A stretch of DNA of 64,000 nt from Actinokineospora inagensis DSM 44258 (GCF_000482865.1 NZ_AXWW01000038.1:1-64000), one strand, 5' to 3'; shown: positions 1 to 64,000, counted from the stretch's first letter. The notes: generated from the letters alone by a model not told the origin. A program made the numbers and translations.

Positions 1-403
1 GCCGGCGTCGCCGAAGGCGACCAGGCCGACCCCCGAGGCGCAGCCGAGGCCCAGAGCCCCCTCACACCAAGATCAACCGAGAACAAAGCCCCCAAATACA
101 CAGCCTAGACCGACCCATCGACACCCCAGACCGCCCACACAACAGCATGATCAACCCGATCCAAAGCCCCCAATACACAGCCTAACCAAGCCCCCCGACA
201 AACCCCGCCCCACGACCAAGTAAGTCCACAAAGGACCCCACCCCCGGATGTGACGCGCGCAACAACCCCCGTTGCCCGCCCACCAATCCCCCACCCCAGC
301 AGGTGAAAGGACCACCACCACCCCAACCCGCCCGGATAGTACGACCACTGTGATCGAGTCGGTCAAGCCCAGCCCATCCCGATCGAGTCAGCTCGGTATT
401 ACA
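1..403. other. Left-edge region without a confident gene
   Basis: No frame here gives a convincing protein. Frame 1 is open from base 1 to a TAG at 106-108 and could be the tail of a gene that starts outside the window, but about 35 codons are too few to judge. The rest holds two relatives of a dispersed repeat (69-184) and C-rich low-complexity sequence leading to the decarboxylase gene. A GATAGT hexamer at 335-340 could be a -10 box for a transcript starting near the GTG at 350. Confidence 0.5.
69..184 (-). repeat. Two diverged copies of the dispersed TAGGCT/GGGGGCT/GTTGATC repeat
   Basis: On the minus strand, 184-149 and 107-69 both read TAGGCTGTGTATT, then GGGGGCTTTG, then GTTGATC. The two copies are 78 bp apart. 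They share the block order of the elements at 13.4-14.4, 50.8-51.4 and 60.6 kb, but differ between the blocks. No clear TTGTCCACA-type box sits 66 bp upstream of either. Confidence 0.6.
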
Positions 404-1570
404 GTGCACGCCGTGCTCGACTCAGTGGCGTCACCGGGACTGTCCACCCGGCTGCGCGCGTTCCTCGACGACCGCGCGCCCGAGACGCCTTGCCTGGTGC
501 TGGACCTCGAGGTGGTACGGACCAACTACCGCGCCATGCGGGCCGCGCTGCCCGAGGCCGCGATCTTCTACGCCGTCAAGGCCAATCCGGCCCCCGAGGT
601 CGTCCGGGCGCTCGTCGAGGAGGGCTCCTCGTTCGACGTCGCCAGCACCGGTGAGATCGACCTGTGCCTGGCGCAGGGCGCGGCGCCCGCGGCCCTGTCC
701 TACGGCAACCCCATCAAGAAGGCGAAGGACATCGCCTACGCATACCGGCTCGGCGTGCGCCGGTTCACCTTCGACGCCGAGGGCGACCTGGAGAACCTGG
801 CCGCGCACGCGCCGGGTTCCCGGGTGTGGTGCCGGTTCCTGGTCGACGCGCCCGCCTCGGGCACCCCGTTCGGGGCGAAGTTCGGATGTTCCCCCGAGTT
901 GGCACTACGGTTGTTGACCAAGGCGGCCGACCTGGGTCTCGCCGTGGACGGCGCCTGCTTCCACGTGGGCTCGCAGCACACCGACCCGGCGGCGTGGACG
1001 GCGGGCATCGCCCAGGCGGCCCGGATCGCGAAGGGGCTGGCCGCGGCCGGGGTGCCGACCCGGTCGGTGAACCTGGGCGGTGGTTTCCCGGCGTCGTACC
1101 GGGACCAGGTGCCGCCGCTGACCGCGCACACCGAGGCCATCCGGGCCGCGGTGGCCGCGCACTTCGACTCCCCGGTGGAGCTGGTCGTGGAGCCCGGTCG
1201 GGCGATCGTGGCCACCGCCGGGGTGATCCGGACCGAGGTCGTGCTCGTGTCGCGCAAGTCCGACACCGACGAGCACCGCTGGGTCTACCTCGACGTCGGT
1301 CGCTACTCGGGGCTCGCCGAGACCGAGAACGAGTACATCGCCTACCGGCTGCGCACCGCGCACCCGGCCGAGCCGAGCGGTCCGGTGATCATCGCCGGGC
1401 CCACCTGCGACGGCGATGATGTGATCTACCAGAACACCCCGTATCGTCTTCCGACGGCGCTGCGGGCAGGCGACCACGTCGACGTCCTCGACGCGGGCGC
1501 GTACACCGCGAGCTACTCCTCGGTGTCGTTCAACGGTTTTCCGCCCCTTCCGACGCTCATCGTCGGCTGA
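404..1570 (+). CDS. Type III (alanine racemase-fold) PLP-dependent ornithine/lysine decarboxylase
   Basis: Likely decarboxylates ornithine (or lysine) to the diamine used by the spermidine synthase downstream. The fold-III landmarks appear in order: YAVKANP near residue 55 with the PLP-binding lysine, HVGSQ, the glycine-rich GGGFPASY, EPGRAIVATAG, and GPTCDGDDVIYQ, whose cysteine-aspartate pair is typical of ODC-type rather than diaminopimelate decarboxylases. The length (388 aa) fits the family. The frame is open back to an ATG at 272, with GTGs at 350, 404 and 413. I prefer 404 because relatives start about 15 residues before the first conserved helix, but no good ribosome-binding site marks any of them. 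speD follows 23 bp later. Confidence 0.85.
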   Translation: MHAVLDSVASPGLSTRLRAFLDDRAPETPCLVLDLEVVRTNYRAMRAALPEAAIFYAVKANPAPEVVRALVEEGSSFDVASTGEIDLCLAQGAAPAALSYGNPIKKAKDIAYAYRLGVRRFTFDAEGDLENLAAHAPGSRVWCRFLVDAPASGTPFGAKFGCSPELALRLLTKAADLGLAVDGACFHVGSQHTDPAAWTAGIAQAARIAKGLAAAGVPTRSVNLGGGFPASYRDQVPPLTAHTEAIRAAVAAHFDSPVELVVEPGRAIVATAGVIRTEVVLVSRKSDTDEHRWVYLDVGRYSGLAETENEYIAYRLRTAHPAEPSGPVIIAGPTCDGDDVIYQNTPYRLPTALRAGDHVDVLDAGAYTASYSSVSFNGFPPLPTLIVG

Positions 1571-1593
1571 TTTCCTCGCAGGAGGTAAGACAG

Positions 1594-1995
1594 ATGTCGT
1601 ATGACCGCGCGCCTGAACCGGGCGTGGGTAACTTCGCAGGCCGACACGTGCTGGCCGAGTTCGACGGGGTCGATCCGTTGCTGCTCGATGATCTGGGCTT
1701 CCTGCGCGAAGCTCTGGAGTCCGCGCTGCGCGACGCGGGCGCCACCATCTGCGACGTGGTGTCCAAGCAGTTCGAGCCGCAGGGGGTGACGGTGCTGGCG
1801 CTGTTGTCGGAGTCGCACGCCTCCATCCACACCTACCCGGAGATCGGATCGATGTTCGTGGACATCTTCACCTGCGGCGAGACCGCGGACCCGGAGCTGG
1901 CGGCGGCGTTGCTGCGCGACCGGCTCGGCGCGCTGGACGCCAGGATCAACACCGTCCACAGGGGACACCCGGTGCCGTCGGAGACCGCCCGATGA
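1594..1995 (+). CDS. speD: S-adenosylmethionine decarboxylase proenzyme (prokaryotic, pyruvoyl type)
   Basis: Makes decarboxylated SAM, the aminopropyl donor for spermidine. The motif SESHASIHTYPE at residues 72-83 holds the Glu73-Ser74 bond that is cut autocatalytically to create the pyruvoyl cofactor on the serine, followed by the class-typical HTYPE. The 133-aa length matches the short bacterial enzymes. A strong AGGAGGT lies 7 nt before the ATG. The stop overlaps the speE start as ATGA, so the two are probably translationally coupled. Confidence 0.95.
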   Translation: MSYDRAPEPGVGNFAGRHVLAEFDGVDPLLLDDLGFLREALESALRDAGATICDVVSKQFEPQGVTVLALLSESHASIHTYPEIGSMFVDIFTCGETADPELAAALLRDRLGALDARINTVHRGHPVPSETAR

Positions 1996-2855
1996 TCGTC
2001 GAGCCGCTGGGTCCCGGCCTCACCCGGACGTGGGACGTGACCGAGGTGCTGGTGGACGCGAACACCGAGTTCCAGCACCTGGTGATCGGCCGGACCGCAC
2101 AGGGCGTGAGCCTGTTCTGCGACGACGACCGGCAGAGCACCGAGTTCAGCCAGCTCACCTACCACGAGGCGCTGCTGGTGCCCGCGCTGCTGCTGGCCAA
2201 GACCCTGGACCGGGTCCTGGTCGTCGGCTCCAGCGAGGGGGTCGTGTCGCAGATCTCGGTCGCGGCGGGCGCGAGCGTGGTCGACCACGTGGACATCGAC
2301 CAGCAGGCCGTGGAGCTGTGCGCGGAGCACCTGCCGTACGGCTACACCTCCGATGAGCTCGCCCAGGCCGTCAAGCACGAGGGCCCGGTGCGGGTGCACT
2401 ACACCGACGGGTGGCAGTACCTGGCGGACACCCAGGAGCGCTACGACGTGGTGCTGGTGGACCTGCCCGACGAGCGCCCGGAGTTCGCCCAGCACAACCG
2501 CCTCTACGAGGAGGAGTTCCTCACCCGCTGCCGCTCGGTGCTGACCGACGGCGGCGTGGTGGTGTGCCAGGCGGGCTGCCAGACCATGTGGCGCAACGAG
2601 ACGTTGATCCGGTCGTGGCGCCGGTTCAACGAGGTGTTCGGCACCACCGTGTACTACGGGTCGGACGAGCACGAGTGGGCGTTCCTGTTCGGACTCGCGG
2701 AGACCGAACCGGACACTGACCCGGCAGGGTTGTCCGCCACCACGGCGCGGATGCTGCGCAGGCTGGAGACGCTGCCCTACCGGCCGGAGACGATCGACGC
2801 CGACGCGCTGCGCGGCAACACGATCCCGCCGTACACCGTGCGCAAGTCGCGGTGA
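1992..2855 (+). CDS. speE: Spermidine synthase (aminopropyltransferase)
   Basis: Transfers the aminopropyl group from decarboxylated SAM to a diamine. The Rossmann core shows a GSSEGV glycine loop near residue 80, the acidic end of strand 2 in HVDIDQQAVELC near 100, and a VLVDLPDE segment near 155 matching the catalytic aspartate region. At 287 aa it is a normal length. It completes a decarboxylase-speD-speE operon that holds the steps from amino acid to spermidine-type polyamine. The start overlaps the speD stop. Confidence 0.92.
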   Translation: MIVEPLGPGLTRTWDVTEVLVDANTEFQHLVIGRTAQGVSLFCDDDRQSTEFSQLTYHEALLVPALLLAKTLDRVLVVGSSEGVVSQISVAAGASVVDHVDIDQQAVELCAEHLPYGYTSDELAQAVKHEGPVRVHYTDGWQYLADTQERYDVVLVDLPDERPEFAQHNRLYEEEFLTRCRSVLTDGGVVVCQAGCQTMWRNETLIRSWRRFNEVFGTTVYYGSDEHEWAFLFGLAETEPDTDPAGLSATTARMLRRLETLPYRPETIDADALRGNTIPPYTVRKSR

Positions 2856-2861
2856 GACCGG

Positions 2862-2892
2862 GCGGGCCGGGGGCCTAGAGCTTCCGGCCCGC
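2862..2892. terminator. Bidirectional hairpin terminator between speE and the DUF3817 gene
   Basis: GCGGGCCGG (2862-2870) pairs perfectly with CCGGCCCGC (2884-2892) around a 13-nt loop. It lies between convergent genes and overlaps the last codons of the minus-strand gene. No U-tract is present, as is usual in high-GC actinomycetes. Confidence 0.6.
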
Positions 2893-3228
2893 TCGCACCT
2901 GCCGGGTCACCCGGCGCTCCACGAAGAACGACACGAACGGGATCATGCCCGCGACCAGCACCAGCAGGGTCCCCTTGACCGACCAGCGCGCCTTGAGCGC
3001 CAAGTCGAAGGCGAACAGCAGGTACACCGCGTAGAGAAACCCGTGCGTGGGGCCGACGATGGCGACCGGGGTGGCGTCGTCGTAGCCGTACTTGACCACC
3101 ATGGCCACCACCAGGCAGAGCAGGCCGACCCCGACGACGTAGGCCATCACCCGGTACCGGGCCAGCGCGCCCCGGGTGCCCTTGGCGCCGACCGCCTGGG
3201 CCGGGTTCTCCTCGTCGGTCATGCTCAT
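2875..3228 (-). CDS. DUF3817 integral membrane protein
   Basis: A 117-aa protein with three hydrophobic segments (about residues 25-45, 57-75 and 84-104) and the HGFLYAVYLLFAFDLA stretch typical of DUF3817. Its role is unknown; the family is widespread in actinobacteria as small inner-membrane proteins. Its ATG overlaps the stop of the upstream 121-aa membrane protein by 4 bp (ATGA), so the two are probably made together. The C-terminus is basic and should face the cytoplasm. Confidence 0.8.
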   Translation of the reverse strand: MSMTDEENPAQAVGAKGTRGALARYRVMAYVVGVGLLCLVVAMVVKYGYDDATPVAIVGPTHGFLYAVYLLFAFDLALKARWSVKGTLLVLVAGMIPFVSFFVERRVTRQVRAGRKL

Positions 3229-3590
3229 CGGGACTCCTGGTTGGCGCGGGCGTTCAGGTCAGCGAGGTAGCGGTTGTACGCGGCCAGTTCGTCGTCATCG
3301 TCATCGGGTTCGACGACGGCGACCGGCCGGGGCGGCGGCGCGGGGATCGGCTCCGGTTCGGCGGGCCGCTCGGCCTCGCGCTGCCTGAGCTTGCGGAACC
3401 GCCAGAACATGTAGGCGGGGGCGAGGCCGAACAACGGCCACTGCAGCACGTAGCCCAGGTTCTGGAGGGTCCCGTTGGCCGACTCGAACCGCTGCCACTG
3501 CCACCACGCCAACCCGCAGCACACGACCAGCGCGAGCGTCGACCCCCCGATCACCAGGAGTGGACGTCCCTTGCCGGATCGCTGCGCCAC
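3225..3590 (-). CDS. Small membrane protein, two transmembrane segments, function unknown
   Basis: 121 aa. Hydrophobic segments lie at about residues 11-28 and 46-63, followed by a basic patch (FRKLRQREAE), a proline-rich stretch, and an acidic run of five aspartates before a short helix. I do not recognise a named domain. The GTG start is preceded by TAGCAT ending 6 nt upstream and by no ribosome-binding site, suggesting a leaderless message. The stop overlaps the start of the DUF3817 gene. Confidence 0.7.
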   Translation of the reverse strand: MAQRSGKGRPLLVIGGSTLALVVCCGLAWWQWQRFESANGTLQNLGYVLQWPLFGLAPAYMFWRFRKLRQREAERPAEPEPIPAPPPRPVAVVEPDDDDDELAAYNRYLADLNARANQESR

Positions 3591-3596
3591 CGGCCG

Positions 3597-3602
3597 ATGC
3601 TA
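3597..3602 (-). promoter_or_regulatory. -10 box (TAGCAT) for a leaderless transcript
   Basis: On the minus strand TAGCAT ends 6 nt before the GTG of the 121-aa membrane protein, so the first transcribed base would be at or next to the start codon. There is no Shine-Dalgarno sequence. The same layout recurs at several other genes in the window. Confidence 0.4.
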
Positions 3603-3659
3603 ACGCGCCGCCGCTGAGAGCCGCGGACCGCGGTAAGACCGTGGTGACGGCCGCGACAG

Positions 3660-4439
3660 CTACCCGAGGGCGGCGCGCGCGTACCCGTCGGCCAGGCCGA
3701 AGACCTTCTGGCCGTAGGTCACCGAGTTGTTGTAGGAGAACACGCCCTGCCACCAGCCCTTGGGGCTGGTCATGTCGCGGCCGTCGGCGCACAGGTAGCG
3801 GGCGGCGGCGAGGGCGGCGTCGTCGATCTGCTGCGGGTCGCCGATCCCGTCGCCGTTGCCGTCGGAGGTCCACTTGCGCCAGGTGGACGGGATGAACTGC
3901 AGGGGACCGACGGCCCGGTCGACGGCGGTGTCGCCGTCGTACTCGCCGTGGTCGGTGTCCGGGATGTCGCGCACCCCGGTGGAACCGTCGAGCGGGACGC
4001 CGACGATCGGCTTCGACGGCCTGCCGTCGTCGCCCAGGGTCGCGCCGCCGTACTGGCCGTGGTTGGACTCGATCCGGCCGATGCCCGCCAGCGTGGCCCA
4101 GGACACCCCGCAGCGCGGCGTGCTCGCCCGCACCACCAGCTCGGCGTTGCCGTAGGCCAGCAACGCGCGCGCCGGGATGCCGGTGGGCCGGGCCAGCCGG
4201 TTGGCCCAGCCGCGCAGGTCCGGGCGACCCGGCCGGGGCACCTCGGCGACCTCGACCGGCGCCGCGACGTCCGGCTCGACCTGGGCGGGGGCCACCTCGG
4301 CCGCCGGGCTCTCCACCTGCGGGGTCACCGAGGCGATCCGCACGATCCAGACGATGGCGCCGACCACGGCGAGCAGGACCACGACGAGGGCGACCCGGAA
4401 CCACAGGTCGGTCCGTCCGCGGGGTTTCGGGTCCGCCAC
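3660..4439 (-). CDS. Membrane-anchored lytic murein transglycosylase
   Basis: Cleaves peptidoglycan glycan strands, probably during wall remodelling. 259 aa: a basic N-terminus, one signal-anchor helix (about 17-36), a Val/Pro/Glu-rich linker, then an SLT-like catalytic domain. IGRIESNHGQYG near residue 123 holds the presumed catalytic glutamate, VGPLQFIPSTW follows near 185, and DGNGDGIGDPQQIDDA precedes AARYLCA. These are the hallmarks of the actinobacterial family of secreted transglycosylases. Start is GTG with GGTGGGAG upstream. No operon partner is evident. Confidence 0.85.
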   Translation of the reverse strand: MADPKPRGRTDLWFRVALVVVLLAVVGAIVWIVRIASVTPQVESPAAEVAPAQVEPDVAAPVEVAEVPRPGRPDLRGWANRLARPTGIPARALLAYGNAELVVRASTPRCGVSWATLAGIGRIESNHGQYGGATLGDDGRPSKPIVGVPLDGSTGVRDIPDTDHGEYDGDTAVDRAVGPLQFIPSTWRKWTSDGNGDGIGDPQQIDDAALAAARYLCADGRDMTSPKGWWQGVFSYNNSVTYGQKVFGLADGYARAALG

Positions 4440-4542
4440 CGTGCTCCCACCGGGCTCGTCGGCACCGGGCGGCGCCCGGTCTCACGACAAGCATCGATGA
4501 CGGGGCACCGTGGCGTTACGCGGGGGTGGGGTCCTCGGGAGG

Positions 4543-5034
4543 TCAGGCCGCGCCGTCGCGGCGCTGGCGCTGCAGCCGGGCCACGCACCAGGCGGGGGCG
4601 CTGCCCCGGCGCAGGTGCTCGAGCACGGTGAGGGGACCGAGCCTGCGGGCCAGGTCGGACGGGGCGAGGCCCGCCGCCCGGTAGTCCAAGGCGCGCTGGT
4701 CCAGCGGGCTCATCCCCGCGTCCCACCACTCCTCGGCCTCGGCGACGCCGCCGACCATCTGCCACCAGCCGGCCGCGGCGGCGAGCAGCTCGTGCGGCAC
4801 CTCGGGCAGCCGCTTGCGCATGGCGGTGAGGTAGCGCGGGTCGGCGGTCTCGACCGTGGCCCAGCTCGCGGCCCCGGCACGGGCGCGTTGACCGGGAATG
4901 CCCGGCGTGGACACGGTGGGGGCGTCGGCAAGCCACTCGGACGCGATGCGGTGGGCCTCGTCGGCGTCGGCGTCGTGCGCGCGTTCCGCGGTCCACTGGC
5001 GAACTAGGGCATCGACCCCGGGATCGTCGAGCAT
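4543..5034 (-). CDS. Hypothetical protein, no recognised domain
   Basis: 163 aa, soluble, rich in Ala, Trp and acidic residues; it reads as mostly helical. I see no catalytic motif. An earlier in-frame ATG exists at 5061, but AGGAGG lies 6 nt before the ATG at 5034, which settles that start. It faces the same way as the transglycosylase 103 bp downstream; whether they share a transcript cannot be told. Confidence 0.6.
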   Translation of the reverse strand: MLDDPGVDALVRQWTAERAHDADADEAHRIASEWLADAPTVSTPGIPGQRARAGAASWATVETADPRYLTAMRKRLPEVPHELLAAAAGWWQMVGGVAEAEEWWDAGMSPLDQRALDYRAAGLAPSDLARRLGPLTVLEHLRRGSAPAWCVARLQRQRRDGAA

Positions 5035-5286
5035 TCTGCCTCCTGGAGGTCTCATGATCACTCGATGGCTGAAACCGTAGGGGGAGGGACCGACAGATCG
5101 CCAGAGGCAAAACGGACCAGTTCGCCGAACGGACCGCGGAAACCGGCAGATCCACTCGGACGGTCCAATATGGATCTTCCACCGCGACCGGACATCACTG
5201 ATCGTGACGGTCTACCGGCCCGCCGCTGGTCCTGGCCGGTGGCGGGCGCGCCTGTCCCCGGCGACCGGCCGGTCCGGCGGTGACGC

Positions 5287-5448
5287 TCAGGCGAACAGGT
5301 TCTTCAGGAAGGTGATGATCGCCTCGGCGCCGTCCCTCAACCAGCCCAACAGGCCCTGGACGGCCTGCGCGGCCTGGGTGGGCTGGCTGACCACGTAGAA
5401 CAGCACCAGCGCGACCGCGACGAGGATCACGACTTTCCGCACGTTCAT
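5287..5448 (-). CDS. Small single-pass membrane protein (53 aa)
   Basis: Starts MNVRKVVILVAVALVLF: a basic N-terminus and one transmembrane helix (about 5-22), then an amphipathic tail ending in ITFLKNLFA. GGAG lies 7 nt before the ATG. Small proteins of this layout are common in actinobacteria, but I know no function for it. The frame extends upstream to 5565, but that part is Arg/Gly-rich and looks non-coding. Confidence 0.6.
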   Translation of the reverse strand: MNVRKVVILVAVALVLFYVVSQPTQAAQAVQGLLGWLRDGAEAIITFLKNLFA

Positions 5449-5962
5449 CGCCCACTCCGTCTCTCCGCGCCCACGGCGCACCGACCGGGTCCATGATCCC
5501 CCATTCCGCCCACCGGCGCGGCGGTTTTCGCCGATGGCCGACACCGACGGTGAGAAACCGGCCAACCGGGCCCGGGTCCAGCCACACCGTTGGCGGACCG
5601 ATCACTCTACGGGCGGACGCGGTCGATCACCGGGTGGACACACCGGACGGTCGACGGAGAACGCGGCGCCGCCCAGAATTCGCGTCATCTTTGTGCAGGC
5701 GGCTGGGATCGGACACCCTCGGCGACCCGCGATCCGGTACAACTCCCCTGCGCGGCGCCGGGGTCACCACCCGCCGCCGCCCGGCCCGGAAGGCCCTCGG
5801 CACCCGCCCAGCAGGTGGGCGCCCGGCAGGCCGCCACCATGCGCGTGCCCGGGGCTGTGCGAACGCCACAAGCACCCGCACAGCCCTTTCCCCTCGGCGT
5901 CCTCCCGCGCGCGACGGCGCCTATCGAATTACCCGCGACGGGCCGCGCCATTGCCTGGTGGG
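5449..5962. other. Intergenic stretch, nothing recognised
   Basis: All frames are low-complexity Arg/Pro/Ala translations without a ribosome-binding site. It should hold the promoter of the 53-aa gene on the minus strand and the 3-prime flank of the racemase gene. I see no repeat, RNA gene or clear terminator. Confidence 0.5.
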
Positions 5963-7096
5963 CTATTCCCCGACAATGCCTTTATCACGGAGTGCCGCGA
6001 ATTCCACTTCCGACACGCCCAACTCGGCGAGAACGGTGGCGGTGTCCGCGCGGGGGGCGCTCGGCGGGGTCGGCGTCGCGGTGGCGCTGCGGCTGAACCG
6101 CGGCGCGGGGCCGGGCTGCGGCGTGCCACCCACGTCGACGAAGGAGCCGCGCGCGGCGTTGTGCGGGTGGCCAGGCGCCTCGGCGGGCGACAGCACCGGG
6201 GTCAGGCAGGCGTCCGTGCCCTCGGCGAGCTCCGTCCACTCGTCCCGGCTCCGGGTGCGCACGGCGGCGGCGATCCGCTCGCGCAACTCGGGCCAGTTGG
6301 CCGGGTCCAGGTGGTTGGGCGGGTCGACCAGGCCCAAGACCCGGGCGAGCGCGCCGAAGAACCGGACCTCGATGGCGCCCACGGCCACGTACTTGCCGTC
6401 GGCGGTCTCGTAGGTGTCGTAGAACGGGGCGCCGCCGTCGAGCAGGTTCTCGCCGCGCCCGTTGGGCCACAGGCCGAGGCCGCGCATGCCGTGCAGGCTG
6501 GTGGTCAGCAGCGCCGCGCCCTCCACCATCGACGCGTCCACCACCTGGCCCAGCCCCGAGGTCTGCCGCTCGACCAGGGCAGCGAGCACGCCCATGGCCA
6601 GCAGCAGGCCACCACCGCCGAAGTCGCCGACCAGGTTCAGCGGCACGGTCGGCTGCTGCCCCGCCCGGCCGATCGGGTCGAGCGCGCCCGCGACGGCGAT
6701 GTAGTTGATGTCGTGCCCGGCGACACCGGCCAGCGGGCCGTCTTGGCCCCACCCGGTGATGCGGCCGTAGACCAGGCCGGGGTTGCGGGCCAGCAGCACG
6801 TCCGGCCCCAGCCCCATCCGCTCGGCGACACCGGGCCGGAAGCCCTCGACCAACACGTCGGCCCGGTCGGTCAACCGCAGCACCAGGTCGAGACCCGCGG
6901 GCGACTTCACGTCGACGCCGATCCAGCGCCTCCCGCGGGTGAGCGGGTCGTCCGGGAAGCCGAGCACGTCCGGGCTCGGCCGGGCCCGGTCGACCCGGAC
7001 GACGTCGGCGCCGAGGTCGGCGAGCACGGTGCAGGCGAACGGGGCGGGGGCGAGTCCGGCGAGTTCGACGACCCGCACCCCGGTCAGTGGTCCCAT
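5963..7096 (-). CDS. CaiB/BaiF-type CoA-transferase family, alpha-methylacyl-CoA racemase-like
   Basis: Probably epimerises 2-methyl-branched acyl-CoA so that stereospecific acyl-CoA dehydrogenases can act on it. 377 aa, family III fold. GHDINYIAVAG near residue 124 carries the histidine, and NLVGDFGGGG near 152 the aspartate, that act as the two racemase bases in mycobacterial MCR. The N-terminus (GVRVVELAGLAPAPF, then LADLGADVVRVD) is typical. The GAGGAA upstream fits the ATG. The acyl-CoA dehydrogenase gene ends 25 bp before it on the same strand, so they likely form an operon for branched-chain acyl-CoA breakdown. Confidence 0.85.
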   Translation of the reverse strand: MGPLTGVRVVELAGLAPAPFACTVLADLGADVVRVDRARPSPDVLGFPDDPLTRGRRWIGVDVKSPAGLDLVLRLTDRADVLVEGFRPGVAERMGLGPDVLLARNPGLVYGRITGWGQDGPLAGVAGHDINYIAVAGALDPIGRAGQQPTVPLNLVGDFGGGGLLLAMGVLAALVERQTSGLGQVVDASMVEGAALLTTSLHGMRGLGLWPNGRGENLLDGGAPFYDTYETADGKYVAVGAIEVRFFGALARVLGLVDPPNHLDPANWPELRERIAAAVRTRSRDEWTELAEGTDACLTPVLSPAEAPGHPHNAARGSFVDVGGTPQPGPAPRFSRSATATPTPPSAPRADTATVLAELGVSEVEFAALRDKGIVGE

Positions 7097-7121
7097 GGGG
7101 TTCCTCGTGGCAGGTCGGGAA

Positions 7122-8264
7122 CTACAGCGAACGGGAGATGATCTCCTTCATGATCTCGTTGGTGCCGCCGTAGATGCGCTGCACGCGCTGGTCGGCGTAG
7201 ATGCGGGCGATCGGGTACTCGTTCATGTAGCCGTAGCCGCCGTGCAGTTGCAGGCACTCGTCGACGGCCTTCATCGCCCGGTCGCTGGTCCACCACTTGA
7301 GCATCGCCACCGTCGGGATGTCCAGCTCGCCGCGCAGGTGCTTGGCGATGCAGTCGTCCAGGAAGACGCGGGCGATCCTGGCCTCGGTGGCGACCTCGGC
7401 CAGGGTGAACTTGGTGTTCTGGAAGGCGAAGACCGGGCGGCCGAAGGCCTGCCGCTCCTTCGTGTAGCGCAGGGTCTGTTCCAGGGCCAGCTCCATGGCC
7501 ATCACCGAGCTGATGCCGATGATCAGCCGCTCCTGCGGCAACTGCTGCATCAGGTGGACGAAGCCCTGGCCCTCGACCCCGCCGAGCAGGTTGCCGACCG
7601 GGACGCGCACGTCGTCGAAGAACAGCTCGGCCGTGTCCTGCGCCTTGAGGCCGATCTTGTCCAGCACCCGGCCGCGGCGGAACCCGGGCCGGTCGGCCTC
7701 GACGATCACCAGCGAGGTGCCCTCGGCGCCCTTGGTCGGGTCGGTCTTGGTGACCACGATGACGAAGTCGCACTGGCCGCCGTTGGTGATGAAGGTCTTC
7801 GCGCCGGTGACCACGTACTCGTCGCCGTCGCGGACCGCCTTGGTCTTGACGCCCTGCAGGTCCGACCCGGCGCCGGGCTCGGTCATCGCGATCGCGCCGA
7901 CCCACTCGCCGGAGGCCAGCTTGGGCAGCCAGGCGTGCTTCTGCTCCTCGGTGCCGTAGGCCAGCACGTAGTGCGCGACGATGCCGTTGTGCAGCGACAC
8001 GCCCCAGCCGCTGTCACCCGCCCGGTTCTGCTCCTCCAGCAGCACGACCTCGTGCGCGAAGGTGCCGCCACCGCCGCCGTACTCCTCCGGGATGGACAGG
8101 CAGAGCAGGCCGACCTCGCCCGCCTTGGTCCACAGCCCGCGGTCCACCTGCTTGTCGGCGATCCAGCGCTCGGTGTTCGGGGTCAGCTCCTTCTCGCAGA
8201 AGGTGCGCGCCAGGTCGCGGAAGGCGGCCAGGTCGGGGTCCATCCAGGGGGACTGCTGGGTCAC
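7122..8264 (-). CDS. Acyl-CoA dehydrogenase
   Basis: FAD flavoprotein oxidising acyl-CoA to enoyl-CoA. 380 aa, normal for the family. Visible are the N-terminal helical domain, AMTEPGAGSDLQG near 130 (flavin-binding loop), FITNG near 162, and the C-terminal QLHGGYGYMNEYP with RIYGGTNEIMKEII at the end. The catalytic glutamate of this clade lies in the QLHGGYGY region or just after. The GTG at 8264 is chosen because GAGGAGG lies 6 nt upstream; the frame is open further but lacks similarity. Divergent from a TetR gene 115 bp away, which is the obvious candidate regulator. Confidence 0.9.
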   Translation of the reverse strand: MTQQSPWMDPDLAAFRDLARTFCEKELTPNTERWIADKQVDRGLWTKAGEVGLLCLSIPEEYGGGGGTFAHEVVLLEEQNRAGDSGWGVSLHNGIVAHYVLAYGTEEQKHAWLPKLASGEWVGAIAMTEPGAGSDLQGVKTKAVRDGDEYVVTGAKTFITNGGQCDFVIVVTKTDPTKGAEGTSLVIVEADRPGFRRGRVLDKIGLKAQDTAELFFDDVRVPVGNLLGGVEGQGFVHLMQQLPQERLIIGISSVMAMELALEQTLRYTKERQAFGRPVFAFQNTKFTLAEVATEARIARVFLDDCIAKHLRGELDIPTVAMLKWWTSDRAMKAVDECLQLHGGYGYMNEYPIARIYADQRVQRIYGGTNEIMKEIISRSL

Positions 8265-8379
8265 CGGGGGCCTCCTCGGGCCAGAAAACATTCCGGACTG
8301 CAGGTAAGTTCCCCCCAGAAGGTACCGGGGCCCGGACCAGCCCGTAAAGTGCCTGCCGAGCCCGGGTCGAGGAGGTCGA

Positions 8380-9006
8380 GTGGTGGCCGTGCGCACGCAC
8401 CGCACCCAGCGGGAACGCAGCGAGCAGACCCGCGAGGCGCTGCTCGACGCGACCATCGGCTGCCTGGTCGAACTCGGCCACGCGCGCACCACGGTGCAGG
8501 AGATCTGCGCCCGTGCCGGGGTGTCCAGGGGCGCCCAGCAGCACCACTTCACCACCAAGGCCGAACTGATGACGGCCGCCCTCGAGCACCTGTTCGCCCG
8601 CCTCACCCGCCAACTGCGCGACGCCGCCACCGACCTGCCGCCCGGCCGCGCCCGGCTCAGCAAGGGCATCGACCTGCTCTGGGAGGCCTACTCGGGCACC
8701 CTGTCGACCGCCGCGGTGGAACTGTGGGTGGCCGCCCGCACCGACCCGGAACTGCGGGAGACCCTGCGCCCGGTCGACCGGGCGCTCGGCCACGCCACGC
8801 TGGAGCTCTACCGGGAGGCGGCGGGCGCCGAACTGCCGGAGGCCGAGGTGGAGACCCTCCTGCTGCTCAGCGTCAACCTCGTCCGCGGCCTCGCCCTCGA
8901 CGCCATGATCGGCGGCGGCGCCGAACGCCGGGAGCGGCTGCTGGAGGAGTGGAAGGCCACCGTCCTGGACCGCTACACGTCGGTGACCGGCGGCGACCAA
9001 GGCTGA
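8380..9006 (+). CDS. TetR family transcriptional regulator
   Basis: 208 aa. N-terminal helix-turn-helix (about residues 12-60), with TVQEICARAGVSRGAQQHHF as recognition region, then a helical ligand domain. GAGGAGGT precedes the GTG. It is divergent from the acyl-CoA dehydrogenase/racemase pair, which suggests it represses them and responds to an acyl-CoA (inference). I could not pick out a convincing palindrome in the 115-bp gap. A strong hairpin follows the stop. Confidence 0.85.
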   Translation: MVAVRTHRTQRERSEQTREALLDATIGCLVELGHARTTVQEICARAGVSRGAQQHHFTTKAELMTAALEHLFARLTRQLRDAATDLPPGRARLSKGIDLLWEAYSGTLSTAAVELWVAARTDPELRETLRPVDRALGHATLELYREAAGAELPEAEVETLLLLSVNLVRGLALDAMIGGGAERRERLLEEWKATVLDRYTSVTGGDQG

Positions 9007-9037
9007 CGAGTCCGGCCCGAACGACCCGTCCCGCACG

Positions 9038-9085
9038 ACCCCGGCCGGATTCCGCCCGGTGCAGGCGGGCGGAACCGGCCGGGGT
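9038..9085 (+). terminator. Strong hairpin terminator after the TetR gene
   Basis: 9038-9058 pairs with 9066-9085: 11 bp, one bulged A, then 9 bp, around a 7-nt loop. It starts 32 bp past the TetR stop. GC-rich with no U-tract. Confidence 0.7.
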
Positions 9086-9247
9086 CCCGCTCGATGCTTC
9101 GTCGATCGCATCCGCGGCAGCCGACCCGGCCCTCGCTCGGGTCGGCCGCCGTACCCATAGATGAGTGCGGTGGGACGCCAACGGGACGTTCGCTTTCGCG
9201 AATAGTCTGACAGCGGCCCCGGTCGCCGGGTCTGCCAGGATCACCGG

Positions 9248-9712
9248 GTGACCGCACGAGCGCTCCTCTGGTGGTCGGCGGCGGTCCTGCTGCTGGCCGC
9301 CACCACCCTCGCGGTGGTCGGCCTGACCCAGCCCGTCATCGACCTGCCGGTCGACGGCTCCGCCGCCGACGCGAGCACCACGAACGCGCCCACCGCCCCG
9401 GTCCTGATCGGCGCCGGGCTCGCGGCGCTGGCCTGTGTCCTCGCCGCGCTGCGCCGGGTCACCCCGACCAGGGTGACCGCCGCGCTGGCCACCGGCATCC
9501 TGACCGGCATCACCATGACCAGTGCCCTGTCCGTGGACGACCTGTCCGCGCTGGAGGACACGACCGACGCCGACCCGGCGCAGGCGTTCACCGCGGGCCC
9601 CGGCCTGACCGTGTTGATCATCGCCACCGCCGCCGCCGTGCTGGCCACGCTGCTGACCTGGCTGCCGATCAGCACCAGCGGGCCCCCGACCGACGGCGAA
9701 CCGGAGTCCTAA
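9248..9712 (+). CDS. Membrane protein, function unknown
   Basis: 154 aa. Four hydrophobic segments (about 7-26, 49-66, 76-92 and 117-138) with a Ser/Thr/Asp-rich loop after the first. Start is GTG with a weak AGGA upstream. No domain recognised. It is convergent with the ApbE gene, and a short hairpin lies between them. Confidence 0.6.
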   Translation: MTARALLWWSAAVLLLAATTLAVVGLTQPVIDLPVDGSAADASTTNAPTAPVLIGAGLAALACVLAALRRVTPTRVTAALATGILTGITMTSALSVDDLSALEDTTDADPAQAFTAGPGLTVLIIATAAAVLATLLTWLPISTSGPPTDGEPES

Positions 9713-9713
9713 C

Positions 9714-9733
9714 GACTCGTCCCGGGGCGAGTC
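9714..9733. terminator. Short hairpin between convergent genes
   Basis: GACTCGTC (9714-9721) pairs with GGCGAGTC (9726-9733) with one G-U pair, around CCGG. It begins just after the stop of the 154-aa gene. Confidence 0.4.
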
Positions 9734-9802
9734 ACCGCGTCCGCCGAAGGACCGGCCCCGGTTCGCCCCGGAGCACCAAGACCGTGCCGGGCACCGGTTC
9801 CG

Positions 9803-10729
9803 TCACGCCACCACCCGGTCGCGGACGGGCCAGTCGCCGACGGTGAGGACGGCGCCGTCGACCGCGACCAGCAGCGCGGGCAGGTGCCGATCGGCGAGCC
9901 AGGCGGGGGCCTGACCGCCGAGCACCAGGGCCGCGGTGCTGGCCGTGTTGGCGTCCACACAGGACTCGGCGGCGACCGACACGGTGCGCCAGACCTCGGT
10001 GGCGCTGCGGCCGGTGCGGGGGTCGATCACGTGGTGCACGGCGCGGCCGCCGCGGTGCCAGCGCCTGCGGGCGATGCTGGAGGTGGCCAGGCCGCCGCCG
10101 GTGATGGCGACCCTGGCCCAGGGCGCGCGTTCGGCGGTGCGGTGGTCGTCGCTGATCGCGATCTGCCAGCCGCCCTTGGGGGGTTGCCCGGCGGTGCCGT
10201 AGTCGCCGCCGATCGAGACCAGGACGCCGCTGCCGATCACCTCGGCGATCAGCGCCGCGGCCCGGTCGGCGACCAGGGCCTTGCCGGTCGCGCCGAGGTC
10301 CAGGTTCACCCCGGGCGGCAGGAGGACCTCGTCGCGGTCGAGGTCGAGGGCGACCCGGTGCCAGCCCGGCACCGCGTGCGTCTCAGCCGGACGCGGGTCG
10401 TTGCCGGGTTGGACGGCGAAGTCGCGGTCGTAAGCCTGGCCGCGCAACGCGTCGGCGACGGTCGGGTCGACCAGGCCGTCGGTCACCTGGGCGGCGCGCA
10501 GGGCGACGTCGAGGGCGTCGGCCAGCAGCGGGCTGATCCGAGCCGCCCGCCCGCGCGGTAACCGGGACAGCTCGGAGTCGTCGCGGAACCAACTGCAGGC
10601 GTCGTCGAAAGCGGCCAGTTCCGCGCGTAAGGTCGCCGTCGCCTCGCGCAGCAGCAGCGGGTCGCCGACGACAACGACAGCCGACGTCCCCCACACCGAG
10701 AACTCAGCGCGCGCGGTCACGGCCGACAC
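9803..10729 (-). CDS. apbE: FAD:protein FMN transferase (ApbE family)
   Basis: ApbE enzymes attach FMN covalently to Thr/Ser of partner flavoproteins, using FAD and Mg2+. Family features are visible: NLDLGATGKALVADRA near residue 155, VSIGGDYG near 185, HHVIDPRTG near 250 and SCVDANTASTAALV near 275, the last holding metal-binding Asp/Thr residues. There is no signal peptide or lipobox, so this is a cytoplasmic short form. The start is uncertain (GTG 10729 or 10720, ATG 10792). No Nqr/Rnf-like subunit or FMN-binding-domain partner is in the window, so its substrate is unknown. Confidence 0.8.
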   Translation of the reverse strand: MSAVTARAEFSVWGTSAVVVVGDPLLLREATATLRAELAAFDDACSWFRDDSELSRLPRGRAARISPLLADALDVALRAAQVTDGLVDPTVADALRGQAYDRDFAVQPGNDPRPAETHAVPGWHRVALDLDRDEVLLPPGVNLDLGATGKALVADRAAALIAEVIGSGVLVSIGGDYGTAGQPPKGGWQIAISDDHRTAERAPWARVAITGGGLATSSIARRRWHRGGRAVHHVIDPRTGRSATEVWRTVSVAAESCVDANTASTAALVLGGQAPAWLADRHLPALLVAVDGAVLTVGDWPVRDRVVA

Positions 10730-11299
10730 CCACTGGCAGGTCTTGTTCCCACACCGTCCAGTCGCGCGACGGCGGCCACACCACTCGCTCACTCACGACG
10801 CACCCTCCGGTCATCAGTCTCCCAACGCTGCACCCCGACCCTGTGCGGGCGCTGTGCGTGGCGTAGGCAAATCCTGGGCGCGGTTCCCACTATCCCCCGA
10901 CCCACTTGCGCTGCGCCGAATGCCACAAACCCGGGCGTTCCTTCGGCCGCACGCCGAAAATCCCCCACTGCCAACCCGGCTATCCGGCGAGTTGTCCACA
11001 ACGTCACCGACTGTCCACAGCGACCGCGCACCGGCACGACCTCATCCGAAGTCGCCACTACGCTGGATTTCGGGGGTGCTCGCGGAAGTTGGTCACCCGG
11101 GCGGGTGGTGCGACGTGTGGCCGGACACGCGCACCCCCTCACCCGCGCCCTCGCAGTGGGTGAAGCAGAAAACCGCCTGGGGATGACGGTACGTCCTTCG
11201 CGGGCGATTTGGGTGACCAACGCGGCGGCGGGTTGGCCGCACACGACCGAAACACGCCGGGCACTCGGCGGGCAACAGTCGTCGCGCAGGCTGGGCGCC
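10730..11299. other. Intergenic region carrying one composite repeat element
   Basis: Between divergent apbE and the GNAT gene. No frame looks coding. It holds a TTGTCCACA box at 10992, a second CTGTCCACA at 11013, and the distal half of the composite element at 11059-11094. The promoters of both flanking genes must lie here, but I cannot pick them out. Confidence 0.5.
10992..11094 (+). repeat. Composite dispersed element (box + TACGCTGG + G-tract)
   Basis: TTGTCCACA at 10992-11000; 67 bp later TACGCTGGATTTCGGGGG (11059) followed by TGCTCG and GTTGGTC at 11088-11094. This matches the order and spacing of the copies at 13.4-14.4 and 51.3 kb, with TACGCT in place of TAGGCT. Confidence 0.6.
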
Positions 11300-11761
11300 A
11301 TGCAGATCACCTTGCGACTCGGCACCACCGCCGACACCGACGCCGTTGGCGCGTTGCACGCCCGTTGCTCCGCGCAGACCCTGTTCACCCGCTACCACGC
11401 CGGCCTCGGGAAGATCCCGCCACGCTGGTTGACCAGACTGCTCCAGCCGCCGAACGGGACCACCGTGGTCGCCGCCTGCGGGTCGGAGGTGGTGGCGATC
11501 GCGCAACTGATCCCGACCGGCCGGGCCGAGGCCGAGGTGGCGGTGCTCGTGGAGGACGGGTGGCAGCGGCGCGGTCTCGGCACAGCGCTGATCCGCAGGC
11601 TCGCCGCCGACGCCAGGGCCACCGGGCACCAGCGGTTGATCGCGTGGTGCCTGCCCGCAGAGCCCGGGTTCGTCCGCGCCGCCGCCGCGTCCGGGCTGCC
11701 GGTGACCGCGCGCCACGAGGACGACCTGCTGCGCGTCGCCCTCGGCGTGCGGGGCAGGTGA
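11300..11761 (+). CDS. GNAT family N-acetyltransferase
   Basis: 153 aa, single GNAT domain. The acetyl-CoA loop is VEDGWQRRGLGTALIRRL near residue 76 (motif A), preceded by the AEVAVLV strand. The early LRLGTTADTDAVGALHARCS matches the usual first strand and helix. The substrate is unknown. I start it at ATG 11300; the longer frame to 11105 has no similarity. The aldehyde dehydrogenase follows 57 bp later in the same direction. Confidence 0.8.
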   Translation: MQITLRLGTTADTDAVGALHARCSAQTLFTRYHAGLGKIPPRWLTRLLQPPNGTTVVAACGSEVVAIAQLIPTGRAEAEVAVLVEDGWQRRGLGTALIRRLAADARATGHQRLIAWCLPAEPGFVRAAAASGLPVTARHEDDLLRVALGVRGR

Positions 11762-11817
11762 CGCGCGGGCTACTCGGAAGTAACATGAGCGGGTCGGCCG
11801 GAGCGAAGGAGCACGCC

Positions 11818-13380
11818 ATGACCACCATCGGATCGGTTCCCGGCGCCCCCACCGCAGACCGGGCCGCCCAGTTGGTGGCAGGCGCCGTCCCCGGCGGCGC
11901 CGACCCGGTCACCGTCACCGCCCCGTTCACCGGCGCGCCGATCACCACCATCCCGCAACTGCTCGACGCGGACGTCCGGCAGGCGTTCAAGGTGGCCCGC
12001 GACGCGCAACGCGGCTGGGCCGACACGCCGGTGGCCGACCGCGCGCGGGTGCTGCTGCGGCTGCACGACCTGGTCCTGGACCGGCAGGGCGAGGTGCTGG
12101 ACCTGATGCAGGTCGAGACCGGCAAGTCCCGCGTCGACGCGTACGACGAGGTCGCCGTCACCGCCATGACCGCCGCGTACTACGGCCGCCGCGCCGCGCG
12201 CCTGCTCGCCCCGAGGCGCAGGGCGGGCACGCTGCCGGTGTTCACCCGCACCACCGAGGTCCGCCACCCCAAGGGCGTCGTGTCGATGATCTCGCCGTGG
12301 AACTACCCGCTCGCGCTGACCGGCCTGGACGCCATCCCCGCGCTGGTGGCCGGGAACGCGCTGGTGCAGAAACCGGACAACCAGACCGCGCTGAGCGCCC
12401 TGTGGTTGCGAGAACTCGCGGTGGCGGCCGGCCTGCCGGAGGAGGTGTGGCAGATCGTGCTCGGCCGGGGTTCGGATGTGGGCGGCGCCCTCATCGAGGA
12501 GGGCGACTACCTGGGCTTCACCGGGTCCACCAGCACCGGCCGCGGCCTGGCCGCCCGAGCCGCCGAGCGGCTGACCGGCTTCTCGATGGAACTCGGCGGC
12601 AAGAACCCGATGATCATCCTGCCCGACGCCGACGTCGACCACACCGCCAAGGGCGCCGTGACGGCCTGCTTCTCGTCGGCGGGCCAGTTGTGCGTGTCCA
12701 TCGAACGGATCTACGTCCACGAGGACATCCGCGAGGCGTTCACCCGCGCCTTCGTCGCCAGGACGTCGGCGTTGCGGCTGGGGTCCGCTTTGGACTACAG
12801 CGTGGACGTGGGCTCGCTGACGTCGACCGCCCAACTGGCCACCATCTCGTCGCACGTGGACGACGCGCTCGCCCAGGGCGCCCGGCTGCTGGCGGGCGGA
12901 AAACCCCGCCCGGACCTGGGCCCGCTGTTCTACGAGCCGACGATCCTGGACAACGTGCACGAGGGCATGACCCTGTTCGCCGAAGAGACCTTCGGCCCCG
13001 TCGTCGCCATCCACGGCTACACGGACGTCAGCCAGGCCATCACCCTCGCCAACCACACCCGCTACGGCCTCAACGCCAGCGTCTGGACCCGCGACCGCCG
13101 AGCGGGCGAGGAAGTGGCCACCCGAATCCACGCGGGCACCGTCAACATCAACGACGGCTTCGGCGCCACCTTCGGCAGCATCGACGCCCCCATGGGCGGC
13201 ATGCACGACTCCGGTGTCGGACGGCGCAACGGCCCCGAGGGGTTGCTGAAGTACACCGAGCCGCAAACGATTGCGGCCCAACGGGGCCTCCCCCTCCGAC
13301 CCGCGTTCGGGATACCGGCACGGGCGTGGACCGCGGGGTTGACCGCGGGCCTGCGCGCGCTCAAGCGGATACCCCGGTAG
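11818..13380 (+). CDS. gabD2: Succinate-semialdehyde dehydrogenase, NAD(P)+ (GabD2 type)
   Basis: Oxidises succinate semialdehyde to succinate in the GABA route. 520 aa. Aldehyde dehydrogenase motifs: MISPWNYPLAL near 160, GFTGSTSTGRGL near 237, FSMELGGKNP near 257 with the general-base glutamate, and SSAGQLCVSIERIY near 288 with the catalytic cysteine. EETFGPVV and GGMHDSGVGRRNG complete the C-terminal part. The long N-terminus and the KPDNQTALSALW segment resemble mycobacterial GabD2. GAAGGAG lies 8 nt before the ATG. The gene ends directly at the repeat array. Confidence 0.85.
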   Translation: MTTIGSVPGAPTADRAAQLVAGAVPGGADPVTVTAPFTGAPITTIPQLLDADVRQAFKVARDAQRGWADTPVADRARVLLRLHDLVLDRQGEVLDLMQVETGKSRVDAYDEVAVTAMTAAYYGRRAARLLAPRRRAGTLPVFTRTTEVRHPKGVVSMISPWNYPLALTGLDAIPALVAGNALVQKPDNQTALSALWLRELAVAAGLPEEVWQIVLGRGSDVGGALIEEGDYLGFTGSTSTGRGLAARAAERLTGFSMELGGKNPMIILPDADVDHTAKGAVTACFSSAGQLCVSIERIYVHEDIREAFTRAFVARTSALRLGSALDYSVDVGSLTSTAQLATISSHVDDALAQGARLLAGGKPRPDLGPLFYEPTILDNVHEGMTLFAEETFGPVVAIHGYTDVSQAITLANHTRYGLNASVWTRDRRAGEEVATRIHAGTVNINDGFGATFGSIDAPMGGMHDSGVGRRNGPEGLLKYTEPQTIAAQRGLPLRPAFGIPARAWTAGLTAGLRALKRIPR

Positions 13381-13486
13381 AAGATCAACAGTTCCGAGCA
13401 GCCCCCGTTTTCCAGCCTACCGAAGGAATGCGCGAGGAAGACCTGCCCGCAAGTCGCCTGTGGACAGTTCCTCACGATGTGGACGA
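13381..13486 (-). repeat. Composite dispersed element, inverted copy
   Basis: On the minus strand TCGTCCACA begins at 13486; 67 bp on is TAGGCTGGAAAACGGGGGC (13419), then TGCTCGG, then GTTGATCTT ending at 13381, directly after the gabD2 stop. It points away from the direct copies. Confidence 0.65.
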
Positions 13487-13569
13487 CGACCGTCATGGCT
13501 CCCGGTACCGACGGACGACAACCCGACGATCGGCCGCGGTGGATGGCCGCCTACCGTTGCCGCCCATGG

Positions 13570-13676
13570 TTGTCCACACACCCTGCGGCCACCCACAACC
13601 AGCCCACGGCACGCCCGCCCGAGCCTTTCCCCTCGGTAGGCTGGAAAACGGGGGCTGCTCAGCACCGTTGATCTTC
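13570..13676 (+). repeat. Composite dispersed element, direct copy 1
   Basis: TTGTCCACA at 13570, TAGGCTGGAAAACGGGGGC at 13637 (67 bp apart), TGCTCAGCACC, then GTTGATCTT. It is followed by the first degenerate LuxR 3-prime end. Confidence 0.7.
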
Positions 13677-13798
13677 GGACGCCGTGAGACCGCCGAGGGA
13701 TCGGCGAGCAAGCCGTGGTCGTGGACGACGGCGACGGCATCAGTGCGGCGGCTCAGCACCGGGGATGTGGATGGCCGCTGACCATTGCCACCCACGGT

Positions 13799-13902
13799 GG
13801 TCCACACTCCCGGCGACCATCCACAACAGACCCGCGACAGGCCCGCCCGCGCCTGTCCCCCCGATAGGCTGGAAAACGGGGGCTGCTCAGCACTGTTGAT
13901 CT
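13799..13902 (+). repeat. Composite dispersed element, direct copy 2
   Basis: TGGTCCACA at 13799 (one change from TTGTCCACA), TAGGCTGGAAAACGGGGGC at 13865 (66 bp apart), then GTTGATCTT. Confidence 0.7.
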
Positions 13903-14036
13903 TTGAGTGCCGCCCACAAGCCCCCGCGGGCGAGACGGCCAAGGGGTCAGTGAGCAGGCCGCGTCGACGGCGACGGCTTCGACGCAGTGGATCAACACCG
14001 GGGTCGTGGGTGGCCGCTGACCATTGCCATCCACCG

Positions 14037-14142
14037 TTGTCCACACTCCTGGCGACCATCCACAACCAGCCCGCGACACGCCCGCCCCCGCCTTTCCCTT
14101 CGATAGGCTGGAAAACGGGGGCTGCTCAGCACCGTTGATCTT
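14037..14142 (+). repeat. Composite dispersed element, direct copy 3
   Basis: TTGTCCACA at 14037, TAGGCTGGAAAACGGGGGC at 14104 (67 bp apart), then GTTGATCTT. Confidence 0.7.
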
Positions 14143-14277
14143 CGAACACTGCCCGCTAGCCCTAGCAGGCGGGACAACCGAGGGCAGTGAGCAGGGCGGC
14201 GGTCGTCGGCGACGGCTTCGGCGCGGCGGATCAACACCGAGGTCGTGGATGGCCAAAATGACCATTGCCGCCCACAG

Positions 14278-14382
14278 TTGTCCACACCCCGGGCGGCCAT
14301 CCACAACCGTCCCACGACAGCCCCACCCGCGCTTTCCCTTCGGTAGACTGGAAAACGGGGGCTGCTCAGGGCCGTTGATCTT
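14278..14382 (+). repeat. Composite dispersed element, direct copy 4, beside the intact LuxR gene end
   Basis: TTGTCCACA at 14278, TAGACTGGAAAACGGGGGC at 14344 (66 bp apart), then GTTGATCTT. The LuxR gene stop follows at 14408, so this copy has the arrangement that the other three repeat. Confidence 0.7.
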
Positions 14383-14407
14383 CGAGCGCGGCGGGACGAC
14401 CGAGGGG

Positions 14408-17380
14408 TCAGTGGTCGGTGAGCAGGCCGCGGTCGTAGGCGACGGCGACGGCCTCGGTGCGGCGGCTGGCGCCGAGTTTGGCCATGATGCGGCTGAGGTG
14501 GACGCTGACGGTCTTCTCGCTGATGAACAGTTCCTCGCCCACCTGGCGGTTGGTGCGGCCCGCGGCGACCAGGGTCAGGACGGCGCGTTCGCGGGGGGTG
14601 AAGGGGTCGACCTCGTCGCGGGGGGTGGTGGCGCCTTCGAGGGAGACGCGGGCGCGGCGGGCGATTTTGTGCAGGGCGTCGGAGAGGGGTTTGGCGCCGA
14701 GGCGGGTGGCGGTGGCGTCGGCGGCGCGGAGCTGGGCGGCGGCGGCTTCCCGGTCGTCGGCGGTGAGGAGGGCTTCGGCGTGGCGGCGGCGGCAGAGGGC
14801 TTGTTCGTAGACGGCGCCGTAGTCGAACGCGTCGACGGCCGCGCGCCACGTGTCGGGGTCGCTGGTGCCGGTGAGGCGGGTGTGTTCGGCTTCGGCGCGG
14901 GCGAGCCAGGCGCGGCCCTCGGGGCCGAGGACGCCGGTGCGCGGGCTGCCGCACTCGGCGGTCGTGCGGGCCATGGCCAGCAGGCGCGCGCCCTCGGTGG
15001 TGAACGTCGACACCTCGTTGCCCGCGCGGCGGGCGGTGGCGGCGAGGTCGGCGTACGCGGCGATGCCGATGGCGGCGATGCGGATCCCGGCGAGCACCCA
15101 CTGCTCCCCGGCGCGCGCGACCCAGTCCAGCGCCTCGCGGACGCTTTCCACGGCCTTGTCCGGTCGGCCGCGCCAGATCGCGAGTTCCGCGCCGACGCCG
15201 CCGGTGGCGAGCGGGATCTGCAGGTCGCGGTGCCAGTCGGCGCGGAGTTCGGCGAGCAGCCGCTCGGCTTCGGCGAACCGGCCGCGACCGACGGTCACGT
15301 ACGCGCCGACGGCGGCGAGCCGGGCGGACACGGTGCTGGACACCTTGTGCCCCGGGGGTTCGGCGGCGGCCTCGCTGCCGTCCCAGTCGCCGTGGGCGTA
15401 GCGGATGACCACCTGGATCACGCGCAGTTCCAGGCCGTAGGTGCTCCAGGTCAGGCCGGTGCAGCGGGCCCGTTCCACGCCTTCGTCGACGACCCGGGCG
15501 GCCTCGTCGAGCCTGCCCGCCTCGTAGAGGTTGACCGACAGCGAGTAGCGGGCGCGCAGCTCGACGGTGATCGCCTCGACGTCCTTGGCGCGGGTCATCG
15601 CCGTGTTCAGCAGCTCGCGGGACTCGTCGCTGTGGCCGCGGGCCTCGTCCAGGATCGCGACGGTGATCAGCGCGTCGGCCTCCGGTCCGCCCGCCTCGAC
15701 CTCGCGGGCGACGGCGACGGCGCGCTCGGCGCGCTCGCGGGCCTCGTCGGCGCGGCGGTGCGACCGCAGGATCGTGGCGTACACCGCGAGCACCCACGCC
15801 TGGTCCGCGCTCGGCGGTCGCTCGGCGACCAGCCGCCAGGCCTGTTCGATGCTGGCCCACGCCTCGTCCTCGCGGCCCTCGACGGCGTACTGGAACTGGG
15901 CGAGCCTGCGGTGCAGCTTGGCCGCGCTCTCCGGGGTGACGGTGTCGTCGGCGACCCGCACCGCGGACTTGGCGAAGGCGATGGCGCGCTCCGGGTCGCC
16001 GGACATCACGGCAACCCAGGATGCATGTTGCAGCAACGCCATCTCGGTGACACCCGGCGGGCGCCGGTCGCCGGGAACGGCTTCCCACAGCTTCAACGCG
16101 CGCTCGGCGTGTTCCAACGATTCGGCGGGCGCCCCCAACCGTTCGGCCTCCAGCGCGGCTGTGATCGACGCGGCAAGAGCGGTCGGCAGCGCGTGGCTCT
16201 CCATGCTGTGGTGGGCAAGGGCCGCGGCCGCACCTCTTATGCCGACGTCGTTCGCGAGCTGATGGGCATAAGCGGCGTGCAGGCGCACACGTTCACCGGG
16301 CAATAGATCGCCGTAGACGGCTTCACGCATCAAGGCGTGCCGGAAGGTGTAGACCTCACCGTCCGCGGGAACGAGGACGTGGTGCGCGACGGCCTCGCGC
16401 AACGCGGCGTCCAATCCGGCCTCATCGATCCCGGCGACCTCGCGCAAGCGGGCGTCCGGCACCCGTCGACCGGCGACGGCCGCGACCCGCACCACGGCCT
16501 GCGCGGGCTGGCTCAACCGCTCGACCCGCGCCAACAACACGTCGACCAGGGTGGCCGGGATGCCGACGCTGTCGTCCGCCGCGTACGCGTCGAGCAGTTC
16601 CTCGGCGAAGAACGCGTTGCCCTCGGACCGCCCCGCGACCTCCCGCAACACCCGCTCCGGCAGCCGCCCCTCGGCCAACGCCGCCACGAACGCCCGGGTG
16701 TCCGCCGACCCGAACGGCGCCAACTCGATCCGCTCCACCTGCGGCAACCGCACCAACTCGGCCAACAGCGGCCGCAACGGGTGCCGCCGATGCAGGTCGT
16801 CACCGCGGTACGTACCCAGCACCAACAACCGCTGCGACCGCAACCGGGACAGCAGGAACGACAACAGGCTCCGCGTCGACGCGTCCGCCCAGTGCAGGTC
16901 CTCCAACACCAACACGACCGGCGACCGCTCCGCCAGGTCGGTCAGCATCCCGTGCACCCCGTCGAACAACTGCAACTGCCCGATGTCCTGCTCCGCGCGC
17001 GATCCCGCGGGCGGCAACGCCATCCCCGACTCCGGACGCCCCGGATCCGGCAGGCCGATCTCCGGGAACAGCCGCCCCAAGGCAGGCCGCCCGACCGCTT
17101 TGTCCCGCACCTGCGCCAACGCCTCGGCGACCGGGAGGTACGGCAGCCCCGCCTCCCCCGCGTCCAGGCAGCGCCCGGTGAGCACCAGCGCCCCCTGCTC
17201 GCGCGCGTACCCCCCGACCTCCTCGGTCATCCGGGTCTTGCCGACCCCCGCGTCCCCCGCCAACAGCACCGCCGACGCCCGCCCGGCCGCGGCCGCCGAC
17301 ACAGCCGACCGCAGCGCGCGCAGCTCCCGGCCACGCGCGACCAGCGGAATCCCCGAACCAAGACGCGGCATGACCAGCAT
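14408..17380 (-). CDS. Large ATP-binding LuxR-family transcriptional regulator (LAL/MalT-like)
   Basis: 990 aa. N-terminal AAA/STAND-type ATPase with Walker A GDAGVGKT at residues 42-49 and Walker B VLVLEDLHWAD near 165, a long helical TPR-like middle, and a C-terminal LuxR helix-turn-helix (FTPRERAVLTLVAAGRTNRQ near 925, then SEKTVSVHLSRIMAKLG). Such proteins act as ligand-gated, ATP-dependent activators. The ATG at 17380 has GGGGAGG 10 nt upstream; another in-frame ATG is at 17371. No target operon is adjacent. The 3-prime end has been copied in tandem downstream. Confidence 0.88.
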   Translation of the reverse strand: MLVMPRLGSGIPLVARGRELRALRSAVSAAAAGRASAVLLAGDAGVGKTRMTEEVGGYAREQGALVLTGRCLDAGEAGLPYLPVAEALAQVRDKAVGRPALGRLFPEIGLPDPGRPESGMALPPAGSRAEQDIGQLQLFDGVHGMLTDLAERSPVVLVLEDLHWADASTRSLLSFLLSRLRSQRLLVLGTYRGDDLHRRHPLRPLLAELVRLPQVERIELAPFGSADTRAFVAALAEGRLPERVLREVAGRSEGNAFFAEELLDAYAADDSVGIPATLVDVLLARVERLSQPAQAVVRVAAVAGRRVPDARLREVAGIDEAGLDAALREAVAHHVLVPADGEVYTFRHALMREAVYGDLLPGERVRLHAAYAHQLANDVGIRGAAAALAHHSMESHALPTALAASITAALEAERLGAPAESLEHAERALKLWEAVPGDRRPPGVTEMALLQHASWVAVMSGDPERAIAFAKSAVRVADDTVTPESAAKLHRRLAQFQYAVEGREDEAWASIEQAWRLVAERPPSADQAWVLAVYATILRSHRRADEARERAERAVAVAREVEAGGPEADALITVAILDEARGHSDESRELLNTAMTRAKDVEAITVELRARYSLSVNLYEAGRLDEAARVVDEGVERARCTGLTWSTYGLELRVIQVVIRYAHGDWDGSEAAAEPPGHKVSSTVSARLAAVGAYVTVGRGRFAEAERLLAELRADWHRDLQIPLATGGVGAELAIWRGRPDKAVESVREALDWVARAGEQWVLAGIRIAAIGIAAYADLAATARRAGNEVSTFTTEGARLLAMARTTAECGSPRTGVLGPEGRAWLARAEAEHTRLTGTSDPDTWRAAVDAFDYGAVYEQALCRRRHAEALLTADDREAAAAQLRAADATATRLGAKPLSDALHKIARRARVSLEGATTPRDEVDPFTPRERAVLTLVAAGRTNRQVGEELFISEKTVSVHLSRIMAKLGASRRTEAVAVAYDRGLLTDH

Positions 17381-17561
17381 GTTCGCACACCTCCCCGACA
17401 GCGGCGCCCACCACGGCCACGGAACCGCCGACGCCCCCGGACAAGTGCCGGTGCCGTTGTGGACCGATCGCCCCGCGGGCGACGAAACAGCGGCACATCC
17501 CGGGAATCCGCTCCGCCGCCGCGATTGGTCGCGTGCGCCAACGCGTTTCCCGGCGTCCACC

Positions 17562-17625
17562 GGTTGACCGGTGTCTCCGCACACCCCCATTCGGCGCCCC
17601 GCCAGTGCGGAGCCACCGGTCAACC
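17562..17625. terminator. Long hairpin between the 54-aa gene and the LuxR gene
   Basis: 17562-17582 pairs with 17605-17625: 21 bp with one mismatch around a 22-nt loop. It is 17 bp past the stop of the minus-strand 54-aa gene and about 180 bp upstream of the LuxR start. A terminator is likely, but each arm also contains ACCGGT repeats that could bind a regulator. Confidence 0.55.
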
Positions 17626-17642
17626 GCCCGGTCGACCACCGG

Positions 17643-17807
17643 TCAGGCGCGGTCGCCCTGCCTCGGGTCCGGGCGCAGGCCGACCAGGCGCCGCCAGCGG
17701 GGGTGGTGCCTGCGGACCTCGTGGGCGTGCAACCTGCTGGTGCGGTCCCGGGTGCCGTGCGTGCGGTAGTTGGTCTCGGCCTGGATCGCCTCGATCGTCC
17801 ACGTCAT
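17643..17807 (-). CDS. Small basic protein (54 aa), function unknown
   Basis: Begins MTWTIEAIQAETNYRTHGTR and continues Arg/His-rich, including RRHHPRWRRLVGLRP, to a TGA at 17643-17645. GGAG lies 9 nt before the ATG. Short proteins with a similar start and basic tail occur in many actinomycetes, but I know no function. A long hairpin lies just past its end. Confidence 0.5.
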   Translation of the reverse strand: MTWTIEAIQAETNYRTHGTRDRTSRLHAHEVRRHHPRWRRLVGLRPDPRQGDRA

Positions 17808-18055
17808 GTGGATCACTCCGTTTTCCCTCCGCCGCCGGGTCCTTCCCGGCTGACCCCCACTGTGCTGCTGAGGGGTGGCGGGGCAGATCGGGCGATCACG
17901 CAGTCCTGGCCCTTACCGACCCTCAGTCGGGGGCGTTCGGAGGGGTGCTGAGGGGAGTAAGGGGGTGAGGGGGGAACGGGGCCACGGGTGGTGCCGTGGC
18001 CCCGCCATCGAGGGGCTCCCGGACCGGGATGCTGTCGATCATCCCGGGCTCGGGG

Positions 18056-18259
18056 CTACCGGAGCGCCAGAAGGTTTCCCTTCACGGCTCCGACAAACAC
18101 CGCCCACTCGGTGTCCGCGAACGACAGGTGCCCGTACTCCGCGTTCTTGGAGTCGCGCACCGCCGCGCCATTTCTGCCCACCACGAGTTCCACGCAGTCG
18201 TTACCACCACTGCGGGTGCTCGTTCGCCAATCGGCGCCGATCAGGTCAGAAACAGTCAC
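18056..18259 (-). CDS. DUF397 protein, partner of the upstream XRE regulator
   Basis: 67 aa. The DUF397 landmarks are RTSTRSGGNDCVELV near residue 12, AAVRDSKN near 31 and EWAVFVGAVK near 51. Genes of this family are nearly always paired with XRE-DUF5753 regulators in actinomycetes and are thought to bind or antagonise them. It follows its XRE partner after 18 bp. Confidence 0.9.
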   Translation of the reverse strand: MTVSDLIGADWRTSTRSGGNDCVELVVGRNGAAVRDSKNAEYGHLSFADTEWAVFVGAVKGNLLALR

Positions 18260-18277
18260 GCCCCACTCCTCTCGGTG

Positions 18278-19135
18278 TTATTCGGGAATCACGGCCAACC
18301 TCTCCGCGATCCGCTGGACCAGGCCGACGGAGTCGTCTGGTCGCAACGCCGCCGCACGCAAGTGGTCGAACAACAAGGAGTGCTTGCGGACGTCCGCCGA
18401 GTTCTCCAGGTACACGCCGGAGGTGGCGTTCTCGACGTAGACGACGTCCGGGTCGGGGTCGGGGAACCCCATGATGAGGAAAGGCGATTCCATGCCCGCG
18501 TGCGCGCCGATCTCGAACGGCAGCACCTGCAGCGTCACGTGCGGTAGTTGGGCGATGTCGACGAGTTTCCGCAATTGCTCGTACATGACGTCCCGACCGC
18601 CGGTGAGCCGGTGCAGCACGGCCTCGTCGATGACCGCCCAGTACTCCGGCGGGTGCGGGTCGACGAGCAGCTTCTGCCGGGTCATCCTGGCCTCGACCCT
18701 GCGGTCGAGCTCGGCGGGCGGCGAGTCGGGCCGGACCGCGCGCAGCACCGCCCTGCTGTACGCGGCGGTCTGCAGCAGGCCGGGCACCAGCAGCGCCTGG
18801 AAGGCGTGCAGCGAGGCCGCGTCCGCCTCCAGCCCGACGAAGGCGCCGGTGAACACCTCGTTGTAGGCGTGCCACCAGCCCTTCTGCCTGGCCTCGCGGG
18901 CCAACTGCACCAGCGCGTCGCGCCGGTCGTCGACGATGCCGTACAGCTCGGCCATGTCGCGCACGTCGCGCGGGGTGACGCCGACGTGCCCGGTCTCGAT
19001 CCGGCTGACCTTCGACGCGGAGCACTCCAGCCGGTCGGCCACCTCGTCGATGGTCAGCTCCGCCGCTTCCCGGAACCGCCGCAGTTCGGCGGCGAGCCTG
19101 CGGCGGCGAACCGTCGGACTGGGTGCTCGGGTCAC
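18278..19135 (-). CDS. XRE family regulator with DUF5753 domain (Scr1-like)
   Basis: 285 aa. Helix-turn-helix at about 12-66 (ELTIDEVADRLECSASKVSR), then the DUF5753 domain: WHAYNEVFTGAFVGLEADA, a PGLLQT motif near 128, and an AVLHRL... LPHVTLQVLPFEIGAHAG stretch near 185-215. Start is GTG with GAGGTGG 4 nt upstream; the frame is open to 19417, but that part is unlike the family. Operon with the DUF397 gene. The ligand and targets are unknown. Confidence 0.88.
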   Translation of the reverse strand: MTRAPSPTVRRRRLAAELRRFREAAELTIDEVADRLECSASKVSRIETGHVGVTPRDVRDMAELYGIVDDRRDALVQLAREARQKGWWHAYNEVFTGAFVGLEADAASLHAFQALLVPGLLQTAAYSRAVLRAVRPDSPPAELDRRVEARMTRQKLLVDPHPPEYWAVIDEAVLHRLTGGRDVMYEQLRKLVDIAQLPHVTLQVLPFEIGAHAGMESPFLIMGFPDPDPDVVYVENATSGVYLENSADVRKHSLLFDHLRAAALRPDDSVGLVQRIAERLAVIPE

Positions 19136-19656
19136 GTGTCCACCTCGTTTCCGGCCGCGTGGAGGCGGCCTTCTGCCCGTTCGGGTGCTGGGGGGCGGCG
19201 TCGCGTTTCCCGCGGCCGCGGCGCGACCTGGGAGCGCGCCGTGGGCAAGTGTCGATGCTGATCTTGTCGAGCACAAGGAGCCGGTGCGCCGGAGGCCCGG
19301 TGCGGTTAACCGGATCGGCCCGCCGATGTCACCCGATCGTGTAGTGCAACTTGCAAAATGACATTCCCATAAAGCAGGCTGCACGGGTAAGCGCGGATGT
19401 CTGCGAATCGGACGCAAGGGACACGCGAAACGCGTCGGGGGGCGTGGGACCGCACCAGACGGTCATCGGCCGATTCGGCCGTCCGCTTGAGAGCGTCCCG
19501 GTTCGACGGTCGGGTTTTTCCGTTGATCGGACTACCCGGCGGCCGAACGGGGCGAGCACCGAGCGATCCGGTTGCCACCATGCGATTGCACAGTGACCTA
19601 GTAGCCGGTTGGTGGCGGTGAGGTTCGCGGGACACGACGAGGGCTGGAGGCCACGG
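19136..19656. other. Divergent intergenic region upstream of the XRE gene
   Basis: No frame looks coding. A locally AT-rich stretch at about 19335-19375 contains TGCAACTTGCA, a plausible regulator site or promoter, some 200 bp upstream of the XRE start. Nothing else stands out. Confidence 0.4.
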
Positions 19657-19980
19657 GTGAGCGGGTCGATCTTCGGGCACATGGAAGCAGCGCTGCGCGG
19701 TCACCTCGCCGACCTCGGCGACCGCGCCCGAGTGGACGGCGACGCCGAGGCCGCCCGGCTGGCCCGAACCGAACTGCCCAGGGTCGTCGCCGCGCTGCGC
19801 GCCCTGCTCGACGAGCACCGTCCCGACCGGGACGGTCGCTGCCGCACCTGCCGCACCCGGCTGCTGACCCGCGCCCCGTCGCCGTGCCGGGCCTACCTGA
19901 CCGCGCACCTGTGCCTGCTGGTCACCGAGGAGACCGACGAGACCGAGGACACGGATTACCGCGAACACCTGGCAGGCTGA
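19657..19980 (+). CDS. Hypothetical protein with a Cys-x-x-Cys pair
   Basis: 107 aa. The middle is helical and Ala/Arg/Leu-rich; GRCRTCRTR near residue 68 and two later cysteines (near 83 and 93) could bind metal. I know no name for it. GTG 19657 is chosen because GGAGG lies 6 nt upstream; the frame is open to a TTG at 19609. It is divergent from the XRE-DUF397 pair and may belong to that locus. Confidence 0.55.
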   Translation: MSGSIFGHMEAALRGHLADLGDRARVDGDAEAARLARTELPRVVAALRALLDEHRPDRDGRCRTCRTRLLTRAPSPCRAYLTAHLCLLVTEETDETEDTDYREHLAG

Positions 19981-19989
19981 CAATTCCAC

Positions 19990-20011
19990 ACCGGACCCGC
20001 GTCCGTCCGGT
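19990..20011. terminator. Weak hairpin between convergent genes
   Basis: ACCGGAC (19990-19996) pairs with GTCCGGT (20005-20011) around an 8-nt loop, just past the stop of the 107-aa gene and touching the tesB stop. Confidence 0.35.
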
Positions 20012-20907
20012 CAACGCACCAGCCGCAGCAGTCCTTCCTGAACGACGGTCGCCACGAGCCTGCCGTCCCGGGTGAAGAACCGCCCGGTGGCCAAGCCGCG
20101 CCCGCCGGAAGCGCTGGGGGAGGCGCAGTCGTAGAGGATCCACTCGTCGGCGCGGAACGGCCGGTGGAACCACATCGCGTGGTCCAGGCTCGCGCCCATC
20201 ACCTTGTCGGTACCCCAGTACACGCCGTGCTTGGCCAGAACTGCGTCCAAGAGGGTCATGTCGGAGGCGTACGCGAGCACGCACACGTGCAGCAGCGGGT
20301 CATCCGCGAGCTTGCCGTCGGCCCGCATCCACACCTGGTTGCGCGCGTCCCTCGGCCCCGTCTCCCGGGAAAGCCACGGCGGCTCACTGACGTAACGCAC
20401 ATCGATGGGCCGCGGCCGGTCCGCCCAAGCCCCGAACTTCGCCCGGAGATCCGGCGTCATCCGCTCCCCGTGCGTGGGCAACGACTCCGGGTCCGGCACG
20501 TCCGGCATCTCCTCGGCGTGCTCGATCCCCGGCTCCGTGGTCTGGAACGACGCGGACAACGCGAAAATCGCCTTACCGCGCTGAACCGCCACCACCCGCC
20601 TGGTCGTGAACGACCGCCCGTCGCGGATCCGGTCCACCTCGTACACGATCGGCACGCTCGGATCGCCACCACGGATGAAGTACGCGTGCAGCGAGTGCAC
20701 CCCGCGCTCCGGCGGAACCGTCCGCCCCGCGGCGACGAGGGCCTGCCCGGCCACCTGGCCGCCGAACACCCGCACCGAGGAGTGCTCCGGGCTCACACCC
20801 CGGTAGATGTCGTCCTCGATCCGCTCCAGGTCCAACAGGTCGACCAGCAGGTCGAGCACACCCTGGCCACGCGGGACACCATCTTCAGCCAACTCGTGGT
20901 CGGTCAT
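20011..20907 (-). CDS. tesB: Acyl-CoA thioesterase II
   Basis: Hydrolyses acyl-CoA to free acid and CoA. 298 aa, double hot-dog fold. Seen are GGQVAGQALVAAGRTV near residue 48, HSLHAYFIRGGDP near 70, RSFTTRRVVAVQ near 97, LAYASDMTLLDAV near 210 with the catalytic aspartate region, and SLDHAMWFHRPFRADEW near 240. The ATG at 20907 has no ribosome-binding site, but TAGCCT lies 7 nt upstream, suggesting a leaderless message. TesB near pyk is conserved in actinobacteria. Confidence 0.9.
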   Translation of the reverse strand: MTDHELAEDGVPRGQGVLDLLVDLLDLERIEDDIYRGVSPEHSSVRVFGGQVAGQALVAAGRTVPPERGVHSLHAYFIRGGDPSVPIVYEVDRIRDGRSFTTRRVVAVQRGKAIFALSASFQTTEPGIEHAEEMPDVPDPESLPTHGERMTPDLRAKFGAWADRPRPIDVRYVSEPPWLSRETGPRDARNQVWMRADGKLADDPLLHVCVLAYASDMTLLDAVLAKHGVYWGTDKVMGASLDHAMWFHRPFRADEWILYDCASPSASGGRGLATGRFFTRDGRLVATVVQEGLLRLVR

Positions 20908-20914
20908 GCCGTGA

Positions 20915-20920
20915 AGGCTA
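20915..20920 (-). promoter_or_regulatory. -10 box (TAGCCT) for leaderless tesB
   Basis: On the minus strand TAGCCT is followed by 7 nt and then the tesB ATG, placing the first transcribed base at the start codon. No Shine-Dalgarno sequence is present. Confidence 0.5.
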
Positions 20921-20998
20921 GTGGGCGCACCCACCCGACGCCCGCGCGTGGTGCCCACGCCCGTCGATCAGTCCACAGTAGACCTGCGGGGACACGGG

Positions 20999-21032
20999 AC
21001 TTGGTGCCGGAAGGGACGTTCCGGCACCAAGT
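20999..21032 (-). terminator. Terminator after pyk
   Basis: ACTTGGTGCCGGAA pairs perfectly over 14 bp with TTCCGGCACCAAGT around GGGACG. It lies 43 bp past the pyk stop and upstream of the tesB promoter. Confidence 0.8.
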
Positions 21033-21075
21033 GGGCGCTCGGTCCGCAGGGACGGGAACGGGCGCCGCGAAAGGG

Positions 21076-22500
<1,425 letters not shown>

Positions 22501-22508
22501 ACCTGCGC

Positions 22509-22514
22509 AGCTTA
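22509..22514 (-). promoter_or_regulatory. -10 box (TAAGCT) for leaderless pyk
   Basis: On the minus strand TAAGCT is separated by 8 nt from the pyk GTG. No Shine-Dalgarno sequence lies between them. Confidence 0.4.
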
Positions 22515-22597
22515 GCCCCGGGGGCTGTAACGATCCCGATGAACTCACCGATCGGGCCGACTCGATTCAGAGTGTTCTACCAGTGGCAACATGTTCG

Positions 22598-23260
22598 CTA
22601 CCGTGTGCGATCGGTCAATCCCACGTGGTCACGGGCCCACTCGTTGAACGCCCGGAGCTGCCGCCACGCCTTGCGCACCCGGTCGAGGCACGCCCGTTCG
22701 TGCAGCGCGTCGTCGGGCTCCCAGACCCGGACCGCGAACACCGACCGGTACTTGAGCAGGTCAAGCCGAGGGTGCTCCTTGTCGAACCCGCGCGGCACCG
22801 TGCGCAGCCGGTCACCGCGGATGTCCCAGCCCGCGCGCTCCAGCTTGGTGAGGATGTCGCGCAGCGGCTCCCCGTGGATCTCCTCGGCGACCGCGGCGCG
22901 GAACCGGGCGAGCTGGTCGGACTCCAGGTGGAAGCAACCGCCGCCGACGCGCAGGCCGTCCGGGCCGACCTCGACGTAGTACGCGCCCGCGCCGCGCCCG
23001 GACTCGATGACGCCGCCGCAGTGGTCCTTGTAGGGCCGCTTGTCCTTGGCGAACCGGACGTCGCGGTGCGGCCGGAAGACCTTGGGGCTGCCGAAGTCGC
23101 CGCCGAACTCCTTCTCGAGCTCGCCGAGCAGCGCGGTCATCGGGGCGCGGACGTCGTTGTCGTAGGTGGCCTTGTTGGCGTCCCAGTAGGTCTTGGAGTT
23201 GTCGACGACCAGGCCGTCGTAGAAGTCGATGGCGTACTCGCCGAAGCCGGTGAAGCTCAC
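22598..23260 (-). CDS. DUF2461 domain protein
   Basis: 220 aa. DUF2461 features: an FYDGLVVDNSKTYWDANK opening, then FRPHRDVRFAKDKRPYKDH near residue 62, and YYVEVGPDGLRVGGGCFH near 93. Function is unknown; the family is widespread and soluble. Its ATG overlaps the stop of the aminotransferase gene upstream (ATGA), implying coupled translation. Confidence 0.85.
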   Translation of the reverse strand: MSFTGFGEYAIDFYDGLVVDNSKTYWDANKATYDNDVRAPMTALLGELEKEFGGDFGSPKVFRPHRDVRFAKDKRPYKDHCGGVIESGRGAGAYYVEVGPDGLRVGGGCFHLESDQLARFRAAVAEEIHGEPLRDILTKLERAGWDIRGDRLRTVPRGFDKEHPRLDLLKYRSVFAVRVWEPDDALHERACLDRVRKAWRQLRAFNEWARDHVGLTDRTR

Positions 23261-24030
23261 ACCCGCTCCGCCGAGGTCAGGTCGTGCGCGCGGACCAGCC
23301 GCTCGACGGCCGGGTCGTCCACCTTGTACTCGACGTCGTCGATGTGGCTGATGACCCGCACCGGGACCAGCGCGTTGGTGGCGAAGGCGGCGGCGAACTC
23401 GGGCAGCTCAGCGGTCGGCACCGGCCGGGTGACCACCTTGGCGCCGGTGCGCGCGAGCCCGCTCTGGATGAGCCCCAGCGCGATGCCGGGCAGCACGGGG
23501 GCGCTCGGGATGACGAGGGCGCCGTCCCGGTCGAGGAAGCACACGTTCCAGGTGGAGCCCTCGCTGACCTGGCCGTCGGGCGCCACGAACAGCACGTCGT
23601 CGAACCCGGCGCGGCGGGCGAGCCTGCGCTGGTAGAACAACCCGAACGTGCCAACGTGCTTGACCTGCGGCAGATCCCGCTGGTACCCGGCGGTCCGGAC
23701 CTTCAGCGCGGACGCCTGGGTCGGCGGCGCGCTCGTGGTGACGACCACCTCGGGCTCGACATCGGCCTCCGGCCGGCGCGGGTCGAACCCGGGCGCGTGC
23801 ACGGTCACCCGCACCGCCAGCGGCCCTTCCGCGCCGCTGATGGCCGCCCGGATCGCCGCGCGCACAACACCTTCGTCCAGCCCCTGCCCGAACACCACCC
23901 AGGCGTCCCGGTTCAACCGCTCCAGGTGCCGGGCCAATCCTCTGACCCGACCGGCGGCGACGTGCATGGTGGTGAAGTGGCCGTAGTTGACCAGGGCCAG
24001 GGACGCGGGGATGTCGGTCTGCGCACTCAT
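23257..24030 (-). CDS. Aminotransferase class IV (PLP fold type IV)
   Basis: 257 aa, related to branched-chain aminotransferases and aminodeoxychorismate lyase. VKHVGTFGLFYQRRLA near residue 145 carries the presumed Schiff-base lysine, and VSEGSTWNVCFLD near 180 is the cofactor phosphate-binding region. PVLPGIALGLI follows. The substrate cannot be told from sequence; nothing nearby belongs to folate or branched-chain pathways. I use ATG 24030. The stop overlaps the DUF2461 start. Confidence 0.8.
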   Translation of the reverse strand: MSAQTDIPASLALVNYGHFTTMHVAAGRVRGLARHLERLNRDAWVVFGQGLDEGVVRAAIRAAISGAEGPLAVRVTVHAPGFDPRRPEADVEPEVVVTTSAPPTQASALKVRTAGYQRDLPQVKHVGTFGLFYQRRLARRAGFDDVLFVAPDGQVSEGSTWNVCFLDRDGALVIPSAPVLPGIALGLIQSGLARTGAKVVTRPVPTAELPEFAAAFATNALVPVRVISHIDDVEYKVDDPAVERLVRAHDLTSAERV

Positions 24031-24064
24031 CGCCCCGCAGTCTCGCACGCCGGTTCGAGCGGCC

Positions 24065-24829
24065 CTAGGCGTGGTGGCCGACGAGGTGGAACACCCGGCT
24101 CATCGCCCGGTACGGGTCCCGCAGGCTCGCCTCGAGTTCGACGGCGGCGACCGCCTCGACGTCGGTGTCCTGCACCGGGAGGTCCTGCCAGTCGCTGAAC
24201 AGCCAGACCCCGTACCAGGCCGCGGGGGTGATGGCGTGGGAGGTCAGCAGGGTCGACAGGTGGTCGACGGTGTCAGCGCGGGTGGGGGCGCCGAGGACCC
24301 CGATCTCGGTGGTGGCGGTGAACGCGGCGAGGGCGTCGGTCCAGCGCCGTTCGAGAGCGGGGCGGACGGCGAGGGTGTGCGCGTTGAGCGCCATGATCGA
24401 GAGCAGGCCGCCGGGGGCGACGCAGCGGGCCAGCGCGGCGATCATGGGTTCGGGGCGGTCCAGGTACATCAGGACGCCGTGGCAGAGCACGACGTCGAAG
24501 GTGGCGCCGGTGGCCTCGGCGGCGTTCTCGCCCTCGGCCAAGACGAATCGCACGCGGTGTTGGACATCCGCCGGTTCGGCGGCGACCCGTTGTCGGGCCT
24601 TGGCGAGCATGGCCTCGGACGAGTCGAGCACCGTGACCCGGTAACCGAGGCGCGCGAGCGGGAGGGACTGGTGCGCCGCTCCCCCGCCGACGTCGAGGAC
24701 CGTGGCGGGTGGTTCGGGGAGGTGCCGCAGCAACTGCCGGTGCAGGACATACGTGCGCACCCGCCCTTTCACCGTCGCGTAGGCGCCATCCACGAAGGCG
24801 TCCGCGAGGGCCGCCCAGGGATCGCTCAT
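24065..24829 (-). CDS. Class I SAM-dependent methyltransferase
   Basis: 254 aa. SAM motif I is VLDVGGGAAHQSLPLA near residue 43, with VTVLDSSEAML as motif II and FDVVLCHGVLMYLD near 112 as the post-motif region. The overall layout is like CmoM/SmtA-type methyltransferases; the true substrate is unknown. Its ATG overlaps the gltD stop by 4 bp, so it is probably the last gene of the glt operon. Confidence 0.85.
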   Translation of the reverse strand: MSDPWAALADAFVDGAYATVKGRVRTYVLHRQLLRHLPEPPATVLDVGGGAAHQSLPLARLGYRVTVLDSSEAMLAKARQRVAAEPADVQHRVRFVLAEGENAAEATGATFDVVLCHGVLMYLDRPEPMIAALARCVAPGGLLSIMALNAHTLAVRPALERRWTDALAAFTATTEIGVLGAPTRADTVDHLSTLLTSHAITPAAWYGVWLFSDWQDLPVQDTDVEAVAAVELEASLRDPYRAMSRVFHLVGHHA

Positions 24830-26322
24830 CGAACCGAGAGCGGCAGCGCGTTGGGTCGGACCGGGGCGGGCAGATCGGACGCGCCGGTCAGGTAGGTGTC
24901 GACGGCGTGCGCGACCGACCGGCCTTCCGCGATCGCCCACACCACAAGCGAAGCGCCTCGATGAGCGTCGCCGCACACGAACACACCGGGGGACGCCTGC
25001 CAGTCGTGGCCGCACGACAGCGTTCCCCGCGCGGTCAGCGACAGCCCGAGCCCGTCCAGCAGCGGCATGTGCTCGACGCCTTCGAACCCGATCGCCAGCA
25101 GGACCAGGTCCGCGGGGATCTCCTCGACGTGGTCGCCGACCGGGACCACTTGGCGCGCACCGGAAGCGTCGCGGGACACCTTGACCTCACGCAGCCGCAC
25201 ACCGGTCACGACATCGGTGCCGACGAACGCCTCGACGGCCACGGCGAACCGGCGCGAGCCCGCTTCCTCGTGCGCCGGGTAGCTGCGCAGGATCCACGGC
25301 CACACCGGCCACGGCGAGCGGGAATCGTCCCGAAGGGACGGTGGCATCGGGTACTGGTCGAGCTGGGTGATGCTCAGCGCCCCCTGCCGGGCGGCGGTGC
25401 CGTAGCAGTCCGCCCCGGTGTCGCCGCCGCCGATGATCACCACGTGCTTGCCCGCGGCGTCGACCGGGGCGGGCCCGTCGCCCGCGCAGGCGCGGTTGGC
25501 CGGGACCAGGTGGTCCATCGCGAGGTGCACGCCGCTCAGCGACCGGCCGGGGGTGTCGGTGTCGCGACCGCGCAACGCGCCCACGGCCAACACGACCGCG
25601 TCGTACTCGGCCTGGAGGCGGGCGACCGGGAACGCCGGGCTGCCGACGTCGCAGCCGGTGACGAACCGCGTCCCCTCGGCCCGCAGTTGCGCCAGCCTGC
25701 GGTCGAGGACCTTCTTCTCCATCTTGAACTCGGGGATGCCGTACCGCAGCAGGCCGCCGAGCCGGTCGTCGCGCTCGAACACGGTGACCTCGTGGCCGGC
25801 CCGGGTCAACTGCTGCGCGGCGGCCAACCCGGCGGGGCCGGACCCGACGACCGCGACCCGGCGGCCGGACGACACCGAGGGCCGCACCGGCTCCACGTAC
25901 CCGCGTTCCCAGGAGACGTCGGCGATCGTGCTCTCGACCCGCTTGATCGCGACCGCGCCACCCGCCGCGGGGGAGATCGCCAGCACGCAGGCGGACTCGC
26001 AGGGCGCGGGGCAGAGCCTGCCGGTGAACTCGGGGAAGTTGTTGGTGGCGTGCAGCCGCTCGCCCGCCATCGCCCAGTCGCCGCGGCGGACCAGGTCGTT
26101 CCACTCCGGGATGAGGTTCCCGAGTGGACACCCGGCGGAACCCGAGTGGCAGAACGGGATGCCGCAGTCCATGCAGCGGGTGGCCTGCCCGCGGACCTGC
26201 CGGTCGCGGTCGTCGGCGGGCAGGTCGCGGTAGACCTCGCGCCAGTCGGCGACGCGCTCGTCGACCGGGCGCTTGGCGGCGTCTTCGCGGGCGTGCTCGA
26301 GGAAACCGGACGGGTCAGCCAC
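24826..26322 (-). CDS. gltD: Glutamate synthase (NADPH) small subunit
   Basis: Passes electrons from NADPH to the large subunit. 498 aa. N-terminal cysteines C50, C53, C58, C65 and C104, C108, C112 provide the Fe-S ligands. Two dinucleotide folds follow: [12 protein letters not shown] near 155 for FAD and [12 protein letters not shown] near 296 for NADPH; the [14 protein letters not shown] motif near 457 closes the FAD site. Overlaps the gltB stop by 8 bp. Confidence 0.94.
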
Positions 26323-29300
26323 GGGACGCCTCCATGACGGCGGTGTCGACGTCGCGGCCCTCGGCGCGGGCCAGCCGGACTGCGGCGAGGACGCGTTGGT
26401 AGTCGCGCGGCATGACCTTGGTGAAGCCCGCCGCGCGGCGGGTCCAGTCGCCGAGCAGGGACGCGGCGACGGCGGAACCGGTGTGCGCCCGGTGCCGGGT
26501 GACGATCTCGCGCAGCCACCGCAGGTCGTCGGACGCGGGCCGCTGCAGCTCGACCATGTCGGTGTTGACCAGGGCCGGGTCCAGGTCGAGGACGTAGCCG
26601 ATGCCGCCGGACATGCCCGCCGCGAGGTTGCGCCCGGTCGACCCGAGCACGACCGCCCGACCGCCGGTCATGTACTCGAAGGCGTGGTCGCCGACCCCTT
26701 CGGCGACGATCACGGCGCCGGAGTTGCGCACCCCGAACCGCTCCCCCACCCGTCCACGCAGGAACACCTCGCCTGCGGTCGCGCCGTAGGCGATCACGTT
26801 GCCCGCGATGACCTGCCGTTCCGCGGCGAACCCGGCCGACGGGTCCGGCCGCACCACGATCCGGCCGCCGGACAGGCCCTTGCCGACGTAGTCGTTGGCG
26901 TCGCCGAACAGTTCCAGGGTGATCCCGGGCGGCAGGAACGCGCCGAGCGACTGGCCCGCGGACCCGGTGAGCCGGATCCGGATCGTGTCGTCGGGCAGGC
27001 CGTCGCCGCCGTAGCGGCGGGTCACCTCGGAGCCGAGCAGCGTGCCGACCGTGCGGTTCACGTTGCGCACCGGCAGTTCCAACCGAACCGGGTGGGCGTC
27101 CTCCAACGCCGCCTCGGCGAGCTGGACCAGCGTCCGGTCCAGCGCGTGCGCGAGACCGTGGTCCTGCGCGCGGACCCGCCTGCGCGCCGTCCCGTACGGG
27201 GTGTCCGGCACGGCGAACACCGGCGACAGGTCCAGGCCGCGCGCCTTCCAGTGCTCGACGGTGTCGTCGACCGCCAGCAGCTCCGCGTGCCCGATGGCGT
27301 CGTCCAGCGTGCGGAAACCCAAGGCCGCCAGGTGTTCCCGGACCTCCTGGGCGACGAACCGGAAGAAGTTGACCACGTGTTCGGCCTGGCCGGTGTACCG
27401 CTCGCGCAGCACCGGGTTCTGCGTCGCCACACCGACCGGGCACGTGTCGAGGTGGCAGACCCGCATCATCACGCACCCGGCCACCACCAGCGGCGCGGTC
27501 GCGAACCCGTACTCCTCGGCGCCCAGCAGCGCGGCGATGACCACATCCCGGCCGTTCTTCAGCGCGCCGTCGACCTGGACGGTGATCCGGTCGCGCAACC
27601 CGTTGAGCACCAGGGTTTGCTGGGTCTCGGCGAGCCCGACCTCCCACGGGGTGCCGGCGTGCTTGAGCGAGTTCAGCGGTGAGGCGCCGGTGCCGCCGTC
27701 GTGCCCGGAGATCAGCACGACGTCCGCGTGCGCCTTGGACACCCCCGCCGCGACCGTGCCGACCCCGATCTCCGACACGAGCTTGACGTGGATCCTGGCC
27801 TGCTCGTTGGCGTTCTTCAGGTCGTGGATCAACTGCGCCAGGTCTTCGATCGAGTAGATGTCGTGGTGCGGCGGCGGCGAGATCAGGCCGACCCCGGCCG
27901 TGGAGTGCCGGGTGCGCGCGATCCACGGGTACACCTTGTTCGGCGGCAACTGGCCGCCCTCGCCCGGCTTCGCGCCCTGCGCCATCTTGATCTGGATGTC
28001 GTCCGCGTTGACCAGGTACTCGCTGGTCACGCCGAACCGGCCGGAGGCCACCTGCTTGATCGCCGAGCGGCGGGCCGGGTCGTAGAGCCGCTCCGGGTCC
28101 TCGCCGCCCTCACCGGTGTTCGACCGGCCGCCGATCTGGTTCATCGCGATCGCCAGCGTCTCGTGCGCCTCGGCCGAGATGGAGCCGTAGGACATGGCGC
28201 CGGTGTTGAACCGGGCCAGGATCGACTCGACCGGCTCGACCTCGTCGATCGGGACCGGGGTCGCCGCGGTCCGCAGCCGGAACATGCCGCGCAGCGCGCC
28301 GCCCTCGCGGTTGAGCCGGTCGACCTCGGCGCTGTACTCGCGGTAGACCTCGTCGCGGCCGGTGCGGGTGGCGTGCTGCAGCAGGAAAACGGTTTCCGGG
28401 GTGAACAGGTGCAGTTCGCCCTCGCGCCGGTAGGCGTACTCGCCGCCCACGTCGAGGCGGCGGTGGACCCGGTCGGCCGGGTTGTCCGGGTACGCGCGGC
28501 GGTGTCGGATGCGGGCCTCCTCGGCGATGACGTCCAAGCCGACGCCGCCGAGTTTCGAGGTGGTGCCGGTGAAGTACTCGTCGAGCACGGTGTGCGCCAG
28601 GCCGAACGACTCGAAGACCTGGGCGGCGGTGTAGGCGCCGACGGTGGAGATGCCCATCTTCGACATGATCTTCAGGACGCCCTTGACCAGCGCCTTGACG
28701 TAGTTGCGCACCGCGGTGGCCGGTTCGACGCCGGTGATCGCGCCGTGCGAGATCAGGTCCTCGATGGTCTCGAACGCCAGGTACGGGTTGACCGCGGCCG
28801 CGCCGTAGCCGAGCAGCAGCGCGATGTGGTGCACCTCGCGGGCGTCGCCGCTCTCCACCACCAGGGCGACCCGCAGCCGCTCCTTGGTGCGCACCAGGTG
28901 GTGGTGCACGGCCGACACGAGCAGCAGCGACGGGATCGGCGCCATCCGGTGGTCGGAGTCGCGGTCGGAGAGCACCAACGTGCGCGCCCCGGCGGCGATC
29001 GCGACCGACGCCTCCCGGCGGACCCGCTCCACGGCGGTCGCCAGCGCGGCCCCGCCACCGTCCACTTCATACAGTCCGGAGAGGACGGTACAGGCGTAGC
29101 CGGGCAGGTCGCCGTCGTCGTTGACGTGGATCAGCTTGGCCAGCTCGTCGTTGTCGATCACCGGGTACGGGAGCTGGATGTGCCTGCAGGACGCCGGTCC
29201 CGGCTCCAACAGGTTCTGCTCCGGCCCCATGATCCGCTGCACCGAGGTGACGATCTCCTCCCGGATCGCGTCCAGCGGTGGGTTGGTGACCTGCGCGAAG

Positions 29301-30880
29301 ATCTGCTTGAAGTAGTCGTAGAGCAGCCGGGCCCGCTGGGACAGCGCGGCGGGCGGGGTGTCGGTGCCCATCGACCCGATCGGCTCGGCGCCGGTGACCG
29401 CCATCGGGGTGAGCAGGATCTTGAGCTCCTCCTCGGTGTAGCCGAAGGTGAGCTGGCGGCGGCGCACCGACTCGTGCGGCTGCACCACGTGTTCCCGGTC
29501 GGGCAGGTCGGCGAGGGTGAGCAGCCCGGCGTGCAGCCACTCGTCGTACGGCTCGCGGGCGGCCAGCGCGTCCTTGACCTCCCGGTCGTCGACCACCCGA
29601 CCGGCGGCCGTGTCGACCAGGAACATCCGGCCCGGCCGCAGCCGACCCTTGGCGACGACCTGGTCCGCCGGGACGTCGAGCACCCCGGTCTCGCTGGCCA
29701 GCACGACCCGGTCGTCGGCCAGCCGCCACCAGCGCGCGGGCCGCAGGCCGTTGCGGTCGAGGACGGCGCCGACCAGCGACCCGTCGGTGAAGGTGACGCA
29801 CGCCGGACCGTCCCACGGCTCCATCAGACTCGCGTGGAACTGGTAGAAAGCGCGCCGCTGGGCGTCCATCCCGGTGTGGTTCTCCCACGCCTCCGGGATC
29901 ATCATCAGCACCGCGTGCGGCAGGCTCCGGCCGCCGAGGTGCAGCAGTTCGAGCACCTCGTCGAAGCTCGCCGAGTCGGAGCCGTCCGGGTCGACCACCG
30001 GGTACAACCGGCTCAGGTCGCCGGGCAGCAGGCCGGACGAGAGCAGGGCCTCCCTGGCGCGCATCCGGTTCCGGTTGCCGCGCACCGTGTTGATCTCGCC
30101 GTTGTGCGCGACGAACCGGAACGGGTGCGCCAGCGGCCACGACGGGAACGTGTTGGTGGAGAACCGGGAGTGCACCAGGGCGATCGCGCTGCGCAGCCGC
30201 GGGTCGCGCAGGTCCGGGAAGAACGCCGGGAGCTGCGCGGTGGTCAGCATTCCTTTGTAGACAAGCGTGCGCGACGACAGCGACGGGAAGTACGTGCCGC
30301 AACCGTGCGCCACGCTCTCGTGCTCGACCCGCTTGCGCACGCAGTACACCAGCCGGTCCAGCTCGATCCCGGTCGGACAGTGACCGTCCGAGTCGGGGTG
30401 TCCGACCAGGAACGGCATGGCGAAGTACGGCATCACCGAGCGCGCGGTCGGTCCGATGCCCACGGCGTCCACCGCGACCGGGACCGGCCGCCAGCCCAGC
30501 AGCCGCAAACCCTCCTGCTCGGCGACCCGCTCGACCAGGGCGACCGCCTCGGCGCGCTCGGTCGGGTCGGCGGGCAGGAACGCCAGTCCGGTCGCGTACC
30601 CGTGGGCGCCGTGCTCATCGGGCTCGGGAAGGGTGAACCCGACCTCGGCGCGCAGCAGGTCGTCGGGCAGTTGCAGCAGGATGCCCGCGCCGTCGCCGCT
30701 GGTCGGCTCGGCCCCGGCGGCACCGCGGTGCTCCAGGTTCGCCAGCGCGGTCAACGCGTCCTGGACGATGCCGTTCGAACGGCGACCCTGGATGTCGGCG
30801 ACCATCGCGACCCCGCAGGAGTCGCGTTCGGCGGCCGGGTCGTAGAGGCCGTCCGGGCGCGGAAAGGCCGAGAACAACAT
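26315..30880 (-). CDS. gltB: Glutamate synthase (NADPH) large subunit
   Basis: Makes two glutamates from glutamine and 2-oxoglutarate. 1,521 aa. [10 protein letters not shown] places the glutaminase nucleophile at Cys22 after a 21-residue propeptide. The FMN domain shows [17 protein letters not shown] near 1075, and [15 protein letters not shown] near 1150 provides the 3Fe-4S cysteines. The C-terminal beta-helix GXGXG domain ends the protein. ATG 30880 has AGGAGG 7 nt upstream. About 190 bp separate it from lgt, so it has its own promoter. Confidence 0.95.
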
Positions 30881-31072
30881 GGAGAGGCCTCCTGTCTGCG
30901 ATCGCGCGCTCAGCCCGGCGGGCCCGAGGGGGCACAACCGGATCCTGGCGCGGGACGGCAGCGGCCCGCGAGGTGTGCTTTTTCGAGCTTAACAGCCCGC
31001 TAACCGGCCCGACACTCATCGAGATATCGGTCCGGTAGGGGAATTCGTCGGTGGTGGAATCGGTGGTGCGGG

Positions 31073-32155
31073 TCAGGACTTGCTGCGCGCGTCCACGTCG
31101 GTCTCGTCGGCGGAGTCGCGCGGTTCGGCGGCGGTGTCCGCCTCGTCCGTCTCATCACGATCGTCGTCATCGAGATCGTCGGCGCGGTCGTGATCAGCGC
31201 CTGCGCCGTCGGGATCTTCGTCGTCCGCTCGGGACTCGTCGGGCTCGTCGGGTTGCTGCGCGGCGACGATGGCGGCCAGGTCCTCGCGCGGGCCGCGGCG
31301 ACCGGCGAGCACGAAGTAGACCACCGCGCCCGCGAACACCAGGATCGAGGTCCACACGTTGATCCGCAGACCGAGCACCATGGTGGCCGGGTCCGTGCGC
31401 ATGAGTTCGATCGCGCCGCGACCGATCGTGTAGCCGGCGACGTACACGGCGAACGCGCGGCCGTGACCGAGTTTGAACCGGCGGTCGACCAGCACCACGA
31501 CCACGGCGATGACCAGGTTCCAGATCAGCTCGTACAGGAACGTGGGGTGGACCGGGCTGCCGTCGATCGGGATGTGGTCCGCGGCGACCCCGTTGAGCGG
31601 GTCGTCCAGGCCGGTGGCCGGGTTGATCCGGCGGTAGATCTCCAGGCCCCACGGCAGGTTGGTGGGCCCGCCGTAGAGCTCCTGGTTGAAGTAGTTGCCG
31701 ATCCGGCCGATGGCCTGCGCGGTGACGATGCCGGGCGCGATGGCGTCGGCGAACACGGGCAGCGGCACGCCCTTGCGGCGGCAGCCGATCCAGGCGCCGA
31801 GCCCGCCGAGCGCGATGGCGCCCCAGATGCCCAGGCCGCCGTCCCAGATCTTCAGCGCGTTGAGCGGGTTCTTGCCCGCGCCGAAGTACCGGTAGTAGTC
31901 GGTGGCGACGTGGTAGAGGCGACCGCCGACGAGGCCGAACGGCACCGCGTACACGGCGACGTCGAGGACCGTGCCGGGCAGGCCGCCGCGCGCGACGAAC
32001 CGCTTCTCGCCCCAGTAGATCGCCACGATGATGCCGACGATGATGCACAGCGCGTAGGCCCGCAGCGGGAGGGTGAAGATCCCCAGGTCCAGCTCCCACA
32101 CGCCGCGGTCGGGGCTGGGGATGCTCGCCAGGACTAGGTTCGAGGCGCTCGTCAC
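31073..32155 (-). CDS. lgt: Prolipoprotein diacylglyceryl transferase
   Basis: Transfers diacylglycerol from phosphatidylglycerol to the lipobox cysteine of prolipoproteins at the membrane. 360 aa, about seven membrane helices. GGRLYHVATDYY near residue 80 and the signature AQAIGRIGNYFNQELYGGPT near 148 are present. The last 75 residues are an unusually acidic, low-complexity cytoplasmic tail of Asp, Glu and Arg. GTG 32155 lacks a ribosome-binding site; TACGGT lies 6 nt upstream. trpA ends 82 bp before it. Confidence 0.92.
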   Translation of the reverse strand: MTSASNLVLASIPSPDRGVWELDLGIFTLPLRAYALCIIVGIIVAIYWGEKRFVARGGLPGTVLDVAVYAVPFGLVGGRLYHVATDYYRYFGAGKNPLNALKIWDGGLGIWGAIALGGLGAWIGCRRKGVPLPVFADAIAPGIVTAQAIGRIGNYFNQELYGGPTNLPWGLEIYRRINPATGLDDPLNGVAADHIPIDGSPVHPTFLYELIWNLVIAVVVVLVDRRFKLGHGRAFAVYVAGYTIGRGAIELMRTDPATMVLGLRINVWTSILVFAGAVVYFVLAGRRGPREDLAAIVAAQQPDEPDESRADDEDPDGAGADHDRADDLDDDDRDETDEADTAAEPRDSADETDVDARSKS

Positions 32156-32161
32156 GGGGTT

Positions 32162-32167
32162 ACCGTA
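32162..32167 (-). promoter_or_regulatory. -10 box (TACGGT) for possibly leaderless lgt
   Basis: TACGGT on the minus strand ends 6 nt before the lgt GTG, and no Shine-Dalgarno sequence is visible. This would let lgt be transcribed apart from the trp genes. Confidence 0.35.
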
Positions 32168-32237
32168 ACGGGGTGGGGTGGTCTGCCGGTGAAGTGGTAC
32201 CGGCAGGAGCCCGACTGGGAAACTTCGGTCACCGAGT

Positions 32238-33035
32238 TCACCCGATCGGGGCCGGGGTGGACCGCACGCCCTCGGCCAACTCGCCCGCCAGCGCCCGCAC
32301 GCCTGCCACACCGGCGTCGGTGCCGCGGGTGACGAACGCCGACCCGACGATCACCGCGTCGGCGAACGACGCGACCTCGGCGGCCTGCGCGCCCGAGCGA
32401 ACGCCCAGGCCGACGCCGATCGGCAGCGACGTGTGCGCCCGGGTCCGCTCCACCAGCCCGGCGGCGGCCCCACCGACGGCGTCACGCGCGCCGGTGACGC
32501 CCATGACGGCCGTCGCGTACACGAAGCCCGAGGACGCGGCGGTGGTCAGCGCGATGCGCTCCTCGGACGACGACGGGGCGACCAGGAAGATCCGGTCCAG
32601 GTCGTGCGCCCGCGACGCGGCGATCCAGTCGGCGCCCTCGTCCGGGATCAGGTCCGGGGTGATGAGCCCCAGGCCACCGGCGGCGGCCAGGTCGCGGGAG
32701 AACGCGTCCACGCCGTAGCGGTGCACGGGGTTCCAGTACGTCATCACGACCGCCTGGCCACCAGCGGCGGACACGGCCTCGACCACGGTGAACAGGTCCC
32801 GCAGCCGGAACCCGTTCTTGAGCGCGGTCTCGGCGGCGGCCTGGATGACCGGGCCGTCCATCACCGGGTCGGAGTACGGTACGCCGACCTCGACCAGGTC
32901 GCAGCCCGCGTCGACCATGCCCTTGAGCAGGTCGACCGAGCCGTCGACGGTGGGGAACCCGGCGGGCAGGTAGCCGATGAGCGCGCCCCGGCCCTCGCCG
33001 CGGGTCCGCTCGAACAGCGGGTCCAACCTGCCCAT
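32238..33035 (-). CDS. trpA: Tryptophan synthase alpha subunit
   Basis: Cleaves indole-3-glycerol phosphate to indole, which is channelled to TrpB. 265 aa, TIM barrel. DLVEVGVPYSDPVMDGP near residue 46 holds the catalytic glutamate and aspartate; YLPAGFP opens the barrel and GVGLGVRSGAQA near 210 is the phosphate site. It starts immediately after the trpB stop codon. Confidence 0.94.
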   Translation of the reverse strand: MGRLDPLFERTRGEGRGALIGYLPAGFPTVDGSVDLLKGMVDAGCDLVEVGVPYSDPVMDGPVIQAAAETALKNGFRLRDLFTVVEAVSAAGGQAVVMTYWNPVHRYGVDAFSRDLAAAGGLGLITPDLIPDEGADWIAASRAHDLDRIFLVAPSSSEERIALTTAASSGFVYATAVMGVTGARDAVGGAAAGLVERTRAHTSLPIGVGLGVRSGAQAAEVASFADAVIVGSAFVTRGTDAGVAGVRALAGELAEGVRSTPAPIG

Positions 33036-34283
33036 CTAGCTCTCCTCGTAAAAACCGAAGTACTTCGCCGCCGTGTCCATGTCCTTGTCACCGCGCCCGG
33101 ACAGGTTGACCAGGATGTGGCCTTCGGGCCCCAGTTCCTTGCCGAGCTTGATGGCACCGGCCAGGGCGTGCGACGACTCGATGGCCGGGATGATGCCCTC
33201 GGTGCGCGAGAGCAACTGGAAGGCGGCCATCGCCTCGTCGTCGGTCGCGGACCGGTACTCGGCGCGGGCGGTGTCCTTGAGCCAGGCGTGCTCAGGGCCG
33301 ACCCCCGGGTAGTCCAGGCCCGCGGAGATCGAGTACGCCTCGATGGTCTGGCCGTCCTCGTCCTGCAGCAGGTACGACCGGGCGCCGTGCAGCATGCCGG
33401 GGGTGCCCTCGGACAGCGTCGCGCCGTGCTCACCGGTGTCGATGCCCTTGCCGCCCGGCTCGATGCCGACCAGCCGGACGTCGGCGTCGTCGATGAAGCC
33501 GTGGAAGATGCCGATGGCGTTCGACCCGCCGCCGACGCACGCGGTGACGACGTCGGGCAACCGGCCGGTCTGCGCCAGGAACTGGGCGCGCGCCTCGAAG
33601 CCGATGACCTTGTGGAAGTTGCGCACCATCACCGGGAACGGGTGGCCGCCCGCGGCCGTGCCGAGCAGGTAGTGCGTGGTGTCCACATTGGTCACCCAGT
33701 CGCGCAGCGCCTCGTTGATGGCGTCCTTGAGGGTGCGCGAGCCGGACTTGACCGGGATGACCTCGGCGCCGAGCAGCTTCATCCGAGCCACGTTGAGCGC
33801 CTGCCGCTGGGTGTCGACCTCGCCCATGTAGACGACGCACTCCAGGCCCATCAGCGCGCACGCGGTGGCCGTCGCCACGCCGTGCTGGCCTGCGCCGGTC
33901 TCCGCGATGACCCGCTTCTTGCCCATCCGCTTGGTGAGCAGCGCCTGGCCCAGCACGTTGTTGATCTTGTGAGAGCCGGTGTGGTTGAGGTCCTCGCGCT
34001 TGAGGAACACCCGCGCCCCGCCCGCGTGCTCGGCGAACCGGGGCGCCTCGGTCAGCAGCGACGGCCGACCGGCGTAGTCGCGCAGCAGCCGGGTGAACTC
34101 GGCGGTGAACTCCGGGTCCAACCGGGCCTTGTCGTACTCGGCGGACAGCTCGTCCAGCGCCCCGATCAGCGCCTCCGGCATGAACCGGCCACCGTAGGGG
34201 CCGAAGTGGCCCTTTGTGTCCGGGTCGTGCCTGCCCTGGGCGTGCGGGTCCTGCCGCGGGTCGACCGCCTGCTGCTCGCTCAC
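33036..34283 (-). CDS. trpB: Tryptophan synthase beta subunit
   Basis: PLP enzyme joining indole and serine to make tryptophan. 415 aa, classic TrpB1 type. [15 protein letters not shown] near residue 99 has the Schiff-base lysine, the [13 protein letters not shown] loop near 250 binds the cofactor phosphate, and GRGDKDMDT near 395 closes the C-terminus. Its start overlaps the trpC stop by 4 bp. Confidence 0.95.
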
Positions 34284-35089
34284 CGGCCCGGCCTCGGGCA
34301 GGCCGGGTGCGAGCCCGCGGTGACCAACTGCACCAACGCCGCCTTCGGGTCGTCCGTGGCGACCAGGCCCTCGCCGACCAGCACGGCGTCCGCGCCCGCG
34401 CCCGCGTAGGTCATCAGATCGCTCGGGCCGCGCACACCGGACTCGGCGATCTTGATCGTCTCCAGCGGCAGCCCGGGGGCCAGCCGACCGAACACGTCCC
34501 GGTCGACCTCCAGGGTGTGCAGGTTGCGGGCGTTGACCCCGATGACCCGCGCCCCGGCCTCCAGCGCCCGGTCGGCCTCCTCGGCCGTGTGCACCTCGAC
34601 CAGCGCCGTCATGCCCAGCGACTCGACCCGGTCCAGCAGCGACACCAGGGCGTTCTGCTCCAGCGCGGCCACGATGAGCAGCACCAGGTCGGCGCCGTGC
34701 GCGCGGGCCTCGTGCACCTGGTACGGGCTGACGACGAAGTCCTTGCGCAGCAACGGGATGTCGACCTGGGCGCGGACCGCGTCCAGGTCGGCCAGCGAAC
34801 CGCCGAACCGGCGCTGCTCGGTGAGCACGCTGATCACCCGCGCGCCCGCCGCCTCGTAGTCCTTGGCCAACGCGGCCGGGTCGGCGATCGGCGCCAGGTC
34901 GCCCTTGGACGGGCTGCGCCGCTTGACCTCGGCGATGACGCCGACGTCCGAACCGCGCAGCGCGCCGAGCGCGTCCCGCGGTGCCGCCGCCTTGGCGGCC
35001 AGTTCCTTGATGGTGTCGAAGGGAACGGCCGCCTCACGCGCGGCGAGGTCTTCCCGGACACCGTCGATGATCGAGTCCAGAATGCTCAC
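34280..35089 (-). CDS. trpC: Indole-3-glycerol phosphate synthase
   Basis: Ring-closes CdRP to indole-3-glycerol phosphate. 269 aa, TIM barrel. [11 protein letters not shown] near residue 52 holds the catalytic lysine, LLRKDFVV near 110 the second lysine, [14 protein letters not shown] near 180, and [10 protein letters not shown] near 210. GTG 35089 has GAGGTG 4 nt upstream. A 112-bp gap separates it from the membrane-protein gene. No trpF is fused or adjacent. Confidence 0.94.
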
Positions 35090-35201
35090 CGCGCACCTCG
35101 AACCCGAGTCTGGCTGGTGTAGTCCCTCACAACCACTGCCCCTTCCCGCCGAATTGATGCTAACTCCGGCCCTTCCCCCTCCTGGGAACCGGGTCCTCGC
35201 T

Positions 35202-35738
35202 TCAACGCGTGGGGTCCTCCCCCTCCGACAACGCCTGCCACAGGTCTTGTTCGTCACGAGCCGTTTCCCGGGCTGCCCCCGGGCTGCGGTAACGACCACC
35301 CAGGCGTGGGGTTTGGTGGCCGCGCAGCAGCAACAGCACCCCGGCGGCGATGGTCAGCGACCCGCCGACCACGGCCACCGCCCGGCCTGCGAACTCGGTG
35401 CCGTCCGTGTGCTGGAACAGCGCGTTCCACACCGGGACCGCGCCCGCCGCGGCCACCACCAGGCCCAGCCAACGCCGCCATTGTCCGCCCACCGCCAGCA
35501 CCCCGGCCACGGCGGCCAACGCGAGCACGGCCAACGGCACCAGGGCGGGCGCGGCGGTGGAACCGGGGACGGCAACGGCGACCGTGACGTCGGTGCCCGG
35601 CCGGACGTGCGTCGACTGGCCCCAGGCCAGCCGCGACGAGCCCCAGAGGGCGGCCGCGGCGAGCAGCAACAGGCCGATCACGATCCACAGTGGACTACGT
35701 GGTCGGTTCCCCCGCTCCGGGCTCGGCGGTTCAGCCAC
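35202..35738 (-). CDS. Trp biosynthesis-associated membrane protein (TIGR02234 type)
   Basis: 178 aa, four membrane helices (about 17-36, 61-82, 86-103 and 122-140). Its place between trpE and trpC is diagnostic for this actinobacterial family, whose role is unknown; the N-terminal [20 protein letters not shown] fits. GTG 35738 overlaps the trpE stop by 8 bp; a second in-frame GTG lies at 35744. Confidence 0.8.
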
Positions 35739-37290
35739 GGGCACTCGCGGCCGGTCGCATGGTCTCCGCCGTGGCGATGGCGGCGAGGACGGCGCGCGCC
35801 TTGTTGACGCACTCGGTGTCCTCGGAGCTGGGCACGGAGTCGGCGACGACCCCGGCCCCCGCCTGCACGTACGCCACCCCGTCGCGGACCAGGGCGGTGC
35901 GGATGGCGATCGCGGTGTCGCCGTCGCCCGCGAAGTCCAGGTAGCCGACGACGCCGCCGTAGAGGCCGCGCCGGGTCGGCTCCAACTCCTCGATGAGCTC
36001 CATCGCGCGCGGCTTGGGGGCGCCGGAGAGGGTGCCCGCCGGGAAGCAGGCGGCGACGGCGTCGAACGCGGTCTTGCCCTCGGCGAGCTCACCGGTGACC
36101 GTCGAGACGATGTGCATGACGTGGCTGTAGCGCTCGACCCGGAAGAAGTCGACCACCTGCACGGTGCCCGGCTTGCACACGCGGCCCAGGTCGTTGCGGC
36201 CGAGGTCGACCAGCATGACGTGCTCGGCGCGCTCCTTCTCGTCGGCCAGCAGGTCCTTCTCCAGGATCTGGTCCTCCTCCGGGTCTACCCCGCGCCACCG
36301 GGTGCCCGCGATCGGGTGGGTCGTCGCCCGCCCGTCGCGCACCGTGACCAGAGCCTCGGGGCTGGAGCCGACGATGCTGAACCCGTCGAGCCGGAGCAGG
36401 TACATGTACGGGCTCGGGTTGGTGGTGCGCAGCACCCGGTAGATGTCCAGCGGGTCGGCCTCGGTGCGCATCTCGAACCGCTGGGACAGCACGACCTGGA
36501 ACGCCTCACCCGCCCGGATGGCCTCCTTGGCGGTCAGCACGGCCCGCTGGAACTCGTCGGGCTCGCGGCGCCGGGTGTACTCCGGGGTCGGCCGGTCGAA
36601 GGTCGCCGAGGTGGGGGCGGCCGTGGTCTGCAGGCCGTGCACCATCGCGTCCAGCCTGGCCACCGCGTCGTCGTAGGCCGCGTCCACCCGCTCCGGCGAG
36701 TCGTCCCAGTTCACCGCGTTGGCGATCAGGGTGATCGTGCCCTCGTGGTGGTCGAGGGCGGCCAGGTCGGTGGCCAGCAGCATGACCAGTTCCGGCAGTT
36801 CCAGGTCGTCCTCGGCGAGCTCGGGCAGCCGCTCCAGGCGGCGCACCGCGTCGTAGCCGATGTAGCCGACCATGCCGCCGGTCAGCGGGGGCAGGCCCGG
36901 CAGCGGGTCGGTGTGCAGCAGCCGGACGGTCTCGCGCAGCGCCTCCAGCGGGTCGCCGCCCTGCGGGAGGCCGATGGGGGGCGTGCCGGTCCAGTGCGCC
37001 TCGCCGCCGGTCGCGGTCAACGCGGCCGGGCTGGACACCCCCACGAACGACCAGCGCGACCAGGACCGGCCGTTCTCCGCCGACTCCAGCAGGAACGTCC
37101 CCGGCCGGTCGCCCGCCAGCTTGCGGTACACGCCCACCGGGGTCTCGGCGTCCGCGAGCACCCGGCGCACCACCGGGATCACCCGCCGGTCGGCCGCCAG
37201 GGCGTGGAACTGCTCCCGGCTCGGGCTGACCTCGCCGAGGCCGGTCGCCCCGACCGGGGGACGGGCCGGGACACCGATCGCGCTCACCAT
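35731..37290 (-). CDS. trpE: Anthranilate synthase component I
   Basis: Converts chorismate and ammonia to anthranilate. 519 aa. [16 protein letters not shown] near residue 67 is the tryptophan feedback region. The catalytic half shows PIAGTRWRG near 332, [12 protein letters not shown] near 370, and [20 protein letters not shown] near 430. The glutaminase TrpG is not in the window. The ATG has a weak CAGAAT 6 nt upstream and no ribosome-binding site. The next gene out is a divergent TetR regulator 81 bp away. Confidence 0.94.
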
Positions 37291-37296
37291 GGCGCC

Positions 37297-37302
37297 ATTC
37301 TG
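37297..37302 (-). promoter_or_regulatory. -10-like box (CAGAAT) upstream of trpE
   Basis: CAGAAT on the minus strand ends 6 nt before the trpE ATG. No Trp-codon leader peptide or attenuator fits in the 81-bp gap, so control is more likely by a repressor at the palindrome just upstream. Confidence 0.3.
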
Positions 37303-37336
37303 CCGGGTGCGGGTCGGCCGGTTGTCCGTGACCCAA

Positions 37337-37352
37337 TTCAACACATGTTGAA
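37337..37352. promoter_or_regulatory. Probable TetR operator in the trpE-tetR intergenic region
   Basis: TTCAACA, two bases, TGTTGAA: a perfect 7+7 bp inverted repeat centred 20-28 bp upstream of the TetR start and about 50 bp upstream of trpE. Its size and position are typical for TetR autoregulation. Confidence 0.6.
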
Positions 37353-37371
37353 CACCGGTCGGCTGTGGTCC

Positions 37372-37977
37372 ATGATGCCCATCGTGACCAGCGCCCCCCG
37401 CGGCCGCCGCCCCGGCGGCGCCGACACCAGAGCCGCCCTGCTCACCGCCGCCCGCGAGGTCTTCGTCGAACAGGGCTACGACGGCGCCACCGTCCGCGCC
37501 ATCGCCCGGCGGGCGGGCGTCGACGCCGCCATGGTCAACCACTGGTTCGGTGGCAAGGAGTCCCTCTTCGCCGAGGCGGTCCTGAAACTGCCGTTCAACC
37601 CCCGCGAACACCTCGCCCAAGCCCTCCGCGACGGCGACCCGGCGCTGATGGGCGAACGCGTCACCCGCACCTTCCTCACCACCTGGGACGCCCACGGCGG
37701 CGGCATCTTCGCCGCCCTGATCAGAAGCGTCGCCGCCCACGACCAGGTCTCCCACGCCCTCCGCGACTTCTTCCACCACAACGTCTTCGCCGAACTCGCC
37801 ACCGTCGCCAAGGACAACGCCCCCCTCCGCGCCAACCTCGTCGCCACCCAACTCATCGGCCTCGGCATAGTCCGCTACGTCACCCGCTTCGACCCCACCG
37901 CCACGGTCGAGGTGGAAACCCTGGCCAAGGCCGTCGGGCCGACAATCCAGCGATACCTCACCGAACCGTTGGACTGA
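37372..37977 (+). CDS. TetR family transcriptional regulator
   Basis: 201 aa. Helix-turn-helix at about 15-60 ([20 protein letters not shown]), then a helical effector domain rich in Ala and Leu. It resembles the second TetR at 39324 in length, in the HHF/NHWFG after the HTH, and in a conserved ALIRSV segment near residue 112. The start could be 37372, 37375 or the GTG at 37384; no ribosome-binding site helps. A palindrome lies just upstream, shared with trpE. Confidence 0.82.
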
Positions 37978-37988
37978 CGTCGATCGAC

Positions 37989-38210
37989 TTATCGGGGTCG
38001 GCGGCGGCGCACAGCCACGGCGGCGACCGCACCCGCCCCGACGAGACTGGCGGCCGGGAAGACGGTGGCGAGCACAGCCAAGCCGCCGATCCCGACGACG
38101 AGTAGGAGAAGAGCAAGAAGAGACCAACGCAGCAGCCGTAGCGCGCGCCGAGTGCGATCGTCGTCGTCAACAATGTGCCCGAGCAGGCCGTGAGGGCGTC
38201 GGGTCACCAT
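37989..38210 (-). CDS. Small membrane protein, last gene of the PadR operon
   Basis: 73 aa, two hydrophobic segments (about 28-47 and 50-66) and an Arg-rich end. GGAGCAGGG lies just before the ATG at 38210. It overlaps the end of the upstream broken gene by 7 bp. Small membrane proteins often follow PadR genes in actinobacteria; the role is unknown. Confidence 0.55.
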
Positions 38211-38932
38211 GCCCTGCTCCGTTCGGATGTTCCGGGGCCAGGGGCCCGCAGATTCCGACGAAGCCCGGGGGCGTGCAGGACAACCCGCAGGGCATGTGCG
38301 AACTGCACGCACCGTGAACAGCCCGAGGCCGCCAAATCGTAGAGCTCACCACGGAACAACTCGTCGTAGTCCGCCCGGTGGGCAGCGGGCAGTATCCGCA
38401 CCGCGCGATCGGTCAGCCAGCGGGACACGGTTGCCGACCGCGCCGGCGACGAGTGAATCTGCTCCATGTGCTCGGATTGCTCCAGCACAGTGGACAAATG
38501 CATCGCCGCCTCATGGACACGCTCCACAAAACGGCCGCGGACGAGACCGATGGCAGAGACACGGTCGAGATCGCGGACGATGTCAAGCAAGCAAACGGAC
38601 CCGCGATCGAACCCGCCAGAAGAGTCGCGCGCGAGGACGACGACACGGTCGTAGTCACGGGCAAGGTCGCAAGCGACGTCTCGAGCAAGGGCACGGTCGC
38701 AGCCGAAGGCGCGACCCCGAATGTAGGCGGCGTTATGGAAGAGAGCTTGGACTCGGGCGAGGGCACGGACGCCTAATCAGAGGCGCAAGCAGAGGAGGAG
38801 GTCGCGAGCACGCAACCAGCCAAGGTCGCGGTCGCAGAATGGGGCATGCAAGCGGACGAGCGCGCCGACGGTACCGAGGTCGAGCGCGAGGTGGAACGCA
38901 AGATCGCGAGCGGCGGCGCGTTCGTTGCTCAC
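38204..38932 (-). pseudogene. Gene after padR, interrupted by an in-frame TGA
   Basis: A GTG at 38932 overlaps the padR stop (GTGA) and opens MSNERAAARDLAFHLALDLG. After 51 codons the frame meets TGA at 38777-38779, then stays open in the same frame to 38204. The second part continues the Arg-Asp-Leu pattern (RALARDVACDLARDYDR) and ends with a WLTDRAVRILPAAHRADYDE segment that resembles the C-terminus of an actinomycete family I recall but cannot name. No good start exists after the TGA until ATG 38503 (GAGG upstream), which would give a 99-aa product. A nonsense mutation, sequencing error or two separate genes are all possible. Confidence 0.6.
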
Positions 38933-39261
38933 TGGGCTCCCCCCGCAAGATCGGGCCGCAGGCGCAGCAGGGCCTGATGAGAGGCTTCGACACGGTGCAG
39001 GGCGGCGCGGACGGCGGCGGCGCTGTCGGGGTTGACGCTGTAGTAGCGGCGTCGGGGCCTGCCCTGCTCACCCGGGTCGATCTCTTCCCAACGAGACCGC
39101 AACCAGCCCACCTTTTCCAGACGAGCCAGGATGGGATGGATGGTGCCGGTGGGCAACCCGGCCGCCGCGCAGATCTGCAGCCCGTACATCTCCCGGTCTG
39201 GTTCCTCCAACAGCGCACGCAGCACCAACTGCGTGGGAATCGTCATCCGCGGTCCAGCCAT
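38929..39261 (-). CDS. PadR family transcriptional regulator
   Basis: 110 aa winged helix. The conserved PadR core is LVLRALLEEPDREMYGLQI near residue 13, LPTGTIHPILARLEKVGWL near 36, and GRPRRRYYSVN near 68. A perfect 12+12 bp palindrome lies 6 bp upstream of the ATG, indicating self-repression. The next gene starts inside its stop codon. Confidence 0.9.
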   Translation of the reverse strand: MAGPRMTIPTQLVLRALLEEPDREMYGLQICAAAGLPTGTIHPILARLEKVGWLRSRWEEIDPGEQGRPRRRYYSVNPDSAAAVRAALHRVEASHQALLRLRPDLAGGAQ

Positions 39262-39267
39262 GACCCT

Positions 39268-39293
39268 TACTCTACCTAGGGCTAGGTAGAGTA
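39268..39293. promoter_or_regulatory. PadR operator: 26-bp perfect palindrome
   Basis: TACTCTACCTAG, GG, CTAGGTAGAGTA: 12+12 bp with a 2-bp centre, between padR and the TetR stop. It contains TAGGTAGAGT, so it probably overlaps the padR -10 region. Confidence 0.75.
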
Positions 39294-39323
39294 CGACTAC
39301 GCCGATCGAGTGCCGTTCCGGGG

Positions 39324-39899
39324 TCAGTCGAGGTCGAGGTAGTGCGCCAATACCGGTGCCAGTAGCTCGACGACCTCGTCTTCCGGGGCGGAGGCGAGGG
39401 GTTCGACGCGGATGATGTAGCGGACCATGGCGAGGCCGACGAGTTGGGCGGCCATCGCGGCGGCGCGGAGGCGGGGGACGTTGAGGGCGTCGGTGACCCT
39501 GGCGAGCATGGCGCGTTCCAGGAACTGGCGGAGCAGGTCGGCGGCGGACTCGCTGGTGGTGACCGAGCGGATCAGGGCGTGCATGGCTTTGGACGATTCC
39601 GGCGCGGTCCACAGGGTCAGGAAGAGGCGGACGAGGCGGGCCGGGATTTCCGCGCGGGGGCCGTCCAGGATGGTGGTGACGATCAGGTCCGGGTTGATCG
39701 GCAGGTTCAGGGCGGCGGCGAAGACCTGGTCCTTGGTGCCGAAGAAGTGGTGGATGAGGGCGGGGTTGACCCCGGCTTCGGCGGCGATGCCGCGCAGGGT
39801 GGCGCCCCGGTAGCCGTGGGTGGCGAACTGGGCGCGGGCGGCGGCGAGGATGTGGTCGCGGGTTTCGGTGGGGCCGGGTCGTCGGCCGCTCCTGGTCAT
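39324..39899 (-). CDS. TetR family transcriptional regulator
   Basis: 191 aa. HTH at about 11-57 ([20 protein letters not shown]), then a helical C-terminal domain with [18 protein letters not shown] near 103. It is similar in build to the TetR at 37372. Divergent from hisF with a 53-bp gap. It lies directly upstream of padR but is separated from it by the palindrome. Confidence 0.85.
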
Positions 39900-39939
39900 T
39901 GTTCCCCCTTGTGCTCGCGGGTCCAGTATCGCCGCCCCG

Positions 39940-39945
39940 TAGGCT
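39940..39945 (+). promoter_or_regulatory. -10 box (TAGGCT) for leaderless hisF
   Basis: TAGGCT, 7 nt (CGGGGGC), then the hisF ATG. No Shine-Dalgarno sequence. Confidence 0.5.
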
Positions 39946-39952
39946 CGGGGGC

Positions 39953-40726
39953 ATGGCAGTAGCGGTCCGCGTGATCCCGTGTCTCGACGTTGACGCCGGT
40001 CGGGTGGTGAAGGGGGTCAACTTCACCGACCTCGTCGACGCGGGGGACCCGGTGGAGTTGGCGGCCGCCTACGACGCCGAGGGCGCGGACGAGTTGACGT
40101 TCCTGGATGTGACCGCGTCCTCTTCGGACCGGGCGACGACGTTGGACGTGGTGCGGCGGACCGCGGAGCAGGTGTTCATCCCGCTCACCGTGGGCGGCGG
40201 GGTTCGCACCGTCGAGGACATCGACACGTTGCTGCGGGCGGGCGCGGACAAGGTCGGCGTCAACACGGCGGCGATCGCGCGGCCGGAGTTCCTGGGTGAG
40301 GCGTCGCGGCGGTACGGGGCGCAGTGCGTCGTGTTGTCGGTCGACGCGCGCCGGGTGCCGGAGGGCAGCGCGCCCACGCCGTCCGGGTTCGAGGTGACCA
40401 CGCACGGCGGCAGGCGCGGCACCGGCATCGACGCGGTCGAGTGGGCCGAGCGGGGGCAGGAACTGGGGGTCGGCGAGATCCTGCTGAACTCGATGGACGC
40501 CGACGGCACCAAGGCCGGGTTCGACCTGGAGCTGATCCGGCTGGTCCGGGCCAGGGTGGACGTCCCGCTGATCGCCAGCGGCGGCGCGGGCGACCTGGCG
40601 CACTTCCCGCCCGCGGTCGCCGAGGGCGCGGACGCGGTGCTGGCGGCCAGCGTGTTCCACTTCGGACAGTTGCGGATCGGCGAGGTGAAGGACACCCTGC
40701 GCGCCGCCGGGGTCGAGGTCCGGTGA
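39953..40726 (+). CDS. hisF: Imidazole glycerol phosphate synthase cyclase subunit
   Basis: With HisH makes IGP and AICAR from PRFAR and ammonia. 257 aa, TIM barrel. [20 protein letters not shown] at residues 4-23 holds the first catalytic aspartate, [14 protein letters not shown] near 177 the second, and GGVRTVEDI near 80 and SGGAGDL near 210 the two phosphate sites. hisH lies 17 kb away on the other strand. The stop overlaps the next gene (GTGA). Confidence 0.95.
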
Positions 40727-41079
40727 GCCGCCCGCTGGAGATCCGGGTCGCCGCGCTGATCCTGACCGCCGTCGCGGTGTTGTTCTTCGTGACCGGGCTG
40801 ACGCGCGGGGACGCCCGGTCGCTGGTGTTCCCCGCGGTGCTCGGCGTGATCACCTTGCTGGCGGCGGTGAGCGCCTACGTCGGCCGGTACGTCGGCGTGG
40901 CGCTGATCGTGTCCGCGCTCGCGGCCATCGCGCACGCCGCGATCGCGTTGAGCGACCTCACGGTGTGGCTGCGGATCGCGTCCGGCGTGTTCGCGGCGGG
41001 GTACGTGTACGCCGGGGTGCTGCTGCTGACCCGCCCGGCCCGCAAGTTCTCGGGAAAGGAACCCGGTGACGAGTCTTGA
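40723..41079 (+). CDS. Small membrane protein between hisF and hisI
   Basis: 118 aa, four hydrophobic segments (about 8-25, 33-47, 51-70 and 78-100). No motif recognised. Start GTG overlaps the hisF stop; its 3-prime end overlaps hisI by 14 bp, so it sits inside a tight his operon. A membrane protein next to hisI also occurs in other actinobacteria. Confidence 0.75.
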
Positions 41080-41404
41080 CCCGGCGATCGCCGACCAACT
41101 CAAGCGCAACGCCGACGGCCTGGTCTGCGCGGTGGTCCAGGAGCGGGGCAGCAACGACGTCCTGATGGTCGCCTGGATGAACGACGAGGCCCTGCACCTG
41201 ACCCTGACCACCCGCCAGGCCACGTACTTCTCCCGCAGCCGCAACGAGTTGTGGGTCAAGGGCGCCACCTCCGGCAACACCCAACACGTCCACTCCGTCA
41301 CCCTCGACTGCGACGGCGACACCCTCCTCCTCACCGTCACCCAATCCGGCGGCGCCTGCCACACCGGCAACCACACCTGCTTCGACGCCAACCGCTTGCT
41401 CTGA
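41066..41404 (+). CDS. hisI: Phosphoribosyl-AMP cyclohydrolase
   Basis: Third histidine step, opening the adenine ring of PR-AMP. 112 aa, no HisE fusion. [20 protein letters not shown] near residue 32, the metal-binding LDCDGDT near 84, and [12 protein letters not shown] near 97 are all present. GTG has AAAGGAA 4 nt upstream. Confidence 0.94.
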
Positions 41405-41512
41405 CTCCACCCCGATTCCGAGTCACACCCCTCCGCCAGGACTCCAGTTCTCTGGGCGAGCCATCACCACCCCTGGCGACCCCCCTCACATGATCGTGCG
41501 GCCAAGCACCCC

Positions 41513-41640
41513 CACGATCAACCACCGACCGCACCCGCTCCCACCCACGCGATCGACTCCAACCGACCTCCACCCGAGCGATCAACCCCAACGGACCTCC
41601 ACCCTCCACCAGGCGATCGACGTCGACGGACCCACCCAGT
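41513..41640. repeat. Degenerate short tandem repeat downstream of hisI
   Basis: GATCAACC/GATCGACTCC units followed by AACSGACCTCCACC recur at about 41514, 41551, 41580 and 41615 (period 29-37 bp). The wider gap 41405-41845 contains no convincing gene; its rest is C-rich and carries a composite element on the minus strand. Confidence 0.45.
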
Positions 41641-41653
41641 CCCCCACCCAATG

Positions 41654-41765
41654 CGGTCCAGCCCCCACCCAGTCCCGGGGGGCGTCCCTGGTCCAGTCTA
41701 CCGGCCCTGACCTGCGCCGAAAGGGCCGCACCAAAGCTGGGGATCACCCCAGCCGATGTGGATAA
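41654..41765 (-). repeat. Composite dispersed element, second subtype
   Basis: On the minus strand TTATCCACA starts at 41765 and TAGACTGG at 41700 (65 bp apart), followed by a 45-nt G/C-rich tail containing GGGACGCCCCCCGGGA and GGGTGGGGGCTGG. The tail is nearly the same as that at 60640-60687. It lacks GTTGATC. Confidence 0.6.
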
Positions 41766-41845
41766 CTTTTGACCTTGATCTGTCCTGGGCTTGGGTTCCT
41801 GCTCGGGCCAGGATGGTTGGCCTGAAGGGGCTTGGAGGTCTGGTC

Positions 41846-42535
41846 ATGCGGGAGTGGGCGGTGCTCGGGCGCTCTCCGGACGCCCGGTTGCCGACGTCGG
41901 CTCGGGTTACCGTTGCCGTCCTCGGTCTGGTTCCCCTGCTGGGTCTCGGTTTGTGGGCGGTGCTGCCGCTCGGGTCCGCGCCGTCCGCAGGCCGGCCGGT
42001 GCCGGTCGAGGTGACGTCAACCACCGAAACCACCGGATCCACTGACACCGCCGGATCCACCGAAACCACCGCGCCGTCTTCCACCGAGAGCCAAGCCGAC
42101 TTCGTCACCGAGTTGGACAGCCTGCTGCACCGCACCCACGACGCCCGCGATCAGGTCAAGGCGGCCGTGCAGGACGCGGCGGCCTGCGGTTCCGACCTCG
42201 GGGGCGACGCCGACCGGGTCCGAGCAGCAGCGGCCGAGCGTGACCGACTGGCGGATGCGGCGTCCACAGTGGACGCCAACCAGGTCACCGGCGGGGACGA
42301 GATGCGCGGCAACCTCGTCTCCCTGCTCCGAACCTCGGCCAACGCGGACCGCGAGTACGCCGCCTGGATCGACGACCTGCGGGTGCAGTGCACACAACTG
42401 GCCACCAACCAGCACTTGTCGGCGGCGACCCAGTTGAGCGCGAGCGCGACCAAGGCGAAGCAGGTGTTCGTCGCCGACTGGAACGGGATCGCCGCCGCGC
42501 GGGGGCTGACCACCTGGCAGGAGGGTGATCTGTGA
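41846..42535 (+). CDS. Signal-anchored protein with extracytoplasmic helical domain, unknown
   Basis: 229 aa. One membrane helix (about 21-43), a Thr/Ser/Glu linker (55-82) encoded by imperfect ACCGAAACCACC-type repeats, then an Ala-rich helical domain with two cysteines (near 112 and 178). GGAGG lies 8 nt before the ATG; the frame is open to 41756. I recognise no family. It overlaps the next gene by 4 bp and heads a three-gene unit. Confidence 0.65.
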   Translation: MREWAVLGRSPDARLPTSARVTVAVLGLVPLLGLGLWAVLPLGSAPSAGRPVPVEVTSTTETTGSTDTAGSTETTAPSSTESQADFVTELDSLLHRTHDARDQVKAAVQDAAACGSDLGGDADRVRAAAAERDRLADAASTVDANQVTGGDEMRGNLVSLLRTSANADREYAAWIDDLRVQCTQLATNQHLSAATQLSASATKAKQVFVADWNGIAAARGLTTWQEGDL

Positions 42536-44037
42536 TCGAAACGGACCTCGTGGTGACCCGGTTGTTGTGCGCGGGTGCGCACCTGGACAGCGCGTACTGC
42601 GGTGAGGTGTTGACCGAGTTGCTCGACCAGCGGCACCGGCGGGTCGCCCCGGCGTTCGGGTACGACACGGTCGCGGTGCTCGCGCACGCGTTGGAGTCGC
42701 GGCGCCGTCGTCGGCTACGGGCCCTGGCGTTGGTCGCGTGCGTCGCACCGCTGTTCCTCGCGTTCACCGACACCGACCGCTCGACGATCTGGGTGTGTGT
42801 GGCGTTGTGGTTGGCGTGGCTCGCCGTGTTCGTCGAACGCCTCGTTCGCACGCACACGTTGATGACCAGTCTGCCGCGCGGTGGCCCGATCTACCTCCGT
42901 CCGCACAAGGCGTTGCAGGCCCGCGCTGAGGACATCTCCCGGCAGCAGCACCTGGATTCGGTGTATTACAGCGGTCCCGTGCCGTTCGTCGGGGCGGGGA
43001 CGCTGTCGCGGAGTTGGTCGTTCGCCATCGTGCTGCGCGGCGCGGACGGCGAGCCCGAGCGGTTCACGGCGGACGAGCTGGTCGACGACGTGTGCGCGGA
43101 GATGACCGCCATCCTCAAGGACCTGGTGGACGAGGACCGCCGCGTCGGCACCGTGCACATCGCCCGCCGCCGCTACGCCACCCGCCTCCTCCCCCACGAC
43201 ACCGAGGAGACGGACGCCGAGCTCGCCCGCGACGGCTACGGCAGCGCCCGCTCGTACGCGACCGTCCAGGTCGGTACTTGGGACAACGAACTGGTCACGT
43301 CGATCTTCGTCGGTTTCGACGTCCGCGCCGACACGCTGTACACGGAGCTGCACAGCTACGTCCTGCACCCGGTCCGCGCCGGCTTCCACGAGGTCGACCG
43401 GTTGCCGGAGCGACTCGGGGTGTGGGCGGTGTTGCTGATCGCCGTGCGGGCACCGCTTTCCGCGGTCGCGGACATCGCTCGGGGGCTGGTCGGGTTCGCG
43501 CACACCGTGCTGCCGGAGCGGCCCAAGACCGGAGTCTTCGCGACCTCGCTCGCCGCCGTCGGGTCGCTGTTCGTCCTGTGGTCCAGCCTCGCGGATGTCC
43601 GGTGGGCGATCGGGGTCGCCGTGGGTTTGTGGCTGCTGCCCGCCGCCGTCGCCGCGGGTCGCCGGTTGACCGCCCGCCGCACCGCGGAACGCGCCGCCCG
43701 CCGCAAACGCGACCGCGCCAACTCCGTGGGTGCCCGGGGGTTGAAGGTCATCGACTTCGGTGCCCGCGCGGGTGTCCGAGCGCTCGGCGCGGACACCCGC
43801 CCGCACAACTTCTTCCAGCAGGTCGACCAGGAGAAGTACACGAAGATCATCGAGCGCCGGGTCACCGACGTGATCCACGACTTCCTGCGCGGCAAGCGGG
43901 TCGACCTGTCGGAGTTCGACAACCGCAGGCAGACCGTCCTGAACTACGGCGTGCTGAACATGGGCAGCGGCCAGGTGCTCAACACGGGCGCCATGGCCGT
44001 CGGCACCACCGCCACGGCGACGAGGAAGGGATCATGA
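42532..44037 (+). CDS. Polytopic membrane protein with C-terminal Asn/Gly-rich motif, unknown
   Basis: 501 aa. Two membrane helices near 62-100, a soluble domain (about 115-285), two or three more helices (about 295-320 and 338-380), a basic stretch, a short helical region with FLRGKRVDLSEF near 450, and a terminal segment NYGVLNMGSGQVLNTGAMAV at 471-490 followed by GTTATA. That segment recurs in part in the 66-aa protein encoded next. No named domain is visible. GTGA overlap upstream, ATGA overlap downstream. Confidence 0.7.
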   Translation: MIETDLVVTRLLCAGAHLDSAYCGEVLTELLDQRHRRVAPAFGYDTVAVLAHALESRRRRRLRALALVACVAPLFLAFTDTDRSTIWVCVALWLAWLAVFVERLVRTHTLMTSLPRGGPIYLRPHKALQARAEDISRQQHLDSVYYSGPVPFVGAGTLSRSWSFAIVLRGADGEPERFTADELVDDVCAEMTAILKDLVDEDRRVGTVHIARRRYATRLLPHDTEETDAELARDGYGSARSYATVQVGTWDNELVTSIFVGFDVRADTLYTELHSYVLHPVRAGFHEVDRLPERLGVWAVLLIAVRAPLSAVADIARGLVGFAHTVLPERPKTGVFATSLAAVGSLFVLWSSLADVRWAIGVAVGLWLLPAAVAAGRRLTARRTAERAARRKRDRANSVGARGLKVIDFGARAGVRALGADTRPHNFFQQVDQEKYTKIIERRVTDVIHDFLRGKRVDLSEFDNRRQTVLNYGVLNMGSGQVLNTGAMAVGTTATATRKGS

Positions 44038-44234
44038 CCAATCACGGGATCCAGGCGGACGGCAACGCCTGCATCGTCAACAACGGCGCGATGGCGGTGG
44101 GTTCGGCGACGGCGAACTACGCGGCCGACGTGACCGGTTCGGTCATCCAGGCGGGCACCCTGGCCGTCGAACCCATCCAGGAGCCACAGTCACCCGACGA
44201 CACAACGGTTACGTGCCCGCCCGCCAGCGAGTGA
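44034..44234 (+). CDS. 66-aa protein with NNGAMAVG and SVIQAGTL motifs
   Basis: Begins MTNHGIQADGNACIVNNGAM and continues AVGSATANYAADV, then TGSVIQAGTLAVE at 34-46. Residues 17-27 (NGAMAVGSATA) match the C-terminus of the upstream 501-aa protein. V-I-Q-A-G resembles the core of RHIM-like amyloid signalling motifs described in bacteria; that is a resemblance by eye only. GGAAGGG precedes the ATG, which overlaps the previous stop. The 3-prime end overlaps the convergent gene by 26 bp. Confidence 0.65.
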   Translation: MTNHGIQADGNACIVNNGAMAVGSATANYAADVTGSVIQAGTLAVEPIQEPQSPDDTTVTCPPASE

Positions 44235-44733
44235 AGGTGTCGATCAAGCCGATCACCTGATCGACGACGACCTTGGCGCTGACCCGGACCTCTTCCAACT
44301 CCAGGTCCCGATCGACCAACGCCGCCGCGCGCCCTTCGCCACCGCGCCAACGGCTGTGCGCGCGCCGCTCCAACGACACGGCGCGGCGCAGTTGGGAGAG
44401 TGGACGCTGGCTGGCGCGGACGAGGTCGCGGCGGATGGGTGCCAGCGCCACGAGGAAGTGGTGGGCGGGGGTGCCGACGCCGAGCCGGGTCATCTCCTGG
44501 GCTTCCCGGGTGGGGTCGGCGAAGTCTTCGTCCATGGTGAAGGCGGTGGCGACGCGGGTGAGGGCGTCGGCGGCGGTGCCGCCCGCGTCGAGGGCGGCGA
44601 TCGCGGTTTCCCACGCGTCGACGCCCGAACGTAAACGGGTCAGGAAGGCGGCGGGCGCGGGGTCGCCGCGCAGGGGGCCGCGCACCTGGTCCAGCGCCTC
44701 GGTCAGCGCGGCCAGGGACAACTCGGCGGGCAT
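44209..44733 (-). CDS. Hypothetical helical protein convergent with the 66-aa gene
   Basis: 174 aa, soluble, mostly helical, rich in Ala, Arg and Leu; no motif recognised. PAHHFLVALAPIRRDLVRAS near residue 89 suggests helix pairs. A weak GGAGG-type site precedes ATG 44733. Its last 26 bp overlap the end of the 66-aa gene on the other strand, so the two may interfere. Confidence 0.55.
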   Translation of the reverse strand: MPAELSLAALTEALDQVRGPLRGDPAPAAFLTRLRSGVDAWETAIAALDAGGTAADALTRVATAFTMDEDFADPTREAQEMTRLGVGTPAHHFLVALAPIRRDLVRASQRPLSQLRRAVSLERRAHSRWRGGEGRAAALVDRDLELEEVRVSAKVVVDQVIGLIDTFTRWRAGT

Positions 44734-44793
44734 GAAGACCTCCGGTCGGTGAGGGTGATCACGCTAGGACCTCGGCGAGCGCTGGTGAAGGTC

Positions 44794-44823
44794 TTGACGG
44801 GCTAATCTCAGCGGGCGCAGAAT
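44794..44823 (+). promoter_or_regulatory. Promoter of the ABC exporter operon
   Basis: TTGACG (44794-44799), 18-bp spacer, CAGAAT (44818-44823), then 7 nt to the ATG at 44831. No ribosome-binding site, so the message is probably leaderless. Confidence 0.55.
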
Positions 44824-44830
44824 TAACCAC

Positions 44831-45538
44831 ATGACTAATTCAGCGGTCACCGCGACAGCCCTCCGGGTGGCCCGGGGCGGGCGGGAGGTGCTGCGGGACG
44901 TGGGTTTCGCGATCCCGCGCGGCTCGGTCACCGGCCTGCTCGGCCCGAGCGGCTGCGGGAAGACGACGCTGCTGCGCGCCGTCGTCGGCGTGCAGGCGAT
45001 CACCGGGGGCGCGGTCGAGGTGCTTGGCAGACCCGCCGGGCACACCGCGCTGCGCCACAAGATCGGTTACGCCACGCAGAACCCGGCCGTCTACGCGGAC
45101 CTGACCGTCGCCGAGTGCCTGCGCTACTTCGCCGCCGTGCTCGGCGCCGGTGACGTCGACCAGGTCCTGCGCGACGTCGACCTGCTCGACCACGCCGACC
45201 ACCTCGTCGGCACCCTCTCCGGCGGTCAACGCGGCCGCGCCAGCCTCGCCGTCGCCCTGCTCGGTTCCCCCGAACTGCTGGTGCTCGACGAGCCCACCGT
45301 CGGTCTCGACCCGGTGCTGCGCGAGGACCTGTGGACGTTGTTCCACCGACTGGCCGCGACCGGGACCACCTTGATCGTCTCCAGTCACGTCATGGACGAG
45401 GCCGCCCGCTGCGACCGCCTGCTGTTCCTGCGCGACGGTCGCGTGCTGGCCGACGACACCCCCGCCGGTCTGCGCGCCGAAACCGGTGAGCAAGACCTCG
45501 AACAGGCTTTCCTACATCTGGTTCGGAGCGCGGCATGA
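44831..45538 (+). CDS. ABC transporter ATP-binding protein
   Basis: 235 aa. Walker A GPSGCGKTT at about 40-48, Q-loop GYATQNPAVYADLTV near 81, signature LSGGQRGRASLA near 130, Walker B LLVLDEPTVGLDP near 152, and the switch histidine in IVSSHVMDEA near 183. It is a DrrA/CcmA-like exporter ATPase. Overlaps its permease by 4 bp. Confidence 0.92.
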   Translation: MTNSAVTATALRVARGGREVLRDVGFAIPRGSVTGLLGPSGCGKTTLLRAVVGVQAITGGAVEVLGRPAGHTALRHKIGYATQNPAVYADLTVAECLRYFAAVLGAGDVDQVLRDVDLLDHADHLVGTLSGGQRGRASLAVALLGSPELLVLDEPTVGLDPVLREDLWTLFHRLAATGTTLIVSSHVMDEAARCDRLLFLRDGRVLADDTPAGLRAETGEQDLEQAFLHLVRSAA

Positions 45539-46269
45539 ACCCGACCACCACCCTCGCGACCGCGCGGCGGGTGCTCACCCAGTTGCGGCACGACCCGCGC
45601 ACCGTCGCCATGCTGCTCGTCGTGCCGACGCTGTTGATGACCTTGCTGCGGTTCGTCTTCAACGACGAGCGCGTGTTCACCCGCACCGCGCCCGCGCTGC
45701 TCGGCGTCTTCCCGTTCATGATCATGTTCCTGGTCGCGTCGGTGACCACGTTGCGCGAACGCACGACCGCCACCCTGGAACGGTTGATGACCATGCCGAT
45801 GGGCAGGCTCGACCTGATCCTGGGCTACGCCATCGCGTTCGGGGCGCTGGCCGTGGCGCAGGTCGGCATCGCGACGGCGGTGTGCGCGTGGTGGCTGGGC
45901 ATGGCGGTGACCGGTTCGGTGTGGACACTGCTGGTGATCGCCGTGCTGGACGCGCTGCTCGGCATGGCGCTGGGCCTGTTCGTCAGCGCGTTCGCGAGCA
46001 GCGAGTTCCAGGCGATCCAGTTCATGCCGCTGTTCGTGCTCCCCCAGTTCCTGCTGTGCGGCCTGTTGCAGCCACGCGACCAGATGGGCTGGCCACTGCG
46101 GTGGCTCTCGGACGTGATGCCGTTGTCCTACGCGGTGGACGCGCTGTCCCGGGTCACCGCGGGCACCGGGTTCACCGGCGCCATCCGCACCGATCTCCTT
46201 GTCGTCGCCGGGTGCGTGTTGCTCGCCCTGGCTCTCGGCGCTGGCACGCTGCGCAGGCAGACCGCCTGA
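45535..46269 (+). CDS. ABC-2 type transporter permease
   Basis: 244 aa, six membrane helices. TATLERLMTMPMGRLDLILG near residue 78 is the conserved cytoplasmic loop of ABC-2 exporters; LFVLPQFLLCGLLQPRDQMGW near 165 and WLSDVMPLSYAVDALSRV near 190 are typical of the drug/antibiotic exporter subgroup. Forms a two-gene exporter with the ATPase. The substrate is unknown. Confidence 0.9.
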   Translation: MNPTTTLATARRVLTQLRHDPRTVAMLLVVPTLLMTLLRFVFNDERVFTRTAPALLGVFPFMIMFLVASVTTLRERTTATLERLMTMPMGRLDLILGYAIAFGALAVAQVGIATAVCAWWLGMAVTGSVWTLLVIAVLDALLGMALGLFVSAFASSEFQAIQFMPLFVLPQFLLCGLLQPRDQMGWPLRWLSDVMPLSYAVDALSRVTAGTGFTGAIRTDLLVVAGCVLLALALGAGTLRRQTA

Positions 46270-46352
46270 ACGGGAACGTCCTGGTCGCTCGATCCCCCGG
46301 GTGATCGCCTACCATCTCGTCCCGACACTCGTGGATGGTTCGGGGGCCGGGG

Positions 46353-47324
46353 ATGAGGGGTTTACGCAAGGTCACGATCGCACTGGTCGCGCTGCCAGTG
46401 TTGTTGGCGGGCTGCACCCGGGTGATCTCGCCGCCCGTCGAGTCGGCCAGGGCGATCCCCCGCTACACACCGCCGAAACCAGACCTCGTCAAGATTCTCG
46501 GGGATCTGACCACACTGGACATGTGCTCGCTGATCGATCCGGCCGACTTCGGCAACGGCAAGCCCATCACCTTGGGCTCGTGGGACGTCTGCTCCATCAC
46601 GGTCACCGCGGGTGCGGGCGCCGCCACCATCAGCGTCGGCGACATCGACCTGGTGGACACCCTCGGGCCGCGGACCGCGCCCACCGAACTCCTGGGCTTC
46701 CAGTACTCCCAGTACACCAACGGTCTGACCCCGTGTGGCCGGGTCCTGCCGTTCACCAACGACAACTCCACCACCCTCGGCCTGACCCTCCGCGTCGACC
46801 GGGCCACCACCACCGAGGGTTCGAGCGGCTCCGCGTGCGGCCAACTCGCTCAGGGCTTCGAGAAGACGCTGCGCAGGCTCAGGGACAAACCCCAGTTGGT
46901 CAAGCACCACACCTTCACCCCCGCCGGACTGGCCACAATCGACCCGTGCGGCACCGTCCCCCGGGCCAGCGTCGCCGCCTTCCCCACCAAGAAGAACTGG
47001 CCCGGCAGGCACAACTGCGAGTGGACCGACGCGTCGAAGAACACCACCCTGCGCGTCACCTTCGGACGCTCCACTCCGGACTTCGACAAGACGATGACGA
47101 ACACCGTGATCGCGGGCAGGCCGACGTCCCAAATGCAGGTCCCCAGCGGCCCGGGTTCGATGTGCCTGCTGTTCACCAACGGCCCGAAGGACCAGGAGTC
47201 CGGCGGTTCGGAGAACGCCATGATCGCGCTGACCGTGCGCGACGTCGCGGACGCCGCCGTCACGTGCACCCAGGCGACCCAGTTGGCGAACCAGATCTGG
47301 CCGGTTCTGCCACCCCCGCGCTAG
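46353..47324 (+). CDS. Lipoprotein, DUF3558-like
   Basis: 323 aa. Lipobox VLLAGC gives a lipidated cysteine near residue 20. LDMCSLIDPADFG near 52 resembles the opening motif of DUF3558 lipoproteins, and the second half repeats the pattern (IDPCGTVPRASVAAF near 198, then HNCEWTD near 222), suggesting two related domains. Cysteines occur in pairs. It needs lgt, which is also in the window. The role is unknown. Confidence 0.7.
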   Translation: MRGLRKVTIALVALPVLLAGCTRVISPPVESARAIPRYTPPKPDLVKILGDLTTLDMCSLIDPADFGNGKPITLGSWDVCSITVTAGAGAATISVGDIDLVDTLGPRTAPTELLGFQYSQYTNGLTPCGRVLPFTNDNSTTLGLTLRVDRATTTEGSSGSACGQLAQGFEKTLRRLRDKPQLVKHHTFTPAGLATIDPCGTVPRASVAAFPTKKNWPGRHNCEWTDASKNTTLRVTFGRSTPDFDKTMTNTVIAGRPTSQMQVPSGPGSMCLLFTNGPKDQESGGSENAMIALTVRDVADAAVTCTQATQLANQIWPVLPPPR

Positions 47325-47340
47325 CGGGAGCGGCAGAACC
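47303..47340. terminator. Hairpin overlapping the lipoprotein gene end
   Basis: GGTTCTGCC (47303-47311) pairs with GGCAGAACC (47332-47340), with an inner CCCGC/GCGGG pair. It spans the stop codon and lies between convergent genes. Confidence 0.65.
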
Positions 47341-47357
47341 GAGGCAGGGCAACGAGA

Positions 47358-48992
47358 TCAGGCGACCGGCCCGGAGACCGACTTGACCTTCTGCGAGCCG
47401 TCGGCGGTGGCCAACGACTTGGCGTAGCGGACGGTGGACGTCGGGTTGGTCCGGTCGGCCAGGTAGTACCAGTCGGTCTGCACGCGCTGCGGGTTCACGT
47501 CGACCACCGAGTACCCGTGCGAGTCCAACTCGACGTACCGCACGTGCAGGTTGCCCACCTGGATCGCGGCCTCGGCGGCGACCGACACGGTGCGCGGGTC
47601 GACCTTGAGGATGTCGTCGATGTTGTCGCTGGTCACCGAGGTCGTCACGAACTCGACGGCGGCGGAGTTGCCGTTGTACCAGTAGCTCGACCGGTCGATC
47701 GGCACGTCCGCGCCCCACGACGAGTGGATGTCGCCGGTCAGGAAGACGGTGTTCTTGACCTTGTTGTCCTTCAGGTGCCCCAACAGTTCCTGCCGGTCCG
47801 CGGTGTACCCGTCCCACGCGTCGGCGTTGGCGGCGACACTCCCGATCGGCAGGCCGAGCAGGGAACCCAACGCCTCCAGGAACTTCGACTCCACACTGCC
47901 CAGCGAGATCGGCGTGATCATCACCGAGTTGCCGACCAGCTTCCAGCGGGCGTCCGTGCCGGACAGGCCGCTCTTGAGCCACTCCATCTGCGGGTCACCG
48001 GTGATGGTCCGGCTCGGGTCGCCCGCGTTCCCGCTGGACGCGGTCACCTGCTTGGACCGGTAGCTGCGCAGGTCCAAAAGGGACAGTTCGGCGAGCTTGC
48101 CCCACCGGAACCGCCGGTAGATCTCGCCGTTCGCGCCCTGCCGCACCGGCATCCACTCGAAGTACGCCTGCCGCGCGTTGGCCTTGCGCACGTTCCAGTC
48201 GCCCTCGTTGGGCTGGTGGTTCTCCGCGCCGCCGGACCAGGTGTCGTTGGCGTACTCGTGGTCGTCCCAGGTGATGAACCAGGGCTGTCCGGCGTGCAGG
48301 GCCTGCAGGTCCGGGTCGGTCTTGTACTGGGCGTGCCGCCGCCGGTAGTCCGACAGCGAGAGGATCTCGGTGGTCGGGTCGTGCGGGCGGACCGTCACGC
48401 CACGGGCCCCGTAACCGCCGACCTGGTACTCGTAGATGTAGTCGCCGACGTGCAGCACGCCGTCCAGGTCGGTGCGGGCCGCGAGGTGCCGGTACGCGGA
48501 GAAGTACCCGGCCTGCCAGTTGGAGCAGGACACCAGGCCCAGCCGCAGCTTGGTCACGTCGGCGTTCACCGCGGGCGCGGTGCGGGTGCGGCCCGTGCCG
48601 GAACGAACTCCGTCGAGGGTGAACCGGTAGTAGTAGGTGGTCGCGGGGTTCAGGCCGCCGACGGCGACCTTGACGGTGTGGTCGCGGTCGGGTCCGGTGG
48701 TGGTGGCGCCGGACTGGACGACCGAGGCGAACCCGGTGTCGGTGGCGACCTCCCAGCGGACCTGGACGGTCGGGCCCGCGCCGGAACCCGGCGTCGACTC
48801 GGGGGTCGGGGTGACGCGGGTCCAGAGCAGGATCCCGTCCGGCAGCGGGTCACCGGAGGCGACCCCGTGCGCGAACTGGGGTGCGGCGGCAGCGGCGGTG
48901 GCGGTGGTGATGGCGGCGGGGACCAGCAGCGCGCCACCGGCGACCGCGGCGGACTTCAGGAGGACGCGGCGGTTGGGCGTGGTGGGAGTCAC
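47358..48992 (-). CDS. phoD: Alkaline phosphatase D / phosphodiesterase (PhoD family), Tat-exported
   Basis: Secreted Ca/Fe-dependent phosphodiesterase for phosphate scavenging. 544 aa. A Tat signal (NRRVLLKSAAVAGGALL) ends in a run of alanines. The N-terminal PhoD_N domain (FAHGVASGDPLPDGILLWTR) precedes the metallophosphatase domain: LVSCSNWQAGYF near 155, HVGDYIYEY near 180, TWDDHEYANDTW near 240, and LTGDIHSSWGAD near 420 supply metal ligands. GTG 48992 has GGCAGG upstream. Confidence 0.9.
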   Translation of the reverse strand: MTPTTPNRRVLLKSAAVAGGALLVPAAITTATAAAAAPQFAHGVASGDPLPDGILLWTRVTPTPESTPGSGAGPTVQVRWEVATDTGFASVVQSGATTTGPDRDHTVKVAVGGLNPATTYYYRFTLDGVRSGTGRTRTAPAVNADVTKLRLGLVSCSNWQAGYFSAYRHLAARTDLDGVLHVGDYIYEYQVGGYGARGVTVRPHDPTTEILSLSDYRRRHAQYKTDPDLQALHAGQPWFITWDDHEYANDTWSGGAENHQPNEGDWNVRKANARQAYFEWMPVRQGANGEIYRRFRWGKLAELSLLDLRSYRSKQVTASSGNAGDPSRTITGDPQMEWLKSGLSGTDARWKLVGNSVMITPISLGSVESKFLEALGSLLGLPIGSVAANADAWDGYTADRQELLGHLKDNKVKNTVFLTGDIHSSWGADVPIDRSSYWYNGNSAAVEFVTTSVTSDNIDDILKVDPRTVSVAAEAAIQVGNLHVRYVELDSHGYSVVDVNPQRVQTDWYYLADRTNPTSTVRYAKSLATADGSQKVKSVSGPVA

Positions 48993-49131
48993 GCCTGCCA
49001 GTGATACACCGGGAAGGTAAGTGTCACAGCTACTGCCCGGGTGAACATCCAGGGAAATGCGCCTTGACACCCGTCCACCCGCATCCTTAACCTAATGGTT
49101 CTGAAACGCACAGGTTATGGAGGTGGCCGGG

Positions 49132-49461
49132 GTGACCGACCAGCTCAGCGCCGTGTTCGCCGCCCTCGCCGACCCGACCCGCCGGGCGATCCTGGCCCGG
49201 TTGCGCGACGGTGAGGCGACCGTGGCCGAGTTGGCCGAGCCGTTCGCGATGTCCCAGCCCGCCGTGTCCAAGCACCTGAAGGTGCTGGAGCAGGCCGGGT
49301 TGATCTCGCGGACCCGGCGGGCCACGGCTCGGTTGAGCCACCTGGAGGCGGGCCCGCTGCGCGCGGCCCGCGACTGGCTGGCCGACTACCGCGCGTACTG
49401 GCGGGAGAGCCACGACCGCCTCGACGACCTGCTGACCCAGTTGAAGGAGAACGAACGATGA
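49132..49461 (+). CDS. ArsR family winged-helix regulator
   Basis: 109 aa. FAALADPTRRAILARLRDGE near residue 8, then the recognition helix in FAMSQPAVSKHLKVLEQAGL. No metal-binding cysteines, as in the ArsR subgroup paired with SRPBCC/AHSA1 genes. GGAGG lies 8-9 nt before GTG 49132; ATG 49117 is an alternative. Overlaps the next gene (ATGA). Confidence 0.88.
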   Translation: MTDQLSAVFAALADPTRRAILARLRDGEATVAELAEPFAMSQPAVSKHLKVLEQAGLISRTRRATARLSHLEAGPLRAARDWLADYRAYWRESHDRLDDLLTQLKENER

Positions 49462-49931
49462 GCGAGACCGTCATCACCGCCAAGGCCGACAGCCCGTACG
49501 TCGAGATCACCCGCGAGTTCGACGCGCCCGCCGAGCTGGTGTTCCGCGCCTACACCGAACCCGACCTGGTCGCCCAGTGGCTCGGCCCGCGCAGGCTGAC
49601 CATGAAGGTCGACCGTTGGGACGCCACACACTCCGGCGGCTACCGCTACCTGCACGTCGACCCCAACGGCAATCAGTACGGCTTCCGCGGTGTCTTCCAC
49701 GGCACCCCGTCGGTCGCCGACGGCATCACCCAGACCTTCGAGTTCGAGGGCATGCCAGGGGACATCGCCCTCGAACGGGTGCGGTTCACCGAGGTCGACG
49801 GCCGCACCACGGTGCACGCCGTGAGCGTCGGCTTCTCCATCGAGGCCCGCGACCAGCACATCGCCAACGGGATGGAACAGGGCGCCCGCGAGTCCTACGA
49901 CCGGTTGGCCGAACTGCTGGCCACGCTGTAA
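49458..49931 (+). CDS. SRPBCC (AHSA1-like) domain protein
   Basis: 157 aa. EITREFDAPAELVFRAYTEP near residue 14 and VAQWLGPRRLTMKVDRWD near 36 are the usual AHSA1/SRPBCC opening, with GGYRYLHVDPNG near 60. These proteins bind hydrophobic ligands; the ArsR-SRPBCC gene pair is common and of unclear function. Confidence 0.88.
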   Translation: MSETVITAKADSPYVEITREFDAPAELVFRAYTEPDLVAQWLGPRRLTMKVDRWDATHSGGYRYLHVDPNGNQYGFRGVFHGTPSVADGITQTFEFEGMPGDIALERVRFTEVDGRTTVHAVSVGFSIEARDQHIANGMEQGARESYDRLAELLATL

Positions 49932-49937
49932 TAGCCT
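49932..49937 (+). promoter_or_regulatory. -10 box (TAGCCT) for the leaderless PPOX gene
   Basis: TAGCCT directly follows the SRPBCC stop codon; 7 nt later is the ATG at 49945. No Shine-Dalgarno sequence. Confidence 0.5.
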
Positions 49938-49944
49938 GGACCCC

Positions 49945-50316
49945 ATGGACCCCGCCCTCGGCGACGGCAAGTACCTGCTGGTGACCACCTACCGGCGCGA
50001 CGGCACCGCCGTGCCGACCCCGGTGTGGGTGGCCCGCGACGGCGCCGACCTGGTCGCCTGGACGGTGCGCGACTCGGGCAAGGTCAAGCGGATCCGCGCG
50101 GGGTGCCGGGTCGAGGTCGGCCCGTGCGACGTGCGCGGCCGCCCGCTCGGCGAGTCGTCGACGGTCAAGGCCCGGCTGCTCGACGCCGCCGACACCGACC
50201 GCGTCCGCAAGCTCATCCAACGCAAGTACGGCGTCGTCGGCTGGTTCGTGGTGCGCGGCAGCCTGCTGCGCCGCGGTCGCGACGGCACCATCGGAATCGC
50301 GTTCACGTCCGAATAG
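49945..50316 (+). CDS. PPOX class F420-dependent oxidoreductase
   Basis: 123 aa split beta-barrel. YLLVTTYRRDGTAVPTPVWV near residue 10 and WTVRDSGKVKRIRAGCRVEV near 39 are typical of the F420/flavin-binding PPOX group (Rv-type short proteins). The substrate is unknown. The message is likely leaderless. Confidence 0.85.
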   Translation: MDPALGDGKYLLVTTYRRDGTAVPTPVWVARDGADLVAWTVRDSGKVKRIRAGCRVEVGPCDVRGRPLGESSTVKARLLDAADTDRVRKLIQRKYGVVGWFVVRGSLLRRGRDGTIGIAFTSE

Positions 50317-50376
50317 CGACCACAGTGGACTCCGTTTACCGTGGCACCTGTCTTTCCACTGTGGACAGGAGCCGCC

Positions 50377-50775
50377 ATGAAGGTCCTCGCCGCCGCCGTC
50401 GCCACCGTGCTCCTCACCGCCGCACCCGCCCGCGCCGATGACGGGTTCACGGTCGCGGTGTCATCCGATCAAGCGGACTTCGCCTACCCGTCCGGCGCCC
50501 TGCGGGTAGTGGTCGACTACTCCTGCGCCGAGAACGACCCCATCACCATCGGCGTCGAAGCCGACAGCGCAGGCGTCCACGGCGAAGGCGCCGTCTTCGA
50601 CCTGCCCTGCCCGGCCACCGACCAGCGAACTCCCATCACCCTCACCCCCTTCGGCGGCGAGTCCTTCCAACCCGGCAACCCGATCAGCCTCGGCACCAGG
50701 ATGTACCAGCAAACCGGCGGCCGACCGGTCAAGGTCGCGGACAACTCCCAGAACCTCTTCCCAACCTGCCGCTGA
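50377..50775 (+). CDS. Small secreted protein, unknown
   Basis: 132 aa. Sec signal peptide MKVLAAAVATVLLTAAPARA with cleavage after residue 20. The mature part is beta-rich with three cysteines (near 48, 71 and 131). AGGAG lies 5 nt before the ATG. No family recognised. Confidence 0.65.
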   Translation: MKVLAAAVATVLLTAAPARADDGFTVAVSSDQADFAYPSGALRVVVDYSCAENDPITIGVEADSAGVHGEGAVFDLPCPATDQRTPITLTPFGGESFQPGNPISLGTRMYQQTGGRPVKVADNSQNLFPTCR

Positions 50776-50814
50776 CCCCTTCCGCCAACCCGTGGCGCCG
50801 GCACACCCGCAGTC

Positions 50815-50923
50815 AAGATCAAAGCGACCTGAGCAGCCCCCGATTCCAGCCTAGTGGCCGACACCGACCGAACGGACCACTCGTCCGGCAGGCTGTGAAC
50901 ACCTCGGCACGGTGTGGATGACA
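50815..50923 (-). repeat. Composite dispersed element, inverted copy
   Basis: On the minus strand TCATCCACA starts at 50923 and TAGGCTGGAATCGGGGGC at 50853 (70 bp apart), followed by TGCTCAGG and TTTGATCTT. It points away from the copy at 51301. Confidence 0.6.
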
Positions 50924-50960
50924 CGCCCTGGCCCGTGCACCACGACGAGAGGTGTGGACT

Positions 50961-51337
50961 GTTCGCCCACATCCCCCGCGCCAACCCGCAGAAAATGCGG
51001 ACCATTCGCCCTCATCCCTCACGCCGATCGACAGCAGATGTGGACAGTCCACCCACATCTCCCACGCCGATCGACAACAGATGCGGACCGCTCACCCACA
51101 CCCCTCAAGCCGATCGACAAACGTGGACCGTTAGCCCACATCCTCCACGCCGATCGACAACAGATGCGGACCGTTCGCCCACATCCCTCACGCCCATCCA
51201 CAAACGTGGACCGTTAGCCCACATCCTCCACGCCGATCGACAACAGATGCGGACTGTCCACCCAGATCTCCCGTGCCCATCGACGGCAGGTGTAGACCGT
51301 TTGTCCACATCCTCCGTACCCGTCCACCGGCATTTCC
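50961..51337. repeat. Tandem array of about nine 40-44 bp units
   Basis: Units read GTTCGCCCACATCCCTCACG, then CCGATCGACAACAGATGCGGACC, with two sizes (40 and 43-44 bp) partly alternating. The last unit contains TTGTCCACATC, the box of the composite element at 51301. The whole 50776-51447 interval has no convincing gene; it lies between convergent genes, and composite elements point outward at each end. Confidence 0.8.
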
Positions 51338-51403
51338 GCGGCGCGGTTTCCGTTGGCGCCCAGCACTAGGCTGGAATCGGGGGCTGCTCACCGCCGTTGA
51401 TCA
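51301..51403 (+). repeat. Composite dispersed element, direct copy
   Basis: TTGTCCACA at 51301 and TAGGCTGGAATCGGGGGC at 51367 (66 bp apart), then TGCTCACC and GTTGATCAT. Confidence 0.7.
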
Positions 51404-51447
51404 TGGCCGACCGTCGGTGCTCGGGGTCCGCTGTGGACAGTCAGCCG

Positions 51448-52188
51448 CTAGTCGAGGGTGACGCCGAGGCAATCGGGGAGGTGGACGCGGCCTGCGGGGG
51501 TCAGGTGGATCACGCGGGGGGTGGAGCCGTGCCGGATCCAGTCGAGGGTGTGCAGGCGGGTGGTGATGGCGGCGCCGAGGGCGCCCGCGAGGTGGTGGCG
51601 GCGTTCGGTCCAGTCGACGCAGTAGCGGACGAGGGGGCGGCGGGTGGTGGGGATCTGCACGCCGAGGGCGGTCAGCGCGGTGGCGCCGGACGGGGTCAGT
51701 TCGTAGTGGATGTCGGTGCCGGGGGCGGATTCGCGGTCCAGGACGGCGCGGTCGGGGTGGTGCAGGCCGTCGCCGCCGGTGAGGTGGCCGCGGTCGAGGA
51801 GGGCGCGCATCAGGCGGACGCCGAGGTCGCCCGCGAGGTGGTCGTAACAGGTGCGGGACCGGCGGAGGGCGGCGACGCGGGTGCTCTGCCGCAGGGAGCG
51901 GACCGGCAGCGGCGCGGCCAGGGCAGCGAGGGCTTCGAGGGCGGCGGCGACCTCGGGCCGGGCGAGGCGGTAGCGGCGGGTGCGGCCGGCGCGGACGACC
52001 GTCACCAGCCGCGCGTCGACGAGTTTCGCGAGGTGGGCGCTGGCGGTGGACGCCCCGATCCCGGCCTCGGCGGCGAGGGCCGACCCGGTGCTGGGTCGGC
52101 CGTCGCAGAGGGTTTTGAGGATGAGGGCGCGGGAGTTGTCGGCGATCAGGGCCGCCACGCTCGCGATGTCCGGGTCCACCGGCACCAC
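51448..52188 (-). CDS. Winged-helix (ArsR-type) transcriptional regulator
   Basis: 246 aa. The N-terminal HTH (ALILKTLCDGRPSTGSALAA near residue 21, then ASTASAHLAKLVDARLV) is ArsR-like; the long C-terminal part includes a second winged-helix-like segment (VRLMRALLDRGHLTG near 125). Divergent from an MFS exporter gene 56 bp away, so probably its repressor. The exact start among GTGs at 52188, 52185 and 52179 is unclear. Confidence 0.8.
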   Translation of the reverse strand: MVPVDPDIASVAALIADNSRALILKTLCDGRPSTGSALAAEAGIGASTASAHLAKLVDARLVTVVRAGRTRRYRLARPEVAAALEALAALAAPLPVRSLRQSTRVAALRRSRTCYDHLAGDLGVRLMRALLDRGHLTGGDGLHHPDRAVLDRESAPGTDIHYELTPSGATALTALGVQIPTTRRPLVRYCVDWTERRHHLAGALGAAITTRLHTLDWIRHGSTPRVIHLTPAGRVHLPDCLGVTLD

Positions 52189-52244
52189 GGTAGGCCGAGG
52201 ACACTTCGCCGGGCAACGAAGTTTCCGGGTCGCAGACTCGGGGC

Positions 52245-53574
52245 ATGCGCGACCGACCGTTGTTGGCGTTGAGCCTGGGCTACTTCCTCGTCATGTTGGA
52301 CGTGACCGTGGTGACGGTCGCGGTGCCGGACATCCAGCGGTCGCTCGGTGCGAGCCCGTCCGCCGTGCAGTGGGTGGTGGACGGGTACAGCACGGTGTTC
52401 GCGGCGCTGTTGCTGTTCGGCGGCGGCCTGGGCGACCGGGTCGGACACCGGCGGGTGTTCCTCGCCGGGCTCGGGGTGTTCGCGGCGGCGTCGGTGGTGT
52501 GCGCGGCGGCGGCCGGTCCCGGGATGGTCGTGCTCGGGCGGCTGCTGCAGGGGGTCGGCGCGGCGGCGATGGTGCCGACGTCGTTGGCGCTGGTGGCGGC
52601 GGCCCACCCGGACCGGGAGCGGCGGGCCCGCGCGCTGGGGGTGTGGGCCGGTGTGTCGGCGGTGGCGTTCGCGGCGGGGCCGGTGGTCGGTGGGGTGCTG
52701 GTGTCGGGGCCGGGGTGGCGCGCGGTGTTCTGGGTCAACGTGCCGGTCGCGGTGGCCGCCTGGCACCTGACCCGCCTGCACGTGCCCACCCCGGAGAACC
52801 GCGAGGTCGGCAGGATGGACGTGGTGGGCCAGGTCTTGGCGGTCAGCGGGCTCACGTGCCTGGCGGGCGCGCTCAACGAAGCGGCGTACACACCGTCCAC
52901 AGTGGTCATGGCGGTGGTGGCCGTCGTCGCGCTGATCGGTTTCGTGGTGCGGGAGCGCGCGGCCGAGAACCCCCTGTTGCCACTGGGGTTGTTCCGCGAA
53001 CCGGGGTTCGTCGTCGCCACAGCCGTCGGCCTGCTGCTGAACATGGGCTACTACGGGATGCTGTTCCTCTCGACGCTGTACTTCCAGCAGCAACGCGGCT
53101 ACAGCGCGCTGGTGACGGGATTCGCGTTGCTGCCGACGGTGGGCCTGGCGTTGATCGGCGCGCCGCTGTCCGGACGGCTCACCGCCCGCCACGGGCCGTA
53201 CCGGGTCATGGCGGGGCGCGCTCACCCTTGGCGCGGTTGGCTTCCTCGGTTGGCTGGTCGCGGGCCCCACCACGCCGTACGTCCTGCTGGTCCCGGCGCT
53301 GGTCGCGACCGGCATCGCCACGCAGATGACGGTCCCCGCGGCGACGGCGGCGATCATCGAGTCGGCGCCGCCGGGTAACGCCGGGGTCGCGTCCGCGACG
53401 TTCCACGTCGCGCGGCAACTGGGCAACGCGGTGGGGGTGGCGTTGTTCGGCTCCCTCACCGCGGCCACCGATCTGACCACGGGGGTGCGCTGGTCGGCCG
53501 CGATCGCGGCGGTCGCGATGTCCGCCGCCGCGATCGCGGCCAGGCGATGGCGGCCTACGCCCGTGCCCGCGTGA
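52245..53574 (+). pseudogene. MFS drug exporter (DHA2 type), frameshifted
   Basis: The frame from 52245 reads SLGYFLVMLDVTVVTVAVPD, GRLLQGVGAAAMVPTSLALV and further helices, as in EmrB/QacA-type 14-helix exporters. Near 53211-53218 (GCGGGGCGCG) it shifts: the family-like sequence ALTLGAVGFLGWLV continues in another frame through TVPAATAAIIESAPPGNAG to the stop at 53574, while the first frame runs into Arg/Gly-rich noise to 53378. Removing one G from the GGGG run restores VMAGALTLG. It is either a recent frameshift or a homopolymer read error. Confidence 0.85.
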
Positions 53575-53641
53575 GGTCGCCGTGTCGCCTTTTCCAGTCG
53601 CTGTTGTGTGCACGTGCCGACGCCGAATGCAATTGGCGAGG

Positions 53642-54241
53642 TCAAGCGTGTTTCGATTCCCGACCGACCGATTTGGTCATCTTGTCCCTACTCCGCCTGC
53701 GAATGGCGCGGACTGTTCGGTCTACGTCGTTCAGCGACCGTTCAGCCAAGTGTGCGACCTCTTTCTTCTGGTAGCCACGGCTGATCATGTCGATCATCCA
53801 GATATCCGGCTCGCCCAGTGCACCGCAATCACGCAATACACTCGCGGCACTCACCTGGTCGAGCACGGAGTCGGCCGGATCACCCGGGTGTTCCGGCTGG
53901 AGAGTCGCCACGCGGCCGAGCCGTTGTTGTCCGGCCTCGATTATCGCCACCGCCTGACATCGTCGCCACACCGCCATGTCCAATAGCGAGTCGAATCCCC
54001 GGGGATAGAGGCGCGGCATCGTCATGACTGCTATGAAAACGTCGTGCACGATGTCGTCGGCGTGGTCCGGTAAACCGAAACGCGCGACCGACCCGCACAG
54101 CCGGGAACGTCTGCGCAGGCAGCGCCGCCAGGCCTGATCGGTGGTCATCAGCTCCTCGACCGCCCGTCTGCGTGCCTTTCCCGACGGGGAACCCGGTGGC
54201 GCGAGGGCGTTGGGGGCGGTGTAAACTGTCGATTCACCCAT
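53642..54241 (-). CDS. ECF sigma factor-like regulator
   Basis: 199 aa. A region 2-like segment HADDIVHDVFIAVMTMPRLY near residue 61 resembles ECF sigma region 2.2, and the C-terminal RGYQKKEVAHLAERSLNDVD near 158 looks like a region 4 helix-turn-helix. Both are diverged, so it may be an atypical sigma or a related HTH protein. The gene and the 580 bp upstream have visibly lower GC than their surroundings, suggesting transfer. I use ATG 54241, with GAGG just before it. Confidence 0.6.
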   Translation of the reverse strand: MGESTVYTAPNALAPPGSPSGKARRRAVEELMTTDQAWRRCLRRRSRLCGSVARFGLPDHADDIVHDVFIAVMTMPRLYPRGFDSLLDMAVWRRCQAVAIIEAGQQRLGRVATLQPEHPGDPADSVLDQVSAASVLRDCGALGEPDIWMIDMISRGYQKKEVAHLAERSLNDVDRTVRAIRRRSRDKMTKSVGRESKHA

Positions 54242-54820
54242 CGCCTCAGCCAACGCCCTCGCACCGGATTGGGCGTTCCCTGCAAACGCCCGAGACACGG
54301 ACTCCCGGTCGGCCCAACGCCATTCTGCCGACTCCGTGTCGATGACAATGCTGCTTGACGAGATCGAGCACCGCAATGGTTGCAATGGGAGCGGTGCCAC
54401 GGACTGCTCTTTTTGGCTGAACCTGCCGCACCGCGAAATGGGACTGCCGCAATACCTGCAAGATGCACCGCGCGGTATCGACGGGTGTTGCACTCCGCAC
54501 AGGAGCGGGGGTGAAATCCGCGGACACCGCATGCCGCTGTGGGCGCGAATCACCCCGGATCGTTGTCGTGGGCCCGGAAATGACCGAATAAGATGTGATG
54601 TGTGACACTTTTCACCCTTGTCACCATCTCGTTGGGCGCCGGGGACCGGGGCGTTTGTGGTCCTATGGTCGCAAGGCGCGAGCAGATCCTCCAGCGCGAT
54701 CACTCGATCGGCCGGGTGCCGCGGTGGATGACCGAGTACGCTTCGCCCCTTCGACGCCTGGAGTTCTCTCGGTCGTGACTACGACGCCAGGTCCGCGTTA
54801 ACCGAGGGAAAGCGCAGCGT
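54242..54820. other. Lower-GC intergenic region, no confident gene
   Basis: Divergent spacer between the sigma-like gene and the GAF-ANTAR pair. A plus-strand frame at 54336-54605 (89 aa, Cys-rich) lacks a ribosome-binding site and recognisable features. The promoters of both flanking genes must be here. Confidence 0.4.
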
Positions 54821-55552
54821 GTGGACTTCGACCACGACCGGGGCGGGCGGCACACCGACCTCATGGCTTGGCTCTCGACCGTGGTCGCGCGATCCGGGCG
54901 CGAACTGTCCCCGGATCTGCTGTGCGCCCTCGCCAGGGACCGGCTGGCGGTCGACGGAACGCTCGTCGTGATCAGTGTCGACCGGGCCGCGCCGTTCACC
55001 CACGCCACCGACGACGACGGCCGCCGCTTGGCCGAGCTGGAGCTGATCGCCGGTGAGGGACCCATGACGTCGGCGACGGAGACCGAGTCGCCGGTGCTGG
55101 TGCCGGACCTGTCGGCGCCCGCCGCGCGGAGCCGATGGCCGCTGTTCGGCCAACTCAACGAGGGGCTGGCCATCTCGGCCGTCTGCGCGTTCCCGATGGC
55201 CATCGGCATGGTCAAATTGGGGGCGTTCGGCATCCACCGCACCGCGGCGGGGCTACCGCCGGACCCGGTGCTGCGCGAGGCCCGGCGGTTCGCCAGGATC
55301 GCGATGGACCTGGTTGTCGCCGGGACCGCCCCGTTGACCACCCCGCAGATCCACCAGGCGACCGGCATGGTGGCCGTGCAGTTGGGCGTCGACGTGTCCA
55401 CCGCGTTCGCGAGCCTGCGCGCCAGGGCGTTCACCGACGGGCGCGCGGTGGCCGACCTGGCGGACGACGTCGTCGCCCGGCGGGTGCGGTTCGAGAACGA
55501 CGAGCACCACCCGAGATCCGAACCACCACAACGAGGAGATGAGTTGCCGTGA
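54821..55552 (+). CDS. GAF-ANTAR domain regulator
   Basis: 243 aa. A degenerate GAF domain (about 20-160) precedes an ANTAR RNA-binding domain: IHQATGMVAVQLGVDVSTAF near residue 184, then FASLRARAFTDGRAVADLAD. ANTAR proteins bind paired hairpins in nascent RNA to prevent termination. GTG start with GAGGGAAAG upstream. Overlaps the next gene (GTGA). Confidence 0.85.
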   Translation: MDFDHDRGGRHTDLMAWLSTVVARSGRELSPDLLCALARDRLAVDGTLVVISVDRAAPFTHATDDDGRRLAELELIAGEGPMTSATETESPVLVPDLSAPAARSRWPLFGQLNEGLAISAVCAFPMAIGMVKLGAFGIHRTAAGLPPDPVLREARRFARIAMDLVVAGTAPLTTPQIHQATGMVAVQLGVDVSTAFASLRARAFTDGRAVADLADDVVARRVRFENDEHHPRSEPPQRGDELP

Positions 55553-56265
55553 GACAGCAGCGTCTCGTGGAGACCTTCGTCGAGTTGGCGGACACGCTCG
55601 TCGCGGAGTTCGACGTCGTCGAGTTCCTGCACATGCTGGTCGAGCGCAGCATCGAGTTGCTGAGCGTGGACGCCGCGTCCATCCTGCTGGCCACCGCCGA
55701 CGGCGACCTGCACATGATCGCCAGCTCGAACGACGACGTCGGCAGGCTGGAGCGGTTCCAGGCGACCAGCGGCGAGGGCCCGTGCGTCACCGCCTACCGC
55801 ACCGGCGAGCCCGTCGCCCGCCCCGATCTCACCTTGGCGGACTCCGCCGAGGCGCGGTTCGCCGCGGCGGCGCTCAACTCCGGGTACCGCGCGGTCTTCG
55901 CGTTCCCGATGCGCCTGCGCAACGAGACCATCGGTTCGCTCAACCTGTTCCGCAGCAGCGCGGGCACGCTGGACGACCTCTCGGCGAGAACGGCGAAGGC
56001 GCTGGTGAGCGTGGCCACGATCGGGTTGCTGCAGGCGCGGTCCATCCGCAACCAGGAGGTGGTCGCCGAGCAGCTCCAGTACGCGCTCACCAGCCGGATC
56101 ACCATCGAGCAGGCCAAGGGCGTGCTGGCCGAACGGTACGGAGTGGACATCGCGAGCGCGTTCACCATGCTGCGCAGGCACGCCCGCGCCCGGGGCACCA
56201 GGTTGAGCGACCTCGCCCGGACCGTCGTCACCGACCCGACGTGGACCCCCGGCCCGATGGGCTGA
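55549..56265 (+). CDS. GAF-ANTAR domain regulator
   Basis: 238 aa. A clear GAF domain (about 12-160: FLHMLVERSIELLSVDAASI, ATSGEGPCVTAYRTGEPVA) and an ANTAR domain (ITIEQAKGVLAERYGVDIAS near 183, then AFTMLRRHARARGTRLSDLA). Unlike the preceding gene, the ANTAR core here keeps the usual I-E-Q-A-K-G. The two genes look like an ancient duplication and may form a heterodimer (inference). Confidence 0.9.
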   Translation: MRQQRLVETFVELADTLVAEFDVVEFLHMLVERSIELLSVDAASILLATADGDLHMIASSNDDVGRLERFQATSGEGPCVTAYRTGEPVARPDLTLADSAEARFAAAALNSGYRAVFAFPMRLRNETIGSLNLFRSSAGTLDDLSARTAKALVSVATIGLLQARSIRNQEVVAEQLQYALTSRITIEQAKGVLAERYGVDIASAFTMLRRHARARGTRLSDLARTVVTDPTWTPGPMG

Positions 56266-56290
56266 TCAGCGGGCCGGTTCGCGATCGGGG

Positions 56291-57016
56291 TCAGGCGATG
56301 GCGGCCAGGGCCTGGGGCAGCGTGAAGTTGCCGTTGTAGAGGGCTTTTCCGATGATCGCGCCCTCGACACCGGGCACCCCGGCCAGCGTCAGCACGTCGT
56401 CCACAGTGGACACGCCACCCGACGCGACCACCGGCGCGGACGTGCGGGCGCAGACGTCGCGCAGGAGTTGGACGTTGGGACCGGTGAGGGTGCCGTCCTT
56501 GCTGACGTCGGTGACGACGTAGCGGGCGCAGCCGTCGCGGTCGAGGCGGTCGAGCACCTCCCAGAGGTCGCCGCCGTCCTTGGTCCAGCCGCGGGTTGCG
56601 ACGCGGTGGTCGCCGTCCTTGATCCGCACGTCGAGGCCGACGGCGATCCGGTCGCCGTACTCGGCGATCGCGGCGGCGCACCAGGCCGGGTTCTCCAGCG
56701 CGGCGGTGCCCAGGTTGACCCGGGCGCAGCCGGTGGCGAGCGCGGCGGCGAGGCTGTCGTCGTCGCGGATCCCGCCGGACAGCTCGACTTTGACGTCCAG
56801 CGTGCCGACGACCTCCGCGATCAGCGACCGGTTGTCACCGCGGCCGAACGCGGCGTCGAGGTCGACCAGGTGGACCCACTCGGCGCCGCCGCCCTGCCAG
56901 TCCAACGCGGCCTGCAGCGGCGAACCGTACTGGGTCTCTTGGTCCGACTCGCCCTGGGTGAGGCGGACGGCTTGGCCGTGGGCGACATCGACGGCGGGCA
57001 GCAACTGGAAGCTCAC
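56291..57016 (-). CDS. priA: Bifunctional HisA/TrpF isomerase (PriA)
   Basis: Isomerises ProFAR in histidine and PRA in tryptophan synthesis. 241 aa TIM barrel. [15 protein letters not shown] at 5-19 holds the catalytic aspartate, [15 protein letters not shown] near 79 a phosphate site, and [16 protein letters not shown] near 163 the second aspartate. Actinobacteria lacking trpF use PriA for both steps, and no trpF is present in the trp cluster here. GTG start 9 bp after hisH; TAGGCT overlaps the hisH stop. Confidence 0.92.
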
Positions 57017-57025
57017 CCGGACAGC

Positions 57026-57661
57026 CTAACCGGTGACGTGCTTGAGCCAGTTCTGCAGCAGTTGCGCGCCCGCGTCGCCGGACTTCTCGGGGTGGAACTG
57101 GGTGGCCGACAGCGGACCGTTCTCGGCGGCGGCCACGAAGTCGTCGCCGTGGGTGGCCCAGGTGACCACCGGCGGGATCATCGGCGCCTCGGGGTGCAGC
57201 TCCCACTTGCGGGCGGCGTAGGAGTGCACGAAGTAGAAGCGGGTGTCCGGGGCCATGCCCGCGAACAGCACGGAGTTCTCCGGCGCGCGCACGGTGTTCC
57301 AGCCCATGTGCGGGACGACGTCGGCTTCCAGCCGGTCGACCACGCCCGGCCACTCCGCGCACCCGGCAGTCTCGACGCCGTGCTCGATGCCCCGGTCGAA
57401 CAGGATCTGCATGCCGACGCAGATGCCGAGCACCGGTCGGCCACCGGCGAGCCTGCGCCCGATGATCCGCTCGCCGCGCACCCCGAGCAGTCCCGCCATG
57501 CACGCCGCGTACGCGCCGACCCCGGGGACGACCAGCGCGTCGCAGTCGAGGGCGGTGTGGAAGTCGCCGGTCACCTCGACGTCCGCCCCCACCCGCCGCA
57601 GCGCGCGCTCCGCCGAGCGGAGGTTCCCCGACCCGTAATCCAAGACGACGACTGAAGCCAC
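57026..57661 (-). CDS. hisH: Imidazole glycerol phosphate synthase glutaminase subunit
   Basis: Supplies ammonia to HisF. 211 aa, class I glutamine amidotransferase. [12 protein letters not shown] opens the domain, [12 protein letters not shown] near 44 is the oxyanion loop, [11 protein letters not shown] near 82 holds the nucleophile cysteine, and [10 protein letters not shown] near 190 the catalytic His-Glu. GTG start, leaderless context. Confidence 0.94.
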
Positions 57662-57668
57662 GCAGGTC

Positions 57669-57674
57669 AGCGTA
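57669..57674 (-). promoter_or_regulatory. -10 box (TACGCT) for leaderless hisH
   Basis: On the minus strand TACGCT, 7 nt, then the hisH GTG. No Shine-Dalgarno sequence. Confidence 0.45.
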
Positions 57675-57779
57675 GACGGCGGCCCTCCGTAACCGAACCG
57701 TGACCTCCGGCGACGGTTGAGCCCGACCGACAGCGGGTATCTGTCGGGCGACTGGTGGGCACTGGGGATGGAGGCACCC

Positions 57780-58040
57780 ATGGCGACGTTGGACAAGAGG
57801 GCCGTCCGCTGGACCTTAGCCACCATCCTGACGGCGGCCGCCGCGATCGACGCATATCTGGCCCTGTCGGCAAAGGTGTGGTGGCCGATTCCGCTGGCCC
57901 TCGTGTGGATCGGATTCGCTGCCGCTCTGCTGGTCCCGCCGCTCGACGTGGTGGAAGTGCGCGAAGAAAAACTCCCCCGCACCGCTCGCGAGGCCTTGGC
58001 CCTGGCGGACCTGGCCGCACACCGCCCCGCCCACGTCTGA
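57780..58040 (+). CDS. Small two-helix membrane protein
   Basis: 86 aa. Hydrophobic segments at about 10-28 and 33-52, then a charged cytoplasmic tail. GGAGG lies 5 nt before the ATG. No family recognised. Ends at a strong bidirectional terminator. Confidence 0.65.
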
Positions 58041-58053
58041 CCCTGTGGGATGA

Positions 58054-58083
58054 AGAAGCCCCGCCTGGTTCGGCGGGGCTTCT
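58054..58083. terminator. Strong bidirectional terminator
   Basis: AGAAGCCCCGCC pairs perfectly over 12 bp with GGCGGGGCTTCT around TGGTTC, between convergent genes. Confidence 0.85.
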
Positions 58084-58087
58084 CGCG

Positions 58088-58405
58088 TCACTCGTCGATC
58101 ACCCACACCACCTTGGCCGTCACGTCCTCCTGACGCCCGAACGCCGCCACCGCCGACTCCGCGGAGTTCAACGACAGCCGAGTCCCGCCGTCCTCGCTGA
58201 CCACGGCGGCGTGGTCCTCGAACTCCATGCCCCACGCCGCGATCCGCAGGTCAGCCCGCTCCCCCAACTCTTGGACGACCGCGAACAACCTGGGCGCCTG
58301 ATCACGCACGATCTGCCGGGTGATCTCCGCGAACTCAACCTCGTCCGCCAACGGCACACGACCCCGCACCTCACCTGACGTGCCGGAACCTGCCACGACT
58401 AGCAT
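58088..58405 (-). CDS. Hypothetical protein divergent from the second XRE gene
   Basis: 105 aa, mixed alpha/beta, no motif recognised. GAGGAGGG lies 6 nt before ATG 58405. It is divergent from the XRE-DUF397 cluster and may share its control region (TGGACGTCCA sites at 58467-58496). Confidence 0.6.
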   Translation of the reverse strand: MLVVAGSGTSGEVRGRVPLADEVEFAEITRQIVRDQAPRLFAVVQELGERADLRIAAWGMEFEDHAAVVSEDGGTRLSLNSAESAVAAFGRQEDVTAKVVWVIDE

Positions 58406-58466
58406 CTGGACCCTCCTCACCGAACGGATTCACTTGGGTGCCGTTCGTTAAGATCCAGGGTGAACC

Positions 58467-58496
58467 TGGACGTCCAGTTTTGGAAGTGGACGTCCA
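58467..58496. promoter_or_regulatory. Tandem palindromic operator (TGGACGTCCA x2)
   Basis: Two identical 13-mers TGGACGTCCAGTT, each containing a perfect 10-bp palindrome, start at 58467 and 58487, exactly 20 bp (two helical turns) apart. They lie 39 bp upstream of the XRE start and about 60 bp upstream of the divergent gene, so one regulator could control both. Confidence 0.65.
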
Positions 58497-58534
58497 GTTG
58501 TTCACTCGATCGTGCTACCCGGAGGGTGATCCAT

Positions 58535-59401
58535 TTGAGTCAGGACAACGCCACGGTCCGCCGCTGGCACCTGTCGAACCGCCTGCGCGACCTGCGGATC
58601 GCCGCAGGTCTGACCGCCGAACAAGTCGCCGACCGCCTCAAGGCGACCGGCCAGGGCAAGTGGTCCCGCCCCAAGGTCTCCCGCATCGAAAACCAGGAAC
58701 ACAACGTCAAGACCCGCGAGCTCGACCAACTCCTCGACATCTACGGCGTCACCGACCAAACCCTCCGCGCGGAGCTGACCGAACTGGCCGAGACCGCCCA
58801 CCAACGCGGCTGGCTCGTTGACAAGAACACTCCCACGCACTTCCGTACTTTTCTCAAGTGGGAAGCCGCGCTGGTGGCAGTGCGCCAGTTCGAGACGTTG
58901 CTGATCCCGGGCCTGCTACAAACCGCCGAATACATCCGCGCGTTGACCACCGGAATGTACCCGAACCTTTCCGAGGACGAAGTTCAGCTTCGGGTGACGA
59001 CCCGCTTGGCGCGACAACAAATCCTCACCCGCGACTCGCCTCTGCACCTCCACGCCATCCTCGACGAAGGTTTGCTCGAACGCCCCGCCGGGACCGGTCG
59101 CGTGATGCGCAACCAGCTCCACCGCGTGCTGGAGGCCATGGAGCTTCCCAACGTCACCGTGCAAGTCGTCCCCAAGGCGCTGGGAGTAAGCCTGGCCCTT
59201 GAAGGGCCGTTTTCAATCCTCACGATGCCCGAACCCATGCCAGACGTCGTCTATGCCGACTTCCCCGCCGTGTATATTGAGGAACGAGAAGACGTCCGCG
59301 ACTGCACCCTCCGATTCGGCGTTCTCACTCAGTTGGCCTTGTCACAGGCCGACTCCGCAGCGATGATCGCCGCAGCAGCAGAACGTTTCGACAAGTCATG
59401 A
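58535..59401 (+). CDS. XRE family regulator with DUF5753 domain (Scr1-like)
   Basis: 288 aa. HTH at about 10-70 (LRDLRIAAGLTAEQVADRLK, KVSRIENQEHNVKTREL), then DUF5753 with a PGLLQTAEYIRA motif near 125 and MELPNVTVQVVPKALGVSLA near 210. A TTG start is chosen because GGAGGG lies 8 nt upstream and the earlier sequence covers the operator. Followed by two DUF397 genes. Confidence 0.85.
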   Translation: MSQDNATVRRWHLSNRLRDLRIAAGLTAEQVADRLKATGQGKWSRPKVSRIENQEHNVKTRELDQLLDIYGVTDQTLRAELTELAETAHQRGWLVDKNTPTHFRTFLKWEAALVAVRQFETLLIPGLLQTAEYIRALTTGMYPNLSEDEVQLRVTTRLARQQILTRDSPLHLHAILDEGLLERPAGTGRVMRNQLHRVLEAMELPNVTVQVVPKALGVSLALEGPFSILTMPEPMPDVVYADFPAVYIEEREDVRDCTLRFGVLTQLALSQADSAAMIAAAAERFDKS

Positions 59402-59412
59402 AGGAGAACAGC

Positions 59413-59619
59413 ATGGAAATCCGTTGGCGCAAGAGCAGCTTCTCCGGAGGCGGCGGCAGCGTGGGTGGTGGCAACTGCGTCGAACTCGCCCACCTCTCCC
59501 CCACCACCATCGCCGTGCGAGACAGCAAGGCCCCTCAACGCGGCACAATCCGCTTCAACACCACCGAAATGGCCGCTTGGATCTCCACCATCCAGGCGGA
59601 CAATTTTCACCGTGACTGA
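59413..59619 (+). CDS. DUF397 protein, first of a tandem pair
   Basis: 68 aa. RWRKSSFSGGGGSVGGGNCV near residue 4, then IAVRDSKAP near 34, and a W-I-S C-terminal helix. AAGGAG lies 6 nt before ATG 59413; ATG 59398 overlapping the XRE stop is an alternative. Overlaps the second copy by 8 bp. Confidence 0.88.
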   Translation: MEIRWRKSSFSGGGGSVGGGNCVELAHLSPTTIAVRDSKAPQRGTIRFNTTEMAAWISTIQADNFHRD

Positions 59620-59797
59620 CACCAACTGGCGTAGGAGCAGCTTCTCCGGCGGCGGTGGCCAGGGTGGCGGCAACTGCGTCGAACTCGCCCACCTGTCCCC
59701 CACCACAGCCGCCGTGCGGGACAGCAAGGCACCACACCGGCCCGCCCTGCTCCTCCCCACCACAGCACTCACCACCTGGCTCACCACCGTCAGGTAG
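59612..59797 (+). CDS. DUF397 protein, second of a tandem pair
   Basis: 61 aa. NWRRSSFSGGGGQGGGNCVE near residue 5 and AAVRDSKAP near 35; closely similar to the preceding gene, so a local duplication. Start is GTG inside the upstream gene end. A strong hairpin follows. Confidence 0.85.
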   Translation: MTDTNWRRSSFSGGGGQGGGNCVELAHLSPTTAAVRDSKAPHRPALLLPTTALTTWLTTVR

Positions 59798-59804
59798 CGC
59801 GGGA

Positions 59805-59832
59805 AGGGGATGCCTCACCCGAGGCATCCCCT
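59805..59832. terminator. Bidirectional terminator
   Basis: AGGGGATGCCTC pairs perfectly over 12 bp with GAGGCATCCCCT around ACCC, between the second DUF397 gene and the convergent DUF6461 gene; it touches the latter's stop codon. Confidence 0.85.
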
Positions 59833-60368
59833 CACAACACCACCCGATAAGTCGCCGCAGGCTCCGTCAGCCAGGCACGATCGAACCCAACCCCACTCCG
59901 CTGCTCCAGCCAAGCCAACATCTCCGCATTCAGCGCGTCCTGGCCAAACACCTCACCCACCCCCGGCGGCGCTTCTTCGATCAGCGGCTCGAACGTCGCT
60001 ACCACCTGACCATCAACCGCCTCGACGATCCGACTGTGCGCGTTCAGGTCCCAGTGGACGCACACGAACTCACCCCCCATCGAAGCCCGCGTCGCTACCT
60101 CGCCGGTCGTCCCGAGCCACCCGATGTTCTCGATGACAACAACGCGCCCCTCGACCTCGCGCACCTGTGGAAGGAACACAGACCCAACCTCGTCCTCCTC
60201 CATCACGGCCGCCGGAAACGGCAGCACGTCCGGTGTCCGAGCAGGGTCGCCGCCGTACGCCCGCACAACCTCAGCAACCGACTGCCCTGTCACCACCGCC
60301 ACCGTCAAACAGAGGTCGTAGTCCTCGTCAGCCCACGCGTAGTGCTGCACTCGCGCTAGGTCAAGCAT
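59832..60368 (-). CDS. DUF6461-like protein
   Basis: 178 aa. The opening YAWADEDYDLCLTVAVVTGQ followed by SVAEVVRAYGGD resembles DUF6461; GEFVCVHWDLNAHSRIVEAV near residue 100 continues the pattern. Function unknown; such genes are common and often multi-copy in actinomycetes. Confidence 0.7.
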   Translation of the reverse strand: MLDLARVQHYAWADEDYDLCLTVAVVTGQSVAEVVRAYGGDPARTPDVLPFPAAVMEEDEVGSVFLPQVREVEGRVVVIENIGWLGTTGEVATRASMGGEFVCVHWDLNAHSRIVEAVDGQVVATFEPLIEEAPPGVGEVFGQDALNAEMLAWLEQRSGVGFDRAWLTEPAATYRVVL

Positions 60369-60573
60369 GTCTCCGCCACCACGGCACGTCGGAAACCTCG
60401 TCCCGGACTCGAGATCGTGGCCGCCTCGACCACGATGACCTCCAGGTCACCACACCTCCGACTGTCGAGCCGCGCACCGCCGCGCCTTGCTCGCCCCGCC
60501 TCCGCCACCACGAGACGGCAGCCGTCTGAGCTTGAGCACGCCGTGGGTGTCGTTGTCACCCGCCTCGCTGTTG

Positions 60574-60687
60574 GTATCCACACCCCGCCCAGTTGTCCAC
60601 AGGCCACGGCACCACCCCCCACTGATCTTGCTCCCCCGGTAGACTGGCCTCGGGGACGCCCCCCGGGAAGGGTGGGGGCTGGGCCGC
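60574..60687 (+). repeat. Composite dispersed element, second subtype
   Basis: GTATCCACA at 60574 and TAGACTGG at 60640 (66 bp apart), followed by a G/C-rich tail with GGGGACGCCCCCCGGGA and GGGTGGGGGCTGG. The tail matches the copy at 41654-41700 almost throughout. Lacks GTTGATC downstream. Confidence 0.6.
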
Positions 60688-60761
60688 GCGCGGGTGTGGT
60701 TGCCGTTGTCGATCAGGGCGGGTGTGTGGTCGGCGGTTTCGGAGTGGGGCGTGAAGCCGAA

Positions 60762-60809
60762 GGCGGGCACTAATGGCCCAGGACTTGGTGTGTGCCATAA
60801 ATGCCCGCC
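60762..60809. terminator. Symmetric hairpin downstream of nadC
   Basis: GGCGGGCA (60762-60769) pairs with TGCCCGCC (60802-60809); inside, ATGGC (60773-60777) pairs with GCCAT (60794-60798) with 3-nt gaps on each side. It is 67 bp past the nadC stop and could end the nad operon or be a separate repeat. Confidence 0.45.
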
Positions 60810-60875
60810 AACGTCACCGAGAGTCGTATCAAGGTGCGTGGCGGCGGAGGGGCTGGGTGCGACTACCCCATCTGG

Positions 60876-61718
60876 TTACGCGGGGCGCAAGTCCATCCCC
60901 AGATCGAGTGCGGGTGATGAGTGGGTCAGGCCGCCGACGGACAGGTAGTCGACGCCTGTGGCGGCGTAGGTGTGGGCGACGGGGAGGGTGAGGCCGCCGG
61001 AGGCTTCGAGGCGGGTTTTGGAACCGGCGGCGCGGCGAACAGCTTCAGCGCAGGCTTCGACGGTGAAGTTGTCGAGGAGGATGAGTTCGGCGGCGGCGGC
61101 GAGGGCCTCGTCGAGTTGGGGGAGGGTGTCGACCTCGACCTCCACCGGCAGGTGGGGGGCGTGGGTGCGGGCGGCTTCCAACGCGGCGGTGACGGAACCG
61201 GCGGCGACGACGTGGTTGTCCTTGATGAGGATGGCGTCGCCGAGACCCAGTCTGTGGTTGACGCCGCCGCCGCAGCGGACGGCGTATTTTTGCAGGAGGC
61301 GGAGGCCGGGGAGGGTCTTGCGGGAGTCGCGGACGGCGGCGCCAGTGCCCGCGATGGCCGACACCCAGGCAGCGGTGGCGGTCGCGATGCCGGAGAGGTG
61401 GCAGAGGAAGTTCAACGCCGTGCGTTCGGCGGTCAGCAACGACCGGACGCTGCCGCGCACCACCAAGGCGGGGACGCCTGCGACCGCCGCCGAACCATCG
61501 TCCACAGCGGACAGTACTTCCAGATCGGGCACGACTCGCTGGAACACAGCCAAAGCAACCGGGACGCCCGCGAGCACACCTGGCCGACGCGGGGTCAACT
61601 CGGCGACGGCGACGGCCGACGCGGGAACAGTGGCCTCCGTGGTCGCGTCGGGGCCGTAGCGGAGATCTTCGTCCAGCGCGGTACCAACCGCGCGGTCAAG
61701 GTCGTCTTTGTCGATCAT
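60876..61718 (-). CDS. nadC: Nicotinate-nucleotide pyrophosphorylase (carboxylating)
   Basis: Converts quinolinate and PRPP to nicotinate mononucleotide. 280 aa. TERTALNFLCHLSGIAT near residue 95, RDSRKTLPGLRLLQKYAVRC near 130, GGGVNHRLGLGDAILIKDNH near 150, and EVEVDTL near 193 are the family motifs with substrate-binding Arg, His and Lys. Its start overlaps the stop of a short duplicate ORF upstream. Confidence 0.95.
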   Translation of the reverse strand: MIDKDDLDRAVGTALDEDLRYGPDATTEATVPASAVAVAELTPRRPGVLAGVPVALAVFQRVVPDLEVLSAVDDGSAAVAGVPALVVRGSVRSLLTAERTALNFLCHLSGIATATAAWVSAIAGTGAAVRDSRKTLPGLRLLQKYAVRCGGGVNHRLGLGDAILIKDNHVVAAGSVTAALEAARTHAPHLPVEVEVDTLPQLDEALAAAAELILLDNFTVEACAEAVRRAAGSKTRLEASGGLTLPVAHTYAATGVDYLSVGGLTHSSPALDLGMDLRPA

Positions 61719-61816
61719 GCGGCACCTCTCGGGACGGTGAGAACAAGGGGGCCGCAGCCGAGACCGCCGCCCAGCGCCACACCGACAACGCGGTCAAGGT
61801 CAGCCTTGTCGATCAT
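61715..61816 (-). CDS. 33-codon partial duplicate of the nadC start
   Basis: Opens [20 protein letters not shown], matching nadC MIDKDDLDRAVGTALDEDLR, then diverges and ends VPRGAA before a TGA. Its ATG overlaps the nadB stop (ATGA) and its stop overlaps the nadC ATG (ATGA). The flanking GAGGTGCCGC is duplicated too. So it is a roughly 98-bp tandem duplication kept in a form that preserves coupled translation. It could be translated, but it has no catalytic residues. Confidence 0.6.
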   Translation of the reverse strand: MIDKADLDRVVGVALGGGLGCGPLVLTVPRGAA

Positions 61817-63429
61817 GCGGCACCTCGCAGGGCGGTGACGTTGCCCAGGACGGGCTGGCCGGTCGGGGTCAGCCGGACCAGTTGACTACGGGCCCACCCG
61901 GCGTCCCGCTCGGGGAAGTCGGTGCGGACATGGCAGCCCCGCGACTCGCGGCGGGCCCAGGCGGAGGCGATCAGGGCGCGGCTGACCAGGGTCAGCGCGG
62001 CGTCTTCCACGGCGATCCGCGAATCCAAGACTCTGTCCACAGCAGACACGTCGAGCACCGAACCCACCACCGCCAAGCCTTCGGCCTCACGACCGATGGC
62101 GGCGTACCGGCTCATCACCCGCTGCAGCGAGTCGCGGTCGGCCACGGGGGCGACCGGGAGGTCGGGCACCACGGCCAACCCAGGGTCGGCCAGGCGACCC
62201 GAGGCGAGATCCGCGAAGACCGCCTCAGCGGCGCGAGCCCCCACCACCAGACCTTCGAGCAAACTGTTGGACGCCAACCGGTTCGCCCCGTGCAGCCCGG
62301 TGCTGGCAACCTCGCCCGCCGCGTACAGCCCGACCAGACCGGTCCGACCGTCCACATCGGACACCACACCGCCGCAGGCGAAGTGCGCGGCCGGGGCCAC
62401 CGGGATCGGCGAGACGACCGGGTCGACACCGACGGTCAGGCAGGCCGAGTACACCGTAGGGAACCGGGTGCGGAAGGTGGCGGCGTCGAGGTGGGTGGCG
62501 TCGAGGAAGACGTGGTCGTCGATTCCGCCACGTTCCAGGGCCATGTGGCGGGTGATCGCGGCGGCGACGACATCGCGGGGAGCCAGGTCGGCGAGGGGGT
62601 GCACGCCCTCCATGACCCGCGCGCCGGTGGCGTCGACCAGCACGGCGCCCTCGCCTCGAACGGCTTCGGTCACCAGCGGGCAGCGGCCGCGCGCGCCCTG
62701 GCCGGTGTACAGGACGGTTGGGTGGAACTGCACGAACTCGACGTCAGCGACCGGGGCTCCGGCGCGCAACGCGAGCGCGAGACCGTCGCCCGTCGCGACC
62801 TCGGGGTTCGACGTGGCCTGGTAGAGCTGGCCGAGTCCACCGGTCGCCAACAACACCGCCGACGCCGTCAACACGCCAGGCACGCCGGACGGGTCCAGCA
62901 CGTGCAGACCGGCGACAGCACCGGAGGGCGTCTTGAGGGCCTGCACGGCGACGTGGTTCTCCAGCACCGGGACCTGACCGTCGCGAGTGGCCGACAGCAA
63001 CGCGCGCTCGACCTCCGCGCCGGTCGCGTCGCCGCCCGCGTGCACGACGCGGAACGCGCTGTGGCCGCCTTCGCGGGTCCGGGCCAGCTTCCCGTCCGGA
63101 CCCGGGTCGAACACGGCACCCAGCGCGAGCAGGTGGGTCACGGCCGCCGGACCACCGTGCACGATCGCGCGGACGGCGTCCTCGTCGCACAGGCCCGCGC
63201 CCGCGACCAGCGTGTCCGCGACGTGGCGGTCGACCGTGTCACCCTCGTCGTGTTGACCGGGGAGCACGACGGCGACCCCGCCCTGCGCCCACCGGGTGTT
63301 GCCGTCCTCGGCGGCGGCCTTGGTGACGACCAGAACCCGCAGGCCGAGCGACTGGGCGCGCAGCGCGGCCGTCAGACCCGCCACGCCGGTGCCGACGACC
63401 AGCAGGTCGGCCCGAGCCTCCCAGCTCAT
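61813..63429 (-). CDS. nadB: L-aspartate oxidase
   Basis: Oxidises L-aspartate to iminoaspartate, the first step of de novo NAD synthesis. 538 aa flavoprotein. FAD-binding [17 protein letters not shown] at 9-25, [13 protein letters not shown] near 44, [20 protein letters not shown] near 125, and the active-site region [20 protein letters not shown] near 352. Overlaps nadA upstream by 4 bp. Confidence 0.95.
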
Positions 63430-64000
63430 TCGCCACCCCCGGGCTGTCCGATCTCGATCATCCGCTGGACGGCGCCGCGCGCGCGGGCCGCGATCTCCGG
63501 GTCCACGTGGACCTCGTCGCGGTTCTCCCGCAGCGACCGCAGCAGCGCGGCCGGGGTGATCATCTTCATGTAGCGGCAGGACGCCCGCTCGTTCACCGCC
63601 GAGAACTCGATGTCCGGGGCGGCCTTGCGCAACTGGTGGATCATGCCGATCTCGGTGGCGACCAGGACCGACTTCGCCTTCGTCGCGCGGGCCTGGGTCA
63701 CCATGTCGCCGGTGGACAGGATCTTGACCCGCTCCGGGGCCACCGTGCCCTCACCGGCCAGGTAGAGGGCCGAGGTGGCGCAGCCGCACTCGGGGTGGAT
63801 GAACAGGTCCGCGTCCGGGTTCGCGGCGGCGCGGGCGGCCAGCTCGGGGCCGTTGATGCCCGCGTGCACGTGGCACTCCCCCGCCCAGATGTGCAGGTTG
63901 TCCCGGCCGGTCTCGCGCTTGACGTGCGCGCCGAGGAACTGGTCGGGCAGGAACAGCACCTCGCGGTCGGCCGGGATCGAGGCGACCACGTCGACGGCGT
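63426..64000 (-). CDS. nadA: Quinolinate synthase (partial, 5-prime end outside the window)
   Basis: Condenses iminoaspartate with dihydroxyacetone phosphate using a 4Fe-4S cluster. The C-terminal 191 residues are here: [36 protein letters not shown] with a cluster cysteine, [16 protein letters not shown] and [13 protein letters not shown] with another conserved cysteine. The frame runs off the right edge. First gene visible of a nadA-nadB-nadC operon. Confidence 0.93.

Follow-up and report, generated by a model that had tools for sequence, protein, structure and literature searches.

Matched C- and N-terminal motifs in a two-gene family of filamentous bacteria point to a candidate NLR-independent amyloid-type signalling pair

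Two overlapping genes of Actinokineospora inagensis DSM 44258, which code for the membrane protein P0002 and its small neighbour P0004, carry matching motifs at the C-terminus of the first and the N-terminus of the second protein. On balance, we favour the view that the two belong to a two-gene signalling system that is widespread in filamentous bacteria, here with a reduced partner, and that this system represents an NLR-independent pair of the amyloid type. Members of the P0002 family are called A in the following, and the partners encoded next to them are called B.

Results and Discussion

The gene cluster

The window (the whole stretch of 64,000 nucleotides that was analysed) had been described in a first-pass annotation as containing an unrecognised cluster of three overlapping genes with membrane proteins. 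The coordinates of P0001, P0002 and P0004 were confirmed (Table 1). All three genes are co-directional with overlaps of 4 nt at each of the two junctions, and profile searches with the three proteins gave no significant match to Pfam, NCBIfam or PADLOC. The description of P0002 as polytopic was refined by hydropathy analysis to about five hydrophobic segments (residues 62-80, 86-104, 295-313, 335-353 and 358-376), and the region from about 295 to 376 is much shorter in 17 other aligned members.

Table 1. Genes of the cluster and motifs of the P0002/P0004 pair (positions in the window).
Feature	Coordinates	Strand	Description
P0001	41846..42535	+	229 aa; predicted TM residues 21-39, Thr/Ser-rich linker, helical domain; optional third component
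P0002	42532..44037	+	501 aa membrane protein, GTG start (homologues, AlphaFold, hydropathy)
P0004	44034..44234	+	66 aa partner; motif only, no effector domain
C-terminal motif of P0002	43942..44022	+	residues 471-497, NYGVLNMGSGQVLNTGAMAVGTTATAT (pair matching; pLDDT <50 for most of it)
N-terminal matching motif of P0004	44040..44117	+	residues 3-28, NHGIQADGNACIVNNGAMAVGSATAN (tail/partner alignment)
Second short motif of P0004, SVIQAGTL	44139..44162	+	residues 36-43; RHIM-like V/I-Q-x-G tetrad (from sequence)

P0001 is an occasional neighbour of the pair, an optional third member and not a constant part. At six other loci (L098:3599-4516, L289:7143-8297, L282, L096, L100 and L095) a P0001 relative lies beside the A/B genes, mostly in convergent orientation right after B and once in divergent orientation ahead of A. 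Several of these relatives have an N-terminal zinc ribbon, and they may be a third component. A search for P0001 in the genomes of 40 relatives found nothing. P0003 (44209-44733, minus strand), a 174-aa helical protein, is encoded convergently with P0004 and overlaps its end by 26 nt; as no relative occurs in any fetched locus, it was omitted as a system component.

The motif shared by P0002 and P0004

A motif shared between the neighbouring proteins had been noticed at residues 484-496 of P0002 (NTGAMAVGTTATA) and 16-28 of P0004 (NNGAMAVGSATAN), together with SVIQAGTL in the 66-aa protein. All three are present at these positions, and the shared motif proved to be longer: residues 471-496 of P0002 align with residues 3-27 of P0004 with a score of 56 (13 identities in about 25 positions). 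A chance likeness is ruled out, as none of 20,000 shuffles of P0004 reached this score (mean 22.7, sd 4.3, maximum 49) and the best unrelated stretch among 2264 pieces of the window scored 42. The sequence GAMAVG is encoded at only three sites in the genome, in P0002, in P0004 and in one unrelated gene for a GH3-like enzyme. The latter, which we take from its sequence to be a GH3 N-acetylhexosaminidase-like enzyme, was considered as an extra component and dismissed as a coincidence. When P0004 was used as a search query, the sole significant E-value was that of P0004 itself.

Distribution of the A family

With P0002 alone as query against the genome contigs nothing was found, a result that is probably due to the divergence of P0002 within the family. 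The first search gave an A-family match in 15 of 61 genomes, its own included. A profile built from 18 members detected the family in 112 of 346 genomes of the same taxonomic family (23 of 46 genera) and in 56 of 346 genomes of a class sample. Within the genus, the profile matched 8 of 16 genomes. This patchy occurrence is the one observation that backs the first-pass view of an accessory insertion next to an ABC exporter; that an ABC transporter adjoins the cluster was confirmed. A plasmid origin was also considered and rejected, there being just two distant matches, both on very large replicons.

Named records with the A family come from Lentzea, Micromonospora, Streptomyces, Kitasatospora, Saccharopolyspora, Kribbella, Nocardia, Kutzneria and Amycolatopsis, and also from the filamentous cyanobacteria Tolypothrix and Brasilonema. 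They were retrieved with a closer alignment, as that of 42 A members is too diverse to yield search words. The P0002 family is without a Pfam or NCBIfam model: the 42 members scanned against Pfam gave single weak matches and no family covering the protein, and among the 56 members scanned against NCBIfam a few gave weak matches. The same genome codes for a diverged paralogue of P0002 on another contig (G000:C23). This second A/B pair (L031:8370-10289 and L016:689-1015) carries a motif of its own, and its B protein is full-length.

Motifs match within pairs across the family

Partners were selected without use of the motif, as codon-biased genes starting between -30 and +110 nt from A. Such a credible downstream partner exists for 152 of the 166 distinct A members with enough downstream sequence, and in 75 of these pairs the overlap between A and B is exactly 4 nt. 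The last 70 aa of each A protein were then aligned locally with the first 70 aa of its partner. Own pairs scored 66.8 (n=152), compared to 29.4 for permuted pairs (sd 0.9, maximum 33.3). After filtering at 40% identity, 38 pairs remained, with 67.9 for own and 30.5 for permuted pairs (sd 1.7); in 27 of these the own partner came out on top. Some of the automatically picked partners (for example L154, L156, L166, L171, L021 and L087) resemble normal neighbouring genes or spurious ORFs, so that the permutation test is conservative.

The motifs are also insulated from each other where several pairs occur in one genome: own pairs scored 66.7 (n=37) and cross pairs between paralogues 28.2 (n=40). 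For P0002/P0004 and the C23 pair, the own scores are 56 and 50 and the cross scores 40 and 35. Between clades the motifs are wholly unlike, and within a pair both copies change together. This is illustrated by L133 (INTGANTGSMDGANV in the A tail, INTGTNSGSMSGANI at the B N-terminus), L108 (GGTNDFTNTTFGDQAQVQNHG and GGTNSFTNTTFGDQAQVQNHG), L137 (APIVQSGRNDG and APIVQAGRNDG) and L099 (STFAIGTHARA and STFAIGSHAHA). Matching was found as well in the separately fetched named records, among them that of the cyanobacterium Tolypothrix (L278; SGGSFQATNVSSGTNTKAI and TGGHFWADNVASGNNTMAI).

Homologues with the motif in one partner only had been named beforehand as evidence that would speak against a paired function. 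Such cases were looked for, and what emerged, apart from the matched pairs, is about a dozen orphan tails; 14 of 166 A members have no credible adjacent B. Intact motif tails of this kind occur in L150, L160, L169, L139 and L153, which may use a partner encoded elsewhere. In some partners (L192:4644-5171 and L105:923-1462) two successive motif copies precede the helical domain, an arrangement that is HET-S-like.

Domains of the B proteins and the reduced partner P0004

The commonest B domain is DUF5955 (PF19380), which was matched by 37 of the 52 small partners scanned. Other partners carry PNP_UDP_1 (L015, L101, L108, L117, L179, L183, L184, L207, L216, L217 and L218), TIR_2 (L202), SEFIR (L158 and L167) or EAD1 (L113, L118 and L188), and the PADLOC matches on B proteins are SEFIR and PN-superfamily effectors. 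Prokaryotic conflict systems are known to contain most of these domains (PMC7159879). Since DUF5955 has no known function, the label of effector for B is owed to the minority with enzyme domains; no paper naming DUF5955 was found in the literature outside subscription journals. The partners L127:4686-5363 and L128:3302-3967 share a conserved domain that starts with LGFV[FV]DIVG and has no Pfam match, possibly an uncharacterised enzyme. A nucleotide cyclase was considered for these two partners and dropped, L127 having no PDB sequence match either.

B proteins usually have 104-137 aa (mostly DUF5955) or are longer. P0004, in contrast to the typical partner, matches neither DUF5955 nor any other output domain in the profile scan, and with its mere 66 aa it may be a minimal or a decaying version. 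One reading is that of a decaying or decoy copy which has lost its output domain, the work being done by the intact C23 pair. For this locus we regard such a history as a real possibility, though clearly less likely than not, and it is compatible with the preferred reading of the family as a signalling system. P0004 is the shortest of all 152 partners, and the paralogous B protein on C23 (109 aa) has the C-terminal helical part. However, the P0004 gene is intact and codon-biased, it overlaps P0002 by 4 nt, its motif is kept at the protein level although the codons have diverged, and the two pairs of this genome score higher with their own than with each other's partner.

Motifs lie outside the folded domains

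The AlphaFold model of P0002 (mean pLDDT 81, pTM 0.81) has a helical N-terminus, a TM hairpin (about 62-104), an alpha/beta domain (143-290), C-terminal helices (427-472) and an unstructured tail (474-501), where the pLDDT is almost wholly below 50. In the model of a typical partner (L237), an unstructured motif (residues 1-35) is followed by a four-helix bundle with pLDDT >90. The motif being simply a piece of a globular domain had been listed as a further way to refute the first-pass proposal. In the models, both the tail of P0002 and the motif of the typical partner lie outside the well-predicted domains, with pLDDT <50 for most of their length. The C-terminal part of P0002 contains 26 Lys/Arg and 12 acidic residues and, by the positive-inside rule, the tail is predicted to be cytoplasmic.

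Fold comparison gave weak matches for the alpha/beta domain of A (START/Bet v 1 helix-grip, best Z 6.0, rmsd 4.1, 124 residues aligned; best Foldseek E 0.006). Those of B (Avd, designed bundles, Tsi6) had Z up to 9.6, a range common for four-helix bundles. Both the START-like and the generic-bundle matches are too weak to assign a function to A or B.

In descriptive counts from partly related sequences, Asn (5.8-fold), Gln (2.6) and Gly (2.1) are over-represented in A tails, while Leu and the aromatic and acidic residues are under-represented. The pattern [VIL]QxG occurs in 57 of 211 A tails and about 1% of control 50-mers, likewise a descriptive figure for partly related sequences. The core of RHIM is I/V-Q-V/I/L/C-G, and profiles detect such short motifs poorly. 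VIQAG in P0004 resembles this core but has no Pfam RHIM match, and none of the known amyloid-motif Pfam families, RHIM included, gave a match.

The motifs could also serve for docking of like to like without amyloid, the tails pairing or making a finite beta-roll in a stable A/B complex and not a templated fibre. Binding alone would suffice for pairing specificity, and the P0002 tail is weakly similar to the YadA head repeats, which form a beta-roll (E 0.046, below the cut-off). The Asn/Gln/Gly composition, the RHIM-like tetrads and the layout, however, are closer to signalling amyloids than to ordinary docking peptides, and we consider docking of this kind unlikely, at roughly one chance in four.

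The direction of signalling might be the reverse, with B sensing or relaying and A acting as a membrane executioner (a pore or permeabiliser) that is switched on when B templates the A tail. In published systems the C-terminal motif is on the membrane-acting effector (Bell, HeLo) and the N-terminal motif on the receptor (PMC7889193), and A has several hydrophobic segments. On the other hand, TIR, SEFIR and PNP on B are typical outputs, and the large size of A and its folded alpha/beta domain set it apart from the small pore-forming Bell domain. A point against sensing or relaying by B is that most B proteins consist of just the motif and a small bundle. We rate reverse polarity as slightly less likely again than docking.

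Codon usage bears on the origin of the likeness. P0002 and P0004 use the same codon at 5 of 12 identical degenerate residues (6.0 expected), which is about chance, so that their likeness is not a recent DNA copy. Over 76 pairs, 678 of 1111 identical degenerate residues have the same codon with 602 expected from codon usage, which argues that most of the likeness stems from selection at the protein level; a few pairs (L108, 23/25 codons; L016, 10/11) point to recent copying of DNA. In Lentzea flava, A and B share a single reading frame of 660 aa, fused at the motif common to both (L223:4890-6872), which we take for a natural fusion, with an assembly or deletion artefact as the alternative. That the motifs are a functionless by-product of gene duplication, of fission or of gene conversion at the junction of A and B, as the few codon-identical pairs and the one fusion could suggest, is largely refuted and highly improbable, since the share of identical codons exceeds chance by just a modest margin, amino acids match across highly diverged motif types, and the matching persists at 40% redundancy.

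A model for the A/B pair

In the model that we propose, A is a membrane protein that has its alpha/beta domain in the cytoplasm and ends in an unstructured tail rich in Asn, Gly and Gln. B would combine the matching N-terminal motif with an interchangeable output: a DUF5955 helical bundle, a PNP nucleosidase, TIR, SEFIR or an EAD1 adaptor. A would sense a stimulus at the membrane, or act as a scaffold, and cluster; the clustered tails would stack to form a seed of the cross-beta or beta-solenoid type, and this would template the matching N-terminus of B. The output domains would become concentrated and activated by proximity, with growth arrest or cell death as the probable outcome, as has been proposed for NLR-linked amyloid signalosomes, here without an NLR. 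P0004 would have lost its output, or never had one, and could be a scaffold, a link via its second motif VIQAG, or a remnant.

The likeness to bacterial amyloid signalling pairs or actinomycete conflict systems, which had been suggested from the window itself, is supported by the matched pairs and by the position of the motifs outside folded domains. The fit to a conflict system follows from the presence of TIR, SEFIR, PNP_UDP_1 and EAD1 on partners.

Comparison with known systems

In BASS/Bell-NLR signalosomes, adjacent or overlapping genes of filamentous bacteria code for two proteins, of which one carries the motif C-terminally and the other N-terminally (Dyrka et al. 2020, as presented in PMC7889193 and PMC8086366). 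A/B pairs likewise have adjacent or overlapping genes, matching Asn/Gly/Gln-rich terminal motifs of many families and sometimes an attached TIR domain, and the A family, like the BASS motifs (PMC7889193), is spread in filamentous, multicellular bacteria. In contrast, A is a large membrane protein in place of Bell, set apart by size and predicted fold, and the N-terminal motif is on DUF5955, PNP, TIR, SEFIR or EAD1 proteins; the likeness was judged from layout and composition. An NLR (NB-ARC/NACHT plus repeats) is absent from P0002 and P0004, and the scanned partners of homologues carry the above five domains instead. The genome has 18 NB-ARC matches, none of which is on contig C33 or C23. The A/B system would thus work like a BASS signalosome, but no NLR was seen on either side of the pair.

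With fungal HET-S/NWD2, sigma, PP and RHIM, the A/B pairs have in common a short, presumably templating motif in sensor and effector, with V/I-Q-x-G tetrads in about a quarter of the A tails. They differ in having no sequence family match and no HeLo or kinase domains.

In EAD conflict systems, the same domain in adjacent proteins joins a regulator to interchangeable effectors, e.g. TIR or PNPase (Kaur et al. 2020, PMC7159879). EAD1 itself occurs on a few B proteins, whereas none of 42 scanned A proteins has an EAD. The shared element of A and B is a short disordered motif and not a folded EAD, and no VMAP, MoxR, vWA or GTPase was seen as partner.

Significance

A review from 2021 asks whether NLR-independent bacterial pathways use signalling amyloids (PMC7889193). 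No such pair was found in the literature covered, which lay outside subscription journals and the primary BASS paper. The A/B family offers more than 150 candidate pairs for testing, with specificity controls built in (matched and mismatched motifs, paralogues of the same genome) and enzymatic readouts (TIR, PNP), and it provides a context for DUF5955 and for an unnamed membrane family. More tentatively, at just under even odds in our judgement, the family may represent a large undescribed class in which the prion-like tail of a membrane receptor is the direct template for interchangeable immune effectors (DUF5955, PNP, TIR, SEFIR, EAD1), with diversified, pair-insulated motifs that allow several circuits side by side in one cell. 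If this is true, prion-like templating would be a general way in which filamentous bacteria wire sensors in the membrane to immune effectors.
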